This document shows, in pieces, positions 1 to 64,000 of a stretch of 64,000 nt of DNA. Within the stretch, counting starts at the first letter, position 1, and each line of letters starts with the position of its first letter. This stretch comes from Nonomuraea polychroma. Lineage in GTDB: Bacteria; Actinomycetota; Actinomycetes; Streptosporangiales; Streptosporangiaceae. The position numbers and the translations under genes were made by a program. Where the stretch lies: positions 2,666,001-2,730,000 of the forward strand of contig NZ_SAUN01000001.1 in NCBI RefSeq assembly GCF_004011505.1. Direction: 5' to 3'. The notes below the pieces were generated by a model. That model saw only the letters and a list, made by a program, of their open reading frames with translations, ran no database searches and was not told the origin of the DNA.

Positions 1-344
1 CGCTGGCGCCGGGCGACTCCTTCCCGTCGGGCCACACGGTGAACGTGACGCTCGGCGCGGGAGTGATCGTCCTTCTTGTCCTGCCCATGCTGCCTCGGTG
101 GGGGCGGGTTGCGGCATGGGCTGTCGCCTGCTTCCTGGTGTTGTCGGTCGGCTACACGAGGATCGCGCTCGGCGTGCACTGGGTGAGCGATGTGGCCGCA
201 GGGATCGTGCTGGGCGCGGCCGTGATCGCCGCGACGGCGGCGGCATTTGAGACGTGGCGGCGCGAGCAGGGACGCAGGCCCGCCTCGCCGCCGGTCGAGG
301 GAGTGGAACCCGAGTTGGTGAAGGCCATCAATGAGCGGAACTGA
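1..344 (+). CDS. PAP2-family phosphatase, C-terminal part (cut by left edge)
   Basis: The reading frame is open from base 3, so the gene begins left of the window and 113 residues are visible. The visible part starts with the PSGH signature (in DSFPSGHTVNV). The last catalytic block follows as RIALGVHWVSD (R-x5-H-x3-D), so both downstream motifs of the acid-phosphatase active site are intact. Two hydrophobic helices lie between them, as expected for a membrane phosphatidate or undecaprenyl-pyrophosphate phosphatase. The C-terminus is charged and probably cytoplasmic. The stop overlaps the start of the next PAP2 gene by 14 bases, so the two are co-transcribed. The substrate cannot be told from sequence. 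Confidence 0.9.
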   Translation, partial: LAPGDSFPSGHTVNVTLGAGVIVLLVLPMLPRWGRVAAWAVACFLVLSVGYTRIALGVHWVSDVAAGIVLGAAVIAATAAAFETWRREQGRRPASPPVEGVEPELVKAINERN

Positions 345-999
345 GCACGTGAAGCACTACGCGTTATCGATCTTGCTGCCCATGCTCCTGATGGCCGGAG
401 TGACGTACGGCGTGGGCAGGGCGATCCTCGCCTGGCCCACCCGTGAGACGTCGGTGAGCCGGAGCCTGGCCGCCGACCGGACCTCGCTGTGGAACACGCT
501 CACCGATGTCGGCAGCAGCCTGTCGGACACCCCGTACATCGTGGCGCTCACAGTGATCGCCGCGATCGTCTTCAGACTGGTGTACCGGCGTCGGCGCGAA
601 CCGATCTTCCTCATCGTGGCCGTCTGGAGCCAGTCCCTCATCTTCCTGGCGATCTCCGCGCCCGTCGGCCGGCACCGGCCGCCCGTGCCGCACATCGACC
701 AGGCCCCGCCCACCTCCAGCTTCCCGTCCGGGCACGTCAGCGCCGCCGTCGCGTTCTACTGCGGGATGGCGCTCGTCCTGACCACGCATGTCCGCAACAG
801 GGTGCTCCAGGTGCTGATCTGGGCGCTGGGAATCGCCGCTCCGGTCGCTGTCGGTTTCTCGCGCTTGTACCGCGGCATGCATTTCCTCACCGATGTGCTC
901 TGGGGCGTGCTGCTCGGCGTCGGCTGCGTCGTCATGGCCGCCCGGGCGATCCTGTACCGGCGCGAGCGGCAGCGCTCAGAACTCGTTCGATCTGCGTAA
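331..999 (+). CDS. PAP2-family membrane phosphatase
   Basis: A complete 222-residue membrane protein with all three PAP2 blocks: GRHRPPVPH near residue 110, SFPSGHVSAA near 130, and SRLYRGMHFLTD near 180. Family members dephosphorylate lipid phosphates or pyrophosphates on the outer membrane face. An N-terminal hydrophobic segment and four or five further helices are visible. It is the second of two tandem PAP2 genes, and the ATG lies inside the end of the first, suggesting translational coupling. Its last 24 bases overlap the 3' end of the phospholipase D gene on the other strand. Phospholipid turnover is a reasonable role, but the substrate is unknown. Confidence 0.9.
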   Translation: MSGTEHVKHYALSILLPMLLMAGVTYGVGRAILAWPTRETSVSRSLAADRTSLWNTLTDVGSSLSDTPYIVALTVIAAIVFRLVYRRRREPIFLIVAVWSQSLIFLAISAPVGRHRPPVPHIDQAPPTSSFPSGHVSAAVAFYCGMALVLTTHVRNRVLQVLIWALGIAAPVAVGFSRLYRGMHFLTDVLWGVLLGVGCVVMAARAILYRRERQRSELVRSA

Positions 1000-2589
1000 A
1001 CGCGGGGGCCGCCCGTCGGGGTCCACGACGATCCGGTACAGCGGCATGGCCATCGCCCGGCGGACGCGGCCGAGACCGGGCCGTGGATGCGGGCGCAGCC
1101 GGCCCGGCGGGCGGGATCCCCGGCAGCCGCCCTGGTGCCAGGCCTCGAGCCGCGCGGCAGACTCGGCGAACGCCTCGAACGCGCTCTCCGGGTCGCACAG
1201 ATCGTCCATGTCGGCAGGGTCGCGGTCCAGGTGCTCGGCGGCGAGCGTGAGCCGGAGTTCCCTGGCGAACCTGCGGGCTCCCGAGGGCAGGCGCGGGTCG
1301 GGCTCCGCGTCGAGCACGGCGCAGCTCAGTTCGGAGTCGAACGTCCATGAGCGCAGGTTCACGTTGTCGGAGCCGACGTTCGCCCACACGTCGTCGACGA
1401 CGCAGACCTTGGCATGCACGTACACCGGCGTGCCCCGGTGGTTCTCCAGATCGTAGATCGCGACCCGGCCGTCACCCGCGTGCATCAGCCTGGCCAGCGC
1501 CTCCGACCTGCCGATCAAGCTGGCCGGGCCGGCCAGCCAGCCGTCCTGGTCGGGATGGCGCGGCACTACGATGATCATCCGGAGGTCCGGCTCCCGCTCC
1601 AGCGCCTCGGCGAACGGTTCGATCACCTCCGTGGACCACAGGTACTGGTCTTCCAGGTAGACCAGCGATCTCGCCCGCGCCAGCACTTTGTGGTACGCCC
1701 TGGCGACGCTGCGCTCGCCCTCCGGCGCGAACGGGTAGGCGTGGCGCAGGTGGGGATAGGTTCTGAGGAGCTGCACGGCATGCGTCCCGGCCGCCGGTGG
1801 CGGAGGGCCGGGCTCCGGTAACGGCGGCACGTCGGCCATCCGGGTCATGCGGTCGTGCAGCCGTCTGAGCGGCTGGCGGGTCTCGGGCGCGGGGTCCTCC
1901 CAGCGCTCGCAGAAGGTCTTCTCCACCTCGGCCACGGCCGGGCCGCTGATCGCCACCTGGACGTCGTGCCAGGGCGGGCGTTTGCCGTACACGCCCGGCA
2001 TCGGCGCCGCCTGCGGGTCACCCAGATGCTCGGCGTCGTCGCGGCGGCTGTGGCACAGATCGATGCCGCCGACGAACGCCACGTCCCTGTCCGGGCCGCG
2101 GTCATGGCGCAGGACGACGAACTTCTGGTGGTGCGAGCCGCCGTGCCGCACCCGGGTGTCGAGCAGCGCCTGCCCGCCGGCCGCCTCGATGTCCTCGCCG
2201 AGGTGCCGGTTCTCGGCCGAGCTGAAGCGCAGGACGTCCAGGTGCGAGCGCCAGATCAGCCCTCTGACCAGGGCTCCCTTCTCGGCCGCCCGGGCCATCG
2301 CGGCCGCCACCTCGGGGCCGTCCGGCGTGAGCCGCTCGTCAGGGTCGCCACGCCAGTCGGCGAACAGCAGCAGGTCGTCCTCGCCGAGGTCGGCCAGGCG
2401 CGCGGCGAGCTCGGCGAAGTAGGTAGCACCATGCACCAGCGGGCGCACCAGGTTGCCCTCCGTCCAGGGCGTGAGTCTGGTCGCGTCGTTCCCGCGTTCG
2501 GGGCCGGTGAGGAACCAGTCGTCCAACCTCATGTACGCCGCGCTGTCCACCGCCTGTCGCGCCACCCACTCGGCTTCGGCTGCGGTCAT
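976..2589 (-). CDS. phospholipase D / cardiolipin-synthase-like protein
   Basis: A 537-residue protein with two HKD motifs. The first is HHQKFVVLRHD near residue 154, followed by the GGIDL strand. The second is HAKVCVVDD near residue 391, followed by GSDNVNLRSW. Two HKD half-sites make the active site of PLD-superfamily phosphodiesterases, which hydrolyse or transfer phosphatidyl groups. No signal peptide or membrane helix is evident. I chose the ATG at 2589 because GGGAG lies 7-8 bases before it; an upstream in-frame ATG at 2700 has no such signal. The length fits soluble bacterial PLD proteins better than membrane-anchored cardiolipin synthases. It is convergent with the PAP2 pair. Confidence 0.88.
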   Translation of the reverse strand: MTAAEAEWVARQAVDSAAYMRLDDWFLTGPERGNDATRLTPWTEGNLVRPLVHGATYFAELAARLADLGEDDLLLFADWRGDPDERLTPDGPEVAAAMARAAEKGALVRGLIWRSHLDVLRFSSAENRHLGEDIEAAGGQALLDTRVRHGGSHHQKFVVLRHDRGPDRDVAFVGGIDLCHSRRDDAEHLGDPQAAPMPGVYGKRPPWHDVQVAISGPAVAEVEKTFCERWEDPAPETRQPLRRLHDRMTRMADVPPLPEPGPPPPAAGTHAVQLLRTYPHLRHAYPFAPEGERSVARAYHKVLARARSLVYLEDQYLWSTEVIEPFAEALEREPDLRMIIVVPRHPDQDGWLAGPASLIGRSEALARLMHAGDGRVAIYDLENHRGTPVYVHAKVCVVDDVWANVGSDNVNLRSWTFDSELSCAVLDAEPDPRLPSGARRFARELRLTLAAEHLDRDPADMDDLCDPESAFEAFAESAARLEAWHQGGCRGSRPPGRLRPHPRPGLGRVRRAMAMPLYRIVVDPDGRPPRLRRSNEF

Positions 2590-2703
2590 GACGTTCTCCC
2601 AAGAGGCTGCCAAAACCGGCGAACTGCCCTGAATTACGTGCTCTAGACCTTCACCCGACGAGCCGTTCTTGAGGCGTTTGGCGTGGGGGAGCAGGTCCAT
2701 CCT

Positions 2704-3291
2704 TCAATACGGCCGCCCGGTGCCCTCTCCGGGCAGGTAACCTCCGTCGTCGGCGTCCGTGCGGCCGGAGCCGCCGTCCGGGTCGTCCTCCTCGTCCGAG
2801 GGCATCCATTCGACGTCCGCGCTGATGTGCTCCCCGCCGCGCAGCGCGCTGGCGGGCTCCTCCGGTTCGCCGCCGCCGTCATCATCGACGACCATCCCCT
2901 GCTCGGCCTCGTCGACCGGCCCCTGCACGCGGAAGCCCGGGTCTCCGCCCGCTCCCTGCTGTTCCAGGTCCTCCGCCGGCATCGGGTGCGGGCTCGGGCC
3001 GTAGGTGGCGACGTGGTCCTCGACCTCGTCGGTACGGGCGGCGACGGCCTTCTCGTCGGACCCCGCGGTCACCGGCCACTCGTCATCCCTCCCGGCGACG
3101 TATCCCACGGGCTCGGCGTAACCGCTCCTGGGCTCGGCGTCGTCACGCGGCTTCGACCCGGGACCCGGGTTGGAGCCGCGGATCGAGGCGGGACCCACGT
3201 CGCCGCCCATGTTGTGGAGCTCGGCGTCGAAGGTCGTGGCCTTGTCCTGCTCGCGCCGCTTGTCGCGGTCTTCACGGTGCTCGTTCGACAT
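2704..3291 (-). CDS. acidic disordered hypothetical protein
   Basis: A 195-residue, very hydrophilic protein rich in Asp, Glu, Gly and Pro, with no hydrophobic core, signal peptide or membrane helix. It begins with the charged stretch MSNEHREDRDKRREQDK and ends in an acidic segment. A good ribosome site (GAGGAG) precedes the ATG. It starts 9 bases after the stop of the upstream DUF5709 gene, so the two form an operon. I do not recognise a family. The composition suggests an intrinsically disordered, possibly stress-related protein, but no function can be assigned. Confidence 0.7.
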   Translation of the reverse strand: MSNEHREDRDKRREQDKATTFDAELHNMGGDVGPASIRGSNPGPGSKPRDDAEPRSGYAEPVGYVAGRDDEWPVTAGSDEKAVAARTDEVEDHVATYGPSPHPMPAEDLEQQGAGGDPGFRVQGPVDEAEQGMVVDDDGGGEPEEPASALRGGEHISADVEWMPSDEEDDPDGGSGRTDADDGGYLPGEGTGRPY

Positions 3292-3300
3292 GCCGTCTCC

Positions 3301-3870
3301 TCACTCGGGCTCGACTCGCATCGCCGCCTCCTCGGCCGCATAGCCGCCGGCGTCCGGACCGACCTCCGTGGCCACCTCGTCGGGCTCGGCGTCCGCACGC
3401 GACCCCTCATCCGGCGCGACGAGGCGGCCCGCGCGCCGTGGCTCGTCCCAGACCTGGCCCGACGGCTCCTCAGGCTGGGCCTGCCACTCCGGATCGATGC
3501 CGCGGTCGCGTTCGTAGCCGGTGTCCAGGTCGGAGCCCACGCCCAGGCCGCTCTCCTCGGTCACCCGCTCGACGGCCGGCGCGTCGTCGTCATCGGCAGG
3601 CGGCCGGGCGGCCGTGGCGGACTCCTCCACGCCGTACACCGGCTGCTCCTCCGGCACCTCCCGGTCGAGGCGGCCGGACAGCGACTCGCCCTGGATCTGC
3701 TCCTCGTTCGTGGTCCCGTAGTCGTCCAAGGCCACCGGCTCGTCGGACGGCAGCGGAGCCTCCTGCGGATCCACCGCCCACTGCTGTCCGGGCGTGCCGT
3801 CCTGAAGGTCCGGTATCCCCTCGTCCTCGAACCGCGAACGAGGATCGTGCTCTGGCGTGTGATGGCTCAT
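3301..3870 (-). CDS. DUF5709 family protein
   Basis: A 189-residue acidic, hydrophilic protein. The central ALDDYGTTNEEQIQGESL block, the later RAGRLVAPDEG block, and the C-terminal Gly-Gly-x-x-Ala-Glu-Glu-Ala-Ala-Met pattern are what I recall of DUF5709, an actinobacterial family of unknown function. There is no signal peptide or membrane segment, and the protein is probably largely disordered. It is first of a two-gene operon with the acidic protein just downstream. Confidence 0.75.
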   Translation of the reverse strand: MSHHTPEHDPRSRFEDEGIPDLQDGTPGQQWAVDPQEAPLPSDEPVALDDYGTTNEEQIQGESLSGRLDREVPEEQPVYGVEESATAARPPADDDDAPAVERVTEESGLGVGSDLDTGYERDRGIDPEWQAQPEEPSGQVWDEPRRAGRLVAPDEGSRADAEPDEVATEVGPDAGGYAAEEAAMRVEPE

Positions 3871-3981
3871 TCCGTCCCCCGCCTCTCGGACTTCTCATCG
3901 GTTCCTGCGTACGCAGGCGAACCTGGCCCCTACCCATGCATCCGAAGAGGCCACGCGAACCAACGATCCGTTTGACGGCGG

Positions 3982-5160
3982 TCACGTGAGGGCGCAGCGG
4001 TACGTGGCCTCCATGAGGCGCCGGACTCGGTCGTGGCCTCCGTCGATGAGTTCCGACATGCGGTTGGGCACGTAGGCGAAGCCGAGGCCGTTGTCCGGGT
4101 CGGCGAAGGCGAAGGCACCGGTGACGCCGGCATGGCCGAAGGCGGTGGGGGAGCAGGAGCCAGGCCACATCGGGCCGCCGGGCAGCATGAAACCCCGGCC
4201 GTAGGAGGTGTGGCACTGCAGGACGAGGTCCATGCCGTCGGCTTCGATGGCTCGTGCCCGGTCCGTCGTCTCCGGGCGCAGCAGCCGGATGCCGTCGACC
4301 TCGCCGATGAGAGCGGCGTACAGCCGGGCAAGGCCGGCGGCGCTGCCGGCTCCGCCACAGGAAGGGATGTCCGCTTGGAGGAGGACACTGGTCACGAGAT
4401 CCGCCGTCAGGACGATGTTGCCGAAGGTCGAGCGGCGGAAGAGGGATGCGGGATCGCAGATCGCCTGGTTGAGCCCGTCGAACTCCGGAGCGCCACGCCC
4501 TTGCAAGAGCTGCTCTCCGGTGGGCGGCACGAGCTCGGCCAGCTGCGGCTCCTTGCCGTGGGGCAGGCCGATGTGCAGGTCGAGTGCCAGCGGGGCGGCG
4601 ATCTCCTTGGCGAAGAACTGCCCGGCCGACAGCCCCGTGACGCGCCGGATGATCTCATCGAGCAGCCAGCCCATGGTCAGGCAGTGGTATCCGTGGGCCT
4701 GTCCCGGCGGCCATGCGGGCCTCGCGGCGGCGAGGGCGTCGGCCAATGGAGTGCCCTGATCGAGGTCGGTCAGGGTCAGCGGTGGGTCGACCGTCACCAC
4801 GCCGGATCGGTGTCCCAGCACCCACCGCAGCGGGATGGCTGCTTTGCCCTCGGCCGCGAATTGCGGCCAGTAGTCCGCGACCGGCGTGTCGAGGTCGAGC
4901 AGGCCGCGATCGACCAGCAACATGGCGGCGGAGGCGACCAGCCCTTTGGTGGCCGAAGCCAGGAACGCGATGGTGTCCTGCTGCCATGCGACGCCCTCGT
5001 CCCGGGTGTTCGCCAGCCCGCCCCACAGGTCCACCACCGCCCGTCCGTGCTGATAGACGGCCAGCGCGGCGCCCAGCTCTCTGCCTTCGTCGAAGTTGCG
5101 CTGGAACGCGTCGCGGACCGCACGGAAGCGTGGCTCGCACGTCCCACGGATGTCCCTCAC
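3982..5160 (-). CDS. serine hydrolase, beta-lactamase (class C / EstB) family
   Basis: A 392-residue protein with the SxxK nucleophile motif of penicillin-binding-type serine hydrolases: Ser69-Ala-Thr-Lys72 in FLASATKGLVAS. A Tyr-containing second motif follows (YHCLTMGWLLDE), with a late HAGVTGAFAFAD segment where class C enzymes carry their third motif. The length and lack of a signal peptide fit cytoplasmic EstB-like esterases better than secreted beta-lactamases. The GTG start at 5160 is preceded by GGAGGGAAC. Its substrate is probably a small ester, which is inference. It stands alone between the DUF5709 operon and a small membrane protein. Confidence 0.85.
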   Translation of the reverse strand: MRDIRGTCEPRFRAVRDAFQRNFDEGRELGAALAVYQHGRAVVDLWGGLANTRDEGVAWQQDTIAFLASATKGLVASAAMLLVDRGLLDLDTPVADYWPQFAAEGKAAIPLRWVLGHRSGVVTVDPPLTLTDLDQGTPLADALAAARPAWPPGQAHGYHCLTMGWLLDEIIRRVTGLSAGQFFAKEIAAPLALDLHIGLPHGKEPQLAELVPPTGEQLLQGRGAPEFDGLNQAICDPASLFRRSTFGNIVLTADLVTSVLLQADIPSCGGAGSAAGLARLYAALIGEVDGIRLLRPETTDRARAIEADGMDLVLQCHTSYGRGFMLPGGPMWPGSCSPTAFGHAGVTGAFAFADPDNGLGFAYVPNRMSELIDGGHDRVRRLMEATYRCALT

Positions 5161-5364
5161 GTTCCCTCCTCACAACCCATGGCTTCCTTTGCGGGCGCGG
5201 GACCACGAGGGGATGGTGCGCAGGGTGGCGGATGCGATCAGCCGAGAAGTCCGGAGACTTCGGTGTGCGACATCCACTGCCCGTATGACCTCCGATGAAA
5301 CAGGTTCCGCCCACAGCCGGCGCGAGCTTGACGGGAGATCGTCAGAGATCGGAATGGCATTAGC

Positions 5365-5832
5365 ATGAGCGCCATGCATCCGCCCGCGCCGCACACCCCA
5401 TGGAGCCGGCCGCCCCAACCCGTTCCCCCCGGGGCGCAGGCGCATCTCGTTCTCGATGTGAAGCGGCATTGGCTCGGCTTCCTGCTCGCCATGATCACAC
5501 CCAAGATCATTCTCAACGGCCACCAGATGCTGGTCCGATGGGGCCGCAACACGATCCCGCTTCCCCCCGGTCAGTATCAGCTGCACGTCCACCTGCCCTA
5601 TTTCCTCCCCTCGCGGATCGGTCCCGCGGACCTGACGGTCTGGCTCCAGCCCGGGATGGCGCTAGAACTCGAATACCGCGCCCCTCTGTGGGCCTACTCC
5701 CGAGGAGCCCTCGGCCCCGCCCCTCAGCCATGGAACGGGAAGGGATACATCATCGCCATGCTGGCGATCTTGGCCGGCGCGCTGGCGCTCCAGCTGATTC
5801 TGATCGGGGCTTCGGTGTTCTGGTTCGGCTGA
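5365..5832 (+). CDS. small membrane-anchored hypothetical protein
   Basis: A 155-residue protein. Residues 1-25 are Pro-rich, residues 25-110 form a soluble beta-type domain with NGHQMLVRWGRNTIPLPPG, and a hydrophobic helix near residues 125-150 (GYIIAMLAILAGALALQL) anchors it at the C-terminus. Similar small proteins occur in actinomycetes, but I know of no function. An ATG at 5374 is an alternative start. The gene ends about 40 bases before a strong hairpin shared with the convergent glycoside hydrolase gene. Confidence 0.65.
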   Translation: MSAMHPPAPHTPWSRPPQPVPPGAQAHLVLDVKRHWLGFLLAMITPKIILNGHQMLVRWGRNTIPLPPGQYQLHVHLPYFLPSRIGPADLTVWLQPGMALELEYRAPLWAYSRGALGPAPQPWNGKGYIIAMLAILAGALALQLILIGASVFWFG

Positions 5833-5869
5833 GCCGTGCTCACGGCCCGGGGACGGCCGGCTGAACACG

Positions 5870-5896
5870 GACCCGCCGCACGGTGTGCGGCGGGTC
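5870..5896. terminator. bidirectional hairpin terminator
   Basis: A perfect 12-bp stem (GACCCGCCGCAC and its complement) with a 3-base loop lies between the convergent genes ending at 5832 and 5909. There is no long T-run, which is common in high-GC actinomycete terminators. The position makes a shared terminator the natural reading. Confidence 0.75.
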
Positions 5897-5908
5897 GTGG
5901 TGGTGGCG

Positions 5909-8512
5909 TCAGCCTCGTGCCTTGTTGTCGATCTCGAGGACGAGACGCGCGAGCTCGAGCCGGTCGATGTTCGGTCCGTACGCCGTCGCGTTGCCGAGGA
6001 CGATCGCGCCCGTGTCCGTACTGAGCGTGAGGGGCGTGGCCTGCGGCCAGAAGTTGTCCCAGGCGTAGTTGTGCCGGAACACGCCGCGCGTCGTCGCGCC
6101 GCCGGTCTCGCTGATGTCGAGGAAACGGCTGATGACGTCGGTGTTGTACGCGTGGCCGGTGTTCCTGTCGGCGTTGGCGTAGTGCACCACCAGGACGTAC
6201 TCGCCGGGGCCGAACCCGTCCGGGCGGGGGAGGGTGAGCGTGTTGCCCGGGCCGTTTCCGATGTGGCCGACGTACGCGCCCGCGGAGGCGTTCGACCCGC
6301 TCGTGGCGGGGACGTTGACCACGTTCGCGGTGCCGGCGCGCGGCGCCTGCTCGGCCTCGACCCGGTGGACGGCCGCGTCCGCCTCCGCCACCCGTACCGT
6401 GGTGAGCGCGCGCAGCTCCAGGCCGGCCGGGCCGCTCACGTCGATCTTGGAGATGCCGGCCGGGAGGTACACCCGGGCCCGGGAGGAGCCCTCGCCGGGC
6501 CGCGTCGCCCGCAGGCCGGCGATCTCGCGCCCGTCGGCCAGGACCCGCAGGTCGCCCGCGTCAGGCGCCCGGTAGTCGAGCGTCAGGTCGTAGTAGCCGT
6601 CCCCGCCTGCGGCGACGAAGAACGTGGCCAGTGCGTCGCCGCCGAGCGCGATGGCCGGTCCCTTCGCCTGACGGGTGATGCGCGCGCTGCCGGACAGCCG
6701 CGCCTCGTCGGCGGAGTACGCCGCGCGCTCGGCCCCGGTCACCTCGGTGAGGTCGAACCTGTCCAGCGTGATGTCGCTGCCGGGCAGCCGGTTCACGCCG
6801 TCGGCGCTGGTGCGTACGGACAGCTCATGGGTGCCGGCGGTCAGCTCGAGCTCCACATCGGTGCGGCCGCGGTAGGTCCAGCCGAGGTTGGCCGAATACT
6901 GCACGAGCTGGTTCAGCTTGCCGTCCACGAACAGCGCGTGCCTGCCCGGCGCCTTGTTCGCGCCCTGGTAGATGCCCAGCCGGTAGCGGCCGTCGCGGGG
7001 CACGGTGACGGGGAACGTCACCGCCGAGCCGGCCCGGTTCATGGCGCCGACGTCCCGCTTGCCGGAGGTCGCGTACAGCTGGGCGTTCGCCGTTGTGTCC
7101 TGGTTGAAGGCCTGTGCGGAGGTGAGCGCGGCGGACTCCGCCTCGACCGAGACCGTCCACGGCGCGTCGGGCGCGGGCTCGCCGCCGCTCGCGGGCACGA
7201 TGGTGACCCGGTAGGCGGCCATCACGTCCCCACCGGGCAGGTCCACCTGCAGCTTGCCATCGGACACGGTGGCGCGCCGGGTGGCGATGACCGGCGGCTT
7301 GAGCGCGTCGCCCTCGTACCCGGTCCAGGTGGCCTTGGACACCACGACGTCGACCTGCTTGCCGAAGACGGCGGGGTCGAGCCCGGAGACGTCGAGCCGT
7401 ACAGGCTCCGAGCCGCCGCCGACCAGGATGGTGCCGCGCCGTGCGGACTCGTCGATCGCCGCGACGGCCTGGACCGTGTCGGCGACGTCCAGCTGGGGCG
7501 GGGTCGCGCTGACCGTCTGCCCGGTCACGTCCGCGTACCACTTGAGCAGCCACCATCCGCCGTTGGCCTGGCGGGTGCGCACCGCGTGGTCGTCGAGGTT
7601 GCCGGCGTAGGTCCAGTACGCCATGTCGGCGTCGACCTTGGTGTCCTCGAACAGGGAGATCCACTGGATCATCTGGCCGGGGACGGACATGTCACGCCGG
7701 TTGCCGTACTCGTCGATGTTGATGGGCAGCGGGCCGATGCCGAGCTCGCGCTCCATCGCGCGGTAGTGCTCGTAGTGGCCGCGGTAGGAGGCGAGCTTGT
7801 CGCGCTGCAACTCGTGCCAGGCCATGATGTCCGGCAGGCAGTTCCCGCCGGCGCAGCTCGCGTCCTTGGCCCAGGTGAGGAAGTCGCGCAGCCGGCCGGG
7901 GTTGTAGGCCGCTTCGTTGGGACCGACGATCCGGGCGTCGGGGTCGATCGACCGGATGCGCTCGAACACCGCCTTCCAGTCGCTGAAGAACTTCTGCTTC
8001 GACGCCGCCCAGTTCTGGTACCAGATCCCGTCGGGCTCGTTGAACGGCACCCAGACGAACTTGTCCTTGTCCCGTGGCCGCTCCCGCACGACCTTGCGCA
8101 CCATCGTGTCGACCTTGGCCAGATAGTCGTCGATGCCGCGGTTCTCGTAGGGCCACTGGCTGTAGACGTCCTGCATGTAGATGACGATCTCCTCGCCGCC
8201 CGCGGCGAAGAAGCCGTCCGCGACCACGAGCGCGTCGCCGTTGGGGTGCTGGTCGCCGTCCGGGGCCTTCTGCGCGATGGTGCGCGGCCGGGCGCCGGCG
8301 AGCAGCGAATCACCCGGTACGCCGGGGTCGGACAGGCCGTACAGCATGCCGGTCGCACCGCCGTGAACCGGACCGGTGCGCTGCCCGAAGTCCACGACGA
8401 CCACTGCGGGGGCGGCGGTGGCCGGGGTGGCGGTCAGGCTCGCGGTCAGGGTGGCGAGCGCCGCGACGGTGGCCACCGTGCGGGCCTGCTGGAACAACCG
8501 ATGTCGGTGCAT
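5909..8512 (-). CDS. secreted clan GH-A glycoside hydrolase (GH39-like) with C-terminal carbohydrate-binding modules
   Basis: An 867-residue protein. Residues 1-34 are a Sec signal peptide ending in ATPATAAPA. A (beta/alpha)8 domain follows: FNEPDGIWY (near residue 157) holds the probable acid/base Glu, and NIDEYGNRRD (near 265) the probable nucleophile Glu, the spacing expected of clan GH-A. From about residue 430 there are two or three beta-sandwich segments resembling CBM6/CBM35 (for example VSVEAESAALTSAQAF and HRVEAEQAPRAGTANV). Such enzymes attack plant or algal polysaccharides outside the cell; the exact substrate is unknown. Two tandem palindromes lie upstream of the start. The IclR gene is next upstream on the same strand. 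Confidence 0.82.
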   Translation of the reverse strand: MHRHRLFQQARTVATVAALATLTASLTATPATAAPAVVVVDFGQRTGPVHGGATGMLYGLSDPGVPGDSLLAGARPRTIAQKAPDGDQHPNGDALVVADGFFAAGGEEIVIYMQDVYSQWPYENRGIDDYLAKVDTMVRKVVRERPRDKDKFVWVPFNEPDGIWYQNWAASKQKFFSDWKAVFERIRSIDPDARIVGPNEAAYNPGRLRDFLTWAKDASCAGGNCLPDIMAWHELQRDKLASYRGHYEHYRAMERELGIGPLPINIDEYGNRRDMSVPGQMIQWISLFEDTKVDADMAYWTYAGNLDDHAVRTRQANGGWWLLKWYADVTGQTVSATPPQLDVADTVQAVAAIDESARRGTILVGGGSEPVRLDVSGLDPAVFGKQVDVVVSKATWTGYEGDALKPPVIATRRATVSDGKLQVDLPGGDVMAAYRVTIVPASGGEPAPDAPWTVSVEAESAALTSAQAFNQDTTANAQLYATSGKRDVGAMNRAGSAVTFPVTVPRDGRYRLGIYQGANKAPGRHALFVDGKLNQLVQYSANLGWTYRGRTDVELELTAGTHELSVRTSADGVNRLPGSDITLDRFDLTEVTGAERAAYSADEARLSGSARITRQAKGPAIALGGDALATFFVAAGGDGYYDLTLDYRAPDAGDLRVLADGREIAGLRATRPGEGSSRARVYLPAGISKIDVSGPAGLELRALTTVRVAEADAAVHRVEAEQAPRAGTANVVNVPATSGSNASAGAYVGHIGNGPGNTLTLPRPDGFGPGEYVLVVHYANADRNTGHAYNTDVISRFLDISETGGATTRGVFRHNYAWDNFWPQATPLTLSTDTGAIVLGNATAYGPNIDRLELARLVLEIDNKARG

Positions 8513-8568
8513 GACTGTCCTCTCTGGCGCCGGGCTGTTCGCCCGACGGGGGGTGGGTGCCCGTGATG

Positions 8569-8615
8569 GTGTGACCGGTCACATGCTTGAGCGCTAGTGT
8601 GATCGGTCACATGCT
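8569..8615. promoter_or_regulatory. two tandem operator repeats upstream of the glycoside hydrolase
   Basis: A 19-base element GTGTGAYCGGTCACATGCT occurs at 8569-8587 and 8597-8615, differing at one base and spaced 28 bp. Each contains a palindrome, GTGACCGGTCAC (perfect) or GTGATCGGTCAC (one mismatch), with a central CG. Even palindromes with a central CG are typical of LacI-family operators. The sites lie 57-103 bp upstream of the hydrolase start, so they probably mediate sugar-dependent repression or activation. The adjacent IclR protein is another candidate ligand. Confidence 0.65.
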
Positions 8616-8656
8616 CGTCGGGGAAGGGTCCTTTGCGAGATCGTTACGGGCGGATT

Positions 8657-9463
8657 TCAGGAACGCGACGGCGGGGGACCCGCTGGATGCAGCCGCGACC
8701 GGACCGGGGGATGCCGGCCGAGTCGCCGGGACACACCCAGCCCGGAGGTGACGACCGCGGGGATCACGGTACGCAGGTCCACCGATCCGCTGCGGACGAC
8801 GACCGACAGCGCGGCGACCACCTCGCCGTCGGCGTCGATGATGCGGGTCGCCACCGAGTCCACCCCTGGGGTCGTCTCCTCGCGGACCACGGCGACGCCG
8901 GTCCTGCGGCACTCCTCCAGGGTGTCCTTGAGCCGCGCCGGCTCCGTGATGGTACGGGGCGTGTAGCGCGTCATGCCTTGCTCGATCACCCGATCCAGCA
9001 GGCCGGCGTCGGCGTGGGCGAGGAGCACCTTCCCGACACCGGAACTGTGCAAAGGCAGGGAGCCGCCGACGCGGGAGATGACACCGACCGCGTCCGCGGC
9101 GGACAGGCGCTCCACGATGACCGCTTCGGCGCCTTCGAGCACGGCGAGTTGCACGTGCTGGCGCAGGGTGGTGTGCAGGTCGTCCATGAACGGCAGAGCC
9201 ACCGTACGCAGCGGCACGGCCAGCGGCGCCAGCGCGCCCAGTTGCCACATGCGGACGCCCACGGTGAAACCGCCGTCCGGCGCCCGGTCCAGGGCCCCCG
9301 CCTCCACCAGGTGCAGCGCCAGACGGCGCACCGTGGCGTGCGGCATGCCGGTGCGGCGGGTGAGATCGGCGAGGGTGAGGCGGGAGTGCCCGGGTCGGAA
9401 GGCGAACAGGACGTCAAGCAACCGGGAGCTGACAGTGCGTCCGGGCTGGTTCATGGGCGGCAT
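8657..9463 (-). CDS. IclR-family transcriptional regulator
   Basis: A 268-residue protein. The N-terminal winged helix-turn-helix (LTLADLTRRTGMPHATVRRL, about residues 33-52) is followed by the IclR effector domain, with recognisable PLHSSGVGKVLLAHAD and GVDSVATRIIDADGEVVAAL segments. Members bind aromatic or sugar-acid ligands. I chose the ATG at 9463 because AGAAGG lies 6 bases before it; upstream in-frame starts lack this and run into the neighbour. It is divergent from a FAD monooxygenase, and a near-perfect 15-bp palindrome lies between them. The C-terminus is basic and Pro-rich. Confidence 0.88.
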   Translation of the reverse strand: MPPMNQPGRTVSSRLLDVLFAFRPGHSRLTLADLTRRTGMPHATVRRLALHLVEAGALDRAPDGGFTVGVRMWQLGALAPLAVPLRTVALPFMDDLHTTLRQHVQLAVLEGAEAVIVERLSAADAVGVISRVGGSLPLHSSGVGKVLLAHADAGLLDRVIEQGMTRYTPRTITEPARLKDTLEECRRTGVAVVREETTPGVDSVATRIIDADGEVVAALSVVVRSGSVDLRTVIPAVVTSGLGVSRRLGRHPPVRSRLHPAGPPPSRS

Positions 9464-9501
9464 GGGGGACCTTCTGCAGGGGCGGAAACCTAAGAAATGG
9501 C

Positions 9502-9516
9502 GTTCATTCAACGAAC
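9502..9516. promoter_or_regulatory. candidate IclR operator in divergent promoter region
   Basis: The sequence GTTCATTCAACGAAC has 7-base arms around one central base with one mismatch. It lies 38 bp from the IclR start and 74 bp from the monooxygenase start. IclR proteins usually bind 14-16 bp palindromes in such divergent regions. Confidence 0.5.
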
Positions 9517-9590
9517 ATAGCCGTTCCCTCTGCACGCCTTGCTGGTGATCATCAGAACCGCTCAACGTCCGGAAAGCAGAGGAGCCGCCG

Positions 9591-10826
9591 ATGCGCATGA
9601 ACGTGCCGCGTGATTCCCACGGCCCGCGGATCGCCGTCATCGGAGGCGGCATCGGCGGGCTCTCCGCAGCCGCCTTCCTGCGGCGGGCGGGGCTCACGGC
9701 GACGGTCTACGAGCAGGCCTCCGCACTCAAGGAAGTGGGGGCCGGTCTGGTGGTGGCTCCCAACGCCGCCCGGCTGCTGCGGCGGCTGGGCTTGACGGAC
9801 CGGCTGGTGCGTCACGCGGTGCCGCTGGAGTGGGGGTGGGAGTTCCGCCGCTGGGAGGACGGCAGAGTTCTGTCGGTGGAGCAGCTCACCGATGTCTGCG
9901 AGCGGCTCTACGGCGAACGTACCTACGTCGTCCACCGGGCGGACCTGCTCGACGCGGTCAAGTCGGCGGTGCCCGGCGCATGGCTGCGCCTGGGCGCGCG
10001 CTGCACGGCGGTCGAGCCGCTGCCGGACGGCGCGGTGCTGCATTTCGCCGACGGCAGCCGGGCGGAGGCCGATGTCGTCATCGGGGCCGACGGCGTGCAC
10101 TCGGTGGTGCGCGGCGTGGTCGCCGAGCCGGCGCCGCCGGAGTACTCCGGGCTCTGCGCGTTCCGGACGGTCGTGCCCGCCGACCGTGCGCCCGCCTTCG
10201 CCCGCCGCCACGCGCAGACACTGTGGCTCGGCCCCGGCCGGCACTTCGTGCACTATCCGATCAGCGGCGGGCGGGCGGTCAACGTCGTCGCGTTCGCCCC
10301 CGCCGGGGACTACACCGAGGAGTCGTGGAGCGCCATGTCCACGGTCGAGGAGTTCTCGGCCGAGTTCACCGGCTGGGACACGCGCGTGACCGACCTGATC
10401 AAGGCGGGCGGCACACCCGGCAGATGGGCACTTCTGGACCGGACGCCGCTGGAACGGTGGAGCAGGGGGAGGATCACGTTGCTCGGAGACGCGGCCCACC
10501 CGATGTTCCCCTTCTTCGGCCAAGGCGCGGCGCAGGCCATCGAGGACGCCGCCGCCCTGGCCGTCTGCCTGGCCGAGAATCTGGACGATCCCGAACGCGC
10601 GCTCAAACGCTACGAGTCGGCTCGGATCGAGCGCACGACCCGGCTTCAGCAGGTCAGCCACGCCCGAGGCCACGTCAATCACCTGCCGGACGGGCCGGAA
10701 CAGCAGGCCCGCGACGCCGCGCTGGCCGGCTCCGATCCATTGATCAGCAATGGCTGGATCTACGGGTACGACGCCGAATCAGCCGCGAGCGCGGCCGGCA
10801 AGCCTGTTCCAGGGCCCTCGTCGTGA
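9591..10826 (+). CDS. FAD-dependent aromatic monooxygenase (salicylate-hydroxylase-like)
   Basis: A 411-residue single-component flavoprotein. The GGGIGGLSAAAF dinucleotide-binding motif is at residues 18-29, the DG motif VIGADGVHSVVR near residue 165, and the GD motif RITLLGDAAHPMFPFFGQGA near 293. All three class A flavin monooxygenase signatures are present. Such enzymes hydroxylate aromatic acids using NAD(P)H and oxygen. The start is fixed by GAGGAG 7 bases before the ATG. It is divergent from the IclR regulator, which probably controls it in response to an aromatic substrate. No ring-cleavage gene is nearby, so the pathway is incomplete here. Confidence 0.87.
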   Translation: MRMNVPRDSHGPRIAVIGGGIGGLSAAAFLRRAGLTATVYEQASALKEVGAGLVVAPNAARLLRRLGLTDRLVRHAVPLEWGWEFRRWEDGRVLSVEQLTDVCERLYGERTYVVHRADLLDAVKSAVPGAWLRLGARCTAVEPLPDGAVLHFADGSRAEADVVIGADGVHSVVRGVVAEPAPPEYSGLCAFRTVVPADRAPAFARRHAQTLWLGPGRHFVHYPISGGRAVNVVAFAPAGDYTEESWSAMSTVEEFSAEFTGWDTRVTDLIKAGGTPGRWALLDRTPLERWSRGRITLLGDAAHPMFPFFGQGAAQAIEDAAALAVCLAENLDDPERALKRYESARIERTTRLQQVSHARGHVNHLPDGPEQQARDAALAGSDPLISNGWIYGYDAESAASAAGKPVPGPSS

Positions 10827-10977
10827 CGCGCTCCTTCACCGAATCTCTCCGAGGAAGCCCGACCTTCAGCGGAAAGGACGGGGAGGGTCAACCCTCGCCC
10901 GGTCACCCGCGACGCCGTCGAAACGCTGCTCCGAGCGGCCTGGGCCGGCACGCCGCCACCCCCTCTCGCACAGGCGC

Positions 10978-12651
10978 TCATGACGGGCAGGGGGCGTTCC
11001 CGGTGGAGAAGCGGAAGGCCGTGCGTGCGGGGGCGCCCACCAGGTTGTCCCAGAATCGGCGCGGGGTCAGCGGGGCCCTCGTCGCTTCCAGCAGATCACG
11101 GAACCGGCCGGTGGCCAGCTCGCTCCTGATCCGCGTCACCTCGGCCTGAAGCCGCGCGTCCGGCAGCGAAGTTCCGGGAGCCATGTAGTCGGCCAGGACG
11201 TACGCGGCGGGAAGCGGCTTCTCGTGCCCCACTCGCTGCCCGCACGCCAGCTCCATGTGGCTGCCGAGGGCGTTCGCCAGGCCGAGCTGGTCGACGACGA
11301 GGACGTCCAGCGGGAACGACGCTCCCAGCGTGCCCAGAACCTTGCCTGACACCGCCAGGCGTGCGGGCTGGTCGGTGCGGAGCGGCACCGTTCCCGGACC
11401 CGCGTCCGGCACATGCAGGCCGGTGGCGTTCCCGGTGCTCAGCGGGTTCGGACTGGAGCGGACGTAGGGCTCGGCGGTGACCGGATGCGGGTCCTGAGTC
11501 CGGAGCACGTAAAAGCCGCGCTCGTCCGCGATTCCGTCGGGCCCGACGGCGTGTTTGTACGGCACGTCGAGCGCCACCGCGCAGACCACGGCCCACAGTG
11601 TCACGGCCGTGCACGAGAGTGCGGTTACGGCATGCAGGGGGAGGACCATGGCAGGCAGCAAGACGAGAAGCAGCACCGGCAGCATCATCCGCCCGTGCAT
11701 GAAGTCGCCGCCGACGCGCAGGACGTAGAGCAGCATCAGAATCCCCGCTATGAGCGGGGCCAGCGAGACGATGAGCTTCCGGCGCGTGCGGAGGGCCCAC
11801 AGCGCCAGCGGGATGACCGCGAGCAGGGGGCCGATCAGCTGATAGGTCAGCACGGTGTCGCCGGCATAGAGGAGACCACGTGCCCACCGGCTCTCGCCGG
11901 CCTCTTTGGCGAGGGCGGTGTTGGGCACGAGAAGCCCGTAGTAGCCCATGCGGAAGATTTGATAGGCGGCCGGCAGCGCTATGGACATAGCGAACCAGCG
12001 GGCGGCGGGCCACCATCCCGGCCACCGCAGGACGAGCAGCGCGCCGAAGAATGTCGGGTAGACGAGGGCCAACTCCGGCCGGACGAGAGGCGCCAGACCG
12101 AGGACGAACACCAGGGGCAGCACCGGCCCGTCGGAAGCCGCCCGGACCAGCAGCCACCACGACAAACCTATCCACAGAAATGCCAACCCGGTCTCCAGGC
12201 CGGAGGTCGCGAATTCCCAGAACGGCGGCAACGCGAGGACGACCAGGACTCCCGCCGGCAGGAACCACCGCGAGCCGCCATGCAGGTGCATGGCGCCGAG
12301 CATGGCGAACGTCACGGCGCCGACCGTGCACATCAGGCCGAGCAGCACCGAGACGTAGGCCACGTCCCCCCGCGTCAACCAGGAGACCACCGTGATCAGA
12401 TAGGTCCAAGCGGTGCTGGTGTTGGCCTCGACGCGCTCACCGATGTTGAAGACCGGCCCGTTCCCCGCAAGCAGCTGCTCGACGGTCCGCACAGCGATCA
12501 GGCCGTCGTCGCTGATCCACCGGTTCTGCCACCCGGCGAAGGCCATCACGGCCGCGGCCACCACCGTGATCATCCGGTTCCATGTCGGTGCCCACAGTGG
12601 TGAGCGCGTGGCAGCGGAAGGGGGGCGATCGGCGAAGGTGAGCGAGAGCAC
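10978..12651 (-). CDS. AftB-like membrane arabinofuranosyltransferase (GT-C fold)
   Basis: A 557-residue protein with 9-11 membrane helices in the N-terminal 400 residues and a soluble C-terminal domain. Early in the protein, WISDDGLIAVRTVEQLLAGN carries the Asp-Asp pair that GT-C glycosyltransferases place in the first outside loop, followed by GPVFNIGERVEANTSTAW. This block is shared with mycobacterial AftB and the related motility protein ZomB, as I recall them. These enzymes transfer arabinofuranose from decaprenyl-phospho-arabinose to a wall polymer. The GTG start at 12651 has AAGGAG 6 bases before it; the in-frame ATG at 12678 lies upstream of this signal. The acceptor is unknown. Confidence 0.75.
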   Translation of the reverse strand: MLSLTFADRPPSAATRSPLWAPTWNRMITVVAAAVMAFAGWQNRWISDDGLIAVRTVEQLLAGNGPVFNIGERVEANTSTAWTYLITVVSWLTRGDVAYVSVLLGLMCTVGAVTFAMLGAMHLHGGSRWFLPAGVLVVLALPPFWEFATSGLETGLAFLWIGLSWWLLVRAASDGPVLPLVFVLGLAPLVRPELALVYPTFFGALLVLRWPGWWPAARWFAMSIALPAAYQIFRMGYYGLLVPNTALAKEAGESRWARGLLYAGDTVLTYQLIGPLLAVIPLALWALRTRRKLIVSLAPLIAGILMLLYVLRVGGDFMHGRMMLPVLLLVLLPAMVLPLHAVTALSCTAVTLWAVVCAVALDVPYKHAVGPDGIADERGFYVLRTQDPHPVTAEPYVRSSPNPLSTGNATGLHVPDAGPGTVPLRTDQPARLAVSGKVLGTLGASFPLDVLVVDQLGLANALGSHMELACGQRVGHEKPLPAAYVLADYMAPGTSLPDARLQAEVTRIRSELATGRFRDLLEATRAPLTPRRFWDNLVGAPARTAFRFSTGNAPCPS

Positions 12652-12797
12652 GGGATTCTCCTTAATGATGCATCGCATTCACCACGGTGAACCGGCCCCG
12701 CTGTGATGGAGACCTTGGTATGCCCGAGTTTGGCTGGTTTTGAGGGTAGTGGATCCCTTCGTACTCCTCCGGTGCCAGGCAGGTGCGTGGTCGCGCT

Positions 12798-12834
12798 GTG
12801 CCGAGGTCTCCGTTCCGATGGAGGACCTCGGCAC
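12798..12834. terminator. hairpin terminator after the 12841-14397 gene
   Basis: An 11-bp perfect stem (GTGCCGAGGTC with GACCTCGGCAC), extended by TCC/GGA after a one-base bulge, begins 7 bases past the stop of the minus-strand gene ending at 12841. No T-run follows. Confidence 0.65.
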
Positions 12835-12840
12835 CGTCGG

Positions 12841-14397
12841 TCACGTCAGGCCGGCCACGACGGTTTTGGCCAGCTTCGCCACGGCCTGCTGCGCGGCGGA
12901 GGGTTCGAAGACCGGCTTCTGGTAATCATCGGCGGCGATGATGCCGCCGCCGGTCGTCGTACCTCTGAAGGTGAGCTCGACCGTCCGGTCGCCCAAGAGC
13001 ACCTTGACCAGGACCTCCTGCATGGGCTCCTTGTCCGGGCTGTCCGGCCTGGTGGTGGTGGAGATCACGGCGAACGCCTTCTCGCCGAGTCCGGAGAGTT
13101 CCCGGCGGGGCTCATAGGCGGTGTGGATATTGTTGTCGCCGATGCCACCCTTGGCGTGGTAGCGGTCGAACTTCTGAGCATCTCGGTGGAACTGGAACTT
13201 CGACCCGCTGTCGCCGCCGCCCCAGTCGACCACGTGGATGCGCAGCTCGCCGCCACGAGCGGTGTACTCCTCCCCGGGCTTGTGCGGAACCTTCTCGCGG
13301 ACGCTCCATGCGCAGGTGGTCTGCTTGATCCTGCCGTCGTTGCCGGCGACGGACGGGCCTTCAGCGGTGGGGAAGAACGCCGACTCGATGTGTTCGGCAG
13401 TGAGGATCGCGCACGGTCCGGTGAGTTTCACCTTGCCGGCGTCCTTGGCCATTTCCGCCGTGATGCGCTCGGCGACCTTGCCGGCCGCGGCCCGCACCTC
13501 GTCGCCGGAGGGGTATTTGTTCCCGGTCCGGTTGCTGCCGACGTACTCGACTGTGATCAGCCAGGGCCCCTGCCGGACGAACACGGCGGCCCTGAGGCCG
13601 CTGTGCCCGATCGAGCTCTGGCTGTACGACTCGTCGCCGTACTTCAGCCCGACGAGCGGGCCGAACGCCGAACCGGAGGTCCTCCCATCGATCCGCTTGC
13701 CGTCCCGGACGTTGACCCGCCGCTCGTGGGTCTTCTTGTCGCTGCCGAACTGCTCTTTGGCGTACTCGACCGCGTTCTGCCTGTCACGGCTCTGGGCTTT
13801 CACCGAGATGCTCAGCATGCGATGGCCGATGACGCCGTTGCCGACGTCCATCTTGCTGTTGTGCCAGGAGCAGGCGGCCCGCTTCTCGGTTTCGGTGGCG
13901 GCTGATGTGGAGGCATCCTTCCCGCCGTACCTGCCGTCGGTCACCAGGCTCTTGCGGAGGCTGTCCGGTACGGCGGCGCAGAGCTGGTCGCCGGTGATCG
14001 GCCGCAATTTCACCGCCTCGGCCGCCGGCGACGGCGACCGGAGCGGATCGCGCTGGTCCAGGGTGAGACGCGAGGACGATGCGGGTTCGCCGCCACCTGG
14101 GCGGAGGAGGATCCAGGCCCCGGCCAGTCCGGCGATCACGACGACGCAGAGCACGACGACGATGACGGCGATCAGCGGCCCCTTCCCACCGCCGCGGCGG
14201 CGCTGGGGAGGCGGCCACTGCCCGCCGGGGCCACCGGGTCCAGGCCATCCCGGCGCCGGTCCCCCCGGCGGGACGGCCGGAAGGCCTCCGGAATGCCGGC
14301 CCGGCCCTCCCGGCCATCCCGGTGTTCCGGTCGCAGTGGGGCCCTGCGGATGCCGGCCGGGGACCGGACCCGGGGATGGCGGGAATGGTGTGGACAA
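12841..14397 (-). CDS. membrane-anchored hypothetical protein with DUF3558-like extracytoplasmic domains
   Basis: A 518-residue protein. Residues 1-74 are Pro/Gly-rich and probably cytoplasmic, residues 75-98 form one membrane helix (GPLIAVIVVVLCVVVIAGLA), and the rest lies outside. The outside part reads as two related domains, each with a CA-type Cys near its start and a later Cys-x-Trp: DQLCAAVPDSL with AACSWHNS, and GPCAILTAEHI with TTCAWSVR. This Cys pairing resembles DUF3558, a family of lipoproteins and membrane proteins in actinobacteria. I do not know the function. A terminator-like hairpin follows the gene. Confidence 0.65.
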   Translation of the reverse strand: MSTPFPPSPGPVPGRHPQGPTATGTPGWPGGPGRHSGGLPAVPPGGPAPGWPGPGGPGGQWPPPQRRRGGGKGPLIAVIVVVLCVVVIAGLAGAWILLRPGGGEPASSSRLTLDQRDPLRSPSPAAEAVKLRPITGDQLCAAVPDSLRKSLVTDGRYGGKDASTSAATETEKRAACSWHNSKMDVGNGVIGHRMLSISVKAQSRDRQNAVEYAKEQFGSDKKTHERRVNVRDGKRIDGRTSGSAFGPLVGLKYGDESYSQSSIGHSGLRAAVFVRQGPWLITVEYVGSNRTGNKYPSGDEVRAAAGKVAERITAEMAKDAGKVKLTGPCAILTAEHIESAFFPTAEGPSVAGNDGRIKQTTCAWSVREKVPHKPGEEYTARGGELRIHVVDWGGGDSGSKFQFHRDAQKFDRYHAKGGIGDNNIHTAYEPRRELSGLGEKAFAVISTTTRPDSPDKEPMQEVLVKVLLGDRTVELTFRGTTTGGGIIAADDYQKPVFEPSAAQQAVAKLAKTVVAGLT

Positions 14398-14626
14398 CGT
14401 CGACCTCTCGAACGGACCAGCGATTGTCAGGCGGAACCCCCGTGCGCGCGGGCTCGTTCTCGAGCGAGCGGAAAACGCGCGGGACCGTGCTCGGCGATGC
14501 CGATGCCGATGCCGCCTGCGCCTGTATCACGGCTGGTCACCAGCCTACGGACGGCGGGAAAGGGGACGTGTCCGGTGAACGCCTGACAACGAGGTCACGG
14601 TTCGATCGAGTCGGGCGCGGATTCGG

Positions 14627-15100
14627 TCACCCGGAACGCTCGCTCGACTCGACGAGCCGGGCGAGGTTGTCCAGTGCCATGCGCGTGCCCAGCTCGTTGT
14701 CGGCGGCGGGCACAGTGTCGGGAATGCCTTCATGCAGGATGCTGACCTCGGTGCCGCCGCCGTCCGCATCGGTGAGCGTGGTCGTCATCGTCATCATGCC
14801 GCGGAGCGCGGGATCCGCCGTCTCGAACTCGAACACTTCGACCACCTGTTCGTCCGGCACGAGCTTCACGAAATGGCCGTGGTAGGTGTCGGTGTGAGGT
14901 GCCGACTTGCCGGTGCCGACCGGCGCGTCATAGGTGAGCGAGACGCGGAAGGCGCCTCCTTCGCGGGCATCGAATGCGTGCACATGGCTGCTCATACCGG
15001 CCGGCACCCGCCACTTCGCGATCGCATCCGCATCCAGCAGCGCTTGGTAGACGGCCGAACGCGAGGCATTCACGTGCCGGGAAACCTGCGTCGAGTACAT
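14627..15100 (-). CDS. SRPBCC / AHSA1-family protein
   Basis: A 157-residue protein of the START-like (Bet v1) fold. It opens with the typical RHVNASRSAVYQALLDADAI block and continues with WRVPAGMSSHVHAFDAREGG and a C-terminal amphipathic helix (LGTRMALDNLARLVES). The family includes the Hsp90 co-chaperone Aha1 domain and many small hydrophobic-ligand binders. Single-domain bacterial members rarely have known ligands. It is complete at the usual length of about 150 residues and stands alone. Confidence 0.85.
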   Translation of the reverse strand: MYSTQVSRHVNASRSAVYQALLDADAIAKWRVPAGMSSHVHAFDAREGGAFRVSLTYDAPVGTGKSAPHTDTYHGHFVKLVPDEQVVEVFEFETADPALRGMMTMTTTLTDADGGGTEVSILHEGIPDTVPAADNELGTRMALDNLARLVESSERSG

Positions 15101-15289
15101 GACGCGACCATAGCGGCCGGGGCACGGCAGGCGGGGCTCGATGGTGCGGGCGCTGCGGAATGCCTGCTTGACATGATGCGCACGCTTGTCGCGCCGGCGC
15201 CGCCGTGCAGTCGATCGTGGTCGTGCTGATCTCGCGCGTTAGGCTGCGTCACAGCGAGATCGCGAAACGGGCGGATTGCGAGGTGACGG

Positions 15290-16417
15290 TTGGCCGGGGA
15301 GGCGGCGCGGCTGTTGGTGCGCTTCGGCCGCCGGTACGCGGCCGCCGTGCGCCTGGCCACGCTGGCGCCGATCTGCGCGATCGCCCTGTTCCGTGCCCCA
15401 CCCGAGCACCTGGCGCCCACCGCGGCCGTGGTCGCCGTCGCGGCGGTGTGGACCTGCGGTTATGCGTGGTGGCTGCGGGCCGGACGGGGGACCGCGCCGG
15501 TCGCGCTCGACGTGGCCGTCCTGCTGGGGCTGGCCGCGAGCGTCTTCTGGACCGGCGCGATCGAGGACAGGAACACCGGGTGGCTGCGTCTGCTGATCAC
15601 CTTCGCCTGCGTGACGTGCCAGTGGCACACCTCGCCGCCGGTGGGCGGCACGGCGGCGGTGGTGGCCGGGGGCGGGGCGATGGCCTTCTACACGGCGGCG
15701 GGAGCGCTGGACGTGGACGCGACCCTGGTCACCGGGCAGATGTGGGCGGTGCCGGCGGCCGCGTTGTCCCGCGCGGCCTGGGTGCTCGTTCACCACGCCG
15801 CGGAAAAGGCCGACCGGATGGCGGCCGAGGCCGCGCGCGTACGCGGCGAGTCGCTGGTGGCCACTGCCGTCCGCACCGAAGAACGTGAGCTCGCCAACTC
15901 CCTGCACGACACCGCGGCCACGACCCTGCTGATGGTCGGCACCGGGCAGGTGCGCTCGGACGCGGACTGGCTGGCCCCGCAGGCCCGCCGCGACCTGGAC
16001 CGGCTGCGCTCCGACAGCGGGCGAGCGCCCCGCCGCGCCGACCTCGTCGACCTGCTGCGCGCCGACCTCGACGCGACGCATCTGACCGTGGAGTTCGACG
16101 CACCCGCGCGGCTGGTGCTCCCGTTCGAGATCGCCAGGGTCATCGCCGACGCGGCGGGGGAGGCCCTCACCAACGTACGCCGCCACGCCGGCACCACGCG
16201 GGCGGCCGTCCGGCTGAGCGGGGACACCCGCGCGCTGCGGCTCGACATCGCCGACCAGGGGAAGGGTTTCTCGCCCGCGGACGTGCCGGACACCCGGCGC
16301 GGCCTGCGCGAGTCCGTACGCGGCAGGATGAGCCGCGTCGGCGGCACGGCCACGATCACCTCCGCCGAGGGCGAGGGCACCCTCGTCCGGCTGGAATGGC
16401 GGGCCGGCGATGAGTGA
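15290..16417 (+). CDS. membrane sensor histidine kinase (NarL/DesK type)
   Basis: A 375-residue kinase. Residues 10-165 contain five or six membrane helices. The dimerisation box ERELANSLHDTAATTLLMV holds the probable phospho-acceptor His206. The HATPase domain has the N box EALTNVRRHAGTT, the G1 box DIADQGKGF and a glycine-rich RVGGTATITSAEGEG stretch, so it should be catalytically competent. The start is a TTG preceded by GAGG, and a later GTG is possible. The next gene starts 8 bases before its stop, and a LuxR-type response regulator follows, making a three-gene signalling operon. The stimulus is unknown. Confidence 0.85.
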   Translation: MAGEAARLLVRFGRRYAAAVRLATLAPICAIALFRAPPEHLAPTAAVVAVAAVWTCGYAWWLRAGRGTAPVALDVAVLLGLAASVFWTGAIEDRNTGWLRLLITFACVTCQWHTSPPVGGTAAVVAGGGAMAFYTAAGALDVDATLVTGQMWAVPAAALSRAAWVLVHHAAEKADRMAAEAARVRGESLVATAVRTEERELANSLHDTAATTLLMVGTGQVRSDADWLAPQARRDLDRLRSDSGRAPRRADLVDLLRADLDATHLTVEFDAPARLVLPFEIARVIADAAGEALTNVRRHAGTTRAAVRLSGDTRALRLDIADQGKGFSPADVPDTRRGLRESVRGRMSRVGGTATITSAEGEGTLVRLEWRAGDE

Positions 16418-17543
16418 CGGCGTCGAGGAGCGGACGCGCACGCAGTTACGGCACGGCCTGCGGATCGCGACCCTGCTCGTCGCCGGGGCGATCGTGCTGG
16501 GGCTCGGGCAGGCCAACATGCTGCGGCACCTGGACGCCTACGAGCCGGCTCTCGCGCAGGTGGCCGCCCTCGCGGCGCTGGGCGCCGTGCTCGCGGGCGA
16601 GGCCGTGCTGCTCGTGCGGCGGCGGTCGTGGGGGCGGCTGCGCTGGGCCGCCATCGCGGTCGTGCTGGCCGCGTCCGCGCTGTCGTACGCGACGCTGCCG
16701 GACGGGCGAACGTCGACCGGTGTGGACTGGCTCTTCGGCGCCGCCAACTGGGCGGGTCTCGTCGTGCTGCTGGACCGTCCGCTGCGGACCTCGGCCGCGT
16801 TCCTGCTCGCCCACGAGGTCATGGCCCTGCTGCATCTGGTGCTGTTCGACGAGCCCAGCCGGGGGGCGCTGGCCAGGTTCGCCACAGGCTCGGTGACGGT
16901 GATCGGCTTTCCCCTGTGCGTGGCTGTGGCGGCCGCCATCCTGCGCAGTCTCAGCGCGGCGGCGGAGGCCTCGCGCAGGGAGATCGAGCAGGTACGCGTC
17001 GCCGAGGCCGTCGCAGCCGAGTCGCACCGGCGCAGGCAGCAGAGGTTCGCCGAGTTGTCGGCGACCACGATTCCGCTGCTGGAGGGGCTTGCCGACGGCT
17101 CGCTCCGCCCTGAGGAGCCGGTGGTCCAGCGCCGCTGCGCCATCGAGGCGGCCCGGATGCGGCGGCTGTTCGCCGAGTCCGACACCGTCACGAACCCCCT
17201 GCTGCACGAGCTACGCCACTGCATCGACGTGGCGGACCGCAAAGGCGTCGTGGTGGAGCTGGACGCGCGTGGCCACTGGCCCGCACTGCCCGTGGCCGTT
17301 CGACGCGATCTCACCGAGGCCGTGCTCATCGTGCTGGCCACCGCCGCCTCCCGGGCGCGGGTCACCGTCGTGGGCAGTGCGGACCTGGTGTCGGTCAGCG
17401 CGGTCGCGGACTGCGGCGAGGTGGACGTGCCGAGCCCGGCGACACCCGGCGTACGGGTCGAGACATTGACGTACGACGACACGGTCTGGATGGAGGTCCG
17501 ATGGCAGCCGACTCCGCACCCGGCTCCGCAGCCGACGAGCTGA
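16410..17543 (+). CDS. membrane pseudokinase-like partner of the two-component system
   Basis: A 377-residue protein with the same layout as the kinase before it. Residues 15-180 hold about six membrane helices, followed by a charged helix (SLSAAAEASRREIEQVRVAE) where the dimerisation helix would be, and a C-terminal domain. That domain ends with VSVSAVADCGEVDVPS and VETLTYDDTVWMEVRWQP, resembling the strands of a HATPase fold. I find no N box, no D-x-G-x-G box and no LHD motif, so ATP binding and autophosphorylation are doubtful. It overlaps the kinase by 8 bases and the response regulator by 43. It may sense signal or form a heterodimer with the kinase; this is inference. Confidence 0.65.
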   Translation: MSDGVEERTRTQLRHGLRIATLLVAGAIVLGLGQANMLRHLDAYEPALAQVAALAALGAVLAGEAVLLVRRRSWGRLRWAAIAVVLAASALSYATLPDGRTSTGVDWLFGAANWAGLVVLLDRPLRTSAAFLLAHEVMALLHLVLFDEPSRGALARFATGSVTVIGFPLCVAVAAAILRSLSAAAEASRREIEQVRVAEAVAAESHRRRQQRFAELSATTIPLLEGLADGSLRPEEPVVQRRCAIEAARMRRLFAESDTVTNPLLHELRHCIDVADRKGVVVELDARGHWPALPVAVRRDLTEAVLIVLATAASRARVTVVGSADLVSVSAVADCGEVDVPSPATPGVRVETLTYDDTVWMEVRWQPTPHPAPQPTS

Positions 17544-18202
17544 TCACCGCGGTGATCGTCGATGATCATGCGGCCATTGCCGCCGGTGTGCGCGCCTGGT
17601 GCTCCGAAGCCGCGCCGCCGATCGATCTCATCGATGCCGGGGACCGGCTCGCCGACGTCTGGACCGGACCCGGCGCCGCCGCCGACGTGGTGATCTTCGA
17701 TTTGGAGCTGGTGCCGCGCAGACCGGACTTCGGTGAGCTCCGCAGGCTGGTCGACAACGGCAGGCGGGTGATCGTGTACTCGCAGCACACCGACGACGCG
17801 ACCGCGATCAAGTGCGTCGACCTCGGCGCGCTCGCCTACCTGACCAAGCGCGAAGGACCCGAGCACCTGGTGCCCGCCATCCGGGCGGCGGCGCGGGGCG
17901 AGCCCTACACCGGGCCGTCGCTGTCCGGCGCGCTCGTCGCCGACGACGCCCCCGGCCGGCCCCGCCTGTCCCAGCGCGAAACCGAGGTGCTGCGGGCCTG
18001 GTTCGTGTCCTCCTCGAAGGAGCTCGTCGCCGTCAAGCTCAACATCACCGTCAAGACCGTGGACACCTACATCGCGCGCGTACGGGTGAAGTACGCCAAC
18101 GTGGGACGGGCCGCCCGGACCAAGAGCGAGCTCGTCGGCCGCGCCCTCGACGACGGGCTCATCACGCTCGCCGAGCTCAACCAAACGGTGACCTCGTTGT
18201 AG
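17501..18202 (+). CDS. response regulator, NarL/LuxR type
   Basis: A 233-residue protein. The receiver domain has the acidic pair Asp21-Asp22 (VIVDDHAAI), the phospho-acceptor Asp67 (VVIFDLEL), Ser94 and Lys116 (YLTKREG). A GerE/LuxR helix-turn-helix occupies about residues 165-225 (LSQRETEVLRAWFVSSSKEL, then VKTVDTYIARVRVKY). Phosphorylation by the upstream kinase should promote DNA binding. The gene begins 43 bases inside the pseudokinase gene and is last in the operon. The target genes cannot be told. Confidence 0.9.
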   Translation: MAADSAPGSAADELITAVIVDDHAAIAAGVRAWCSEAAPPIDLIDAGDRLADVWTGPGAAADVVIFDLELVPRRPDFGELRRLVDNGRRVIVYSQHTDDATAIKCVDLGALAYLTKREGPEHLVPAIRAAARGEPYTGPSLSGALVADDAPGRPRLSQRETEVLRAWFVSSSKELVAVKLNITVKTVDTYIARVRVKYANVGRAARTKSELVGRALDDGLITLAELNQTVTSL

Positions 18203-18579
18203 GGCATTCGCCGGACACCAGAGCACCCCGTGCCTTCATAGAGTGGCGGTCAGTCGCGGCCAAGCCGCGCGGATGCCCTCCGCGATGGAGCGGTGGGTAT
18301 CCCTTGCCCGGGAACGCATGCGAAAGCCGTGGGGGAAGCTTCCTGTCTTGCCTGTCGCTGAGTCAGCCGCCGGCCCGGTCATACCGGCCGGCGATGTTCC
18401 CTCCGGCGGGAGACACGCACCAGCACTTCGACGTGGGGCCGGCGGCGTTGGCGTAGAGCGCGCCGCCGCCGGGCGATGACGCGGTTCCAGCCGGAGGCGT
18501 GGTCCACGCGCGGCAGACCATCATGATCGTCGGGATCGGCGCTCCAGGCGTTGCATCCGACAGGACGGGGACATTCCTG
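18203..18579. other. 377-base intergenic region before the AfsR-like regulators
   Basis: This stretch separates the two-component operon from the first AfsR-like gene. It holds no recognisable RNA or repeat. A 53-codon ORF on the minus strand (from about 18524 to 18363) has 87% G/C at third positions but no ribosome site; it is discussed as a finding. The promoter of the downstream regulator must lie here, but I see no convincing -35/-10 pair. Confidence 0.5.
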
Positions 18580-20802
18580 ATGGGACTGGAGATCAAGATT
18601 CTGGGGCCATGGGAGATCACGGCGAACGGTGAGCCGGCGACACTGACCGGTGAGCGGCGGGTCGGGGTCCTGGCCAATCTGGCATTGAGCGTCGGCCGGC
18701 CGGTCCCCGCGGGCCGGCTTCTCGCCCAGGTGTGGGGCCAGAGCACAGCGACCACGGCAGGCAAGCAGCTGCACATCGTGGTGTCGAAGCTTCGCGGCCT
18801 CCTCTCACCCCACCAAGGCGACGACATCATCATGACCGTCGCCGGCGGGTACCAGCTGAATCTGCCCCGCGAGAGCATCGACGCCCACCTGTTCACGCTC
18901 CTGGTCGCGCAGGCACGTGCCGCGCACGCCCGGCGCGAGATCGCGGCGGCGGACAAGCTGTTCCAGCGGGCTCTGGCACTGTGGCGGGGCAACGCGCTGG
19001 CCGGCATGAGGGCCCCATGGGCGCAGGTCGAGTCCGCCCGTTTGGAAGAAGAGCGCCTGGCCGCGCTGGAGGACCACATCGACCTACGCCTGGCGGCCGG
19101 TGACCACCACGCGGTGGTGCCGGTGCTCAGCGCCCATACCGAGGCTCACCCGCTGCGGGAGCGTCCTCGCGCCCAGCTGATGCTGGCGTTGTACCGGGCC
19201 TCCCGATCGTCCGACGCCCTCACGGTGTACCAGGAGACGCGCCGCGTCATGGTCGATGAGCTGGGCATCGAACCGGGAGCGGCGTTGCGCCGGCTGCAGC
19301 AGGCGGTGCTGCGGCGGGAGCCCGCGCTCGACCTTGCCTCCCCGGCCCAGCGAACCACACTCACCAGGCCCGCCGTCCCGAACGAACTGCCCGCCGACAG
19401 CCAGGTGTTCACCGCCCGCGCCACGGAAATCGCCTGGCTACGCAGAACGCTCACCGACACCGTGCCCGAACGTCCCGCCGTCGCCGCGATACACGGCCCC
19501 GGAGGGACCGGCAAATCGGCGCTGGCCGTCCACGTCGCGCACGCCATCGCCGACCGCTTCGCCGACGGGGTCCTCTACGTCGATCTGCGCGCCGCCACCG
19601 CCGGGCTCCGGCCGCTGTCGCCGTTCGATGCCCTCAGCCGGTTGCTGCGCTCGCTCGGGCTTGACGGCGCCGCCATACCGTCCACCCTGGAGGAGGCCGT
19701 CGCCCGCTACCGCTCTCTCACCTCGACGCGCAACCTGCTCGTCGTTCTCGACGACGCGCTCGACACCGGCCAGGTCAGGCCTCTCATCCCGGCCGGGCCC
19801 GCCTGCGCGGTCATCGTCACCAGCCGCCAGGTCATGGCCTCTCTCGACCACTCGAGCCATCTGCACCTGGCCGGGCTCGACCACGCCGACGCCACCGCGC
19901 TGTTCGCCCGTATGACCGATCCCCGCCGCGTGAGCGCCGAGCCGGAAGCCGCGCAGCGGATCGTACGGCAGTGCGGTGGCCTGCCCCTGGCACTGCGCAT
20001 CGCGGTGGCACGCCTGGCCGCCCGGCCCGATCGGGCGCTGTCCGGCCTGGCCGATCGCCTCACCGACCCGACCCGCCGCCTCGATGCCCTCGAACACGCC
20101 GACCTGGCGATCCGCTCCAGCATCGCGGTCAGCCTCCAGCACCTCCCGGAAGAGCCCGCAGGTCACGACGCCGCGCACGCGTTCCTCCTGCTCGGGCTCC
20201 TGGAAACCCCCACCCACACGGCGGCTGCCGCGTCCGCTCTCACCGACTGGCCGGAACACCGCGCGCAAGCCGCGCTCAACCGGCTCCTGGACGCCCGCCT
20301 CCTCGAATCCGCGGAGCCCGGTCACTACCGGATGCACGATCTGATCCGCCTCTATGCCCGCGAACAGGCCGCCCGCCACGTGCCCGAATCCGCGCGCGTC
20401 ACTGCCACCCGCCGCGCGTTCCATCACTACCTGGCCACGCTCACGAACGCCTGCGCCCTGATCGACCCCGGCACGGACAGTCCCAAGGCCGACCGGCCCG
20501 GCCTCGCCTTCGCCACCCTCGCAGAGGCGAACCGCTGGGTCGTGGACGAACGCCACAACATCCTCGCCATCGCCCGGCAGGCGACCGCCGACCCCCGCAC
20601 CGCGGCCGCCGCGCAGGGTCTCCCCGACGCCCTCTCCCGGCTCTTCTGGCGCAGGTGCCGCACGATGGAGCGCTCCGCCGTGTCGGCGGCAGGCTTGACG
20701 ACACAGGCCGTCGCGACGCCTCAAGAGGGCAGGCGAGCGTTCACGCCGATATCGCCGCCGCCTGGAAGGCGGCCCCACCTTACGGCCAACCGGACGTCGT
20801 AA
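18580..20802 (+). CDS. AfsR-like SARP/NB-ARC regulator, C-terminally truncated
   Basis: A 740-residue regulator. Residues 1-95 are an OmpR-type winged helix (LEIKILGPWEITANGEPATL at the start), and about 96-245 are the bacterial transcriptional activator (BTAD) domain. An NB-ARC ATPase follows, with P-loop GPGGTGKSALAV near residue 306 and Walker B LLVVLDDAL near 385. The ATG at 18580 matches the start of the tandem paralogue; in-frame starts upstream are unlikely. The next gene is a close paralogue of 942 residues. This copy loses similarity after about residue 695 and lacks the TPR tail, ending in an unrelated basic segment. Family members activate secondary-metabolism or development genes; the target is unknown. 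Confidence 0.85.
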   Translation: MGLEIKILGPWEITANGEPATLTGERRVGVLANLALSVGRPVPAGRLLAQVWGQSTATTAGKQLHIVVSKLRGLLSPHQGDDIIMTVAGGYQLNLPRESIDAHLFTLLVAQARAAHARREIAAADKLFQRALALWRGNALAGMRAPWAQVESARLEEERLAALEDHIDLRLAAGDHHAVVPVLSAHTEAHPLRERPRAQLMLALYRASRSSDALTVYQETRRVMVDELGIEPGAALRRLQQAVLRREPALDLASPAQRTTLTRPAVPNELPADSQVFTARATEIAWLRRTLTDTVPERPAVAAIHGPGGTGKSALAVHVAHAIADRFADGVLYVDLRAATAGLRPLSPFDALSRLLRSLGLDGAAIPSTLEEAVARYRSLTSTRNLLVVLDDALDTGQVRPLIPAGPACAVIVTSRQVMASLDHSSHLHLAGLDHADATALFARMTDPRRVSAEPEAAQRIVRQCGGLPLALRIAVARLAARPDRALSGLADRLTDPTRRLDALEHADLAIRSSIAVSLQHLPEEPAGHDAAHAFLLLGLLETPTHTAAAASALTDWPEHRAQAALNRLLDARLLESAEPGHYRMHDLIRLYAREQAARHVPESARVTATRRAFHHYLATLTNACALIDPGTDSPKADRPGLAFATLAEANRWVVDERHNILAIARQATADPRTAAAAQGLPDALSRLFWRRCRTMERSAVSAAGLTTQAVATPQEGRRAFTPISPPPGRRPHLTANRTS

Positions 20803-20914
20803 CGCGGTCCGGCCGGCTCACTCGCTCCCCAGAACGGTCCCGCGATAGTGCGTCGCACGACAGAGCGGGTTCAGGGCTGAGGCCGTCGACGGAGCAGGGC
20901 TGCCGGGCGAGAAA

Positions 20915-20947
20915 ACATACCGGGGATATACCGGAGACATGCTCAAT
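20915..20947 (+). promoter_or_regulatory. 11-bp direct repeats, candidate SARP-binding site
   Basis: Three consecutive 11-base units, ACATACCGGGG, ATATACCGGAG and ACATGCTCAAT, lie 48-80 bp upstream of the second AfsR-like gene. SARP regulators bind direct heptameric repeats spaced 11 bp near the -35 region of their targets. The site could be used by either of the two paralogous regulators. Confidence 0.5.
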
Positions 20948-20980
20948 GTATGTCGTCACACTCGCATGTTCGGTGAACGA

Positions 20981-20994
20981 CGGGAGCGCTCCCG
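20981..20994. promoter_or_regulatory. perfect 14-bp palindrome covering the ribosome site
   Basis: CGGGAGCGCTCCCG ends directly before the ATG at 20995 and contains the only plausible ribosome site, GGGAG. Its 12-bp core equals the operator core recalled for the LacI-family repressor CebR. In RNA the two halves could pair and hide the ribosome site. Confidence 0.55.
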
Positions 20995-23823
20995 ATGGAG
21001 CTGGAGATCAAGATTCTCGGCCCATGGCAGGTGGTCGCCGGCGGGGAGCCGCTGCGGCTGGCCGGTCAGCGGCGCATCGGGGTGCTGGCCAGGCTCGCGG
21101 TCAGTGCCGGTCTGCCGGTCACCGCGCAACAACTCGTCACCGACGTGTGGGCGGGGACTTGGGCGGCGACGGCCGACAAGCAGCTCCACATCGTGGTGTC
21201 GAAGCTCCGGGAACTGCTCGCGCCCCACGTGGGCGGCGAGATCATCGAGACCGTCCCCGGCGGATATGTGCTCACCCTGCCCCGCGACAACATTGACGCC
21301 CACCTGTTCATCCGCCTGGTCCGGCGGGCGCGTACCGCCAGGGCACACGGGGCGGCAGCCGCGGCGGACAGCCTGTTCCGGCAGGCCCTGGCCCTGTGGC
21401 GGGGGACCGCGCTGGCCGAGGTGACCGCCCCGTGGGCCCAGATCGAATCCACCCGGCTGGAGGAGGAACGCCTGGCCGCCTTCGAGGACCACGTCGACCT
21501 GCGTCTGGCCACCGGCCGTCACCACGCGGTGGTGCCCGACCTCGTGCCCCACGTCGAGGCCAACCCGTTGCGGGAGCGCCCACGCGCTCAGCTCATGCTG
21601 GCGCTGTATCGGGCGGCTCGCCCCTCTGAAGCGCTGGAGGTCTATCAGGAGGGCCGGCGCGTCGCCGTCGCCGAACTGGGCATCGAGCCGGGAGCTGAAC
21701 TACGCAAACTGCATGGCGCCGTACTGAGCAGGGATCCCGTGCTCGACCTCGCCACGCCCGCACAGGAGACCGTGCTCGGGGAGCCGGTCGCGCCGGCCGA
21801 ACTGCCCGCCGACACGCGGGCGTTCACCGCCCGGACCGAAGAGGTCGCCTGGCTGCGTGACGTGCTCGCCCGACCGGCTCAGGGGGTTCCGGCCGTGGCC
21901 GCCATCGACGGTCCCGGCGGCATCGGCAAGTCCGCGCTGGCCGTCCACGCCGCGCACGCCGTCGCCGACCGGTTCACCGACGGAGTCGTCTACGTCAATC
22001 TGCACGGCGCCACCGCGGGGCTCCCGCCGCTCTCCTCGATCGAGGCGCTGAGGCAGCTGCTGCGCTCGCTGGGGCTCGACGGCACCGCCGTACCGGCGGA
22101 GCCGGACGAGGCCGCGGCTCGCTATCGTTCGCTCACCGCGGCGTGCAACCTGCTCGTCATCCTCGACAACGCGCTCGACGCCGCGCAGGTGCGCCCGCTG
22201 ATCCCGGCAGGAGCAGACTGCGCCGTCGTCGTCACCAGCCGCGATGTCCTCGGCAGTCTGGACAACGCCCACCACCTGCACCTCGCCGGGCTTACCGACG
22301 CCGAAGCGGTCACGCTGCTCGCACGCATCGCGGGACCGGCCCGTGTCCAGGCCGAGCCGGGGGCCGCAGAGCGGATCATCCGGCTCTGTGGTGGGTTGCC
22401 GCTCGCCGTTCGCATCGCGGGCGCGCGGCTGGCGTCCCGTCCTGACTGGGCGCTGGCCGACCTCGCCGAGCGGCTGGCGGACGCCACGCGCCGTCTCGAC
22501 ACGCTCCAGTACGCCGACCTGGCCGTGCGCGCCGGCATCGCGGTCAGCCACCAGCACCTGCGCGAGGAACCCGCCGGTCAGGACGCGGCTCGCGTCCTGA
22601 CGATGCTCGGCCTGCTCGACACGCCCACCCACACCCCGGCGGCCACCGCCGCGCTCACCGGCTGGCCGGAGCACCGTGCCGAGGCGGCCCTCGACCGCCT
22701 CCGCAACGCCCGCCTCCTCGAATCGGCAGGCCCCAGCCGATACCGGCTCCACGACCTCATCCGCTTGTACACGCGCGAACAGGCCGCCCGTGAGCTCCCC
22801 GAACCCGACCGCGCCGCCGCCGTCCACCGTGCCCTGCACCATTACCTGGCCACGGCCACGACCGCCGGTTCGTGCCTCCACCCCGCGAGTCAGGTCCTTC
22901 TCGGCAGAAAGGCGGACCAGCCCGGCGTCGCCCTCACGAGCGCAGAGGAGGCCAGCCGGTGGGTCGGGGAAGAACGGGACAACCTTCTCGCGGTCGCGCA
23001 ACAGGCTCTCGACGGTCCCGACCCGCAGACCGCCGTCGCACTCGCCATCCGCCTCCACTGGCCCTTCTGCTACCAGGGGTGGCACACGCAACTGATCGGC
23101 ATCTACAAGGCCGCCATCGAGGCGGCCGGACGCTGCGCCGACCGGGCAGGCAAGGCACAGATACGCAGCTTCCTCGGCTGGGTCCACCGCGACCAGGGCC
23201 GCTACGATGACGCGATCTCCGAGCTGGAGCGGGCGCTCGCCGCCTGGGACCGCGCCGGGCTGCCCCGGCGGAAAATAGGCGCGCTCAACACCCTCGGTGT
23301 CACCAACACGCTGGTGGGACGCCTGGACGCCGCCCTCAGCCACCTCGGGCTCGCGCTGACGTTCGCCGAGGGAAGCGAACAGCTCGGCGCCGAGGCCACG
23401 ATCCGCAACAACCGCGTGCACGTCTACTACCGTCAAGGCCGGATGGACGAAGCGGTCGCGGAAGCAAGAGCTGTTGTGGACCTGTTCTCACGAGAGCGCG
23501 TGTCGCTCATGGGCGAGGGCACGGCGCGCGACACGCTCGGTGACGCCTACCGCCACGCCGGCCGCCTCACCGAAGCGGTGGAGAGCTATGAGCTCGCCGT
23601 CAAGATGCTCCGCGAATCCGGCTATCGCCTGGGGGAGGCGGTGTCCCGCTGGTGGCTCGGCACCACCCTTCACGACCTGGGCAGACACGACGAGGCCAGG
23701 AAAGCGTGGCGAGAATCCCTCATGCTCCTGCGGGACGCGCGTCTGCTCACGCCGGCGGAGGCGGATGACATCGACGGCCAGGCCGTGCCGGAAACGCCGA
23801 GACCCATCATGAACATGCTCTGA
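20995..23823 (+). CDS. AfsR-like SARP/NB-ARC/TPR regulator
   Basis: A 942-residue regulator with the full AfsR layout. It has an OmpR-type winged helix (residues 1-95), a BTAD domain (about 96-245), NB-ARC with P-loop GPGGIGKSALAV near residue 306 and Walker B LLVILDNAL, a winged-helix linker (LHDLIRLYTREQAARE), and from about residue 690 a C-terminal TPR array (for example GWVHRDQGRYDDAISELERA). It is strikingly similar to the preceding gene over its first 690 residues, so the pair is a tandem duplication. The start lies just behind a perfect palindrome, and direct repeats of SARP type lie upstream. Target genes are unknown, and no biosynthetic cluster is evident in this window. Confidence 0.9.
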   Translation: MELEIKILGPWQVVAGGEPLRLAGQRRIGVLARLAVSAGLPVTAQQLVTDVWAGTWAATADKQLHIVVSKLRELLAPHVGGEIIETVPGGYVLTLPRDNIDAHLFIRLVRRARTARAHGAAAAADSLFRQALALWRGTALAEVTAPWAQIESTRLEEERLAAFEDHVDLRLATGRHHAVVPDLVPHVEANPLRERPRAQLMLALYRAARPSEALEVYQEGRRVAVAELGIEPGAELRKLHGAVLSRDPVLDLATPAQETVLGEPVAPAELPADTRAFTARTEEVAWLRDVLARPAQGVPAVAAIDGPGGIGKSALAVHAAHAVADRFTDGVVYVNLHGATAGLPPLSSIEALRQLLRSLGLDGTAVPAEPDEAAARYRSLTAACNLLVILDNALDAAQVRPLIPAGADCAVVVTSRDVLGSLDNAHHLHLAGLTDAEAVTLLARIAGPARVQAEPGAAERIIRLCGGLPLAVRIAGARLASRPDWALADLAERLADATRRLDTLQYADLAVRAGIAVSHQHLREEPAGQDAARVLTMLGLLDTPTHTPAATAALTGWPEHRAEAALDRLRNARLLESAGPSRYRLHDLIRLYTREQAARELPEPDRAAAVHRALHHYLATATTAGSCLHPASQVLLGRKADQPGVALTSAEEASRWVGEERDNLLAVAQQALDGPDPQTAVALAIRLHWPFCYQGWHTQLIGIYKAAIEAAGRCADRAGKAQIRSFLGWVHRDQGRYDDAISELERALAAWDRAGLPRRKIGALNTLGVTNTLVGRLDAALSHLGLALTFAEGSEQLGAEATIRNNRVHVYYRQGRMDEAVAEARAVVDLFSRERVSLMGEGTARDTLGDAYRHAGRLTEAVESYELAVKMLRESGYRLGEAVSRWWLGTTLHDLGRHDEARKAWRESLMLLRDARLLTPAEADDIDGQAVPETPRPIMNML

Positions 23824-23832
23824 CCTCGTCGT

Positions 23833-23852
23833 CCGGGGCCGCTGTGCCCCGG
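23833..23852. terminator. bidirectional hairpin terminator
   Basis: A 7-bp stem (CCGGGGC with GCCCCGG, 6-base loop) lies in the 52-base gap between the convergent AfsR-like and HxlR-family genes. Confidence 0.55.
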
Positions 23853-23875
23853 CGAAGGCGGCCAGAACCGCAGGG

Positions 23876-24250
23876 CTAGCGTCCCTGGTAGGTCTCGCGG
23901 GCCGACATGACGTCGGGCATGCGGCCCTCCACCCAGGAGATCAGCGGGATCAGGTGCTCGGCGGCCTCGCGGCCGAGCGTGGTGAGGCTGTATTCGACCC
24001 TGGGCGGGATCGTGTGCTCGGCCTCCCGGAGCACCATGCCGTCGCGTTCCAGGGCCTGGAGGGTCTGGGACAACATCTTCTCGCTGACGCCGTCGACGCG
24101 ACGGCGTAGCGCGTTGAACCGGTAAGGCCCTTCGTACAGGGCCGCCAGCGCCAGGATCGCCCAGCGGCCGGTGATCGTCTCCAGCACCGTGCGTGAGGTG
24201 CACCTGCGCGAGAAGACGTCGGCCACCAGGTTCTCGAACTCGTCCTCCAT
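23876..24250 (-). CDS. HxlR-family redox regulator (QorR-like)
   Basis: A 124-residue winged-helix regulator (TGRWAILALAALYEGPYRFN, then VSEKMLSQTLQALERDGMV). With the ATG at 24250, supported by AAGG eight bases before it, the only cysteine is Cys17. In Corynebacterium glutamicum the quinone-sensing repressor QorR also has a single Cys17 and lies divergent from a quinone reductase gene, as recalled from the literature. The neighbour here is such a reductase, and a perfect 9-bp inverted repeat lies between them. The likely role is repression of itself and the reductase, relieved by oxidation of Cys17. An upstream ATG at 24277 would fall inside the palindrome and is less likely. Confidence 0.85.
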   Translation of the reverse strand: MEDEFENLVADVFSRRCTSRTVLETITGRWAILALAALYEGPYRFNALRRRVDGVSEKMLSQTLQALERDGMVLREAEHTIPPRVEYSLTTLGREAAEHLIPLISWVEGRMPDVMSARETYQGR

Positions 24251-24272
24251 GGGGGCCACCTTACGCGCTCGC

Positions 24273-24295
24273 AGCACTTTCTGGTAGAAAGTGCT
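24273..24295. promoter_or_regulatory. perfect inverted repeat, probable QorR-like operator
   Basis: AGCACTTTC and GAAAGTGCT are perfect 9-base arms around TGGTA. The repeat starts 22 bp from the regulator start and ends 32 bp before the reductase start, well placed to control both divergent genes. Confidence 0.7.
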
Positions 24296-24327
24296 AACCG
24301 AACTGCAGGTACTAGAGGAGAGTAATC

Positions 24328-25164
24328 ATGATCGTGGTAACAGGGGCCAGCGGACACCTGGGCCGGCTGGTGATCGAGGAGCTGAAGAAGCGCGTTCCCG
24401 CCGAGCGGATCGTCGCCGCGGCGCGTACCCCGGAGAAGGCCGCCGATCTCGGCGTCGAGGTGCGGGAAGCCGACTACGACCGGCCGGAGACGCTGAAGGA
24501 CGCGCTGCGCGGCGCCACCAAGGTGCTGCTCATCTCGGGCGTGGACGTCAACCGGGCGCAGCAGCACGCGGCGATCGTGGACGCGGCCAAGGAGGCCGGG
24601 GCCGCGCTCGCCTACACCAGCGCGCCCAGCGCCGACATCACCGAGACGGCCCTCGCCGCCGACCACAAGGCGACCGAGGCGTACATCAAGGCGTCCGGGG
24701 TGGCGTACACGATCGTGCGCAACAACTGGTACCACGAGAACTACGCGCAGTCGATCACGATGGCTCCCCAGCTCGGCGCCCTGTACGGCGCCGCCGGCGA
24801 CGGCCGGATCGCCTCGGCCTCGCGCGCCGACTACGCCGCCGGCGCGGCCGCCGTGCTGGCCGGTGACGGCCACGAGGGCAAGGTCTACGAGCTGACCGGC
24901 GACACCGCCTGGACCCTTGCCGAGCTGGCCGCCGAGATCTCCGCGGTCACCGGCAAGGAGATCGCCTACCAGAACCTGTCGAAGGACGACTACGCGGGCG
25001 TCCTGGCCGGCGCCGGCGTGCCGGCGCCGATGGCGGGGGTGCTGGCCGACGTGGACGTCAACATCTCCCGTGGCTGGCTCGCCCACACCCCGGGCACGCT
25101 CCGGGAGCTCATCGGCCGCCCCACGCAGCCGATCGGCGAGTACGTCCGCGCCGTGCTCGCTTAG
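24328..25164 (+). CDS. NAD(P)H:quinone oxidoreductase, NmrA/QorB-like SDR
   Basis: A 278-residue atypical short-chain dehydrogenase. The nucleotide-binding motif VTGASGHLGRL is at residues 4-14, and segments LISGVDVNRAQQHAAIVDAA and TIVRNNWYHENY are typical of the NmrA/QorB (YtfG) group. These enzymes reduce quinones with NAD(P)H and protect against quinone and thiol stress. GAGGAG lies 7 bases before the ATG. It is divergent from the single-cysteine HxlR regulator with a shared palindrome, the arrangement known for qorR and its reductase in Corynebacterium. The substrate specificity is inferred from family and context. Confidence 0.85.
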   Translation: MIVVTGASGHLGRLVIEELKKRVPAERIVAAARTPEKAADLGVEVREADYDRPETLKDALRGATKVLLISGVDVNRAQQHAAIVDAAKEAGAALAYTSAPSADITETALAADHKATEAYIKASGVAYTIVRNNWYHENYAQSITMAPQLGALYGAAGDGRIASASRADYAAGAAAVLAGDGHEGKVYELTGDTAWTLAELAAEISAVTGKEIAYQNLSKDDYAGVLAGAGVPAPMAGVLADVDVNISRGWLAHTPGTLRELIGRPTQPIGEYVRAVLA

Positions 25165-25410
25165 CGTCGGCGAGGAGTTCCGTCACGGCCGACGGCAGGC
25201 CGGGGAAGGGGACGCTGGGCAAGGTGACCGGCAAGTGCCGTTCAAAAGGTGCTTGTCCGACGTCGTGGCGCATTGCCCCGGCACATGCGGCGGCGTGCAC
25301 TGCACAAAGGCCGTGTCGGCTCCGCCCTGGCTCGCTGTCCCGTACCGCGATGGGCTCGGGGCGCGGGCCGAACCGGGCGGACGTCATCACCGTGCGAGGA
25401 GGAGACCGCT

Positions 25411-25794
25411 GTGATCCGACAGGATGAGCCGACCGCGGATGGGCTGGTCGACGTCACCTTCACGCTGCCCGCCGACATCCCCGGGCGTGTCTCGGTCGTG
25501 GGCGACTTCAACCATTGGGATCCCTACGCCCATCCGATGCGGCGTACCGAGCATGGCACCCACACCGCGGTCGTCACTCTGCCGCAAGGTGCCAGCATCT
25601 GCTTCCGGTATCTGGCCGAGGGCGGGCGCTGGCTGGACGATCTGGACGCTGACGCCCGTGACGAGCGCGGCTGCATCGTGCACATCTCGGCCACCGCCGG
25701 CGGGAACAGGGAAGGTCAGGCACGCCGCCGCCGTGGGCGCGACCGCCTGCGCGTCGCCGACGTGACCCTCCCGCCGGAATACTTCTCCGGATAG
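25411..25794 (+). CDS. small protein with isoamylase-N/CBM48-like domain
   Basis: A 127-residue protein made of one early-set beta-sandwich of the isoamylase N-terminal/CBM48 type: VSVVGDFNHWDPYAHPM near residue 30 and CFRYLAEGGRWLDDLDAD near residue 70. These domains bind alpha-glucans in glycogen-metabolising enzymes and in AMPK-beta-like proteins. The catalytic domain normally attached is absent, and the C-terminal 30 residues are basic. The GTG at 25411 is chosen because GAGGAGGAG lies just upstream. About 245 bases without a gene separate it from the quinone reductase gene. Confidence 0.8.
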   Translation: MIRQDEPTADGLVDVTFTLPADIPGRVSVVGDFNHWDPYAHPMRRTEHGTHTAVVTLPQGASICFRYLAEGGRWLDDLDADARDERGCIVHISATAGGNREGQARRRRGRDRLRVADVTLPPEYFSG

Positions 25795-25944
25795 GCGGTC
25801 CGCTCACGGCTCCGGCGCTCGTCCGTCAGACTCCACAACGCCGCCACCAGCGGGCTGCGCAGGTCCGCATGGCGGCCGGTGGCGGGCCGAACTGTCATGA
25901 TGGCTGCGTTTCTCACAGCCGCTGCCGGACACGGAGGACAAACC

Positions 25945-26832
25945 GTGCGCATCGCTCTCGCCGGGCTCGCCACCAGCCACCCCTACACCGACGCCCGCAC
26001 CCTGGCCCGCCACGCCGAGCTCGTCGTGTGGGAGCAGGATCCGGAGCGGCTGCGGAGGTTCACCGATGAGCATCCGCAGGCGAAGGTGGCCGGCAGCCTG
26101 GAGGAGATGCTGGCGGGCCGGCTCGACGGTGTGGTGCTGACCGTGCCCAACCCCCAGGTGCCGCAGGCGCTGGCCAAGGTGCTGGAGACGGGCGTGGCCT
26201 GCTTCGTGAACAAGCCCGCCGCCGCCGCCCGGGCCCAGTTGGAGCAGCTCGATCGCCTGCCGATCCACGACCGTGTGTTGTCCAGCTCGGTGCTCCGGTT
26301 CGCGCCGGCCTTCGCGGGAGCGCGGGTCGAGCGGGGCGAGGTGCTGGCGGTGCGCGCGACCGTACGGCATGACGTGGGCATCTGGGCGACCGGCTACAAC
26401 GCCTGGCAGGACACACCGGGCCAGGGCGGCGGAACGATGGTCACCATGGGGATCCACGGAGTGGAACTGCTGGTGGCGCTGCTCGGTCCCGACGTACGCC
26501 TGGTGGGGGCGGCGGGGGCGCGGCGGCATTACACGACGCTCCGGTCGGAGGACACCGGAGTGATGGCGTTGCGCTGGGATGACGGCATCACCGGGACGGT
26601 CGAGATCCTTGGTGTCTCCGCGTCCGAGTCCTACAGCGTCACGGTGCATACACGCGACGCCACCGAGACGATCGTGATCGAGGGTGGCGACGATCCGATG
26701 GCAGGTCTCGGGTACGAAGGGACGATCGAGGCGTTCCTCGCGATGGTGGGCGGTGCGCCGAGTCCGGTGCCGTGGGAGGAGACGAGAGCCGTCCTCGATG
26801 TGCTCGTCTCCGCCCGCGAGAAGAGCGCCTGA
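25945..26832 (+). CDS. Gfo/Idh/MocA-family oxidoreductase
   Basis: A 295-residue protein, short for the family. The N-terminal Rossmann fold starts at once (VRIALAGLATSHPYTDA). The usual EKP triad appears as NKP (CFVNKPAAAAR), and the C-terminal domain has GGGTMVTMGIHGVELL with the conserved His. Family enzymes oxidise or reduce sugars and cyclitols with NAD(P). The GTG at 25945 follows GGAGGACAAACC, and earlier in-frame ATGs lack this. It precedes the first operator-controlled promoter by 15 bases and may be the edge gene of the catabolic cluster. Proposed role: oxidation of the imported sugar or sugar acid. Confidence 0.82.
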   Translation: MRIALAGLATSHPYTDARTLARHAELVVWEQDPERLRRFTDEHPQAKVAGSLEEMLAGRLDGVVLTVPNPQVPQALAKVLETGVACFVNKPAAAARAQLEQLDRLPIHDRVLSSSVLRFAPAFAGARVERGEVLAVRATVRHDVGIWATGYNAWQDTPGQGGGTMVTMGIHGVELLVALLGPDVRLVGAAGARRHYTTLRSEDTGVMALRWDDGITGTVEILGVSASESYSVTVHTRDATETIVIEGGDDPMAGLGYEGTIEAFLAMVGGAPSPVPWEETRAVLDVLVSAREKSA

Positions 26833-26846
26833 GCGGCCCCGCCCCG

Positions 26847-26876
26847 TTGACAGGCGAAGTCCGCCAAGGTTACGGT
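26847..26876 (+). promoter_or_regulatory. promoter of the 26909 gene, -10 inside operator
   Basis: TTGACA at 26847-26852 and TACGGT at 26871-26876 are separated by 18 bp. The -10 hexamer lies within the palindrome at 26870-26887, so a bound protein would block RNA polymerase. Confidence 0.6.
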
Positions 26877-26887
26877 CTGGACCGTAA
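26870..26887. promoter_or_regulatory. cluster operator 1 (TTACGGTCTGGACCGTAA)
   Basis: A perfect palindrome with 8-base arms around TG. It is the best match among five related sites in the cluster and overlaps the -10 of the promoter for the epimerase-like gene. Confidence 0.8.
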
Positions 26888-26908
26888 ATCACGGATGGAG
26901 GAGACCGC

Positions 26909-27916
26909 GTGCGGACGACAGCGGAACTCGAGGAGCGGCTGGCACGGCCGAGTCCTGGGCTCGTCGACGATCTGGGCAAGCTCGACGGCGACATCATGAT
27001 CCTGGGCGCCGGCGGCAAGCTCGGTCCGAGCCTCGTGCGCCTGGCCCTCAACGCGACCCGGGGCGAGCGGCGGGTCATCGCGGTGTCCCGCTTCTCCGAG
27101 CCGGGCCTGGCCGCGGCTCTCCAGGACGAAGGCGCCACCGTGGTCGCCGCCGACGTCGCCGACGAGCAGGCGCTGCGCGAGCTGCCGGACGCGCCCAACG
27201 TGGTCTTCCTGGTGGGCGCCAAGTTCGGCACGCAAGGCCGCGAGCACGCCACCTGGTTCACCAACGCCTACCTGCCCGGCCGCGTCGCCGACCGGTTCGC
27301 CGGCAGCAGGATCGCCGCGCTGTCCACCGGGAACGTCTACCCCCTCGTCCCCGTCACCAGCGGCGGCAGCACCGAGGACTCGCCCACCGGACCCGTGGGC
27401 GACTACGCGATGAGCTGCCTGGGCAGGGAGCGCGTCCTGACGCACTTCGCCGAGAAGAACCGCACGCCCATGTCGCTCATCCGCCTCAACTACGCGGTCG
27501 AGCTCCGCTACGGCGTCCTCGTCGACCTCGCCCAGAAGGTGCTCGCCGGAGAGCCCGTAGACCTGACGACGGGCCAGGTGAACGTGGTCTGGCAGGGCTA
27601 CGCCAACGAGGTCGCGCTCCGGTCGCTGCTGCTCGCCGACGTGCCGCCGTACGTGCTCAACGTCACGGGCCCCGAGCTGATCTCGGTCCGGCAGGCGGCG
27701 CGGGCGCTCGGCGCGGCGCTCGGCAAGGAGCCGGTGTTCACCGGCGAGGAGGCGCCGACGGCGCTGCTGTCGAACGCCTCCCGCTGCCACCGCCTGTTCG
27801 GCTACCCCGAGCTGACCCCCGCCGAGCTCATCGAGCACACGGCGCGCTGGGTCGCCGACGGCGGGCCGCTGCTGGGCAAGCCCACCAAGTTCGAACGCCG
27901 CGACGGGCGTTTCTGA
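26909..27916 (+). CDS. NAD-dependent epimerase/dehydratase-like protein with altered active site
   Basis: A 335-residue extended SDR. The cofactor motif GAGGKLG is at residues 33-39 and STGNVYP (139-145) corresponds to the usual Ser/Thr region. The YxxxK pair is Tyr166 in GDYAMSCLGRE, but Cys170 stands where the catalytic Lys should be. Classical epimerase or dehydratase chemistry is therefore uncertain. The GTG start has GGAGGAG just before it. It is first in a two-gene unit with the aldolase-family gene 38 bases downstream and is driven by an operator-controlled promoter. A role in remodelling the sugar before aldol cleavage is inference. Confidence 0.78.
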   Translation: MRTTAELEERLARPSPGLVDDLGKLDGDIMILGAGGKLGPSLVRLALNATRGERRVIAVSRFSEPGLAAALQDEGATVVAADVADEQALRELPDAPNVVFLVGAKFGTQGREHATWFTNAYLPGRVADRFAGSRIAALSTGNVYPLVPVTSGGSTEDSPTGPVGDYAMSCLGRERVLTHFAEKNRTPMSLIRLNYAVELRYGVLVDLAQKVLAGEPVDLTTGQVNVVWQGYANEVALRSLLLADVPPYVLNVTGPELISVRQAARALGAALGKEPVFTGEEAPTALLSNASRCHRLFGYPELTPAELIEHTARWVADGGPLLGKPTKFERRDGRF

Positions 27917-27954
27917 TCCGCGTGCTCACTTCTCACGACAAAGGGGGACCTCAC

Positions 27955-29010
27955 GTGCTCAGCACGGCTCCACAGGCTCAGACGTCTGTGCGCGACCTGT
28001 TCAGGCGCGGCTTGGTGATCCCGGCGCATCCCCTGGCCCTCAGCGAGGACAGGAAGCTGGACGAACGCCGCCAGCGCGCGCTGACGCGCTACTACGTCGA
28101 GGCCGGCGCGGGCGGCCTGGCGGTGGGCGTGCACACCACGCAGTTCGCCATCCACGGCACCGGCCTGCTGGCGCCCGTGCTCGAACTGGCCGCCGGCACG
28201 GCCAGGGAGTCCGACCGCGAGGTGGTGCTGGTGGCCGGTGCGACCGGGTCCACCGAGCAGGCGGTGGCGGAGGCCGAGCTGGCCAGGTCGCTCGGCTATC
28301 ACATGGTGCTGCTCAGCCCGAACCGGGAGCTCGACGAGGACGGGCTGATCGAGCGGGCGCGGGCCGTGGGCGACGTGCTGCCGGTGATCGGCTTCTACCT
28401 GCAGCCCGCGGTGGGCGGGCGCCCGCTGTCGCGCGAGTTCTGGACGAGGCTGGCGTCGATCGAGTCCGTGGTGGGCGTCAAGGTCGCGCCGTTCGACCGA
28501 TACCGCACCCTGGACGTGCTGCACGGCGTCGTACGGGCGGGCCGGGCGGGCGAGGTGGCGCTCTACACGGGCAACGACGACCACATCCTGGCCGATCTCA
28601 TCACCTCGCACCGGGTGGTCGTGGACGGGCGGCAGGTGGAGGTGGAGTTCGTCGGCGGCCTGCTCGGCCAGTGGGCGGTCTGGGTGCGACGGGCGGTGGA
28701 GCTGCTGGAGGAGGCCACGATGGCCCGGGCGGGGGACGACGCGGCGGTACGCCGGCTGCTCGGCCTCGACGGTCACCTCACCGACGCCAACGCGGCCATC
28801 TTCGACTCGGCGAACGGCTTCCGCGGCTGCATCCCCGGCATCCACGAGGTGCTGCGCCGCCAGGGGCTGCTGGCGGGCCGCTGGTGCCTCGACCCGGAGG
28901 AGGAGTTGTCGCCGGGGCAGCTCGCGGAGATCGACCGCATCTGGGCCGCCTACCCGTGGCTTCGTGACGACGACTTCGTGGCCGAGGGGCTGGACCGATG
29001 GCTGGCCTAG
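27955..29010 (+). CDS. dihydrodipicolinate synthase (DapA/NanA)-family aldolase 1
   Basis: A 351-residue TIM-barrel protein. The Schiff-base Lys is probably Lys176 (VVGVKVAPFDRY) and the catalytic Tyr Tyr148 (VIGFYLQPAVGG). The usual GTTGE substrate loop is replaced by GVHTTQFAIHG, so it is not a housekeeping DapA. Family members cleave or condense 2-keto acids with pyruvate; a 2-keto-3-deoxy sugar acid aldolase is plausible. The GTG at 27955 follows AAGGGGG, and I reject an ATG 33 bases upstream. The C-terminal 60 residues (SPGQLAEIDRIWAAYPWLRD) extend past the barrel. It is convergent with the regulator gene at 9 bases. Confidence 0.8.
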   Translation: MLSTAPQAQTSVRDLFRRGLVIPAHPLALSEDRKLDERRQRALTRYYVEAGAGGLAVGVHTTQFAIHGTGLLAPVLELAAGTARESDREVVLVAGATGSTEQAVAEAELARSLGYHMVLLSPNRELDEDGLIERARAVGDVLPVIGFYLQPAVGGRPLSREFWTRLASIESVVGVKVAPFDRYRTLDVLHGVVRAGRAGEVALYTGNDDHILADLITSHRVVVDGRQVEVEFVGGLLGQWAVWVRRAVELLEEATMARAGDDAAVRRLLGLDGHLTDANAAIFDSANGFRGCIPGIHEVLRRQGLLAGRWCLDPEEELSPGQLAEIDRIWAAYPWLRDDDFVAEGLDRWLA

Positions 29011-29019
29011 AGGCGCGGG

Positions 29020-30225
29020 TCAGAGGGTGAGGCGGTAGAGGGTGAGGGGACGGCCGCTGGAGCCGCTGGTCAGGTTGCCGGTACGTTCGGCCAGCCCGGC
29101 GAGCTCCAGCCGGTGCAACATCCGCCGGGCGGTGCGCTGCTGGACGGCGAGCCGTTCGGCGATCTCCCGGGTGGTCAGCGCCTCGCCGCCGGCCGCGTCG
29201 CGGGCCTCCAGCAGCTTCTCCAGGGTCGGCACCGACAGTCCGACGCGCCGCGCGAGCACCGACAGGTTCTGCTCCCCGGACGGCATGCTGACCACCGACT
29301 CCAGCACGATGTCGGTGTCGGCCCGCAAGGACAGCACGGCGGCCACGTCCCCGATGCGCCTGGCCCTGGCCAGCGCCCGGCGGGCCAGGCTCTCGGCCTC
29401 GGCGGCGCTGCGCCCGAGGCCGAAACCCACCCGCGCCACGCTGCTGTGAACGGCCAGCCGCGCCAGCATGGGAAGCCCGGTGAAGCCGCCGGTGGCGTCG
29501 AAGAGCGGGCCGCGGGTGGTCACCAGCAGGTGCGTGCCGCCGCGGAAGGCGGCCAGCGTGCCGCCCAGAGCGGCGGCCTCGCGCAGCAGGCCTTCGTCGC
29601 CGTCCACCTCCACCAGGCCGAGCGCGATCTGCGCGTCCTCCTGAGCCTGGCCTTCGGCGGTCAGCAGGAGCTGGCGCAGCGCCACCCGGACCGAGTGCTC
29701 CGACGGCGCCAGGCGCAGCACGTGCATCTCGCCGCGCAGCGCCTCGTGCACCGAGCTCAGGCAGGTGATCACCGGGTGGTCCGGGTCGCGGCGGTGGAAG
29801 GAGACGATCTTCTTGGAGGTCGTCTCCGGACGGTAGCCGAGCGTACGCAGGCGGTCGGTGGGCAGCCCGGCCTCCACGAACGTGGCCGTGACGTCGGCGG
29901 GGGAGATGGTGTCGATCGACAGCCGCGTGATGTCGTGGCCCTCGCGCTGAAGCCGCACCAGGGCGCTGAGCAGGGTCGCGCCCGAGTAGTCGACGAACAC
30001 GGCGGGGCGGGTGAGCACGTCGGCGCCGCGGGCCAGCATGTACGGCACGATGCCGGTGAACAGCCAGCCCTCGACCGCGCCGGCATGGGCCTCGACGATG
30101 GCCGGAGCCTGCGACTCGTGGTCGTAGTCGAGCCGGAGCGTGCTCACGCCGGGCTGCTCCTCGCAGGTGGCGGCGACGTCGTCGACCAGATCGTGCGGGC
30201 CGACGACTCCGATGACGATACCCAC
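29020..30225 (-). CDS. cluster transcriptional regulator of unusual architecture
   Basis: A 401-residue protein. Residues 1-185 read as a receptor-like alpha/beta domain (VGIVIGVVGPHDLVDD at the start, ending near VITCLSSVHEALRG). Residues 190-310 include LGLVEVDGDEGLLREAAALG and VGFGLGRSAAEAESLARRAL, which resemble a degenerate GGDEF/cyclase-like fold. The C-terminal 90 residues hold winged helix-turn-helix motifs (LSVLARRVGLSVPTLEKLLE and TTREIAERLAVQQRTARRML). The GTG at 30225 is preceded by AAGGAGG. Operator 2 lies 21 bp upstream. I infer it is the regulator that binds all five palindromes and senses a pathway ligand. I cannot assign it to a named family. Confidence 0.72.
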   Translation of the reverse strand: MGIVIGVVGPHDLVDDVAATCEEQPGVSTLRLDYDHESQAPAIVEAHAGAVEGWLFTGIVPYMLARGADVLTRPAVFVDYSGATLLSALVRLQREGHDITRLSIDTISPADVTATFVEAGLPTDRLRTLGYRPETTSKKIVSFHRRDPDHPVITCLSSVHEALRGEMHVLRLAPSEHSVRVALRQLLLTAEGQAQEDAQIALGLVEVDGDEGLLREAAALGGTLAAFRGGTHLLVTTRGPLFDATGGFTGLPMLARLAVHSSVARVGFGLGRSAAEAESLARRALARARRIGDVAAVLSLRADTDIVLESVVSMPSGEQNLSVLARRVGLSVPTLEKLLEARDAAGGEALTTREIAERLAVQQRTARRMLHRLELAGLAERTGNLTSGSSGRPLTLYRLTL

Positions 30226-30245
30226 CCGCGCCTCCTTCCCCATTT

Positions 30246-30263
30246 TTACGGTCTAGACCGAAA
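30246..30263. promoter_or_regulatory. cluster operator 2 (TTACGGTCTAGACCGAAA)
   Basis: A palindrome with one arm mismatch, placed between the divergent regulator and aminotransferase genes. It is 21 bp from the regulator start and 10 bp from the aminotransferase start, allowing autoregulation. Confidence 0.75.
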
Positions 30264-30272
30264 GGCTATCTG

Positions 30273-31481
30273 GTGACCCTGCACTTTCCCAACATGGCCG
30301 AACCCGCAGGCCGCACGCTCGGCGACGAGGAGGTGGCGGCGCTGGACCGGGTCATCCGCTCCGGCATGCTCAACTCCGTGTGGGGGACCGAGGCGCGGGC
30401 GCTCGAACGCGAGGTCGCGGAGCTTTACGGCTCCCGCCACGCGATCGCGTGCTCGTCCGGCACCGCGGCCCTCCACCTGTCGGTCGTGGCGGCGGCGCCG
30501 GATCCCGGTGACGAGATCATCACGACGCCGATCACGGACTTCGGGACCGTGGCCCCCATCTTGGCGCAGAACGCCGTTCCTGTCTTCGCCGACGTCGACC
30601 CGTCCGACGGAAACCTCGATCCGGACGCCGTGGCCGCGCTCATCGGGCCGCGCACCCGCGCGATCATGGCGGTGCACCTGTTCGGCGCGCCCGCCCGGAT
30701 CGGCGAGCTGCGCGCCCTGGCGGACGCGCACGGTCTCACGCTCATCGAGGACTGCGCCCAGGCCTGGCTGACAGAGTTGCCCGGCGGCCGGTACGCGGGC
30801 ACGGCCGGCCACGTGGGGACCTTGAGCCTGCAGCAGTGGAAGCACATCACCTGCGGCGACGGCGGGCTGACCATCACGAGCGACGACGAACTGGCCAGGC
30901 GCATGCGGCTGTTCACGGACAAGGGATGGGACCGGGCCGCGGGCCGCTCCCACGAGAGCCTGGGCCTGAACTACCGGATGACCGAGCTGCAGGCGGCGGT
31001 GGCCAGGGCCCAGCTCGCGAAACTGCCGGGGATCGTGGAGTCCAGGCGCCGCACCGCCGTGGAGCTCACCGAGGCGCTGCGCAGGATGGGCCGAAGTGAC
31101 GGGGTCACGATGTGGCTGGCCCGGCCGGACGGATCCGAGGCCGAGATCGGGCTGCCCCGGCCGGACGGGCACGCCTGGTGGTTGTTCCCGCTCGTGCTGC
31201 CCGGGGGCGGCGCGCCCGAGCTGGCGGCGCACCTGAGCGCGGCCGGGATCCCGGCGCGGCCCGGTTATCTGAAGGAGCCCCTCAACCAGGCCCCGCTGTG
31301 GGGGCGGCCCGTGTACGGCGCCTCCCGCTATCCCCTGGAGGGCTACCGTCCCGCCCCTTGTCCGGAGGCCGAACGCCTGGTGGGCAGCACGCTCCTGATC
31401 ATCGACTGGAACGAGCACTACACGTCCGAGCACGTCAAGGTCATCGCCGACGCCATCGCGAACTATCCCGCCAGAGCGTAG
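30273..31481 (+). CDS. DegT/DnrJ/EryC1/StrS-family PLP aminotransferase 1
   Basis: A 402-residue fold-type I PLP enzyme. Lys190 in LQQWKHITCGDGG is the expected aldimine Lys, Asp160 in LIEDCAQAW contacts the pyridine nitrogen, and ACSSGTAALHLS (residues 59-70) binds phosphate. The family transaminates keto-sugars and cyclitol ketones. The GTG start lies only 10 bp past operator 2, with a weak AAAGG site inside the operator flank. It leads the plus-strand unit that continues with the ABC transporter. In a catabolic cluster it may remove or add an amino group on a sugar; this is inference. Confidence 0.87.
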   Translation: MTLHFPNMAEPAGRTLGDEEVAALDRVIRSGMLNSVWGTEARALEREVAELYGSRHAIACSSGTAALHLSVVAAAPDPGDEIITTPITDFGTVAPILAQNAVPVFADVDPSDGNLDPDAVAALIGPRTRAIMAVHLFGAPARIGELRALADAHGLTLIEDCAQAWLTELPGGRYAGTAGHVGTLSLQQWKHITCGDGGLTITSDDELARRMRLFTDKGWDRAAGRSHESLGLNYRMTELQAAVARAQLAKLPGIVESRRRTAVELTEALRRMGRSDGVTMWLARPDGSEAEIGLPRPDGHAWWLFPLVLPGGGAPELAAHLSAAGIPARPGYLKEPLNQAPLWGRPVYGASRYPLEGYRPAPCPEAERLVGSTLLIIDWNEHYTSEHVKVIADAIANYPARA

Positions 31482-31501
31482 TTACGTTCATGTATCAGGC
31501 A

Positions 31502-31546
31502 TTGACCGGACCCACCCCGATCACTAGGTTTCGGTCAGGACCGGTA
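31502..31546 (+). promoter_or_regulatory. transporter promoter with cluster operator 3
   Basis: TTGACC (31502-31507) and TAGGTT (31525-31530) are 17 bp apart. The palindrome TTTCGGTCAGGACCGGTA at 31529-31546 overlaps the end of the -10. Its core CGGTC-AG-GACCG is perfect, and 14 of 18 positions match the cluster consensus, making it the weakest of the five sites. Confidence 0.55.
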
Positions 31547-31567
31547 TTCAGGAAAGGAAGGCCGCCG

Positions 31568-32815
31568 ATGAGAAACGTAGCGGCAGCCGGCATCGCGGCC
31601 GCCCTGAGCGTCGTGATCGCCGGATGCGGATCCGGTGGCTCGGGCTCGGACAAGAGCACGCTGACCCTCTGGATGTACCCCGTGATCGCCGACCAGGCCA
31701 AGCACAAGGCCTTCTGGGACAAGGTCGAGAAGGACTTCGAGGCCAAGAACCCCGCGATCGACGTCAAGATCGACCAGCAGCCCTGGGACGGCCGCCAGGA
31801 GAAGATCACCACGGCACTGGCCTCCAGGAAGGGCTTCGACCTGGTCGTGCTCGGCCCGGACCAGATCCCGCAGTACGCCCAGCAGGGCACACTGGAGCCC
31901 GTGGACGACGTGATCGCCGCCGACAAGGCCGCCTACCTGCCCAACGCGCTCACCGCGCTGACGGTGAGCGGCAAGCTCTACGGCGTCCCCATCTACCAGA
32001 CGATCACGGCCCCCATCTACAACAAGAAGCTCTTCGCCGACGCGGGCGTCACCAAGGTGCCGGAGACGCTGGCCGAGCTGAAGGAGGCCGCACCCAAGCT
32101 GGCCGCCAAGAAGGTGGCCATCCTCGACTACCCCGGCAAGCCCGAGGTCTCGCTCAACCAGAGCTTCTACCCCATCCTGTGGGCCAACGGCGGCTCGGTG
32201 TTCTCGCCCGACGGCAAGAGCGTGACCGTCAACAGCCAGCAGGGCATCGACAGCCTGCAGTTCCTGCTCGACCTGAAGGCGGTCGGCGGCCTGCCCGAGA
32301 ACACCGCCAGCAAGAGCAACGACGTCGAGGGCGGCGCGCTCGCCGCCGGCAAGACCGCGATGTACCACGCGGCCACGGCACTCAACGCCGAGCAGCTCGG
32401 CGCCGCCATCGGCGCCGAGAACGTGGGCATCGGCCTGCCGCTGGAAGGCACCAAGCGGGTCGCGTTCGGCATCCCCGGCGGCCTCGTCCTGGCCAAGCAC
32501 TCCGAGAGCAAGGACGCGGCCAAGAAGTTCGCCGCCTACGTCGCCTCTCCCGAGGTGGCCGGGCCGCTGGCCAAGGAGTCCGGCTTCTTCTCCGCGCGGA
32601 CCGACGTGACGATCCCCGACCAGTCGGCGACCTCCAAGGAGTTCGCCAAGTCGCTGCAGTACGCCTTCCCCGGCGACGCCCACCCCAAGGCCCGTCAGGT
32701 CATGGCGATGATCTCGGCCCACATCCAGGCGGCGCTGATCGGCAAGGAGGACGCCAAGACAGCACTGGACGCCGCCGCCAAGGAGGGCAACGAGCTGCTG
32801 GCCACCGGCGGCTGA
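31568..32815 (+). CDS. ABC transporter sugar-binding lipoprotein
   Basis: A 415-residue extracytoplasmic solute-binding protein of the family-1 (carbohydrate) type. The N-terminal signal ends in the lipobox VVIAGCGSGG, so Cys19 or its neighbour is lipidated. The mature part begins STLTLWMYPVIADQ and contains the family blocks GKLYGVPIYQTITAPIYNKK and YPILWANGG. The ATG at 31568 follows GGAAAGGAAGG. Two permease genes follow, but no ATPase is encoded here, so a shared MsiK-like ATPase encoded elsewhere probably energises uptake, as in many actinomycete sugar systems. A stable hairpin follows the gene. Confidence 0.9.
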   Translation: MRNVAAAGIAAALSVVIAGCGSGGSGSDKSTLTLWMYPVIADQAKHKAFWDKVEKDFEAKNPAIDVKIDQQPWDGRQEKITTALASRKGFDLVVLGPDQIPQYAQQGTLEPVDDVIAADKAAYLPNALTALTVSGKLYGVPIYQTITAPIYNKKLFADAGVTKVPETLAELKEAAPKLAAKKVAILDYPGKPEVSLNQSFYPILWANGGSVFSPDGKSVTVNSQQGIDSLQFLLDLKAVGGLPENTASKSNDVEGGALAAGKTAMYHAATALNAEQLGAAIGAENVGIGLPLEGTKRVAFGIPGGLVLAKHSESKDAAKKFAAYVASPEVAGPLAKESGFFSARTDVTIPDQSATSKEFAKSLQYAFPGDAHPKARQVMAMISAHIQAALIGKEDAKTALDAAAKEGNELLATGG

Positions 32816-32822
32816 CACGATC

Positions 32823-32846
32823 CGGGCCTCCTCCAGGGGAGGCCCG
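32823..32846 (+). terminator. intra-operon hairpin after the binding-protein gene
   Basis: A 9-bp stem (CGGGCCTCC with GGAGGCCCG), followed by TCTTCT, lies between the binding-protein and permease genes. Such hairpins often give excess binding protein by attenuation or 3'-end protection. Confidence 0.65.
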
Positions 32847-32871
32847 TCTTCTCGGAAAGGTGTGAGACCCG

Positions 32872-33738
32872 GTGCGCCATCGCCTGCGTGATCCGGTCAC
32901 GGGACTGCTGTTCGTCCTCCCGATGCTCGTGCTGTTCCTGATCTTCAGGATCTTCCCCACACTCGGGGCGGCGGGCATGAGCCTGACGAACTGGAACATC
33001 GGCGGAGAGTGGAGCTTCATCGGCGCCGACAACTACACGCGGCTCGTGAACGACCCGAACTTCTGGTCCAGCCTGCGGGCCACGATGGTGTACACCGTCA
33101 TCTACGTGCCGCTGGTCATGGCCGTCTCGCTCGGCACGGCGCTGCTGCTCAACTCGATCGTCTTCCTGCGCGGGCTGTTCCGCGGCATGCTCTTCCTGCC
33201 GTACGTGACCAGCTTCGTGTTCGCCGGCATCATCTGGCGCTGGATCTACGAGTTCGACGGCCTGATCAACGGCGTGCTGGCCAAGCTCGACCTGGGGCCC
33301 GTCGCCTTCATGGAACGGGCGGAGCTGGTGCTGCCCGCCCTGGCCCTCGTCTCCTGCTGGAAAGGCTTCGGCTACTCGATGCTGATCCTGCTGGCCGGGC
33401 TGAAGGCCATCCCCGGCTCGTACCTGGAGGCCGCCAAGGTCGACGGCGCCGGCCCCTGGCAGCGCTTCCGCGGCATCACGCTGCCCCTGCTCAAGCCCGC
33501 GCTCTTCTTCGTGCTGGTGATCGAGACGATCGCCTCCTTCCAGGTCTTCGACACGATCTACGTGATGACCGGCGGCGGGCCCGCCAAGGCCAGTTACACG
33601 CTCATCTACGGCATCTTCGAACGCGGCTTCAGGTTCTGGGAGTTCGGCTACGCGGCCACGTGGGGGATGGTGCTCTTCGCCGTCGTGCTGGTCGTCTCGC
33701 TGATCCAGCGCCGCTTCGTCGGCAAGGAGAACACCTGA
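32872..33738 (+). CDS. ABC sugar transporter permease (MalF-like)
   Basis: A 288-residue membrane protein with six predicted helices and the EAA loop YLEAAKVDGAGPWQRFRGIT near residue 185, which docks to the ATPase. It begins with a short basic N-terminus (MRHRLRDPVTG) and lacks the long periplasmic loop of MalF proper, as is normal for actinomycete sugar permeases. The GTG start follows AAAGG at 9-10 bases. The stop overlaps the next permease start in TGATG. Confidence 0.92.
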   Translation: MRHRLRDPVTGLLFVLPMLVLFLIFRIFPTLGAAGMSLTNWNIGGEWSFIGADNYTRLVNDPNFWSSLRATMVYTVIYVPLVMAVSLGTALLLNSIVFLRGLFRGMLFLPYVTSFVFAGIIWRWIYEFDGLINGVLAKLDLGPVAFMERAELVLPALALVSCWKGFGYSMLILLAGLKAIPGSYLEAAKVDGAGPWQRFRGITLPLLKPALFFVLVIETIASFQVFDTIYVMTGGGPAKASYTLIYGIFERGFRFWEFGYAATWGMVLFAVVLVVSLIQRRFVGKENT

Positions 33739-34601
33739 TGACGATGACGGCCACGCGCCCGGCCGCCACCCGGGTCCGGCAGGGCGCCACCCCCCGCCGG
33801 CACGGCACGAGGTGGGCGCTCTACGCGCTGCTCGCGGTCATGTCGCTGCTGACCCTGGGCCCGTTCATCGCCATGGTGATCGTGGCGCTCTCGCCCAGGG
33901 GCGAGCCGACCGTGCCCGTCCAGTGGCCGGACTCGCTCACCTTCGACAACATCATGCAGGTCCTGAACGCCTCCGGGTTCGTCGAGTGGACGCTCAACTC
34001 GCTGATCTACTCGGCCGTCTCCGTGGTGATCATCCTGCTCACCGCGTCGATGGCCGGCTACGCGTTCGCCAAGAAACGGTTTCCCGGACGGGACACCATG
34101 TTGTGGACGTTCCTCGCCACGATGATGGTGCCGTTCCAGGCGACGCTCATCCCGCTGTACGTGCTCGTGTCCGACTTCGGCGGCGCCGACACCTTCTGGG
34201 GGCTGATCGTTCCGACGCTGGCCAACTCGCAGGCGGTCTTCCTCATGCGCCAGTTCATCCTGGGCCTGCCGGACGAGCTGTTCGACGCCGCCAAGGTGGA
34301 CGGCGCCTCGGAGCTGCGCGTCTACTGGACGATCGTGGTGCCGCTGACCAAGCCGATCCTGGCCACGTTGGGGGTGTTCGTCTTCCTGTGGCACTGGAAC
34401 GACTTCCTGTGGCCTCTGGTGATCTCGCAGAGCGACGCCACGCGGACGCTGACCGTGGGGCTGACGGTGCTCAAGACGGAGGAGCTGCAGTGGTCGATGC
34501 TGATGTCCTCCGCGGCGATCTCGGCGGTGCCGTGTCTGCTGGTGTTCTTCCTGCTGCAGCGTTATCTGGTCAACAGCATCGCGATGACCGGCCTGAAGTG
34601 A
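33738..34601 (+). CDS. ABC sugar transporter permease (MalG-like)
   Basis: A 287-residue membrane protein with six helices and an EAA loop (LFDAAKVDGASELRVYWTIV, about residue 190). The N-terminal 30 residues are basic and cytoplasmic. The ATG overlaps the previous stop by one base, indicating translational coupling. It pairs with the MalF-like permease to form the channel for the substrate bound by the 31568 lipoprotein. About 70 bases separate it from the second aldolase-family gene. Confidence 0.92.
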   Translation: MTMTATRPAATRVRQGATPRRHGTRWALYALLAVMSLLTLGPFIAMVIVALSPRGEPTVPVQWPDSLTFDNIMQVLNASGFVEWTLNSLIYSAVSVVIILLTASMAGYAFAKKRFPGRDTMLWTFLATMMVPFQATLIPLYVLVSDFGGADTFWGLIVPTLANSQAVFLMRQFILGLPDELFDAAKVDGASELRVYWTIVVPLTKPILATLGVFVFLWHWNDFLWPLVISQSDATRTLTVGLTVLKTEELQWSMLMSSAAISAVPCLLVFFLLQRYLVNSIAMTGLK

Positions 34602-34669
34602 CCGGCTCCCGGCCCCGGAGCTGAACGGCTTACGCTTGTCGCCCGGAATGTCCGGTGAGGGGAGCCATG

Positions 34670-35734
34670 ATGAGCACGCCGATCGATCCGAGGGCCGCCC
34701 GGCTGCGCGACCGTCTGCGCGGGGCCCTGGTCGCCGCCGCGCTGACGCCGATGACGCGGGCGGGGGAGGTGGACCTCGACGTCGCGGAGGCGTACTTCCG
34801 GCGGCTGGTCGCCACGGGCGCCGACGCCCTGGCCGTCCTCGCCCACACCGGCCGTGGGCCCTTCCTGCCCACGGACGTCCGCGCCGGCCTGATCGCCCGC
34901 GCCCGCCGCACGGGCGTCCCGGTCATCGTCGGCATCGGCGGCACCCCACCACCCGCCACCACCGGCGACGCCGCCCAGCCATCCGCCCCAAGGGTCGGCG
35001 CCCAGCCGGCCGCTACCGCAACGGGCGGCACTGTCCAGCCACCCGCCACCGCAGCACCCGCCACCGCAGCGGCCGGCGCCGCCGCGCGCCGCGTCGGCGA
35101 GCGGCGGAAGCCGGGGGCGGGCGAGCAGGCGGCGGTGGCGGATGCGCGGGCGGCGGCTGAGCTGGGGGCCGACGGGGTGCTGGTGTTTCCGTCGCCGGGG
35201 GATCGGGTGGCGCTGCACGAGGCGGTGTGGGCGGCCACCGGGCTGCCGATGATCGCCTTCGACCTGTACACGACCCCCTGCCCGCCCGCCACACTCCGCC
35301 GCATCCTGGATCTCCCCGGGGTCGCCGGGCTCAAGACGGCGCTGTTGTCGGACGCGATGGGATGCCAGGAGACGATCGCCCTCACCCGCGAGGCCGGCAG
35401 GCTGGCCATCACCGGCGAGGACCGCATGTTCGGCCCCTCGCTCCTGTGGGGCGCCCAGGCGGCGCTGGTGGGCATCGCGGCCGCGTCGGTGGAGACGACT
35501 GCGGCCGTGATGCGCGCGTTCGAGGGCGACGACCTGCGCGGTTTCGAGAAGGCGTCCGCACGGCTGGACCGGCTGGCGGCGGCCACGTTCACGGCGCCGA
35601 TGGAGGGATACGTGCAGCGCATGTTCTGGCTGGCCGCCGCGGAAGGCCTCATCCCCGGGTCCCACGCCTGCGACCCGTACGGCCCCGCTCTCCCCGAGGG
35701 CGAGCACGCCGGGGTCCTGGCGGCCGCCTCGTGA
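34670..35734 (+). CDS. dihydrodipicolinate synthase-family aldolase 2 with a low-complexity insert
   Basis: A 354-residue protein. Residues 1-90 and 156-340 form a DapA/NanA-type TIM barrel with probable Tyr200 (AFDLYTTPCPP) and Schiff-base Lys222 (VAGLKTALLSDAMG). Between them, residues about 91-155 are an insert rich in Pro, Ala, Thr and Gly that ordinary family members lack. It sits in the loop after a core strand (PVIVGIGG) and before the next helix (VADARAAAELGADGVLV). The GTGE-type loop is AHTGRGP. The ATG at 34670 fits a GGGGAG site 5 bases away; the ATG at 34667 is possible. It is convergent with the propeller gene at 3 bases. An aldolase role is inferred. Confidence 0.75.
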   Translation: MSTPIDPRAARLRDRLRGALVAAALTPMTRAGEVDLDVAEAYFRRLVATGADALAVLAHTGRGPFLPTDVRAGLIARARRTGVPVIVGIGGTPPPATTGDAAQPSAPRVGAQPAATATGGTVQPPATAAPATAAAGAAARRVGERRKPGAGEQAAVADARAAAELGADGVLVFPSPGDRVALHEAVWAATGLPMIAFDLYTTPCPPATLRRILDLPGVAGLKTALLSDAMGCQETIALTREAGRLAITGEDRMFGPSLLWGAQAALVGIAAASVETTAAVMRAFEGDDLRGFEKASARLDRLAAATFTAPMEGYVQRMFWLAAAEGLIPGSHACDPYGPALPEGEHAGVLAAAS

Positions 35735-35737
35735 CCG

Positions 35738-37666
35738 TCAGATGGCGATGCGGATGAGGTTGCGGCCCTTGAGACAGTAAAGGCTCTCGCGGGACGGGTC
35801 GATGTTGAGCCGGGAGCCGCCGCCGAACCAGTCGCTCGCCAGCCCGTCCACGAGCGTGCGGGACGTGAAGCGGACCAGGTCGATCTTGTAGACGGCGTCC
35901 TCGTCGCTGGTGTACGCATGGAGGCCGGCCAGCACGAGGTCGCCGCCCCGGTCGCACACCTGCAGCGTGCGGGTGACCTCGCGCCGGCGCAGGTCGTACT
36001 CGAACAGGACGCCGCCGTCGGTGATCCCGTACAGGGCGAGCGGCGTGTGCTTCAGGCTCGTGACGGCTTTCGCGCCGGCCACCGGCTCGATCTCCCACCG
36101 CACCTTCCGCGTGCGCAGGTCGAAGGCCGCCAGCTTGGCCGTGGTCGTGACCGGCGGGGCGCCGAGGCCCTCCTGCGTGCTGGTGCCCATGTAGACGGTG
36201 CCCAGCCGGGCCGTCAGCGAGAACACGGTCTGCCGCTCGACGATCGGCCGGTAGGTGTCGAGCTTGCCGGTCCGCGGGTCGTACACGTCGAGCGCGCCGT
36301 TCGGGTGTCCGGGCTCGGGCTGGGTGGACATCACGATCAGCCCGGTCAGCTTGTCGTGGCACAGGTCCTTCGGCCGGTCCTGGTTGTGGCCGGTGCGGAA
36401 GAGCAGTTTGGCCTCGGGGTCGCCGGCGCGGTGGGAGTAGAGGGCGGCCTGGGTGTAGATGCCGAGGTACGTGGTGTCGCCGGCGGTCATGATGGTCTTG
36501 GGCTCGCCGGCGATGGCCAGCCTGGTGACCTGGCGGGTGGCCAGGTCGTGAATGTCGCAGCCGCCCTTGCCGCCGACGTAGACGCGTTCGCCGTCGCAGT
36601 GCACCGACATCGGCTCCTCCGGGGCGGCCCGGAAGCCCTTCTGCACGTGGCTGACGTAGTCGATGGTGCCGGTGGCCGGGTCGTAGACGAAGACGCCGGG
36701 ATCCTGGATACCGTAGATCTTTCCCTGGTGCTCCAGGATGCGGACGGTGGCCGCCTCCGGGAACGGCACGCCGAGCACCTCGTACGTGCCGGTCGCGATC
36801 CGGTAGCGGTAGAGGGTCCCGGAGGGGCGGCCGGCGAAGTAGACCCAGCCGTCGTGGATCAGCACCGAGACGATGTACTTCTCGCCCGGCGCCGTGGCCT
36901 TGACCACCTTGTACGCGGCCGGGTCCGCCTTCTCCAGCACGATCAGCTCCGCCAGCGAGTTCATCCCGCCCGCCACGTGCGTGTCGCTGATCGACATGCT
37001 GGACACCCAATCGCGGTCGGCCACCTCGGCGGGCAGCAGCTCGCGCTTCTCCCCGGTCTGCCGGTCGATCGCGACGAGGTGGGCGTTGGTGCCGACGCCG
37101 GCGTAGACGTGGGTGGCGTCGGCCTGGATGCTGCGGACGTACGCCTCGCCTGGGGCGGGCTGGCCCAGGTCGCGGCTGACGCCGGTGGCGGGGTCGTACT
37201 CCACCACGCGCCCGGGCTGCGACATGCCCATGTAGACCTTGCCGTCGGGGGAGGCCGCCATGGTCCAGATGTACGGGTCGGGGTATTGCGCGAGCCTGGT
37301 CGTGGCGCCCGTCAGTGTGTCGATCTTGTAGAGGTCCGATCGGGAGTGGGTGCCGACGTAGACGTCGGTGCCCACCTTGCACATCGCCCAGATGCCCACT
37401 CCGGTGGTGATCTCGAAGTGGGCCGTGACCTTGTCCTGGGCCAGGTCCCAGGCGCCCACGACGTTGGGCGCCAGGCCGCGCGAGCCCATGTAGAGCACGT
37501 CGCCGACGAACTCGGCGTTGCCCAGAGGGCTGGCGACGCTGGCTGGGCCGAGGTCGGTGATCGTGCCTTCCGGCTCGCGGGTGGCGGCCATCGCGGGGGT
37601 GGCCGGGAGGGTCGCGGCGGCTGCGGAGGCGGCTGCGGCTTGGAGGAAACGGCGGCGGGGGATCAT
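35738..37666 (-). CDS. Tat-exported beta-propeller protein A
   Basis: A 642-residue protein. The N-terminus MIPRRRFLQAAAASAAAATL is a twin-arginine signal, with cleavage likely near ATPAMAAT. The rest is a series of four-stranded blades with repeated patterns such as YKIDTLTGATTRLAQYPD, VEYDPATGVSRDLG and AFDLRTRKVRWEIEP, typical of Kelch/PQQ-like propellers. Tat export suggests a folded protein with a cofactor or metal. It is paralogous to propeller B (39281), especially in the last 250 residues. The ATG at 37666 has GAGGAG 11 bases upstream; a GTG at 37678 overlaps that site. Operator 4 lies just upstream. A lactonase- or lyase-like role is only one possibility. Confidence 0.78.
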   Translation of the reverse strand: MIPRRRFLQAAAASAAAATLPATPAMAATREPEGTITDLGPASVASPLGNAEFVGDVLYMGSRGLAPNVVGAWDLAQDKVTAHFEITTGVGIWAMCKVGTDVYVGTHSRSDLYKIDTLTGATTRLAQYPDPYIWTMAASPDGKVYMGMSQPGRVVEYDPATGVSRDLGQPAPGEAYVRSIQADATHVYAGVGTNAHLVAIDRQTGEKRELLPAEVADRDWVSSMSISDTHVAGGMNSLAELIVLEKADPAAYKVVKATAPGEKYIVSVLIHDGWVYFAGRPSGTLYRYRIATGTYEVLGVPFPEAATVRILEHQGKIYGIQDPGVFVYDPATGTIDYVSHVQKGFRAAPEEPMSVHCDGERVYVGGKGGCDIHDLATRQVTRLAIAGEPKTIMTAGDTTYLGIYTQAALYSHRAGDPEAKLLFRTGHNQDRPKDLCHDKLTGLIVMSTQPEPGHPNGALDVYDPRTGKLDTYRPIVERQTVFSLTARLGTVYMGTSTQEGLGAPPVTTTAKLAAFDLRTRKVRWEIEPVAGAKAVTSLKHTPLALYGITDGGVLFEYDLRRREVTRTLQVCDRGGDLVLAGLHAYTSDEDAVYKIDLVRFTSRTLVDGLASDWFGGGSRLNIDPSRESLYCLKGRNLIRIAI

Positions 37667-37704
37667 GCGGCTGGTCACTCCTCGGGAAGACTGGCCGAAC
37701 GCTA

Positions 37705-37722
37705 TAACGGCCTAGGCCGTAA
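37705..37722. promoter_or_regulatory. cluster operator 4 (TAACGGCCTAGGCCGTAA)
   Basis: The core ACGGCCTAGGCCGT is a perfect palindrome. It overlaps the stop codon of the upstream amidohydrolase gene and precedes the propeller A start by 39 bp, giving that gene its own control point. Confidence 0.7.
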
Positions 37723-38440
37723 TGTCCAGATCGAAAAGCTGGGCGGCGTTCCGCCACGCGACCAGCTCGGCCGTCTCCGGGTCGAGACCCGCCGCCGCCA
37801 CCGCTCCGAACGCCGAGGCCGGGTCGATGAGGGTCGAGTCGGTGCCGAAGAGCAGCCGCGTGCGGTCCACGGCGGCCGCCACCTGCGCGATGCGGCCGGT
37901 GGGCGCGTGGGAGTAGCAGGGCTCCAGGTAGAGGCGGTCGCAGGCGTTCGCGGCCTCGATGGCGTAAGGGAAGGCGTCGGCGCCCATGTGCCCCGCGATG
38001 ACCCGCAGGCCGGGCGTGTCGAGGCAGCTCTGTGCCAGGTCCAGCACCGTGGCGCCCCAGGTGTGAACCAGCGCGGGCACGCCCGCCTCCGCGACCATGG
38101 CCAGCGCCTCCCGCATCTGGGGCGAGGAGGCGGGCGATCGTGTGTAGTCGGTGTGGATCTTGACGCCGACGAACTTGCCGGTGGGCAGGTATGCGCGCAG
38201 GTCCCGCTCGGCGTCGGCCGGTCGGCGGGGATTGATGGTGACATATCCGAGGTGGCGGTCCTGGGTGTCCAGCCAGGCGGCCAAGGCCCGGTTGCCCGCC
38301 GGGGCGTCGTAGATCACCGCTTCGGTGGCCGAGACGATGGACAGGTCGATGCCGAAGCGGTCCATGGCGGACAAGTTGGCTCCGGCGACGTCCATGGTGA
38401 AGAACCACGGGCCCCAGTGCGCGTGCACGTCGATGATCAT
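37712..38440 (-). CDS. amidohydrolase-superfamily TIM-barrel hydrolase A (metal site intact)
   Basis: A 242-residue protein of the amidohydrolase-2 type (COG2159-like). The metal ligands are all present: His6 and His8 in DVHAHWG, Lys94/His96 in GVKIHTD, His126 in LVHTWG, His151 in AGHMGA and Asp201 in LFGTDST. Family members act as lactonases, decarboxylases and C-O or C-N hydrolases on acids. Its start overlaps the stop of the degenerate paralogue 38437-39210 by 4 bases, implying coupled expression and perhaps a complex. Proposed role in this cluster: opening a lactone or hydrolysing an amide of the imported compound. Confidence 0.83.
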   Translation of the reverse strand: MIIDVHAHWGPWFFTMDVAGANLSAMDRFGIDLSIVSATEAVIYDAPAGNRALAAWLDTQDRHLGYVTINPRRPADAERDLRAYLPTGKFVGVKIHTDYTRSPASSPQMREALAMVAEAGVPALVHTWGATVLDLAQSCLDTPGLRVIAGHMGADAFPYAIEAANACDRLYLEPCYSHAPTGRIAQVAAAVDRTRLLFGTDSTLIDPASAFGAVAAAGLDPETAELVAWRNAAQLFDLDITA

Positions 38441-39210
38441 CCGAGCAGCCTCCTCGCGTTGCCGCCCGCCACGGCGGCGATCTCGTCCGGCTTCAGCCCG
38501 CTCGTCGCCAGGCGCAGCAGCGGCACGACCGGCTCGTAGTGGGGGGTGCGCGAGCCGTACAGGAGCCGGTCCGCCGGCACGGTCTCCAGCGCGTCGGGGG
38601 AGTTGAGCAGGCGGGTCGAGGTGTGGAAGCCCGGCTCGTCGGCGGCGACCACGAGGAAGTCGCCCAGGTGGTAGAAGTGCGTGTCGAGGAAGACGACCGT
38701 GGCGTCCAGGCCGGAGAACGGCTGCCAGAAGCGCCGCACGTCCCCGCCGGTCAGCACGACGAGGCCGAGCCCGGCCGCCTTCCTGGCGACGTGGCGGACC
38801 GAGGGGAAGCCCGCCTCGACGCCCTGCTCGTCGGGGAAGAGCCTGACGGCCTGCACGCCCAGCTCGGCGAGCCGGTCGATCTCGCGTACGGCCCCGATGG
38901 GGTCGCGCAGATCCACGGTCCCCACCGGGACGACCGCCGGGTCGCGGCCGGAGGCGGTCCCGGTGCCGTCGCTCGTGGCCAGGGCCAGGACCTCGTCATT
39001 GCCTGACCGCATGTCGAACAGCGCGGCCCGCAGAGACGCGACCGCGCCCGCCCGGATGCGGTGTGCGGCCAGCGTGTCCAGCACCGCCCGGGGCGTGCCC
39101 GGCGGGCCGTCACGGTCGGGATAGGCGCCGACCAGCACATCCACGTCGAGGGTCACCTCGAGCCCGCCGACAAGACTGCTCGCGTCGAACGCCGTCACAA
39201 CCGCCTCCAT
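38437..39210 (-). CDS. amidohydrolase-like protein A lacking metal ligands
   Basis: A 257-residue relative of the amidohydrolase-2 fold. Where the active enzyme has DVHAHWG, this has DVDVLVG, so both histidines of the HxH motif are gone. Near the C-terminus YGSRTPHYEPV replaces the Gly-Thr-Asp block. The general pattern of strands and the closing segment IAAVAGGNARRLLG are kept. It is therefore probably inactive, or uses other chemistry, and may serve as a partner subunit. It is first in the leftward unit and starts 21 bp from operator 5. Its stop overlaps the active amidohydrolase start by 4 bases. Confidence 0.72.
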   Translation of the reverse strand: MEAVVTAFDASSLVGGLEVTLDVDVLVGAYPDRDGPPGTPRAVLDTLAAHRIRAGAVASLRAALFDMRSGNDEVLALATSDGTGTASGRDPAVVPVGTVDLRDPIGAVREIDRLAELGVQAVRLFPDEQGVEAGFPSVRHVARKAAGLGLVVLTGGDVRRFWQPFSGLDATVVFLDTHFYHLGDFLVVAADEPGFHTSTRLLNSPDALETVPADRLLYGSRTPHYEPVVPLLRLATSGLKPDEIAAVAGGNARRLLG

Positions 39211-39249
39211 TGACTTATCCAGCTCAGCACATTACGGTCTGGGCCAAAA
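39210..39249. promoter_or_regulatory. central divergent promoter with cluster operator 5
   Basis: For the plus strand, TTGACT (39210-39215) and TACGGT (39233-39238) are 17 bp apart. TTACGGTCTGGGCCAAAA at 39232-39249 covers the -10, the same layout as at 26870. The left half-site is exact and the right half has two mismatches. The site lies between the starts of the two mirror-image modules. Confidence 0.65.
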
Positions 39250-39280
39250 TTGGGCAACACGCTCTTGTGGAGGTGCGGCC

Positions 39281-41278
39281 ATGCCGCGTAAACCCCTCGC
39301 GGTCTCCGCGGCCCTGGCCGCCACCCTGCTCTTGCCGGTGCTCCCGGCCCAAGCGGCCACCCCGCGAGAGGCGGCCTCGTGTGCCGGGCCGCGCGTGGAG
39401 ACGTTCGGGCCGGCGTCGGTGACCGGCGCCATCGTGGGCGCCGCGGTCCACAAGGACAAGGCCTACGTCGTCACGCGCGGCCAGAAGCCTCCTGTGCTGG
39501 CCGAGATCGACCTGGCCACCCGGGAGGTCGTCAGGAGCGTGCGCCTGCCCGACGGCCCCGCGGCCGGGGAACCGGAGGGCGGCTGGGCCACGGCCGTATC
39601 GGGCGGCAAGGTCTACGTCGGCACGTACCCCGTCCCGGACCTCTACCGCTTCGACCCGGCTACCGGCGAGGTGGCGCGCCTGGCCTCCTTCGGCAGGAAC
39701 GGCGGCTACATCTGGGCGCTGGCCGCGGCCCCCGACGGCACCCTCTACGCGGGCACCTATCCGGACGGCCGGGTCAGGGAGTACGTCCCCGCCACCGGCG
39801 CGGTACGCGACTTCGGGGTGCTCGCCACCGGCGAGCGGTACGTCAGGACGGTGGCGGCCGACGCCCGGAACGTCTACGCGGGCCTGCTCGACAAGGGCAA
39901 GCTCGTTGCGATCGACCGCACGACGGGCGCCGTCAAGGAGCTGGCCCAGGGCCCGGCCGGCATCGGGGTGGTCGCCGAGCACGGCGACCGGATCCTCGCG
40001 GTCAGCGGCCAGACGCTCATCGACGTGCGCAAGGACGGGACGGACGCACGGCATGTCCCCCTCGCCGCGGGCAGCCTCGACGCGCTCACCGTGGCCGCCG
40101 ACGGCACGGTCTACGGCACCTCCCGCCCCGACGGCGCCGTCCACCGCTACCGCACCGGCGACGCCGCGCCCGCCAAGATCGCCGACCCGCCGTCGCAGGA
40201 CGACGAGACCAGGCGGCTCGCGCTCGCGGGCGACGGCACCCTGATCGGCTTCTCCGGCAGCGGCGGCATGTGGTCGCTGGACCTGCGGACCGGCGAGTCC
40301 CGGTTCACCGACCTGATCGAGGCCGGCCTGCCGAGCGGCCCCGAGCGGCCCCAGAGCATGCTGCTGGTGCCCGGCCGGGCCGTCTACGTCGGCGGCCACT
40401 TCTTCATGGACGTCCGCGACCTGCGTACCGGTCAGAAGCGCAGGTTCCGCGTCCCGGGCGAGCCCAAGGACCTCGTGCGGCGCGGAAACAAGATCTACGC
40501 CGCCATCTACCCGAGCGGTCAGATCATCTCCATCGACCTCCGCACCGACGAGATCCGCGGGCTCGGCTACCTCGGACACGGCCAGCAGCGCCCCTGGGAC
40601 ATCGAGTACGACCCGGTGACCGACAAGCTGCTGGTCGCCTCCGCCCCCCTCGGCGGCAAGCTCGAAGGCGCCCTGTCGATCGTGGACCCCGACACCGGCG
40701 CGATCGACGTCTACAAGGGCGTCATCCCCGGCCAGAGCCTGATGAGCCTGTCGCTGGACGCCCGCAACGGCATCGTGTACCTCGGCGGCGACGTGCTCGG
40801 CGGCGGCGGTGTCACGCCGGTGAAGACCTCGGCGTCCGTCGCGGCCTTCGACCTCCGAACCCGTACCGTGTCATGGCAGGTGGACCCGGTCCCCGGCTTC
40901 CGTACCTTCCAGGACATCAAGGTGCACGGCGGCCTGCTCTACGGCGTCTACAAGCGCGACTCCGGCGCCTGGATCGCCCTGGACCTGGCCACCAGGACAG
41001 TCAAGCACCAGGGCACCCTGTCCGGGTACGGCGAGCTGACCACGCACCGCGGCAAGGTGTTCGTCAGCACGTTCTTCGGCGGCGGCAACGCCTACGAGCT
41101 GAGCGACCAGGCCACGCACCTGGCCACCGGCCTCGGCGACGACTGGTACACCAACCCGCAGCTGCACTTCGAGCCCGGCTCATGGAAGGCCTGGGCCCTG
41201 AGCGGCCGGCATCTGGCCAGGATCGACCTCGACCCGCGCTGCCCGCTCCTCACCGTCACCCCGCCGCAAAGCCGATGA
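39281..41278 (+). CDS. secreted beta-propeller protein B
   Basis: A 665-residue protein with a Sec signal peptide (residues 1-26, cleavage after LPAQA). Repeated blades follow, such as LYRFDPATGEVARLASFG, VREYVPATGAVRDFG and SIVDPDTGAIDVYKG. Its C-terminal third aligns with propeller A (AFDLRTRTVSWQVDP here, AFDLRTRKVRWEIEP there). Unlike A it uses Sec, not Tat. It starts a four-gene unit in which each stop overlaps the next start by 4 bases (propeller, degenerate amidohydrolase, intact amidohydrolase, aminotransferase). It is probably a periplasmic or surface carbohydrate-acting or binding protein; the reaction is unknown. Confidence 0.78.
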   Translation: MPRKPLAVSAALAATLLLPVLPAQAATPREAASCAGPRVETFGPASVTGAIVGAAVHKDKAYVVTRGQKPPVLAEIDLATREVVRSVRLPDGPAAGEPEGGWATAVSGGKVYVGTYPVPDLYRFDPATGEVARLASFGRNGGYIWALAAAPDGTLYAGTYPDGRVREYVPATGAVRDFGVLATGERYVRTVAADARNVYAGLLDKGKLVAIDRTTGAVKELAQGPAGIGVVAEHGDRILAVSGQTLIDVRKDGTDARHVPLAAGSLDALTVAADGTVYGTSRPDGAVHRYRTGDAAPAKIADPPSQDDETRRLALAGDGTLIGFSGSGGMWSLDLRTGESRFTDLIEAGLPSGPERPQSMLLVPGRAVYVGGHFFMDVRDLRTGQKRRFRVPGEPKDLVRRGNKIYAAIYPSGQIISIDLRTDEIRGLGYLGHGQQRPWDIEYDPVTDKLLVASAPLGGKLEGALSIVDPDTGAIDVYKGVIPGQSLMSLSLDARNGIVYLGGDVLGGGGVTPVKTSASVAAFDLRTRTVSWQVDPVPGFRTFQDIKVHGGLLYGVYKRDSGAWIALDLATRTVKHQGTLSGYGELTTHRGKVFVSTFFGGGNAYELSDQATHLATGLGDDWYTNPQLHFEPGSWKAWALSGRHLARIDLDPRCPLLTVTPPQSR

Positions 41279-41943
41279 CGGATCTCGTCGTGGACGCCCA
41301 CCGGCTCATCGGCCCCGTACCCTTCGACGACCTGCCGGAGGACCCGCGGCCGGAGATGGACCGGCTGGGCATCCACCAGGCCTACGTGACCCACACCCTC
41401 GCCATCCACTCCGACGTCCGCGCCGGGAACGAGGCGCTGCTCGACCTCCACGACCCCCGGCTCGTGCCGGTGCCCGTGCTGCTGCCCGAGTCCTTCGAGC
41501 CGGTGCCGGACTGGGACGTGCCCATGGTCAGGCTCTGCCCGAACCGGCACCGCTTCGAGCTGACCGGGCCGACGGCCCTGCGCTGGCTGGCGGCGCTCGG
41601 CGTCACGGCGGCCGTCGACTTCGAGGAGACCTCGCCCGGGCACCTGCTCGCCCTCGCCAGAGAGCTGCCCGAGCAGCGCATCCTGCTGCTCAACCCCGGC
41701 TACCGGCGGCTGCGCGCGATCGCCGAGCTGATGACCGCGATCCCGAACCTGTGGCTGGAGATCGGCACCGTCAACACCCAGCGCGGCGTCGAGTGGCTGG
41801 CCGGGCACTTCGGGGCCGAACGGCTGGTGTTCGGCACCGGCGCCCCGGTCATGGACGACTGCGGCCCCCGCTTCCTCCTCGACCACCTGGACCTGCCGGA
41901 GGCCGACGTCGCCCTGATCGCATCGGGAGGGAGCCTGCTGTGA
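41275..41943 (+). CDS. amidohydrolase-like protein B with degenerate metal site
   Basis: A 222-residue relative of the amidohydrolase-2 fold. The HxH motif reads DAHRLIG (His9 kept, second His replaced by Leu11), and the Asp block reads FGTGAPVMDD with Gly in place of the metal-binding Asp. Mid-barrel His motifs are not evident. A normal dinuclear or mononuclear metal site seems impossible. The ATG overlaps the propeller B stop, and its stop overlaps the next start in GTGA. It is the counterpart of the degenerate protein in module A, so loss of the metal site recurs in both modules. Confidence 0.72.
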   Translation: MTDLVVDAHRLIGPVPFDDLPEDPRPEMDRLGIHQAYVTHTLAIHSDVRAGNEALLDLHDPRLVPVPVLLPESFEPVPDWDVPMVRLCPNRHRFELTGPTALRWLAALGVTAAVDFEETSPGHLLALARELPEQRILLLNPGYRRLRAIAELMTAIPNLWLEIGTVNTQRGVEWLAGHFGAERLVFGTGAPVMDDCGPRFLLDHLDLPEADVALIASGGSLL

Positions 41944-42692
41944 TCCTCGACGCGCACGGCCACCTCGGCCCGTGGCCCGACTTCCTCATCCCCGACCCGT
42001 CGGCCGACGGCATGGTCGCCCTGATGGACCGCCTCGGCATCGACGCGATCGGCATCAGCCACCTGCTCGCCGTCGGCCCCAGTGCCGAGGAGGGGAACCG
42101 GCTGGCGTTCGCCGCCGCCGAGCGGCACCCCGGCCGGTTCGGCGTGTGGCAGGTCTACAACCCTCACCAGCGCAACCGGCTCACCGATCAGGGCGTCTGG
42201 GGCGTCAAGATCCACCCGGACGTGCACCAGTGTCCCCTCGACGACCGCCGCTACGACCCCGTCTGGGAGCTCGGCCTGCCCGTGCTCGCCCACGGCCAGA
42301 CGGACTCGCCGTGGAGCGACCCTGACCGGTTCGTCACCGTGGCGCGCCGGCATCCCGGCGTACCGCTGCTGCTCGGACACGCCGGGCTCTGGCCGTACGG
42401 CTTCGCCCGCGCCGCCGGGCTGATCCGCGACCACCCCAACGTCTACCTGGAGATCTGTGGCTCCAAGATGACCGGACGATGGATCGCCCGCCTCGCCGCC
42501 CAGGTCGGCGCCGACCGCGTCGTCTACGGTTCCGACGCCTGCTTCCTCGACCTGCGGATCGGCTTCGGCCGCGTCGCCCTCGCCCCGCTCGACGACGCCG
42601 ACCGTGCCCTCATCCAGGGCGGCAACCTCGCCCGCGTGCTGGAAACGACCCGCTCCACCGACCGCGGCACCACGGAAGGACGCCTCCCATGA
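41940..42692 (+). CDS. amidohydrolase-superfamily TIM-barrel hydrolase B (metal site intact)
   Basis: A 250-residue amidohydrolase-2 protein. The ligands are present: His6/His8 in DAHGHLG, Lys90/His92 in GVKIHPD, His118 in LAHGQTD, His147 in LGHAGL and Asp199 in YGSDACFLD. It is paralogous to the module A enzyme at 37712. The GTG start overlaps the preceding stop by 4 bases, and its own stop overlaps the aminotransferase start by 4 bases. Having two intact paralogues suggests that two related substrates, or two steps, are handled. Confidence 0.83.
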   Translation: MILDAHGHLGPWPDFLIPDPSADGMVALMDRLGIDAIGISHLLAVGPSAEEGNRLAFAAAERHPGRFGVWQVYNPHQRNRLTDQGVWGVKIHPDVHQCPLDDRRYDPVWELGLPVLAHGQTDSPWSDPDRFVTVARRHPGVPLLLGHAGLWPYGFARAAGLIRDHPNVYLEICGSKMTGRWIARLAAQVGADRVVYGSDACFLDLRIGFGRVALAPLDDADRALIQGGNLARVLETTRSTDRGTTEGRLP

Positions 42693-43900
42693 CACTCGAC
42701 GCCGAACGGCGGGCGACGCTCGCCCTCCATGGCGGCACTCCCGTACGCACCGCCCCCTGGCCGTCGTGGCCGCCACCGCTGGACGCGGCCCAGCGCGAGC
42801 TCGTCACCGCCGTGCTGGAGAGCGGCCGCTGGGGCGCCACCCAGGGCGGCTCGGCCTGCGCGGACCTGACCGCCGCGTTCGCGCGCCGCTCCGGCGTCGC
42901 GTACGGCGTCGCCGTCGGCAACGCCACGCTCGGCCTGTTCGCCGCGCTGCGCGGCCTGGGCGTCGGGGCCGGCGACGAGGTGATCGTCCCGGCGTACACG
43001 TTCGTCGCCAGCGCCACGGCCGTCCTGCTCGCCGGCGCCACACCGGTGATCGCCGACGTCGACCCGGTCGATCTGCACCTGTCCGCGTCTGCCGCGGAGG
43101 CGGCCGTCACGCCCCGCACGGCCGCGATCATGCCGGTGCACCTGGCCGGCAGCCCCGCGGACATGGACGCTCTGAACGCGGTCGCCGCACGGCACAGCCT
43201 GGCCGTGGTGGAGGACGCGGCCCAAGCACACGGCGCCACGTACCGAGGCCGCCCCATCGGCGGGCTCGGGGACGCCGGCGTCTACAGCTTCCAATCCAGC
43301 AAGGCCATGACGGCGGGCGAGGGCGGCCTGATCGTCTGCCGCGACGAGGCCGTCCACGCGGCCATCTGGTCGGTCTGCAACCTGGGCCGCACGCTGGACG
43401 GCGCCTGGTACGGCCATCCCAGCGTCGGCTGGAACCTGCGACTGACCGAGATCCAGGCCGCGCTCCTGCTGCCCTGGCTGGACCGGCTCGACGAGGAGAT
43501 CGACCGCAGGAACGCCTTCGCCGCGGCCGTCGAGCGCGAACTGGCGGCGATCCGCGTGCCCGCCGGTGACGACGGTGGGGACCCGCCGGTGACGGTGGTC
43601 CCACCGCCGCCGGGCGCCACGCGCGACTCGCGGCACCTGCTCATGCTGCGCCTCCACGTGCCGTTCGACCGGTCGTTCCTGCTGGAGGCCATGGAGGCGG
43701 AGGGCGTGCCGCTCGACGGCGGCTATCCGCCGCTCGGCACGATGCCGGCCCTGACCGAGGCAGGCGCCCGCGCGGAGCCCTGCCCGGCCGCCGAGGCCGC
43801 CTCCCGCGAGGTGCTCTGGGTCCGCCAGTCCATGCTCATGGACGACCCCTCCGGCGCCACCCACCTCGCCGAGGCCCTGGCGAAGGTCCTCGCCGCATGA
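42689..43900 (+). CDS. DegT/DnrJ/EryC1/StrS-family PLP aminotransferase 2
   Basis: A 403-residue PLP enzyme. The aldimine Lys is Lys205 (YSFQSSKAMTAGEGG), Asp176 (VVEDAAQAHG) pairs with the cofactor, and VGNATLGLFAALRGLGVG (from residue 76) binds phosphate. The motif set is more canonical than in aminotransferase 1, and the opening LALHGGTPVRT is typical of sugar aminotransferases such as those of 3-amino-5-hydroxybenzoate and scyllo-inosose pathways. It closes the four-gene module B unit with a 4-base overlap and is convergent with an FMN oxidase gene. Confidence 0.88.
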   Translation: MTLDAERRATLALHGGTPVRTAPWPSWPPPLDAAQRELVTAVLESGRWGATQGGSACADLTAAFARRSGVAYGVAVGNATLGLFAALRGLGVGAGDEVIVPAYTFVASATAVLLAGATPVIADVDPVDLHLSASAAEAAVTPRTAAIMPVHLAGSPADMDALNAVAARHSLAVVEDAAQAHGATYRGRPIGGLGDAGVYSFQSSKAMTAGEGGLIVCRDEAVHAAIWSVCNLGRTLDGAWYGHPSVGWNLRLTEIQAALLLPWLDRLDEEIDRRNAFAAAVERELAAIRVPAGDDGGDPPVTVVPPPPGATRDSRHLLMLRLHVPFDRSFLLEAMEAEGVPLDGGYPPLGTMPALTEAGARAEPCPAAEAASREVLWVRQSMLMDDPSGATHLAEALAKVLAA

Positions 43901-43943
43901 GGCTCGGCCCGTCTGCCGTGCCTCTCCCCAGCGTGGGAGGCGG

Positions 43944-45023
43944 TCAGTGGCGACGCAGAAAGCCCCGGTCAAGATCGTTGAGGCCGGCGCAGCCCAGCAG
44001 GGTCAGGATGTTCACCACTTCCTGCCGAAGAAGGTCGAGCACCCGTGCCACTCCTGCTTCGCCGCCGGCGATCAGACCGTAGACGGCCAGGCGGCCGAGC
44101 ACGACGACGTCCGCGCCGAGCGCGAGCGCCTTGACCACGTCGGAGCCGCGCCGGACCCCGCTGTCGAAGGCGATGTGGGCGCGGTCGCCCACCGCGCCGG
44201 CGATCTCGGGAAGCGCGTCCAGCGCTGCCGGGAGGCCGTCGAGCTGTCGGCCTCCATGGTTGGACACGCCGATCGCGCTCGCTCCGGCGGCGATGGCGGC
44301 CTCGGCATCGGGGACCGTGGTGATGCCCTTGGCCATCCAGGGCAGGCTCGTCCCGCTCATGAGCCGGCGCAGCTTCTCCCACGTCCAGGCGGGTCCGGAG
44401 CCGCCGAAGAGGTCGGCGAAGGCGTCACCCGTGCCTTCGTCGCCGGCGAAGTTGCCGCCGGTGACGGCGTGCGGAGGCGTGTACCCGTTGCGGCGATTGC
44501 GCTCCCGCCAGCCGGCCGTCGGGGTGTCGCACGTGACCACCAGCGCGCGGAAGCCGCAGCCCTCGAAGTGCTTCAGGCGGCGGGTGAAGGCGTCCTCGGG
44601 CCCGACGGGATGGAGTTGCCCGAAGGCCATCCCGCCGGGGGCCGCACGCCGTACCTCGGCGTAGGAGTATGAGCCCCCTTCAGGGGCCATCCCGGAGGTG
44701 CCGGAGCGGGCGGCGGCGCGGGCCACGGCCTTCTGGCCTTCCGGATGGAACAGGGTGTCGACGCCGAACGGCCCGGTCAGGATGGGTATGCCGAGCGGCA
44801 CGCCCATGAAGGTCGTCCGGAGGCCGGGGGCCTGCCGGCTGCTCATGAGCCGAGGAGCGAAGCCCCACTCGGCGAACGCCTCCCGGTTCCTGCGTAACGT
44901 CCACTCCTCGCCGGCGCCGCCCTCGAGATAGTCGTGCACGTCAAGCGGCAATGACTCCAGGGCCGCGGCTTCGATGTCGGCGAGGGTTTCGTAGTGCGTC
45001 GTCGCCGCCGAGGGATGGGTCAC
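43944..45023 (-). CDS. FMN-dependent alpha-hydroxy-acid oxidase (lactate 2-monooxygenase-like)
   Basis: A 359-residue flavoprotein of the glycolate/lactate oxidase family. The catalytic His and neighbouring Arg lie in VSNHGGRQLDGLPA near residue 245, and the FMN-binding strands are seen in AHIAFDSGVRRGSD and VVVLGRLAVYGL. The N-terminal part has the family segment YLEGGAGEEWTLRRN. The Lys of the flavin site is in PWMAKGIT. The GTG at 45023 is preceded by AAGGAG; the open frame runs further upstream without a better start. Such enzymes oxidise 2-hydroxy acids with oxygen. It is not preceded by the cluster operator, so a link to the sugar cluster is uncertain. Confidence 0.85.
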   Translation of the reverse strand: MTHPSAATTHYETLADIEAAALESLPLDVHDYLEGGAGEEWTLRRNREAFAEWGFAPRLMSSRQAPGLRTTFMGVPLGIPILTGPFGVDTLFHPEGQKAVARAAARSGTSGMAPEGGSYSYAEVRRAAPGGMAFGQLHPVGPEDAFTRRLKHFEGCGFRALVVTCDTPTAGWRERNRRNGYTPPHAVTGGNFAGDEGTGDAFADLFGGSGPAWTWEKLRRLMSGTSLPWMAKGITTVPDAEAAIAAGASAIGVSNHGGRQLDGLPAALDALPEIAGAVGDRAHIAFDSGVRRGSDVVKALALGADVVVLGRLAVYGLIAGGEAGVARVLDLLRQEVVNILTLLGCAGLNDLDRGFLRRH

Positions 45024-45124
45024 GACGTGTGCTCCTTCACGCATGAGGAAATATCTCACCGGCTGAGCGGCGTCCCCATGGTGCCCTGGAAGCTCGTTCT
45101 GTTCTGTGGAGAAATACGGGTAGC

Positions 45125-45592
45125 TCAGGGTTTGCCGGCGGCGTTCACGATGCGGGTGGTGGAGCGGCCCGGGATGGCGCTCATCTCCCAGCACTCGGCT
45201 CCCAGGATCGCCGCCGCGGCCGCGCGGGCGCCCGCGTGCGGGTCGCCCGCCGTGTGCGCCAGCGCGCCCGGGTGCATCGGGGCGAGCAGGTCGATGTAGT
45301 CCTCGGGGCCGTGGGCCTCGGGCGGGCCCGTCACGATGAAGACGCCGGTGACGAAGCGGAGCGCGGCCAGGACCTCGGCGCGCTCCGCCGAAGGGTTGAG
45401 CGGCCGGCTGGGCCCCTTCCAGGCGCGCACGCGCGGGTCGTCCTCGACGCCGACGACGAGCGGCAGGCCGCGGGCCGCCACCGCGCCGAGGTAACGCACG
45501 TGTCCCACGTGCAGGATGTCGAAGACCCCGGTGACGACCGCCGCCCCCGGCCTGTCGTACGGCTGCACCCAGACCGCCTCCAGGCTGCTCAC
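45125..45592 (-). CDS. cytidylyltransferase-like nucleotidyltransferase
   Basis: A 155-residue protein with the HxGH-type nucleotidyl-transfer motif GVFDILHVGHVRYLG (His28 and His31) and the late GRSTTRIV block (IPGRSTTRIV), which corresponds to the ISSTxI motif. This is the fold of RfaE/HldE C-terminal domains, glycerol-3-phosphate cytidylyltransferases and related enzymes. The acceptor is unknown. A strong AGGAGG lies 5 bases before the GTG start. It lies about 100 bases upstream of the FMN oxidase gene on the same strand. Confidence 0.8.
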   Translation of the reverse strand: MSSLEAVWVQPYDRPGAAVVTGVFDILHVGHVRYLGAVAARGLPLVVGVEDDPRVRAWKGPSRPLNPSAERAEVLAALRFVTGVFIVTGPPEAHGPEDYIDLLAPMHPGALAHTAGDPHAGARAAAAAILGAECWEMSAIPGRSTTRIVNAAGKP

Positions 45593-45786
45593 GCGACCTC
45601 CTCCGCTGCCCCACGGGCCTCGATGATCTCCCCCACGGGCCTAGACGACTCGTCGATCGCAGCGTACTCGGTCGCCGTCGGCGGTCGTGCAGGCGACCTT
45701 GGGAAAGGGCATTCCTACCTTTTCGCGATACCTTCCGGCAGCCACCGGCGCGTCCCATAACGCAGCCTGAGGTTAGGGGCCCGACT

Positions 45787-46248
45787 ATGGGGGAGGTCGC
45801 CGTGGCACTGGACTTTCACCGTGCCAACGGGGGTGATCCGCTCGGTTCGCGCGATCTCATGGTCCGGTTGCCGGGGATTCCGTCCCAGGTGTCCAGGGCC
45901 AGGGGGATCGTGACGGCCGCGCTCGGGCGCGATCATCCGCTCTATGACGACGTCGTGCTGCTCACCAGCGAGCTGGCCACGAACGCGATCCTGCACACCA
46001 GATCCGGCTCGGGCGGCTGGTTCACCGTGGCCGTGACCCACTCGGAGTCGGCGGTACGGGTGTGCGTGTCGGACGCGGGCTCCGACGGACCGCCGTGCGT
46101 ATGCCGTACCAGCACGCAGTCCACGAGCGGGCGCGGCCTGCCGCTGATCGAGGCGATCAGCCACCGCTGGGGATTCACGCGGGAGAGCGGCTCGACGACG
46201 GTGTGGTTCGAACTGCTGCGCGCCGACGTCCCGGCCGTGGCCGTCTAG
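45787..46248 (+). CDS. RsbW/anti-sigma-type ATP-binding protein
   Basis: A 153-residue single HATPase_c_2 domain. The N box is SELATNAILHTRSG, the G1 box VCVSDAGSDG and the G2 region GRGLPLIEAIS. This is the widespread actinomycete family of stand-alone anti-sigma-like kinases, often partnered with STAS anti-anti-sigma factors. No partner gene is adjacent. The protein is complete at the typical length of 130-160 residues and is probably cytoplasmic. Confidence 0.87.
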   Translation: MGEVAVALDFHRANGGDPLGSRDLMVRLPGIPSQVSRARGIVTAALGRDHPLYDDVVLLTSELATNAILHTRSGSGGWFTVAVTHSESAVRVCVSDAGSDGPPCVCRTSTQSTSGRGLPLIEAISHRWGFTRESGSTTVWFELLRADVPAVAV

Positions 46249-46291
46249 GCTGCCGTCCCTCCAGAGATCCGTTGACACCGTGCCGGTGGAT

Positions 46292-46918
46292 TCAAGGGCG
46301 GTGGTCGGACATCAGGAGGTGCCAACCGCGTTCGACTGACCGATGGCACTGGTCGGGGTTGTCGCCTGCGTTGATGAAGAGGGCGGTCAGCAATGGCACG
46401 CCATGGGCGAGCGCTTGACGGGGCAAGGGGCCGGTGGCGACCAGTGATGCCAGTCCATGGCCGATGGTCCAGCTCTGCGTGGCCAGCTCCAGCGGGTCGA
46501 CGTCGTCGCGAAAGCGGCCGGCTGCGGTGGCCCGTTCGATGGCCCGGACGAGATGGTGCAGTGTTTCATCCGCGGCAGCGGTGTCCTCGAGCTCGAAACC
46601 GGCGTCGAACATGACCCGGTAGAGATCGGGATCGGCCAGCGCGTTGGACAGGTAGGCGGCGCCGAGGGCGGCCAGATCCCGCACGGCATCCGGGGACGGT
46701 GACACCGCGTCGAGCTTGGCCGCCAGGCGGGTGAACCCTTCCTGACGCATCGCTTTCCACAGACCGTCCATGCCACCGAAGTAGGTGTAGACGGCCATCG
46801 TCGAGACGCCGGTTCCGGCGACCAGCGAGCGGAGCGTGACCGGCTGCCGGGCGCTGAGCATCTGTGCGGCCCGGTCGATCAGCAGGGAACGGACCGCCGG
46901 GTCTTTCGTTCTCGCCAT
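46292..46918 (-). CDS. TetR-family repressor
   Basis: A 208-residue regulator. The helix-turn-helix at about residues 27-50 is VTLRSLVAGTGVSTMAVYTY, and the C-terminal domain has the helices of the TetR_C group (AAYLSNALADPDLYRVMFD). The start lies close behind an AT-rich patch (TATGTAAT, about 10 bases away), so the message may be leaderless. It is divergent from a RidA-family gene 75 bases away and may control it. The ligand is unknown. Confidence 0.88.
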   Translation of the reverse strand: MARTKDPAVRSLLIDRAAQMLSARQPVTLRSLVAGTGVSTMAVYTYFGGMDGLWKAMRQEGFTRLAAKLDAVSPSPDAVRDLAALGAAYLSNALADPDLYRVMFDAGFELEDTAAADETLHHLVRAIERATAAGRFRDDVDPLELATQSWTIGHGLASLVATGPLPRQALAHGVPLLTALFINAGDNPDQCHRSVERGWHLLMSDHRP

Positions 46919-46993
46919 GGCGCCACATTACATAACATTGCTATGGTTTCGGTGATTGCCGTACTCGCCTGCGCTGATGCCAAAGGAGCGGAT

Positions 46994-47401
46994 ATGCCCG
47001 TGACGCTGGTCAACCCCGATGGGCTGCCGAAGCCCGATGTCTACCGCCAGATGTCGATCGCCACCGGGTCGAAGCTGGTGTTCCTGGCGGGCCAGGTGGC
47101 CCGCGATGCCGAGGGCGGACGAGTCGGGGAGGGGGATCTGGCTGCTCAGATCGAGCAGGCCTACCTCAATATCGGCACTGCCCTGGCCGAGGCCGGTGGG
47201 TCCTTCGATGACGTGGCGAAGCTGACCATTTACGTCGTCGACTGGACTCCCGACAAGATGCCGCTGCTGGGAGAGGGGGTCGCTCGGGCAGCCGCGAAAT
47301 TGGGGATCGACCCGGTCAAGCCGATCACGCTGCTGGGCGTCGCGGCACTGGGAGAACCCGATCTCCTGGTCGAGGTCGAAGCCACCGCGGTCATCGACTG
47401 A
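46994..47401 (+). CDS. RidA-family protein (imine/enamine deaminase-like)
   Basis: A 135-residue protein of the YjgF/YER057c/UK114 fold. Recognisable blocks are LVFLAGQVARDAEG, AAQIEQAYLNIGTALAEAGG and LTIYVVDWTPDKM. In the substrate pocket VEVEATAVID lacks the catalytic Arg seen in true RidA (IEIEAVA.R type), so hydrolysis of 2-aminoacrylate is not assured. The ATG at 46994 follows AAAGGAG, while an in-frame ATG at 46943 lacks such a site. It is divergent from the TetR gene, whose target it may be. Confidence 0.85.
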   Translation: MPVTLVNPDGLPKPDVYRQMSIATGSKLVFLAGQVARDAEGGRVGEGDLAAQIEQAYLNIGTALAEAGGSFDDVAKLTIYVVDWTPDKMPLLGEGVARAAAKLGIDPVKPITLLGVAALGEPDLLVEVEATAVID

Positions 47402-47424
47402 GTCGGGCGCCTCGGACACGCTCC

Positions 47425-48396
47425 CTACACGTCCAGGCGGCACAGGCCCTCGGCGAGGGCCTTGGTGGTGAGGCGGGTGCGGCTGTCGCAGCCGAGCTTG
47501 GCGAAGATGTGCTCCAGGTGCGTGGTGACCGTGCGGACGCTGAGCACGAGCGCGGCGGCGATCTGCGGGTTGGAGTCGCCTGCCGCGACCCGCGTGAGGA
47601 CGTCCACCTCCCTGCCGGTCAGCTCGTACGGCAGCGCGCACGGCCGCTCGGCGGCGACCACGCCCTGTAACGCCCCCTGGAACCCGACGCCCGCCCGGAG
47701 CAGCCGTAACTCGTGCCAGTGCCCGCCGTCGTCCAGCCAGAGGCCGTGCCTGGTGAGCTCACGCGAGTCGATGAACGCCCTGGCGTACGCGGCCATCGCC
47801 GGCTCGTCCCACAACGCGGCCGACGTCTCCCGCCCGGGCACCTCGCGGCGCGTTCCGAGCCGGTCGAAGGCGACCGCGCGGAAGTCGGGCGGCAGCCCCA
47901 CCGGGTCGATCACGCACCTCGTCAGGTCGGTCACGTGGGCCAGCATCGGGCTCACCGCCGCCACGAGGGCCCCGGTGAGGTGCGGGAACGCCTCCCTGGA
48001 CGCGAGGTGCAGCAGCCCCGTGTAGCGGCCCTCGCGCAGGAACAGCGGCGCGGTCAGGCCGGCCCGCCAGCCGTAGGGGGCCAGGTGACGCCGGAAATAG
48101 CGTTCGGTGTCCGGCTCGGGCATGCTCACGGGCGCGCGGGTCGCCATGGCTCTGCGGTACGCGTCCAGCCCGGCGTATTCCTCGGCGGCGTCCCGGTCGA
48201 TGCGCCGGTGGCCGTCGGAGACGACGCTGTGGTGCCGGCCCGTGGCGGGATCGAAGGCGACGAACTCATACGCGTCCAGCGGGATCACCCGGCGCAGCGC
48301 GGCCATCGCCCCGTGCGCGTCGCCGCCGCCCGCCACCTGATAGCCGACCTCGGCGAACGCCTGCAATTGGCAGACGTCCAGGGTGATCTCGGCCAC
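47425..48396 (-). CDS. LuxR-family regulator with GAF-like sensor domain
   Basis: A 323-residue protein. The N-terminal 240 residues form a GAF-type sensor (for example YEFVAFDPATGRHHSVVSDG and GLTAPLFLREGRYTGLLHLA). The C-terminal 65 residues are a LuxR/GerE helix-turn-helix (LTGREVDVLTRVAAGDSNPQ, then SVRTVTTHLEHIFAKL). The GTG at 48396 has AAAGGA four bases before it; a TTG 24 bases upstream is the alternative. It lies divergent from the threonyl-tRNA synthetase leader, separated by an AT-rich stretch. The effector is unknown. Confidence 0.83.
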   Translation of the reverse strand: MAEITLDVCQLQAFAEVGYQVAGGGDAHGAMAALRRVIPLDAYEFVAFDPATGRHHSVVSDGHRRIDRDAAEEYAGLDAYRRAMATRAPVSMPEPDTERYFRRHLAPYGWRAGLTAPLFLREGRYTGLLHLASREAFPHLTGALVAAVSPMLAHVTDLTRCVIDPVGLPPDFRAVAFDRLGTRREVPGRETSAALWDEPAMAAYARAFIDSRELTRHGLWLDDGGHWHELRLLRAGVGFQGALQGVVAAERPCALPYELTGREVDVLTRVAAGDSNPQIAAALVLSVRTVTTHLEHIFAKLGCDSRTRLTTKALAEGLCRLDV

Positions 48397-48465
48397 GGCG
48401 TCCTTTATATCATTTGCCAAACCTTGAGGTCTTCTTGAAACTTTTTTTCAGATGCTTCCGGATGT

Positions 48466-48471
48466 TAAGAT
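48466..48471 (+). promoter_or_regulatory. probable -10 element of the thrS leader
   Basis: TAAGAT ends 7 bases before the leader-peptide ATG at 48479, so transcription should begin at or next to the A of the start codon. That predicts a leaderless message. No clear -35 hexamer is seen 17 bp upstream, where a run of T lies. Confidence 0.45.
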
Positions 48472-48478
48472 GATCAGC

Positions 48479-48535
48479 ATGCAGCGCGCCTTTGTCTTCG
48501 CCACGACGACGCCGGACCTCGTCCCGGCGCGCTGA
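48479..48535 (+). CDS. threonine-rich attenuator leader peptide
   Basis: An 18-codon ORF encoding MQRAFVFATTTPDLVPAR. Codons 9-11 are three consecutive ACG (Thr) codons, and the next gene encodes a threonyl-tRNA synthetase. Ribosome stalling at these codons when charged tRNA-Thr is scarce would be the sensor of a classical attenuator. The ORF has no ribosome site and probably starts at the 5' end of the message. The same transcript region can form the alternative hairpins listed next. Leader peptides of this kind are known in actinobacteria for amino-acid genes. Confidence 0.7.
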   Translation: MQRAFVFATTTPDLVPAR

Positions 48536-48579
48536 CTCCATGCTTCCCGGGCGAACGCCCGGGAGCTGGTCGTTCGCCC
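48483..48579 (+). promoter_or_regulatory. transcription attenuator upstream of thrS-like gene
   Basis: Three pairings are visible. AGCGCGCC (48483-48490) pairs with GGCGCGCT (48526-48533) across the leader ORF. CCCGGGC (48546-48552) pairs with GCCCGGG (48557-48563) around GAAC. GGGCGAACG (48549-48557) pairs with CGTTCGCCC (48571-48579) and is followed by TTTCCC. The second and third share bases 48549-48557 and exclude each other, the signature of an antiterminator/terminator switch. Which one forms would depend on ribosome position on the Thr codons. Confidence 0.65.
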
Positions 48580-48599
48580 TTTCCCTGGAAAGGATCATC

Positions 48600-49775
48600 A
48601 TGAACGACCACCGCAGGCTCGGCCGCGAGCTCGGCATCTTCGACACCGATCCGATGATCGGCTCCGGCCTGCCCTACTGGCTGCCCGCCGGCGCGGCGAT
48701 GCGCAAGGCCATCGAGGACTACGTCCACGAGCTGGAGCGCCGCAACGGCTACCTGCACGTCAACTCGCCCGTGCTGGGCAAACGCGAGCTGTACGAACGC
48801 TCGGGTCATTGGGCGCACTACGCCGACGACATGTTCCCGCCCATGAACGTGGGCGGCGAGGAGTTCGTGCTGCGCCCCAGCCTGTGCCCGCACCACGCGC
48901 TCATCTACCGCTCGCGGCAGCGAAGTAAGCGCGAGCTGCCGCTGCGCCTGGCCGAGCTGGGCGGCCAGTACCGCTCCGAGTTGTCCGGCGTCCTCGGCGG
49001 GCTGACCAGGGTGCGGTCCATCCAGCTCAACGACGGCCACGTGTTCTGCCCGCCGGAGCAGGCCGCCGCCGAGGTGTCGGCCGCGCTCGACCTGATCGAG
49101 GCCGCGCACGCGCAACTCGGCATCCGGGCCGCGCGCTACAGGCTGTCGCTGCGCGGCGACGGCGACAAGTACGTCGACGACCCGGAGATGTGGGCGGCCT
49201 CCGAGGCCATCCTGCGCGAGGTGCTCAAGGAACGCGGCCAGGCCTACGACGAGGAGCGCGGCGAGAGCGCCTTCTACGGGCCGAAGATCGACATCCAGAT
49301 CGCCGACCCGGCCGGACGGGAGAACACCCTGTCGACCGTCCAGGTGGACCTGTACATGCCCGAGCGTTTCGACCTGCGCTACGTCGGCGGTCACCGTCCC
49401 GCCATGGTGCACCGCAGTGTCGTCGGCGGCCTGGAACGCCTGGTCGCGCACCTCATCGAGGTGCACGGCGGCGCGTTCCCCGCGTGGCTGGCGCCCGTGC
49501 AGGCGGTGGTGCTGCCGCTGTCCGACGCCGAGCTGCCGGCCGCCGAGGACCTGCTGCGCCGCTGCCTGGCCGCCGGGCTGCGCGCCGAGCTCGCGCCCGC
49601 CGACCGGGGCAGCCTCGGGGCCAGGATCAGGGCGCACCGGCTGGTGCCGTACCAGCTCGTGGTGGGGCCGCGCGAAGTGGCGAGCGGGCAGGCGGCGGTG
49701 CGGCTGCGCGACGGGAGCCAGGCGGGCGAGGTGCCCATCGAGCGTTTGGCCGCAGATTCGCGACCGTTCATCTGA
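48600..49775 (+). CDS. thrS: short threonyl-tRNA synthetase lacking TGS and editing domains
   Basis: A 391-residue class II synthetase. It contains the catalytic core, with zinc ligands by position Cys96 (RPSLCPHHAL), His147 (LNDGHVFC) and His271 (AMVHRSVVGG). Motif 2 is LGGQYRSELSGVLGGLTRVR and motif 3 VGGLERLVAHLIE with Arg280. An anticodon-binding domain spans about residues 290-391. Housekeeping ThrRS is about 640-690 residues with N-terminal TGS and editing domains, both absent here. It is probably a second, regulated ThrRS. The ATG at 48600 follows GGAAAGGA. Transcription is apparently controlled by the threonine attenuator just upstream. Confidence 0.85.
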   Translation: MNDHRRLGRELGIFDTDPMIGSGLPYWLPAGAAMRKAIEDYVHELERRNGYLHVNSPVLGKRELYERSGHWAHYADDMFPPMNVGGEEFVLRPSLCPHHALIYRSRQRSKRELPLRLAELGGQYRSELSGVLGGLTRVRSIQLNDGHVFCPPEQAAAEVSAALDLIEAAHAQLGIRAARYRLSLRGDGDKYVDDPEMWAASEAILREVLKERGQAYDEERGESAFYGPKIDIQIADPAGRENTLSTVQVDLYMPERFDLRYVGGHRPAMVHRSVVGGLERLVAHLIEVHGGAFPAWLAPVQAVVLPLSDAELPAAEDLLRRCLAAGLRAELAPADRGSLGARIRAHRLVPYQLVVGPREVASGQAAVRLRDGSQAGEVPIERLAADSRPFI

Positions 49776-49862
49776 CGGGCGGAAATCAAAAAGGTAACGA
49801 GGCCTTCCCTGATCACGTAAGGGGCTCGTAAAGTCCCTGCAACGCGTGTCGGGGAGGACGTC

Positions 49863-52010
49863 GTGACCCAGCTGAGCGATCGTGAGGCCGAACTGGTCTC
49901 CGCCCACGAGCAGGAGCGCCCGGCGCGGGAACTGGGCGGGGCGCTCCGGCTCGGCGTGTGGATCGTGGGCGGGTTGTTGTCGGTCTACTCGCTCGTCGTG
50001 GTGTTCCGGCCGGTCGAGGCGCTCGAACATCGGATGACGTTCCTGGCGGTGGCGTTGCCGCTGGTGTTCCTGTGCTACCGATCGGGGCTGTCGTCGTGGG
50101 TGAGCAGGCTGCGCCGCCAAGGCCTCCGATCGGTGCTGTCGTCATGGGCCAGGAGGCTGCGCCGCGACCCGGCCAAGGTCGCTTCCGTCGATGAGGCCGG
50201 TCCGCCGGCCGGGGCCACGGTGGACGGGCGGCCGGTCCCGCCGCAGGGCGAGGGCGAGCCCGACCCGCTGGCCGGGGTGTCACGGGCGGCGGCTCACCCC
50301 GATGGAAAACGACGCCGGAGCTCGAAAGAGCGGCCCAGCGTCGCCGACTGGCTGCTGGCCGCCGCCGCGCTGGCCGTGCTGGTCTATCCGCTGGCCGACA
50401 TCGACGCGTTCCGCGATCGGGGGTCGGGCGCGGCGCTGACGCCCCTCGACATCGTGGCGGGCCTGGCGCTGACGGTGCTGCTGCTGGAGGCGGTACGGCG
50501 GACCGTCGGCTGGGCCCTGACCATCATCTGCCTCATCTTCCTGATTTATGCCTACTACGGCTCATATCTGCCGATTGACTGGACCATCGGGCATCGCGGC
50601 TTCGACCTCGGCCAGATCGTGTCGCAGCTCTACACCGGCACCGAAGGCTTCTTCGGCGTGCCGATGCAGGTGGCCGCCAGTTACATCATCCTCTTCACGA
50701 TCTACGGCGCCGTGCTCGACTTCTCGGGCGCGAGCCGCTTCTTCATCGACCTGAGCTTCGCCGCCTTCCGCAACTCCCGCTCCGCCCCCGGCCGCACCGT
50801 CACCACGGCGGGCTTCCTGCTCGGCACGGTCTCCGGCTCAGGCGTGGCGACCACGGTCAGCCTGGGCAGCGTGGCCTGGCCGGTGCTGCGCCGGGCCGGC
50901 TACCCGAAGGAGCCGGCCGGCGGCATCCTGGCGGCCGGCGGCATCGGCGCGATCCTGTCGCCGCCCACGCTGGGCGCCGCCGCGTTCATCATCGCCGAGT
51001 ACCTCCGGGTCAGCTACCTCGAGGTGCTCCTGTACGCGACGATCCCCACGATCCTCTACTACCTCGGCATCTTCCTGGCGATCGAGATCGACTCGCGCCG
51101 CTTCGGCACCCACGCCGTGCAGGTGGACGCGCCCAAGGCCGGCAAGCTGCTGCTGCGCTTCGGCTACCACTTCAGCTCGCTCATCCTCATCATCGTGCTG
51201 ATGGCGCTGGACCGGTCGGCCTTCCAGTCGGTGGTGATCGCCACGGCGGTGGCGTTCGCGCTGTCGTTCCTCGACCCCCGGCACCGGATGACGCCCAAGC
51301 GCGTCGGGCAGGCCCTGGCGAAGGGCACGCTGGAGGTTCTGCCCGTGACCGCCGTCTGCGCGGCGGCGGGCATCATCGTCGGCGTCATCACCCAGACCGG
51401 CCTCGGGCTGAACCTGAGCGCGATCATCGTGGACTTCGCCGCCGGCAACCTGCTCCTCACCACGATCATGTCCGGCCTCGCCGTCATGCTGCTGGGCCTG
51501 GCCGTGCCGGTGACCGCGAGCTTCATCATCGCCGCCGTGATCATCGGCCCGGCGCTCACCACGCTCGGCGTCAGCCAGGCCGAGGCGTACATGTTCGTCT
51601 TCTACTACGCGGTGTTGTCGGAGGTGAGCCCGCCCACCGCGCTGTCGGCGGTCGCGGCGGCCGCGATCACGGGCGGCAACACGTACCGGACGATGATGAT
51701 GACCTGGCGGTACACACTGCCGGCGTTCCTGGTGCCGTTCGCGTTCGTGCTGACGCCGAACGGCCAGGCCCTGCTCGGGCAGGGGCCGATCGGGACCGTG
51801 CTGCTGATGGCCGCGGTGTCGGCGGTCGCGGTCGCCGCGCTCGCCATGGCCACGGGCGGGCTGACCGGCGTGCCCGAGCGGCTGATGGCGGCGGTGGCCG
51901 CGGTGCTGCTGCTGTTCCTCGAGCCCGTCCCCATCGCCGCTGGCCTGGCCGTGCTGGCCGTGGCCGCCGGCGTGCACCTCCTCAGAAGAAGCAGAAGGGA
52001 CCCAGCGTGA
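49863..52010 (+). CDS. TAXI-type TRAP transporter fused permease
   Basis: A 715-residue membrane protein in which the small (4-helix) and large (12-helix) TRAP permease subunits are fused. An N-terminal helix pair and a charged cytoplasmic linker (residues 70-150) precede the first transport segment. Core blocks include GVPMQVAASYIILFTIYGAV, GSGVATTVSLGSVAWPVLRR and GGIGAILSPPTLGAAAFII, typical of the DUF3394/TRAP fused family. It probably drives sodium-coupled uptake of a carboxylate. The linker carries a 48-bp tandem duplication. Its stop overlaps the binding-protein start by 4 bases. The GTG start has GGGGAGGA before it. Confidence 0.88.
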   Translation: MTQLSDREAELVSAHEQERPARELGGALRLGVWIVGGLLSVYSLVVVFRPVEALEHRMTFLAVALPLVFLCYRSGLSSWVSRLRRQGLRSVLSSWARRLRRDPAKVASVDEAGPPAGATVDGRPVPPQGEGEPDPLAGVSRAAAHPDGKRRRSSKERPSVADWLLAAAALAVLVYPLADIDAFRDRGSGAALTPLDIVAGLALTVLLLEAVRRTVGWALTIICLIFLIYAYYGSYLPIDWTIGHRGFDLGQIVSQLYTGTEGFFGVPMQVAASYIILFTIYGAVLDFSGASRFFIDLSFAAFRNSRSAPGRTVTTAGFLLGTVSGSGVATTVSLGSVAWPVLRRAGYPKEPAGGILAAGGIGAILSPPTLGAAAFIIAEYLRVSYLEVLLYATIPTILYYLGIFLAIEIDSRRFGTHAVQVDAPKAGKLLLRFGYHFSSLILIIVLMALDRSAFQSVVIATAVAFALSFLDPRHRMTPKRVGQALAKGTLEVLPVTAVCAAAGIIVGVITQTGLGLNLSAIIVDFAAGNLLLTTIMSGLAVMLLGLAVPVTASFIIAAVIIGPALTTLGVSQAEAYMFVFYYAVLSEVSPPTALSAVAAAAITGGNTYRTMMMTWRYTLPAFLVPFAFVLTPNGQALLGQGPIGTVLLMAAVSAVAVAALAMATGGLTGVPERLMAAVAAVLLLFLEPVPIAAGLAVLAVAAGVHLLRRSRRDPA
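50078..50173 (+). repeat. 48-bp in-frame tandem duplication inside the TRAP permease gene
   Basis: The unit starting CCGATCGGGGCTGTCGTC at 50078 is repeated as CCGATCGGTGCTGTCGTC at 50126, with period 48 (16 codons). The encoded segments are SGLSSWVSRLRRQGLR and SVLSSWARRLRRDPAK. It lies in the cytoplasmic linker. Confidence 0.75.
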
Positions 52011-52954
52011 AGCGGACCATTGCGATAGTCGCCGCAGCCGTCCTTACCGTGGCGGGCTGCGGCGGCGGAGGCGCCGGCGGGTCGGGCAACCGGCTGTCGA
52101 TCGCCACCGGCGGCACGACGGGCGTCTACTACGTGTACGGCGGCGGCCTGGCCAAGCAGCTGTCGGCGAACATCGCCAACACCCAGGCCACCGCGTCGGT
52201 CACCTCGGCCTCGGTCGAGAACATCAAGCTGCTGGCCGGCGGCAAGGCCGACATCGGCTTCTCCCAGATGGACACCGCGGCCGACGCGGTCAACGGCAAG
52301 GACACCTTCACCGCCAAGCAGCCGATCAAGGCGATCGCCCGCATCTACGACAACTACGCGCACGTCGTGGTCGCCCCCGGCGTCGAGGCGACCAAGGTGG
52401 CCGACCTGAAGGGCAAGCGCGTCTCACTCGGCCCGGCCAACTCCGGCACCCAGGTCGTGGCCCGGCGCATGCTGGAGGCGGCCGGACTGAACCCCGACAC
52501 CGACATCACCAAGCAGCAGCTGTCGATCAACGAGTCGGTGCAGGCCGCCAAGGACGGCACCATCGACGCCTTCTTCTGGGTCGGCGGCCTGCCCACGGCC
52601 GGCATCACCGACCTGGCCACGAGCAAGCCGGACATGAAGATGCTCGACACGTCCGACGTCCTGGCGAAGATGCAGTCGACGTACGGGCAGCAGTACGTCT
52701 CCCTCGACGTCGACATGTCCGTCTACAAGCTGGACGGCACGGTCAAGACCGTCGGCATCGGCAACGTGCTGCTCGTGCCCGACAAGATGAGCGAGCAACT
52801 CGCGTACGACATCACCAAGACCCTGTTCGAGAAGAAGACCGAGTTGTCGGCCGTGCACCCGGAGGCCAAGAAGCTCGACGTGAAGCTCGGCCAGGAGGTC
52901 ACCCCGGTCGAGCTGCACCCGGGCGCGGCCCGCTACTACAAGGAAAAGGCCTGA
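52007..52954 (+). CDS. TAXI-family TRAP solute-binding lipoprotein
   Basis: A 315-residue extracytoplasmic receptor. The signal ends with the lipobox LTVAGCGGGG, so it is membrane-tethered. The TAXI signature begins with IATGGTTGVYYVYGGGLAKQ, followed by VTSASVENIKLLAGGKADIG and a long substrate-binding domain with FFWVGGLPTAGITDLA. It overlaps the permease gene by 4 bases (GTGA), making a binding-protein-dependent secondary transporter. A DUF1850 gene follows, as in other TAXI operons. The substrate is probably a dicarboxylate or amino acid, which is inference. Confidence 0.92.
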   Translation: MKRTIAIVAAAVLTVAGCGGGGAGGSGNRLSIATGGTTGVYYVYGGGLAKQLSANIANTQATASVTSASVENIKLLAGGKADIGFSQMDTAADAVNGKDTFTAKQPIKAIARIYDNYAHVVVAPGVEATKVADLKGKRVSLGPANSGTQVVARRMLEAAGLNPDTDITKQQLSINESVQAAKDGTIDAFFWVGGLPTAGITDLATSKPDMKMLDTSDVLAKMQSTYGQQYVSLDVDMSVYKLDGTVKTVGIGNVLLVPDKMSEQLAYDITKTLFEKKTELSAVHPEAKKLDVKLGQEVTPVELHPGAARYYKEKA

Positions 52955-52980
52955 TCAGGCTGCTGCTCGCGGTCGCGACG

Positions 52981-53442
52981 GTGATGGCGCTCGGCTCCGG
53001 CGGCGGCGCCGGGCGCCTCACCGTGAACGGCCTGCCCGTCTCCGGCGGCTTCATGATCGGGTACGTGCATTCGATCTACAAGGCGCCGACGGCGGAGGTG
53101 TTCACGATAGAGGGCCGTCGTTTCACCATGCGGGCGGTCCTCTCGGCCAACGAGAGTGTGCTCGACTACTACGCCCTGGCGGGCGCCCGCAGCCGGACCC
53201 GATCAGGCGCCTGGATGTTGCGCCTGGCCGAGCCCGCCACGTACGAGGAGCTGTCGCTGCTGACGACTTCGATCGGCCGCCGCACCCTGCTGGCCGGCGA
53301 GCGATGCCTGCCGCTCTTCCCGGAGGCCGGGGCGGCCGAGGTGCGACTGGCCGTGGAGCTGACGCTCGAGGCCAGGGGCGAGCCCTGCCGCCCGCCCTAT
53401 GACCAGTCCCTCCTCGTGAACGCCGTGGAGATCGTGCCCTAG
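52981..53442 (+). CDS. DUF1850 protein of the TAXI-TRAP operon
   Basis: A 153-residue protein from the GTG at 52981. The sequence GGFMIGYVHSIYKAPTAEVF near the N-terminus and later VDYYAL-type segments fit DUF1850, a small domain found next to TAXI-TRAP permeases. The frame stays open upstream to a CTG at 52951 that overlaps the previous stop in CTGA. Translation from there would add a hydrophobic signal-like segment (IRLLLAVATVMALGSGGG), so the true start may be the rare CTG. The gene's end overlaps the convergent DUF72 gene by 4 bases. Function is unknown. Confidence 0.75.
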   Translation: MMALGSGGGAGRLTVNGLPVSGGFMIGYVHSIYKAPTAEVFTIEGRRFTMRAVLSANESVLDYYALAGARSRTRSGAWMLRLAEPATYEELSLLTTSIGRRTLLAGERCLPLFPEAGAAEVRLAVELTLEARGEPCRPPYDQSLLVNAVEIVP

Positions 53443-54152
53443 ACCAGTCGGGCGAATCGTCGCGCGTTCCGCACCGCGGCCCCTCCGAGGTCGTTGTTGA
53501 AGTACACGCAGACGTCCTCCCAGCCGGCCTCCCGCACCCGCCCGGCCCAGGTGCGCAGGGAGGTCTCGCCGTACTCGACGCCGCCCCGGCCCCGCCCGTG
53601 GTGCATGCGCACGTACCCCCAGTCCGCTGTGCGCCAGAGCGGGTTCTGCGGGCGGCCCAGCCGGTCCGCCCAGCACAGGGCGGCCCCATGGGCGCTCATC
53701 ACGTCACGGACCTCGTCGGTCCACCAGGACGTGTGCCGCGGCTCCACGGCCACCCGCACGTCGCGCGGGAAGCACGCCAGGCATCTGTCGAGCCTGCCCG
53801 GTTCGGCCCTGAGCGTCGGCGGCAGTTGCAGCAGGATCGGGCCGAGCTTCTCCTTCAGCGCCGCGGCGGCGCCCATCAGCCGCTGGACCGGCTCCTCCGG
53901 CTCGTCCAGCCGCTTGATGTGGGTGAGGTACCGGCTGGCCTTGACCGCCATCACGAACCCGTCCGGCGTGCGCTCCCGCCAGGCGGCGAACGTCTCCGGG
54001 CTGGGCAGCCGGTAGAAGGCGTTGTTGCTCTCGACGGTCGGGAACTCCCGCGCGTACGCCTCCAGCCAGAGCCGCTGCGGCAGGCCCTGCGGATACAGCA
54101 CCCCCCGCCAGTCCTTGTACTGCCACCCTGAGGTGCCGACCAGCCATGCCAT
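53439..54152 (-). CDS. DUF72 protein 1
   Basis: A 237-residue TIM-barrel protein of the DUF72 family. The N-terminal block LVGTSGWQYKDWRGVLYPQG and the later VESNNAFYRLPSPETFAAW and FVMAVKASRYLTHIKRL blocks are characteristic. Members resemble metal-dependent sugar-isomerase-like barrels, but no reaction is established. The length is usual. A second DUF72 gene of different subtype lies at 56781. Confidence 0.9.
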   Translation of the reverse strand: MAWLVGTSGWQYKDWRGVLYPQGLPQRLWLEAYAREFPTVESNNAFYRLPSPETFAAWRERTPDGFVMAVKASRYLTHIKRLDEPEEPVQRLMGAAAALKEKLGPILLQLPPTLRAEPGRLDRCLACFPRDVRVAVEPRHTSWWTDEVRDVMSAHGAALCWADRLGRPQNPLWRTADWGYVRMHHGRGRGGVEYGETSLRTWAGRVREAGWEDVCVYFNNDLGGAAVRNARRFARLV

Positions 54153-54224
54153 GCTTTACGCCTACCCTGACCCCCGCCGTGCAGTACTGTCACTAGTCGT
54201 CAGCCGAGGAGGACCTACACGTCG

Positions 54225-55817
54225 ATGGGCGCCAATCACGCGCACGGCACCGCCGTCCCCAACTCGCGGCGCACGCTCATGGCCACCCTGGCCGCGCTGG
54301 TGCCGCTGGCGATCGTCACGCTGGCGGGCCTGCTGTGGCTCTGGCCGGACGGCCGGCACGACACCGGCACGCCGCCGCAGTCCAGCGTCGAGCGGCTCAC
54401 CGGGACGGTCACCAGCGTCACGCTCAAACCCTGCCCGGCCGTCACGGAAGGCGCTCCCAAGCCGGACCCCGCCACCTGCGGCAACGCGACCGTCACGGTC
54501 GGGGACGGGCCAGACGTCGGCAAGGACGTCGCGCTCCGCCTGCCCACCGGCCCCGGGGCGCAGCGGTTCGCCCCGGGCGACGACGTGATCCTGCTGCGCG
54601 ACGCGGACGGCGCCTACCAGATCTCCGACCACGACCGGGCGTTGCCGCTGTGGTTGCTCGGGGCGGCGTTCGCGCTGGCGGTGATCGCCTTCGGCCGCTG
54701 GCGCGGGCTCACCGCGCTCGTGGGGCTGGCGGTCACGTTCGTGCTGCTGCTGACGTTCGTCATCCCCGGCATCCTCGAGGGCAAGCCGCCCATGCTGGTG
54801 GCCATCGTCGGGTCGGCCGCGATCATGCTGATCGTGCTCTACCTGACGCACGGCTTCTCACCGTCCACCTCCGTGGCCGTGCTGGGCACGCTGGCCGCTC
54901 TCGCGCTGACCGGCGTGCTGTCGTACGGGGCGCTGGGGTTCGCCAAGCTCAACGGCATCACCGACGACAGCTCGCTGATGCTGGGCATGAGCGTGTCGAT
55001 CGACACGCAGGGACTCCTGCTGGCCGGGATCATCATCGGCGCGCTCGGGGTGCTGGACGACGTCACGGTCACGCAGGCGGTGACGGTGGCCGAACTGGCG
55101 CAGGCCAACCCCTCGTACGGGTTCGCGCGCCTCTACCGGGCGGCCGGCCGCATCGGGCGGGCGCACATCGCATCGGTGATCAACACCATCATTCTGGCGT
55201 ACGCGGGGGCGTCGCTGCCGTTGCTGCTGCTGTTCAGCATCGGCTCCCAGCCCTTGGGGGACGTGCTGACGACACCGGTGATCATGCAGGAGATCGTCCG
55301 CAGCGTGGTCGGCACGCTCGGCCTCATCTCGGCCGTCCCCATCACCACCGCCCTGGCGGCCCTGACCGCCGCTCGCCACGCCACGCCGGAGTCTTCCCGT
55401 GACGGGGACGAGGAGCTCTCCAGCCGCCGCGAAGGCCTCCCCAGCCGCCGGGACAGGCGCGAAGGCGTCTCCATCCGCCGGGGCAGGCGCGAAGGCGTCT
55501 CCGGCCGCCCAGACGGGCCCGAGGACTTCTTCAGCCGCGGGGACGACGACGTGGCCGACGACTTCTTCAGCCGTCAGGACGACGACGATCGGGACGACTT
55601 CTTCTCAGACCCAGGCGATCGCCGTGAGACCGGCCCGGACCGCCCCCGCGACACCCCGATCCCGGAAGGCGGCTTCTTCACCCCGGCTTCGATCCGTCCC
55701 GGCGCTCCAGAGAGCCCGCCCGGGCATCCCGCCACGCGCCCCGCCGAGCGGGCCAGGCAAGGCGATGCCGCCGACCGGCCGCCGCCCGCACGTCATCGCC
55801 GCCGCCCGGGCGCGTAG
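54225..55817 (+). CDS. YibE/F-family membrane protein with a repetitive acidic tail
   Basis: A 530-residue protein. Residues 15-400 match the YibE/F family: an N-terminal helix, an extracytoplasmic beta domain with LTGTVTSVTLKPCPAVTEGA, then seven or more helices including DSSLMLGMSVSIDTQGLLLA and GALGVLDDVTVTQAVTVAEL. From about residue 395 the tail is hydrophilic, with repeated RREGVS units and three copies of an acidic DDFFS/EDFFS unit. This tail is not part of the family and is probably disordered and cytoplasmic. GAGGAGG lies 12 bases before the ATG. Function is unknown; transport of small ions has been suggested for the family. Confidence 0.85.
   Translation: MGANHAHGTAVPNSRRTLMATLAALVPLAIVTLAGLLWLWPDGRHDTGTPPQSSVERLTGTVTSVTLKPCPAVTEGAPKPDPATCGNATVTVGDGPDVGKDVALRLPTGPGAQRFAPGDDVILLRDADGAYQISDHDRALPLWLLGAAFALAVIAFGRWRGLTALVGLAVTFVLLLTFVIPGILEGKPPMLVAIVGSAAIMLIVLYLTHGFSPSTSVAVLGTLAALALTGVLSYGALGFAKLNGITDDSSLMLGMSVSIDTQGLLLAGIIIGALGVLDDVTVTQAVTVAELAQANPSYGFARLYRAAGRIGRAHIASVINTIILAYAGASLPLLLLFSIGSQPLGDVLTTPVIMQEIVRSVVGTLGLISAVPITTALAALTAARHATPESSRDGDEELSSRREGLPSRRDRREGVSIRRGRREGVSGRPDGPEDFFSRGDDDVADDFFSRQDDDDRDDFFSDPGDRRETGPDRPRDTPIPEGGFFTPASIRPGAPESPPGHPATRPAERARQGDAADRPPPARHRRRPGA
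55405..55615 (+). repeat. repetitive DNA in the YibE/F C-terminal tail
   Basis: About 210 bases encode short near-repeats. They are RREG(L/V)-type units (from GACAGGCGCGAAGGCGTCTC and GGCAGGCGCGAAGGCGTCTC, 30 bp apart) and then FFSRGDDD, FFSRQDDDD and FFSDPGD units. Copies differ by point changes. Confidence 0.6.
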
Positions 55818-55854
55818 GGGACGTCGCCGCGTCCGGCGCCTGCCGGGCGGGCGC

Positions 55855-56715
55855 CTAGGAATACGCTTCGGTGCTGCCGTCCACCCGCAGCTTGCGCCGC
55901 GCCCGCTCGTAGAACGTGGTGCCGACCCTGACCACCTTGGCCGCGCCCGGCCACGCGCTCACCGTGATCTGGTCGCCGGGGCACAGGTGCCTGACCACGG
56001 CCCCGTCCACCTCGACCGCCAGCCGCCCGCTGCTGGGCAGCACCTCCAGCGTGACGTCCTCGTCCGCGGGCAGCACCAGGGCCCGGTTGAACGCCGAGTG
56101 CGCCGCGGCCGGCACCACCAGGATGGCCTCCACCCGGGGCGACACGATGGGCCCTCCGGCGGAGAAGCTGTAGGCGGTCGAGCCGGTGGAGGTCGCCACG
56201 ATCACCGCGTCCGCGGCGTACCGCACGAAATCGCTGCCCGCCGGGGTGACGGACACGGCCGCCAGCCCTTCCCCGGGGATCCGTACGAGCGCGATGTCGT
56301 TGAAGGCGGTCACCTCCACGCCCCCGACCCGGCTCCTGATCGCCATGCGCGGCTCGACCGTGTAGCGGTGCCCGTCGATGGCCGACAGCGTGTCGGCCAA
56401 CTCGTCCACGTCGATCTCCGCGAGGAACCCGAGCCGGCCCAGGTTGACCCCGAGTATGGGCGTCGGCCGCCCGGCGAGCAGCCGCATGGTGCGCAGCATC
56501 GTCCCGTCGCCGCCGAGCCCGACCAGCAGATCGGCCCGCTCGACGAGGGCGTCGGCGTCCACGGCCACGGCGGTGCAGTCGATCCGCCCCACTTCCTCAG
56601 GTAGTCCCAGCACCGTGGCGCCCTTGCCCGCCGCCCAGCGCAGGATGGTGTCTATCGCCTTCCTGGAGTCGCGCTGCGGGTGCAACACCAGCCCAACCGT
56701 CCCGACCATGCCCAT
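55855..56715 (-). CDS. nadK: NAD kinase
   Basis: A 286-residue ATP/polyphosphate-NAD kinase. The GGDGT motif is at residues 68-72 (LGGDGTML), the NE/D region reads GVNLGRLGFLAEID, and ATSTGSTAYSFSAGGPIV is the classical substrate-binding loop. All conserved residues of the family are present, and the length is normal. It makes NADP from NAD. The ATG at 56715 is preceded by AAGG at 8 bases; an ATG two codons later is possible. Actinomycetes often have more than one NAD kinase, so this may be a paralogue. Confidence 0.93.
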   Translation of the reverse strand: MGMVGTVGLVLHPQRDSRKAIDTILRWAAGKGATVLGLPEEVGRIDCTAVAVDADALVERADLLVGLGGDGTMLRTMRLLAGRPTPILGVNLGRLGFLAEIDVDELADTLSAIDGHRYTVEPRMAIRSRVGGVEVTAFNDIALVRIPGEGLAAVSVTPAGSDFVRYAADAVIVATSTGSTAYSFSAGGPIVSPRVEAILVVPAAAHSAFNRALVLPADEDVTLEVLPSSGRLAVEVDGAVVRHLCPGDQITVSAWPGAAKVVRVGTTFYERARRKLRVDGSTEAYS

Positions 56716-56780
56716 GGGGCCAACCTTACGTCTCCCGCGCGGCGTGCCGTCCGGGCGGGACCTCCGATAGCGTCGCGTTC

Positions 56781-57632
56781 ATGCGGCTTCATGTGGGATG
56801 CGCGATGTGGACGCACGCGTCGTGGCAGGGCCGGTTCCTGCCCGGCCCGCTCCCGCCCGGTGAGCGCCTGCGCGCGTACGCGACCTGGTGCAACGCGGTG
56901 GAGGGCAACACGACGTTCTACGCGACGCCGACGAGGGCGACCGTGGAGTCATGGGCCGCCCAGACCGGCCCGGACTTCCGCTTCGTCATCAAACTTCCCA
57001 AGCCCATCACCCACGAGCACCGCCTGACCGGCACCGACGACCAGCTGCGCGCCTTCCTGGAGGCCATGGAGCCGCTCGGCCCGCGGACGCACGCCCTGTG
57101 GGTGCAGCTGCCGGGCTCGTTCGGCCCCGCCGACCTGGGTGCGCTGGCGGCGTTCCTGCGCAGCCTCCCTCGGAACCACCGGTATGCGGTGGAGGTCCGG
57201 CACCGGGCGTTCTTCGAGGAGGAGCGCGCGGAACGGCTCTTGGAGCGGGTCCTGGCCACCGTCGACGCCGAGTGGGTCCCGTTCGACACCACCGCGCTCT
57301 TCGCCGACCGGCCGGCCAGCGACGCCGAACGCGACGCGTGGACCAAGAAACCGCGGGTGCCGCGCCGCTCGCGGGCACTGACCGGCCACCCGATCGTCCG
57401 CTACCTGGGACGCGACGCCACGGACCGTACGGTGGAGGGCTGGCGGCCGTGGCTGGACACGGTCTGCGACTGGCTACGCGAAGGCCGGTCCCCGACCGTC
57501 TTCATCCACACACCGGACAACGCCGACGCGCTGACGCTGGCCCGCCGCTTCCACGACGAGGTCCGCGCCCGCCTGCCCGAACTGGAGCTGCTGCCCGACC
57601 CGATGCCGAACGAGCCGCTCACCCTCTTCTGA
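56781..57632 (+). CDS. DUF72 protein 2
   Basis: A 283-residue DUF72 TIM-barrel protein. The start LHVGCAMWTHASWQGRFLP and the segments VEGNTTFYATPTRATVESW and FVIKLPKPITHEHRL fit the family. A 46-residue longer C-terminal half, with TVFIHTPDNADALTLARRFH, distinguishes it from the one at 53439. Catalytic function is unknown. It is divergent from the NAD kinase gene by 65 bases. Confidence 0.9.
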   Translation: MRLHVGCAMWTHASWQGRFLPGPLPPGERLRAYATWCNAVEGNTTFYATPTRATVESWAAQTGPDFRFVIKLPKPITHEHRLTGTDDQLRAFLEAMEPLGPRTHALWVQLPGSFGPADLGALAAFLRSLPRNHRYAVEVRHRAFFEEERAERLLERVLATVDAEWVPFDTTALFADRPASDAERDAWTKKPRVPRRSRALTGHPIVRYLGRDATDRTVEGWRPWLDTVCDWLREGRSPTVFIHTPDNADALTLARRFHDEVRARLPELELLPDPMPNEPLTLF

Positions 57633-57798
57633 GCGCTCCCACCGCGGCGCGTACGGCGCCCGAAGGCCGTTACCCGCTCGAAGGGCGCTCGTCCGCCGCC
57701 TGCAGTCGCGCTGGGCCCAATCCTCGATGAGCCGAGGCGTGTTGCCGGGAGAAGCCCGTGCGCGGGGAAGGCCACATGATCGCGTAATCTTTCGTGCC

Positions 57799-58386
57799 AT
57801 GACTGCCGACATCGTGGCCAAACGGGTGACCAACCTGCTGGCGCCGCAGGTGCTGGTGATCCTCATGCCGCCCGTCGTGGGACTGCTCGCCCAAGGGTGG
57901 CGCGGGGCGGTGTGGGGGATGGTGGCGTCGGCGTTCTGCGGCGGGGTGCCGGCGACGGTGATCGCGCTCGGGGTGCGGTCCGGGCGGCTGGATTCGCATC
58001 ACATCGTGGATCGGGCGCGGCGGACCCGGCCGTTGCTGGCCGCGGTCGCGGCTGTCCTGGTGGCGTTGGCGTTGCTCGTCGTGATGGGGGCGCCGACGTT
58101 GCTCGTGGCGACCGTGACGGCGATGCTGGCGGCGCTCGGGGTCACGGTGCCGGTCACGTTGCGGTGGAAGATCTCCTTTCACGCCGCCGTGTCCGCGGGC
58201 ACGGTCGTGGTGCTCGCCCACGTGCTGCCCGCCGTGCCGACCGCGATCGCCGGAGGCGCCGTCGTGGGGCTGGTGTGCTGGGCCAGGGTGCGGCTCGCGC
58301 ATCACACGTGGGCGCAGGTCCTCGCCGGCGTGGTGGTCGGCACGGTGACGACGTGGGGGACGCTGGCGGCGTTCGGGCTTGGATAG
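57799..58386 (+). CDS. PAP2-like membrane phosphoesterase (variant active site)
   Basis: A 195-residue membrane protein with five or six helices. RWKISFHAAVSAGT replaces the usual KxxxxxxRP/PSGH region, and the C-terminal block RVRLAHHTWAQVLAG has R-x5-H-x3-Q where PAP2 enzymes have R-x5-H-x3-D. This pattern recurs in an actinobacterial PAP2-like group as I recall it. The ATG at 57799 lies 8 bases after TAATCT (57785-57790), so the message is probably leaderless; an in-frame start 72 bases upstream has no other support. Activity is uncertain because of the Asp-to-Gln change. Confidence 0.75.
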   Translation: MTADIVAKRVTNLLAPQVLVILMPPVVGLLAQGWRGAVWGMVASAFCGGVPATVIALGVRSGRLDSHHIVDRARRTRPLLAAVAAVLVALALLVVMGAPTLLVATVTAMLAALGVTVPVTLRWKISFHAAVSAGTVVVLAHVLPAVPTAIAGGAVVGLVCWARVRLAHHTWAQVLAGVVVGTVTTWGTLAAFGLG

Positions 58387-58451
58387 GGCGCGGGCGACGC
58401 CGGCGGTCTTCGGGTTTGGATAGGGCGCGGGCGACGCCGGCGGTCTTCGGG
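58381..58451 (+). repeat. 34-bp direct repeat, two copies, with a degenerate third
   Basis: A 34-base unit starting GGATAGGGCGCGGGCGACGC at 58381 is repeated exactly at 58418 (period 37). A degraded third copy follows to about 58478. The first copy contains the stop codon of the PAP2-like gene. Confidence 0.85.
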
Positions 58452-58491
58452 CGGCTGGAATAGGCGCGCGGCCTTCGGGGTTGCCGCCTGC

Positions 58492-59235
58492 ATGGATGCT
58501 GGGAATCGCGGCCGGGTACGCGTCGAGCGGACGGCCAAGCGCGTGCGGACCTACCTGGGCGGCCGGGTGGTGGCCGACACCACCTCCGCTCTCCTGGTGT
58601 GGGAAGTCCCGTACTACCCCACCTACTACTTCCCGCTCGCGGACGTGGACGAGGCCGCGCTCAAGGCGACCGGGGCCACAAAGCACTCCCCGAGCAGGGG
58701 TGACGCCGTCGTCCACACGGTCACCTCCGGCACGGCGGAGGCCGTCGACGCGGCGCTGGCCTACCCTGACTCGCCGCTGGAGGAGATCCGGGGCCATGTG
58801 CGGTTCGAGTGGGACGCCATGGACGCCTGGTTCGAGGAGGACGAGCAGGTCTACTTCCACCCGCGCGACCCGTACACGCGGGTGGACATCCTGCCCAGTT
58901 CGCGGCACGTGCGGGTGGAGGTCGACGGTGTCACCGTGGCCGACTCGCGCCACGCGCGCATCCTCTTCGAGACGGGGCTGCCCGCCCGCTACTACCTGCC
59001 CAAGCCGGACGTACGGCTCGACCTGCTCGAGCCCACCGACACCGTCACCCACTGCCCGTACAAGGGCACGGCCGAGTACTGGTCGGTGAACGGCAAGAAG
59101 GACCTCGCGTGGTCGTACCGGACGCCGCTGCCGGAGAGCGAGCGGGTCGCCGGGCTGATCGCGTTCTACAACGAGAAGCTCGACATCTACGTGGACGGCG
59201 AGCTGCAGGAGCGGCCGAAGACCAAGTTCTCCTAA
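58492..59235 (+). CDS. DUF427 protein, two-domain
   Basis: A 247-residue protein carrying two DUF427 domains. The first is near residues 10-100 (TYLGGRVVADTTSALLVWEV, then YYPTYYFPLADVD). The second is near residues 140-235 (RVEVDGVTVADSRHARILFE, then HCPYKGTAEYWSV). The fold is a small beta-barrel, and the function is not established. It follows the tandem repeat region by about 40 bases. Its end overlaps the convergent DinB-like gene by 4 bases. Confidence 0.9.
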   Translation: MDAGNRGRVRVERTAKRVRTYLGGRVVADTTSALLVWEVPYYPTYYFPLADVDEAALKATGATKHSPSRGDAVVHTVTSGTAEAVDAALAYPDSPLEEIRGHVRFEWDAMDAWFEEDEQVYFHPRDPYTRVDILPSSRHVRVEVDGVTVADSRHARILFETGLPARYYLPKPDVRLDLLEPTDTVTHCPYKGTAEYWSVNGKKDLAWSYRTPLPESERVAGLIAFYNEKLDIYVDGELQERPKTKFS

Positions 59236-59837
59236 GAGGCGCTCCAGCGAGGGTCCCGGCCGAGGTAGCGCAGGAGGGCCGCCACGTCGTCGTCGCCCTG
59301 CGCGGGGGCCAGGGCGGCGGCGTACGCGCCCCAGGCGCGCAGCGGCTCGACGATCTCCCTGGCGACCTTGAGGAGGGGGCGGGCCAGCTCGGGCGTGAGC
59401 GGCGACGGCCGGCCCGTCGCCAGGGCGATGTCCCAGGCGTGGACGGCGGCGTCAAGACCGCACGCCGCCGAGCCGGACCACGGGGACATCTTGTGGGGCG
59501 GCACGGGCGTGGGCACCTCGGCGGCGTTGCGGTCGACGCCCGCCCACGCCTTGGCCGATCGTGCCAGGGCGTCCTCCAGGAACGCCGCCGGGTCCACCCC
59601 CTCCATCTCGCCCGACGGGTCGAACGGGTTGAAGTCGGGGCCGGGCTCGCCGGTCAGCGCGGCGGCGAAGCCGATCTGGTCGCCGACGGCGTGCTGGAAG
59701 ACCTGGGCGACGGTCCAGCCCGCGCAGGGCGTGGGCAGGTGCCAGCCGTCGGCGGGGACGGCGCGGACGGTCGTGCGCAGCGCCTCGTGGGAGGCGTCCA
59801 GGACGTCCCAGCCGCTGGAGATCACGTGATCGCTCAT
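59232..59837 (-). CDS. TIGR03086-family DinB-like metal-binding protein
   Basis: A 201-residue protein of the DinB/mycothiol maleylpyruvate isomerase-N fold. The block LPTPCAGWTVAQVFQHAVGD is the family's first helix with the conserved His, and a second metal-binding His lies in DAAVHAWDIALATGR. The family is abundant in actinomycetes and linked to mycothiol-dependent reactions. The reaction here is unknown. Confidence 0.87.
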   Translation of the reverse strand: MSDHVISSGWDVLDASHEALRTTVRAVPADGWHLPTPCAGWTVAQVFQHAVGDQIGFAAALTGEPGPDFNPFDPSGEMEGVDPAAFLEDALARSAKAWAGVDRNAAEVPTPVPPHKMSPWSGSAACGLDAAVHAWDIALATGRPSPLTPELARPLLKVAREIVEPLRAWGAYAAALAPAQGDDDVAALLRYLGRDPRWSAS

Positions 59838-59898
59838 TGGAGAGCCCCTTTCGTGGAGACTCTCACTCTATCAGAACGGAATGCTTTGTTCCATAGAT

Positions 59899-61161
59899 TC
59901 AGGTCAGGAGACGGGTGAGGACGCGGGTGCCGAACTCCAGGCCTTCCACCGGCACCCGCTCGTCCTTGCCGTGGAACATGCCGAAGTAGTCGAGGTCCGG
60001 CCGGAGCATGAGCGGCGCGAAACCGTACCCCTTGATGCCGATCCTGGCGAACGACTTGGCGTCAGTGCCGCCGCTCATCACATACGGCACGGGCTTGGCG
60101 AACGGATCCTCGGCCTCCAGCGCCCCGGCCAGCTCCTCGAAGAACGCCGACGGGTACGGTGCGGCGGGCGCGTCCTCCAGGTTGACGAACTCGCGGGTGA
60201 TCTTCGGCCCGAGCAGCTCGTCGATCGTCGCGAGGAACTCCTCCTGCAGCCCGGGCATGAAACGCCCGTCCACGTGCGCCTCCGCCGTCGAGGGCACCAC
60301 GTTGACCTTGTAGCCCGCGTCCAGCATCGTCGGGTTCGCCGAATTGCGGATCTGGCTCTTGAACAGGCTCCCGAGCGGCCCGAGCCGGGCGGCCTCCGCG
60401 TCCAGCCGGTCCAGGTCGATCGGCTGGCCGGTGATCTCCGACAGGCTCTGGATCAGCGCGGCGACCGACGGCGTCAGGCGTACCGGCCACTGGTACGAGG
60501 CCACCCGCGACAGCGCGTGCACCAGCGTGGCGACCGGGTTGTCCACCGGGGGACGCGAGCCGTGCCCGGCCACGCCGTGCGCGGTGAGCTTCATCCACGC
60601 GGTCCCGCGCTCGCCCACGGCGATCGGGTAGACCCGGTGATCGCCGGAGGCCACGCTGAAGCCGCCGGACTCGCTGATCGCCTCGCTCACGCCGTCGAAC
60701 AGGTCCCGGTGCTCGGTCACCGCGTGCCGCGAGCCGTAGTCGCCGGTCGCCTCCTCGTCGGCCAGGAACGCCACCACCAGGTCCCGCTTGGGCCGCACCC
60801 CCTGGGTGGCCAGGTCGATCACGGTCGCGAGCGTCATCGCGCACGAGCCCTTCATGTCGACCGCGCCCCGGCCGTACACGCAGCCGTCCGCGATCTCCCC
60901 GGAGAAGGGGTGCATCTTCCACTCGGCCGGGTCGGCCGGCACCACGTCCAGGTGGCCGTGGATGAGCAGCGCGTCGGGGGAGTCGCCGTCGATCCTGGCC
61001 ACGACCGTGGTCCGCTTCGGCGCGGACTCGAACACGACCGGCTCCAGGCCCGCGTCGGACAGCAGCGTGGCCACGTATTCAGCGGCCGGGCGCTCGCCCG
61101 ATCCCGGATTGGTGGTGTCGAACCTGATCAGATCCGAGCAGATCTCGGCGACGCTCTTCAC
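59899..61161 (-). CDS. M20-family metallopeptidase
   Basis: A 420-residue zinc peptidase of the M20/M25/M40 group. His70 and Asp72 in LLIHGHLDVVPAD, Asp102 in GRGAVDMKG, and the Glu136-Glu137 pair in FLADEEATGDYG are the catalytic and metal residues. A dimerisation domain lies in the middle (residues 190-310). No signal peptide is seen. Its start overlaps the end of the S9 peptidase gene by 4 bases, so it is last in a peptidase operon. The protein resembles carboxypeptidase or succinyl-diaminopimelate-type hydrolases, but the substrate is unassigned. Confidence 0.9.
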   Translation of the reverse strand: MKSVAEICSDLIRFDTTNPGSGERPAAEYVATLLSDAGLEPVVFESAPKRTTVVARIDGDSPDALLIHGHLDVVPADPAEWKMHPFSGEIADGCVYGRGAVDMKGSCAMTLATVIDLATQGVRPKRDLVVAFLADEEATGDYGSRHAVTEHRDLFDGVSEAISESGGFSVASGDHRVYPIAVGERGTAWMKLTAHGVAGHGSRPPVDNPVATLVHALSRVASYQWPVRLTPSVAALIQSLSEITGQPIDLDRLDAEAARLGPLGSLFKSQIRNSANPTMLDAGYKVNVVPSTAEAHVDGRFMPGLQEEFLATIDELLGPKITREFVNLEDAPAAPYPSAFFEELAGALEAEDPFAKPVPYVMSGGTDAKSFARIGIKGYGFAPLMLRPDLDYFGMFHGKDERVPVEGLEFGTRVLTRLLT

Positions 61162-63017
61162 GCTCTCCCCTTCAACTTCAGCAGCGGCACCTCGGGCGTC
61201 TCCATCCCGAAGATCAGCCCGTAGAAGGCCAGCTCGGCCTCAAGCGCCGCGACGATAGTCTCCTCCCTGCGCCAGCCGTGCTGCTCGCCGGGGAAGGTCA
61301 ACAGTGCCCACTCTTTGCCATGTTTGTCCAATTCGGCGGTGAAACGCTCCGCCTGCGCGACGTCCACGATCGCGTCCTCCAGGCCGTGCAGCATGAGGCA
61401 CGGGCCGGACGCGCGGGCCGCGTTCAGCAGCGGCGAGCGCTCGATGTAGCGCTGCCGCGTCTCGGGCAGCGGCCCCACCAGGCCGTCCAGGTAGCGAGAC
61501 TCGAAGTCGTGCGTCTCGGCCGCCCAGCTCTCCGGGTCCGTGATCGCGTAGTGGGCGACTCCGCCCGCGAACACGTCGCTGTGCACGAGCGCCGCCACCG
61601 TGGTCCAGCCGCCCGCGCTGCCGCCGCGGACGGCCAGCTTGGCGGCGTCGGCGCGGCCCAGCTCGACCAGGCCGCGGGCCACCTTGGCGCAGTCGTTCAC
61701 GTCCACGACGCCCCACTGGTGGCGCAGCCGCTCCCGGTAGGCGCGGCCGTATCCGGTCGAGCCGCCGTAGTTGACCACGGCGACGCCGATGCCGCGGCTG
61801 GTGAAGTACGCGATCTCCAGATCGAGCACCATCGGCAGGTGCGTGGTGGGCCCGCCGTGCACGAAGATCACGTACGGGCCGGGGCCCCGCACCCCTGACG
61901 GCGGGTAGAGATGCGCGTGCACACCCTCGATCGTCACGGCCTCCGGCGTGGGCAGCAGGTCGCGGTCCGGCAACGCCTTGCCGGCCGACACGATCTCGTG
62001 GCCGCCCCCATCGAGGCCGACCAGCGCCACCTCCATCGGCGTGTACGGCGTCGCCTGCACGGCCGCCACCCGGCCGCCCGCCACCGACACGGTCGCGGAC
62101 CAGTGGGTCGCCGCGCCGCCGATCTCCCGCAGCTCACCGGTGTCCGGATCGAGCACGCCGAGGCGGCGGCCGTCGCCCGTGCCGTAGACCACGGCCAGCC
62201 TGCCGTCCTCCGCGACGGCGAAGTACGTCAGTCCCGGCTTCCAGGCCGCGTCGCCGAACTCCAGCTCCATCGGTGTGAGGTTGTGGCCAGGGGATCCGTC
62301 CACGGGGATGAGGTGGATGTTCCACCAGCCGGTGGGGTCGGTCGCGGCGTACAGGGAGTCCTCGTCGCGCCACTCGGCCTGCGTCACCGACTCCCGCGGA
62401 CCGCCGGCGACCACGCGGTGCTCGCCTGCCGTGCCGTCCGCGCGCAGCGGGGCCACGCACAGGTCGGTGCCGTCCCAGGGCATGTTCGGGTGGTCCCAGC
62501 CGATCCAGGCGATCTTTTGCCCCTCAGGCGAAATGCGGGGATTGATCAGGAAATGGTGAGCTTTGACGATCACTCTGACCGGTCCGCCGTCCAGCGGCAC
62601 CGCCACCAGGTCTCGTACGTCGTCGGTCTCCCGGACGGCCCAGACCTCGTCCCTGCCGGGAGGGAGGTAGAGGTCGGCATAGCGCGAGGGGCCCTCGGGA
62701 GTGATCGGCACGGGTGGGGAGCCGCCGTCGAGCCGGTACAGGCGCTGGTCGGACCAGTTCGTGAAGACCAGGCCGCCGCCCGGCAGGGGCCGCCAGGAGC
62801 GGCCGCCGTACTCGATCACCCGGTTGCGCGCGTTATACCCCGGGGGCAGCACGTCGGTACGGGTGCCATCCGGCAGCCGGCGCACCACGCACCGCCTGCC
62901 GCCCTCGTGCGGGCGCGGCTCGTCCCACCAGGCCTCCACACCGGCAGGCGTGGCCACCGCCTCCACCCACAGGGGCCTGCCGTCGGTCCGGGCCACGTCG
63001 ATCGGTCGAATGCTCAC
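61158..63017 (-). CDS. S9-family prolyl oligopeptidase-like serine peptidase
   Basis: A 619-residue peptidase. An N-terminal seven-bladed beta-propeller (residues 1-370) precedes an alpha/beta hydrolase. The nucleophile Ser is in RGGSAGGWTT near residue 470, Asp in HGLEDAIVD near 547, and His in GEQHGWR near 578. The oxyanion region is VHGGPTTH. Members cleave short peptides, often at the N-terminal side. The GTG at 63017 follows GGTGAG; an earlier in-frame start would run into the upstream gene. It sits between the C39-like and M20 genes. Confidence 0.9.
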   Translation of the reverse strand: MSIRPIDVARTDGRPLWVEAVATPAGVEAWWDEPRPHEGGRRCVVRRLPDGTRTDVLPPGYNARNRVIEYGGRSWRPLPGGGLVFTNWSDQRLYRLDGGSPPVPITPEGPSRYADLYLPPGRDEVWAVRETDDVRDLVAVPLDGGPVRVIVKAHHFLINPRISPEGQKIAWIGWDHPNMPWDGTDLCVAPLRADGTAGEHRVVAGGPRESVTQAEWRDEDSLYAATDPTGWWNIHLIPVDGSPGHNLTPMELEFGDAAWKPGLTYFAVAEDGRLAVVYGTGDGRRLGVLDPDTGELREIGGAATHWSATVSVAGGRVAAVQATPYTPMEVALVGLDGGGHEIVSAGKALPDRDLLPTPEAVTIEGVHAHLYPPSGVRGPGPYVIFVHGGPTTHLPMVLDLEIAYFTSRGIGVAVVNYGGSTGYGRAYRERLRHQWGVVDVNDCAKVARGLVELGRADAAKLAVRGGSAGGWTTVAALVHSDVFAGGVAHYAITDPESWAAETHDFESRYLDGLVGPLPETRQRYIERSPLLNAARASGPCLMLHGLEDAIVDVAQAERFTAELDKHGKEWALLTFPGEQHGWRREETIVAALEAELAFYGLIFGMETPEVPLLKLKGRA

Positions 63018-63024
63018 CACGAAC

Positions 63025-64000
63025 TCACCAATTGCCGTCGGTACAGGGAGGAAGGGGATGCCCGGGCGGGTGCAGCACGTACGCGATGCCGCCGCTGCCG
63101 GAGCTCCTGAGCCACACATTCTCGTACGCCGCCCGCGGGTAGACCCGCCGGACCTCGTCGTCGCGCGGCGCGGCCGGATCGTTCACGATCACGTCGCCCC
63201 CGGCCGTGAAGCCGACCACCACCAGGATGTGCCCGTTGGTGGAGTAGCAGGAGCCGGGCAACTCGTGACTCTTGAACGACTGCGACGTGATCACCGGGAT
63301 CCCGGCCCGCACGAACGACTCCAGCTCCGCCGCCGACCGCAGCCGCGTCACGAACCCCGCCAGCCCGTACCGGCCCGCGTACGCCACGTTGAACGGCCAG
63401 TTCCCGGTGCCCTGGTAGCTCACGTCGTACGTGCCCATGGCCGCGTGATCCACGATCGGCGCCGGGTCGTCCGCCCCCACCCAGTCGAGTTCGCCGGGTT
63501 CGGGGCCGCGGCCCCAATAGCCGAGCACCATGGCCACCGACGCCGGGCTGCACCAGTTGACGCCGCCGCCGTCGAAGCGCGGATGATGCCCCGCGTGCAC
63601 GTGCTGCGAATGACGCGGCACCGCCAGTTCCACGGCCTCCGCCGCAAGGGGGTCGCTGGGCGTCACGGGGTGCCGGGGCAGGGCCGAGGCCATCACACCG
63701 AGCCCGGTGACCAGGGCTCCCGCACCATGCCGGGTGACCCGCACCTGGTACGCCACCACCGGCCGCCTGGCCACGAACGTGTCCACCGCCACGTCCCCGT
63801 CCACGTCGCCCTGCCCGGGCACCGACATCCGCGGATCGCCGGCTTCGGACCAGCGCCCCATCACGTACCACTTGGTACGGGCCCCTGACGCGGCCCTGGC
63901 CCGAAGCGCGACCTCGATCCACGCGCCCGGCGCCGTACGCGCCGTCCACGAGGGCACGAGCTGGGTGGCGGGAAAGCCGATCTCACATTCGTCGCTCGTC
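63025..64000 (-). CDS. C39-like papain-fold peptidase family protein (cut by right edge)
   Basis: The frame is open to the right edge, so the gene starts outside the window and 324 residues are visible. The papain-like triad can be read as Cys in GVNWCSPASVAMVLGYWG, His in NGHILVVVGF and Asp in VNDPAAP, the order found in C39-like peptidases. The N-terminal 130 residues form a beta-rich region with WIEVALRARAASG that may be a separate domain. Whether a signal peptide exists cannot be seen. It leads the S9-M20 peptidase operon, with a gap of 7 bases. Confidence 0.83.
   Translation of the reverse strand, partial: TSDECEIGFPATQLVPSWTARTAPGAWIEVALRARAASGARTKWYVMGRWSEAGDPRMSVPGQGDVDGDVAVDTFVARRPVVAYQVRVTRHGAGALVTGLGVMASALPRHPVTPSDPLAAEAVELAVPRHSQHVHAGHHPRFDGGGVNWCSPASVAMVLGYWGRGPEPGELDWVGADDPAPIVDHAAMGTYDVSYQGTGNWPFNVAYAGRYGLAGFVTRLRSAAELESFVRAGIPVITSQSFKSHELPGSCYSTNGHILVVVGFTAGGDVIVNDPAAPRDDEVRRVYPRAAYENVWLRSSGSGGIAYVLHPPGHPLPPCTDGNW

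Follow-up and report, generated by a model that had tools for sequence, protein, structure and literature searches.

A conserved, probably leaderless threonine leader element upstream of an auxiliary threonyl-tRNA synthetase gene in Nonomuraea polychroma and related actinomycetes

The locus described here lies in a 64,000-nucleotide stretch of Nonomuraea polychroma DNA (hereafter the window), which belongs to an 11.5-Mb genome. It consists of a short threonyl-tRNA synthetase (ThrRS) gene preceded by a small open reading frame (ORF) and several overlapping RNA helices. The features, numbered along the window, are as follows.

48434-48450, + strand: A/T-rich stretch containing GAAACTTTTTTT, about -45 to -29 from the leader start
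48463-48471, + strand: extended -10 element TGT-TAAGAT, with TAAGAT itself at 48466-48471, 7 nt before the leader ATG
48479-48535, + strand: leader ORF encoding MQRAFVFATTTPDLVPAR and a stop; its start codon is probably at the transcript 5' end
48503-48511, + strand: three Thr codons, ACG ACG ACG, the proposed stall site
48510-48515, + strand: segment 1 (CGCCGG), able to pair with 48524-48529
48519-48529, + strand: segment 2 (TCGTCCCGGCG), 48523-48527 pairing with 48547-48551 and 48519-48521 with 48552-48554
48544-48565, + strand: hairpin A, 48544-48552 pairing with 48557-48565 around the loop GAAC; putative OFF hairpin
48549-48579, + strand: helix B, GGGCGAACG at 48549-48557 pairing with CGTTCGCCC at 48571-48579, followed by TTTCCC
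48567-48610, + strand: hairpin C, 48567-48576 pairing with 48601-48610 and 48578-48583 with 48588-48593
48600-49775, + strand: short ThrRS gene (thrS) for a 391-aa enzyme consisting of just the catalytic core and the anticodon-binding domain

The product of thrS matches TIGR00418 with 414.3 bits, above the cut-off of 383.65, and both PF00587 and PF03129, the combination of a bacterial ThrRS core. The domain search did not find the N-terminal TGS and editing domains of full-length bacterial ThrRS in this protein, and its N-terminus aligns with the start of the catalytic core. A second ThrRS is encoded elsewhere in the same genome by a 654-aa ORF, which carries the N-terminal extension typical of full-length enzymes and is 42% identical to the short ThrRS over the common part. 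Because the genome has this second, full-length enzyme, the gene downstream of the leader is, judged by domain content and alignment, an auxiliary, editing-less ThrRS paralog. Its nearest named relatives are from Nonomuraea, with identities of no more than 97%. The zinc ligands of ThrRS, one Cys and two His, have counterparts in the short enzyme by alignment. At the positions aligned with E. coli residues 488, 489, and 493, the short ThrRS has Y, M, and F, where its full-length counterpart in this genome has N, Q, and F; Gly463 is conserved in short and full-length ThrRS alike. According to PMC4389257, ThrRS of the borrelidin producer S. parvulus has Y515/T516 at the positions of human Q566/L567, and the Tyr of the short ThrRS is thus also present in that self-resistant enzyme. 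An inhibitor-resistance reading of the short ThrRS was nevertheless set aside as a weak hint only, since the Tyr is shared but, as stated in PMC11252418, L489M conferred no obafluorin resistance.

An initial reading made from the sequence alone (the sequence-only reading) had pointed to three consecutive ACG codons ahead of the synthetase gene. These are found in the leader ORF, and the run is conserved in relatives; a short ORF with a run of Thr codons before a Thr synthetase gene is what is expected of an attenuator. A second in-frame ATG is located at 48470, inside the -10 box, and would yield a peptide beginning MISMQRA; this start is disfavoured, as conservation points to 48479. A contig scan of relatives kept 80 of 386 as the set of homologous loci. 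The leader is present in all 80, with TTTP in 79 and TSTP in one (L016), and in most loci it has the form M(K/Q)RA, a variable spacer, and TTTP(E/D)xVPAR followed by the stop. Leader-bearing genera include Nonomuraea, Thermoactinospora, Streptomyces, Kitasatospora, Streptosporangium, Saccharopolyspora, Kutzneria, and Nocardiopsis.

The distribution of the leader was also followed in an even sample of 394 genomes of the class, using the strict motif ACGACGACGCCGGANNNNGTCCCGGCGCGCTGA with up to three mismatches. The motif is present in 54 of these genomes, and its reversed form, which served as the control, in none of the 394. Fifty-three of the 54 sites are followed on the same strand, at a distance of at most 450 nt, by a short ThrRS gene; the remaining site (G234) adjoins a contig edge, and the ThrRS found in that genome is on a different contig. 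With a cut-off of E < 1e-100 against the window protein, 62 of the 394 genomes contain a short ThrRS gene, spread by tally over 6 of 48 family labels. Nine of these genes are without the strict motif, seven having a looser TTTP leader and two being too close to a contig end, so that every one of the 60 testable genes in the class sample has a TTTP leader. The occurrence of the leader in every homologous locus and the tie of the motif sites to the short ThrRS argue that the leader is not due to chance, and, to judge from these matches, six or more families of the class possess the leader RNA element. A plasmid search returned one Nonomuraea record only, and two leader peptides searched against NCBIfam 20 gave no match. 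Five genomes of family f17 (G038, G162, G172, G233, and G308) have two or three ThrRS matches, none in the score range of the short ThrRS, and possibly represent a different ThrRS duplication.

The alignments and models below started from 141 sequences, comprising the 80 loci, the window, and 60 fetched regions. L085 and L088 were left out, their contigs ending too soon, as was L070, which does have the leader but was missed by the motif search (CCG then AGG); this left 138 sequences, of which 133 are distinct. The covariation alignment contained 130 rows (without L041, L091, and L092), reduced to 38 by a relatedness filter at 80% identity, and barrier modelling covered 128 sequences (without L041, L091, L092, L122, and L141). 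Some genomes are seemingly in both the loci and the fetched sets, so the rows are not independent.

Among the 133 distinct sequences, ACG is found at the first, second, and third Thr positions in 127, 132, and 133, and the codons that follow are CCG in 133, GTC in 118, CCG in 127, GCG in 129, CGC in 126, and TGA in 126. The background in 34 long ORFs of the window is 40% ACG for Thr, 52% CCG for Pro, and 39% GCG for Ala. Conservation after the Thr codons extends to the wobble bases. In L084 and L089 the sequence CCCGGCGCGCTGA is retained despite a shifted frame, which gives a different peptide end, and we regard these two leaders as a natural hint that selection may act on the end of the leader RNA and not on that of the peptide. 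L090-L092 retain TTTP and an inverted repeat of the CGCCGG/CCGGCG kind, not VPAR.

The motif TAAGAT, which had been noticed 7 nt before the leader ATG, is indeed located there and resembles an extended -10 element together with the preceding TGT. Its register relative to the leader ATG is preserved in most of the 133 distinct sequences, with T(-13) in 118, A(-12) in 107, T(-8) in 111, and C(-1) in 118; by eye, many of the remaining sequences have the -10 displaced by one base. The fraction of A at -45 to -41 is 0.39, 0.65, 0.69, 0.54, and 0.34, and within -60 to -13 the A enrichment is confined to this island, which presumably has the register of a proximal UP element if transcription begins at the leader ATG. 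The promoter scan found no -35 box and no promoter-like pair in 48200-48800. The constant register of the -10 box and the A-rich island with the leader start supports a transcript that is probably leaderless.

Folding of 48479-48600 gives z = -3.85. Within this region, the pairing of segment 1 is possible in 99.9% of cells but is invariant and gives no covariation evidence, and segment 2 can pair with the 5' arm and loop of hairpin A when a ribosome occupies the Thr codons. Two mutually exclusive hairpins sharing 48549-48557 had been proposed downstream of the Thr codon run, an arrangement expected of an attenuator, and the comparison bears out both, here named A and B, with TTTCCC following B. 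Hairpin A is GC-rich, lies 3' of the leader stop, and has 12-15 bp in many relatives and 8-9 in Nonomuraea. In the 130-row alignment, 91.7% of its cells are paired and 8 of 14 pairs have changed on both sides; for helix B the corresponding values are 95.5% and 5 of 8. Sliding the partners by 1-3 columns lowers the paired fraction to at most 0.54 (A) and 0.66 (B), and none of 500 column shuffles, a procedure that ignores kinship among rows, reaches the observed values for A or B, whether with all rows or with the 38 rows under 80% identity. In 109 of 133 sequences, no more than 5% of 100 shuffled spacers match the duplex energy of helix B, and in 81 no more than 1% do. Helix B excludes both A and C, and 48549-48554 are common to B and to the segment-2 pairing.

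Helix B had been taken for the terminator of a transcriptional attenuator, and this part of the sequence-only reading did not hold. The terminator scan found no intrinsic terminator in the window, no U-tract follows B, and many relatives, L059 among them, have a B loop of about 20 nt. The U-tract terminator that marks the transcriptional subtype of attenuator was not found after hairpin A either, where the eight following nucleotides contain 0-5 T (mode 2, mostly 2 or 3; 133 sequences). Helix B is thus unlikely to be a credible terminator. Because covariation and overlap make it an alternative to A upstream and to C downstream, it more likely serves an ON state.

Neither the identity of the ThrRS as a short paralog nor a third hairpin around its SD and start codon had been recognized at the outset. 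This hairpin, C, encloses the thrS start codon and the SD (AAAGGA, 48589-48594). Against shuffled spacers its z is -4.8 in the window and -1.5 on average in the 133 sequences, 46 of which fall within the lowest 5% of shuffles; the value for L091 is unreliable, as its thrS start is misassigned. Three or more of the six SD bases take part in pairing in 131 of 133 sequences, and an overlap of 3 nt or more between the C and B arms is seen in 125. The paired cells amount to 84% (C1) and 83% (C2), C1 slid by three columns pairs nearly as well (0.83 vs. 0.84), and after the relatedness filter (38 rows) 159 (C1) and 36 (C2) of 500 shuffles match the observed value. The case for hairpin C is therefore weaker than for A and B; our guess is that clade-specific registers account for its weak statistics. 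Masking of the SD is slightly above that given by shuffled spacers (0.29 vs. 0.34 unpaired), the latter figure arising because the spacers are C-rich, and masking the B arm raises SD accessibility from 0.29 to 0.49, where shuffled spacers alone give 0.34. Sequence comparison establishes helices A and B and the mutual overlap of A, B, and C, besides the leader ORF with its ACG run and the promoter register. In L091 and L092, distant relatives with TTTPGT leaders whose short ThrRS is 57% and 55% identical, inspection by eye places the SD within a GGCUCC/GGAGCC inverted repeat, the 5' arm of which could pair with an upstream GAGCCC; these leaders appear, as seen by eye, to follow the same logic with a different sequence.

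Apart from the terminator role given to the later hairpin, comparison upholds the sequence-only reading of a threonine attenuator in a probably leaderless transcript ahead of a ThrRS gene. The run of ACG codons, the register of the -10 box, and the association with the short ThrRS are all conserved, and a leaderless thrL of the same type has been published for S. lividans (PMC8079986). A threonine attenuator is very likely the correct reading of the thrS leader. As for how it works, we favour a translational relay as the best single mechanism, with about an even chance of being right; the element would then be a leaderless, threonine-responsive, ribosome-mediated attenuator of the thrL type. 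Such an element would hold off an auxiliary, editing-less ThrRS while Thr-tRNA is charged. With sufficient Thr-tRNA, the ribosome would complete the leader and hairpin A would close, leaving the downstream arm free for C, which would mask the thrS start codon and its SD. A shortage of Thr-tRNA would make the ribosome stall on the ACG run and free segment 2, which would pair with the 5' arm of A (the anti-A helix) and delay A; the A loop would then pair with the downstream arm as helix B, which would remove C and open thrS. Helix B would be the kinetic lock of this ON state. That the three overlapping helices form a relay that converts a brief stall on the Thr codons into a lasting open start site for an emergency, editing-less ThrRS is a tentative proposal, somewhat more likely to be wrong than right.

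Several steps of the translational relay can be followed in models. When the ribosome is placed on the Thr codons and the transcript is half made, ending at the A loop, at least three pairs are expected between the 5' arm of A and the leader segment around GUCCCGG in 132 of 133 sequences; the mean is 9.1 expected pairs vs. 5.7 when segment 2 is shuffled. With A forbidden, B forms before the SD is made in 128 of 133. The modelled barrier from the B state to an A-containing fold is about 20 kcal/mol (medians of 21.7 before and 20.6 after the SD; 128 sequences), and the ON fold has more free SD bases than the OFF fold in 78 of 128 sequences and fewer in 18. Other results speak against the relay. 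Equilibrium folding of the full leader gives a mean SD accessibility of 0.295-0.299 at every ribosome position, and forbidding A by energy penalties leaves it nearly unchanged (0.292 and 0.300), because C still forms. At the B stage, folds that contain A have a mean stability advantage of 8.4 kcal/mol over those without it, and in the modelled window fold helix B largely displaces the anti-A pairing of segment 2. Once A is forbidden, B forms equally well without a stalled ribosome (131 of 133), and the relay would therefore depend wholly on delaying A. The modelled barrier from anti-A to A is low (median 7.3 kcal/mol, 9.7 in the window), and the ON path would thus rely on speed. In the S. coelicolor leader work summarized in PMC1262725, which also counts against the relay, altered leader codons of ilvB left regulation unaffected, and the mutational work on the ilvB and leuA leaders is at odds with simple attenuation.

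A serious rival to the translational relay is transcription attenuation without a U-tract, in which hairpin A would halt RNA polymerase, either U-less or via Rho, unless segment 2 pairs with it behind a stalled ribosome, and B and C would be secondary. Hairpin A is highly stable and conserved, its competition with segment 2 has the classical antiterminator-terminator geometry, most sequences have two or three T in the 8 nt after it, and kinetic control of this kind needs no equilibrium change at the SD. The missing U-tract speaks against it, and it leaves unexplained both the covariation of the A loop with a downstream site and the overlap of that site with the SD-masking helix; we consider it possible though rather unlikely. 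A transcriptional scheme of opposite polarity was the original one, with A as the antiterminator, B as the terminator, and stalling at Thr codons favouring A. The mutual exclusion of A and B and the TTTCCC after B in the window agree with it. Given its usual footprint, however, a ribosome at the leader stop codon would reach at most the first bases of A, and A forms by default; a ribosome on the Thr codons would leave segment 2 free to act against A, and helix B is without a U-tract, all of which makes this scheme highly improbable.

To two further explanations we give hardly any credence. The near-invariant peptide end across the 80 loci (TTTPESVPAR) could be that of a nascent-chain arrest peptide sensing something besides Thr-tRNA. 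Wobble bases are conserved as well as the peptide, however, and L090-L092 keep TTTP and the CGCCGG/CCGGCG-like repeat without VPAR; the arrest-peptide reading was rejected because the frame-shifted relatives L084 and L089, which retain the RNA, contradict it. Alternatively, the leader RNA could be an operator bound by ThrRS itself, or a T-box, given that the downstream gene encodes a ThrRS and the structure stops at its SD. The thrS operator of E. coli is bound by ThrRS itself and has a Thr anticodon-like loop. By inspection, the A loops are mostly GAGU- or GAAC-like and not a conserved loop of that type, and the short ThrRS is without N-terminal domains. Searches of Rfam 15 at gathering score left the leader element unmatched in the window and 12 relatives, where the T-box model likewise gave no match, and the weak matches at the site include no T-box. 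The covariance model RF00506, the Rfam threonine operon leader, has no match at the thrS leader.

The nearest published case found is thrL (SLIV_19412) upstream of thrS (SLIV_19410) in Streptomyces lividans TK24, described in PMC8079986 as an 18-aa leader (MKRVRPFLETTPGFVPAR, then the stop) with a leaderless transcription start and one hairpin without a uridine-rich sequence, for which termination was "not clear". The window leader shares with it the VPAR end, the position upstream of thrS, and a hairpin without a U-rich sequence, and belongs to the thrL type in being an ORF that ends in TTP-xx-VPAR and a stop before thrS (PMC8079986). The S. lividans leader differs in having two Thr instead of three, and the accessible text mentions no B or C helix, short paralog, or conservation in other genera (PMC8079986). 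By our comparison, S. lividans thrL would be one instance of an RNA element that is conserved and specifically associated with a single gene, that of a second ThrRS devoid of proofreading domains. A pattern for the S. lividans leader variant was found in 0 of 121 genomes of the genus Streptomyces. Within the open-access literature searched, no other paper could be tied to this leader.

A second synthetase gene under a leader peptide is reportedly known from S. coelicolor, where Vecchione and Sello are said to have placed an auxiliary, indolmycin-resistant TrpRS under ribosome-mediated attenuation; that system differs in responding to tryptophan and is reported to be transcriptional. According to PMC1262725, classical attenuators precede trp operons, trpS, and leuS of Actinobacteria; in these, too, a leader carrying regulatory codons is combined with hairpins that exclude one another, but they differ by terminators followed by poly-U. 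This 2005 survey reports no conserved RNA structure before actinobacterial threonine operons (PMC1262725). Its translational T-boxes of actinobacterial ileS have an SD-masking hairpin and an alternative anti-sequestor, as here; unlike the window element, they are T-boxes without a leader peptide (PMC1262725). Second ThrRS enzymes for when the main one fails are also known from Anabaena, which has T1 and T2, the latter editing-impaired and induced by low zinc through Zur (PMC4787780), and from P. fluorescens, where the ThrRS ObaO gives obafluorin resistance (PMC11252418); in contrast to the window gene, the accessible parts of these two papers describe no leader attenuator. The present element suggests an on-demand spare ThrRS kept for starvation or inhibition, with a possible cost in Ser/Thr accuracy, and its anatomy yields base-level predictions for a translational, not terminator-based, attenuator in GC-rich bacteria.

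The genes on either side of the element were also compared across the 80 loci. A LuxR-like regulator gene, named by inspection, is located at 47425-48420 on the - strand, divergent from the leader. Its tblastn matches (E <= 1e-10) cover 23 of the 80 loci, L004-L026, which are of Nonomuraea type or from Thermoactinospora; the other 57, some with short flanks, gave no match. On the 3' side, the short thrS is adjoined by large membrane-transporter and solute-binding protein ORFs (49863-52954, + strand), of the TAXI-type TRAP-like kind by inspection, and the transporter start was matched in 20 of the 80 loci, all within L004-L026.
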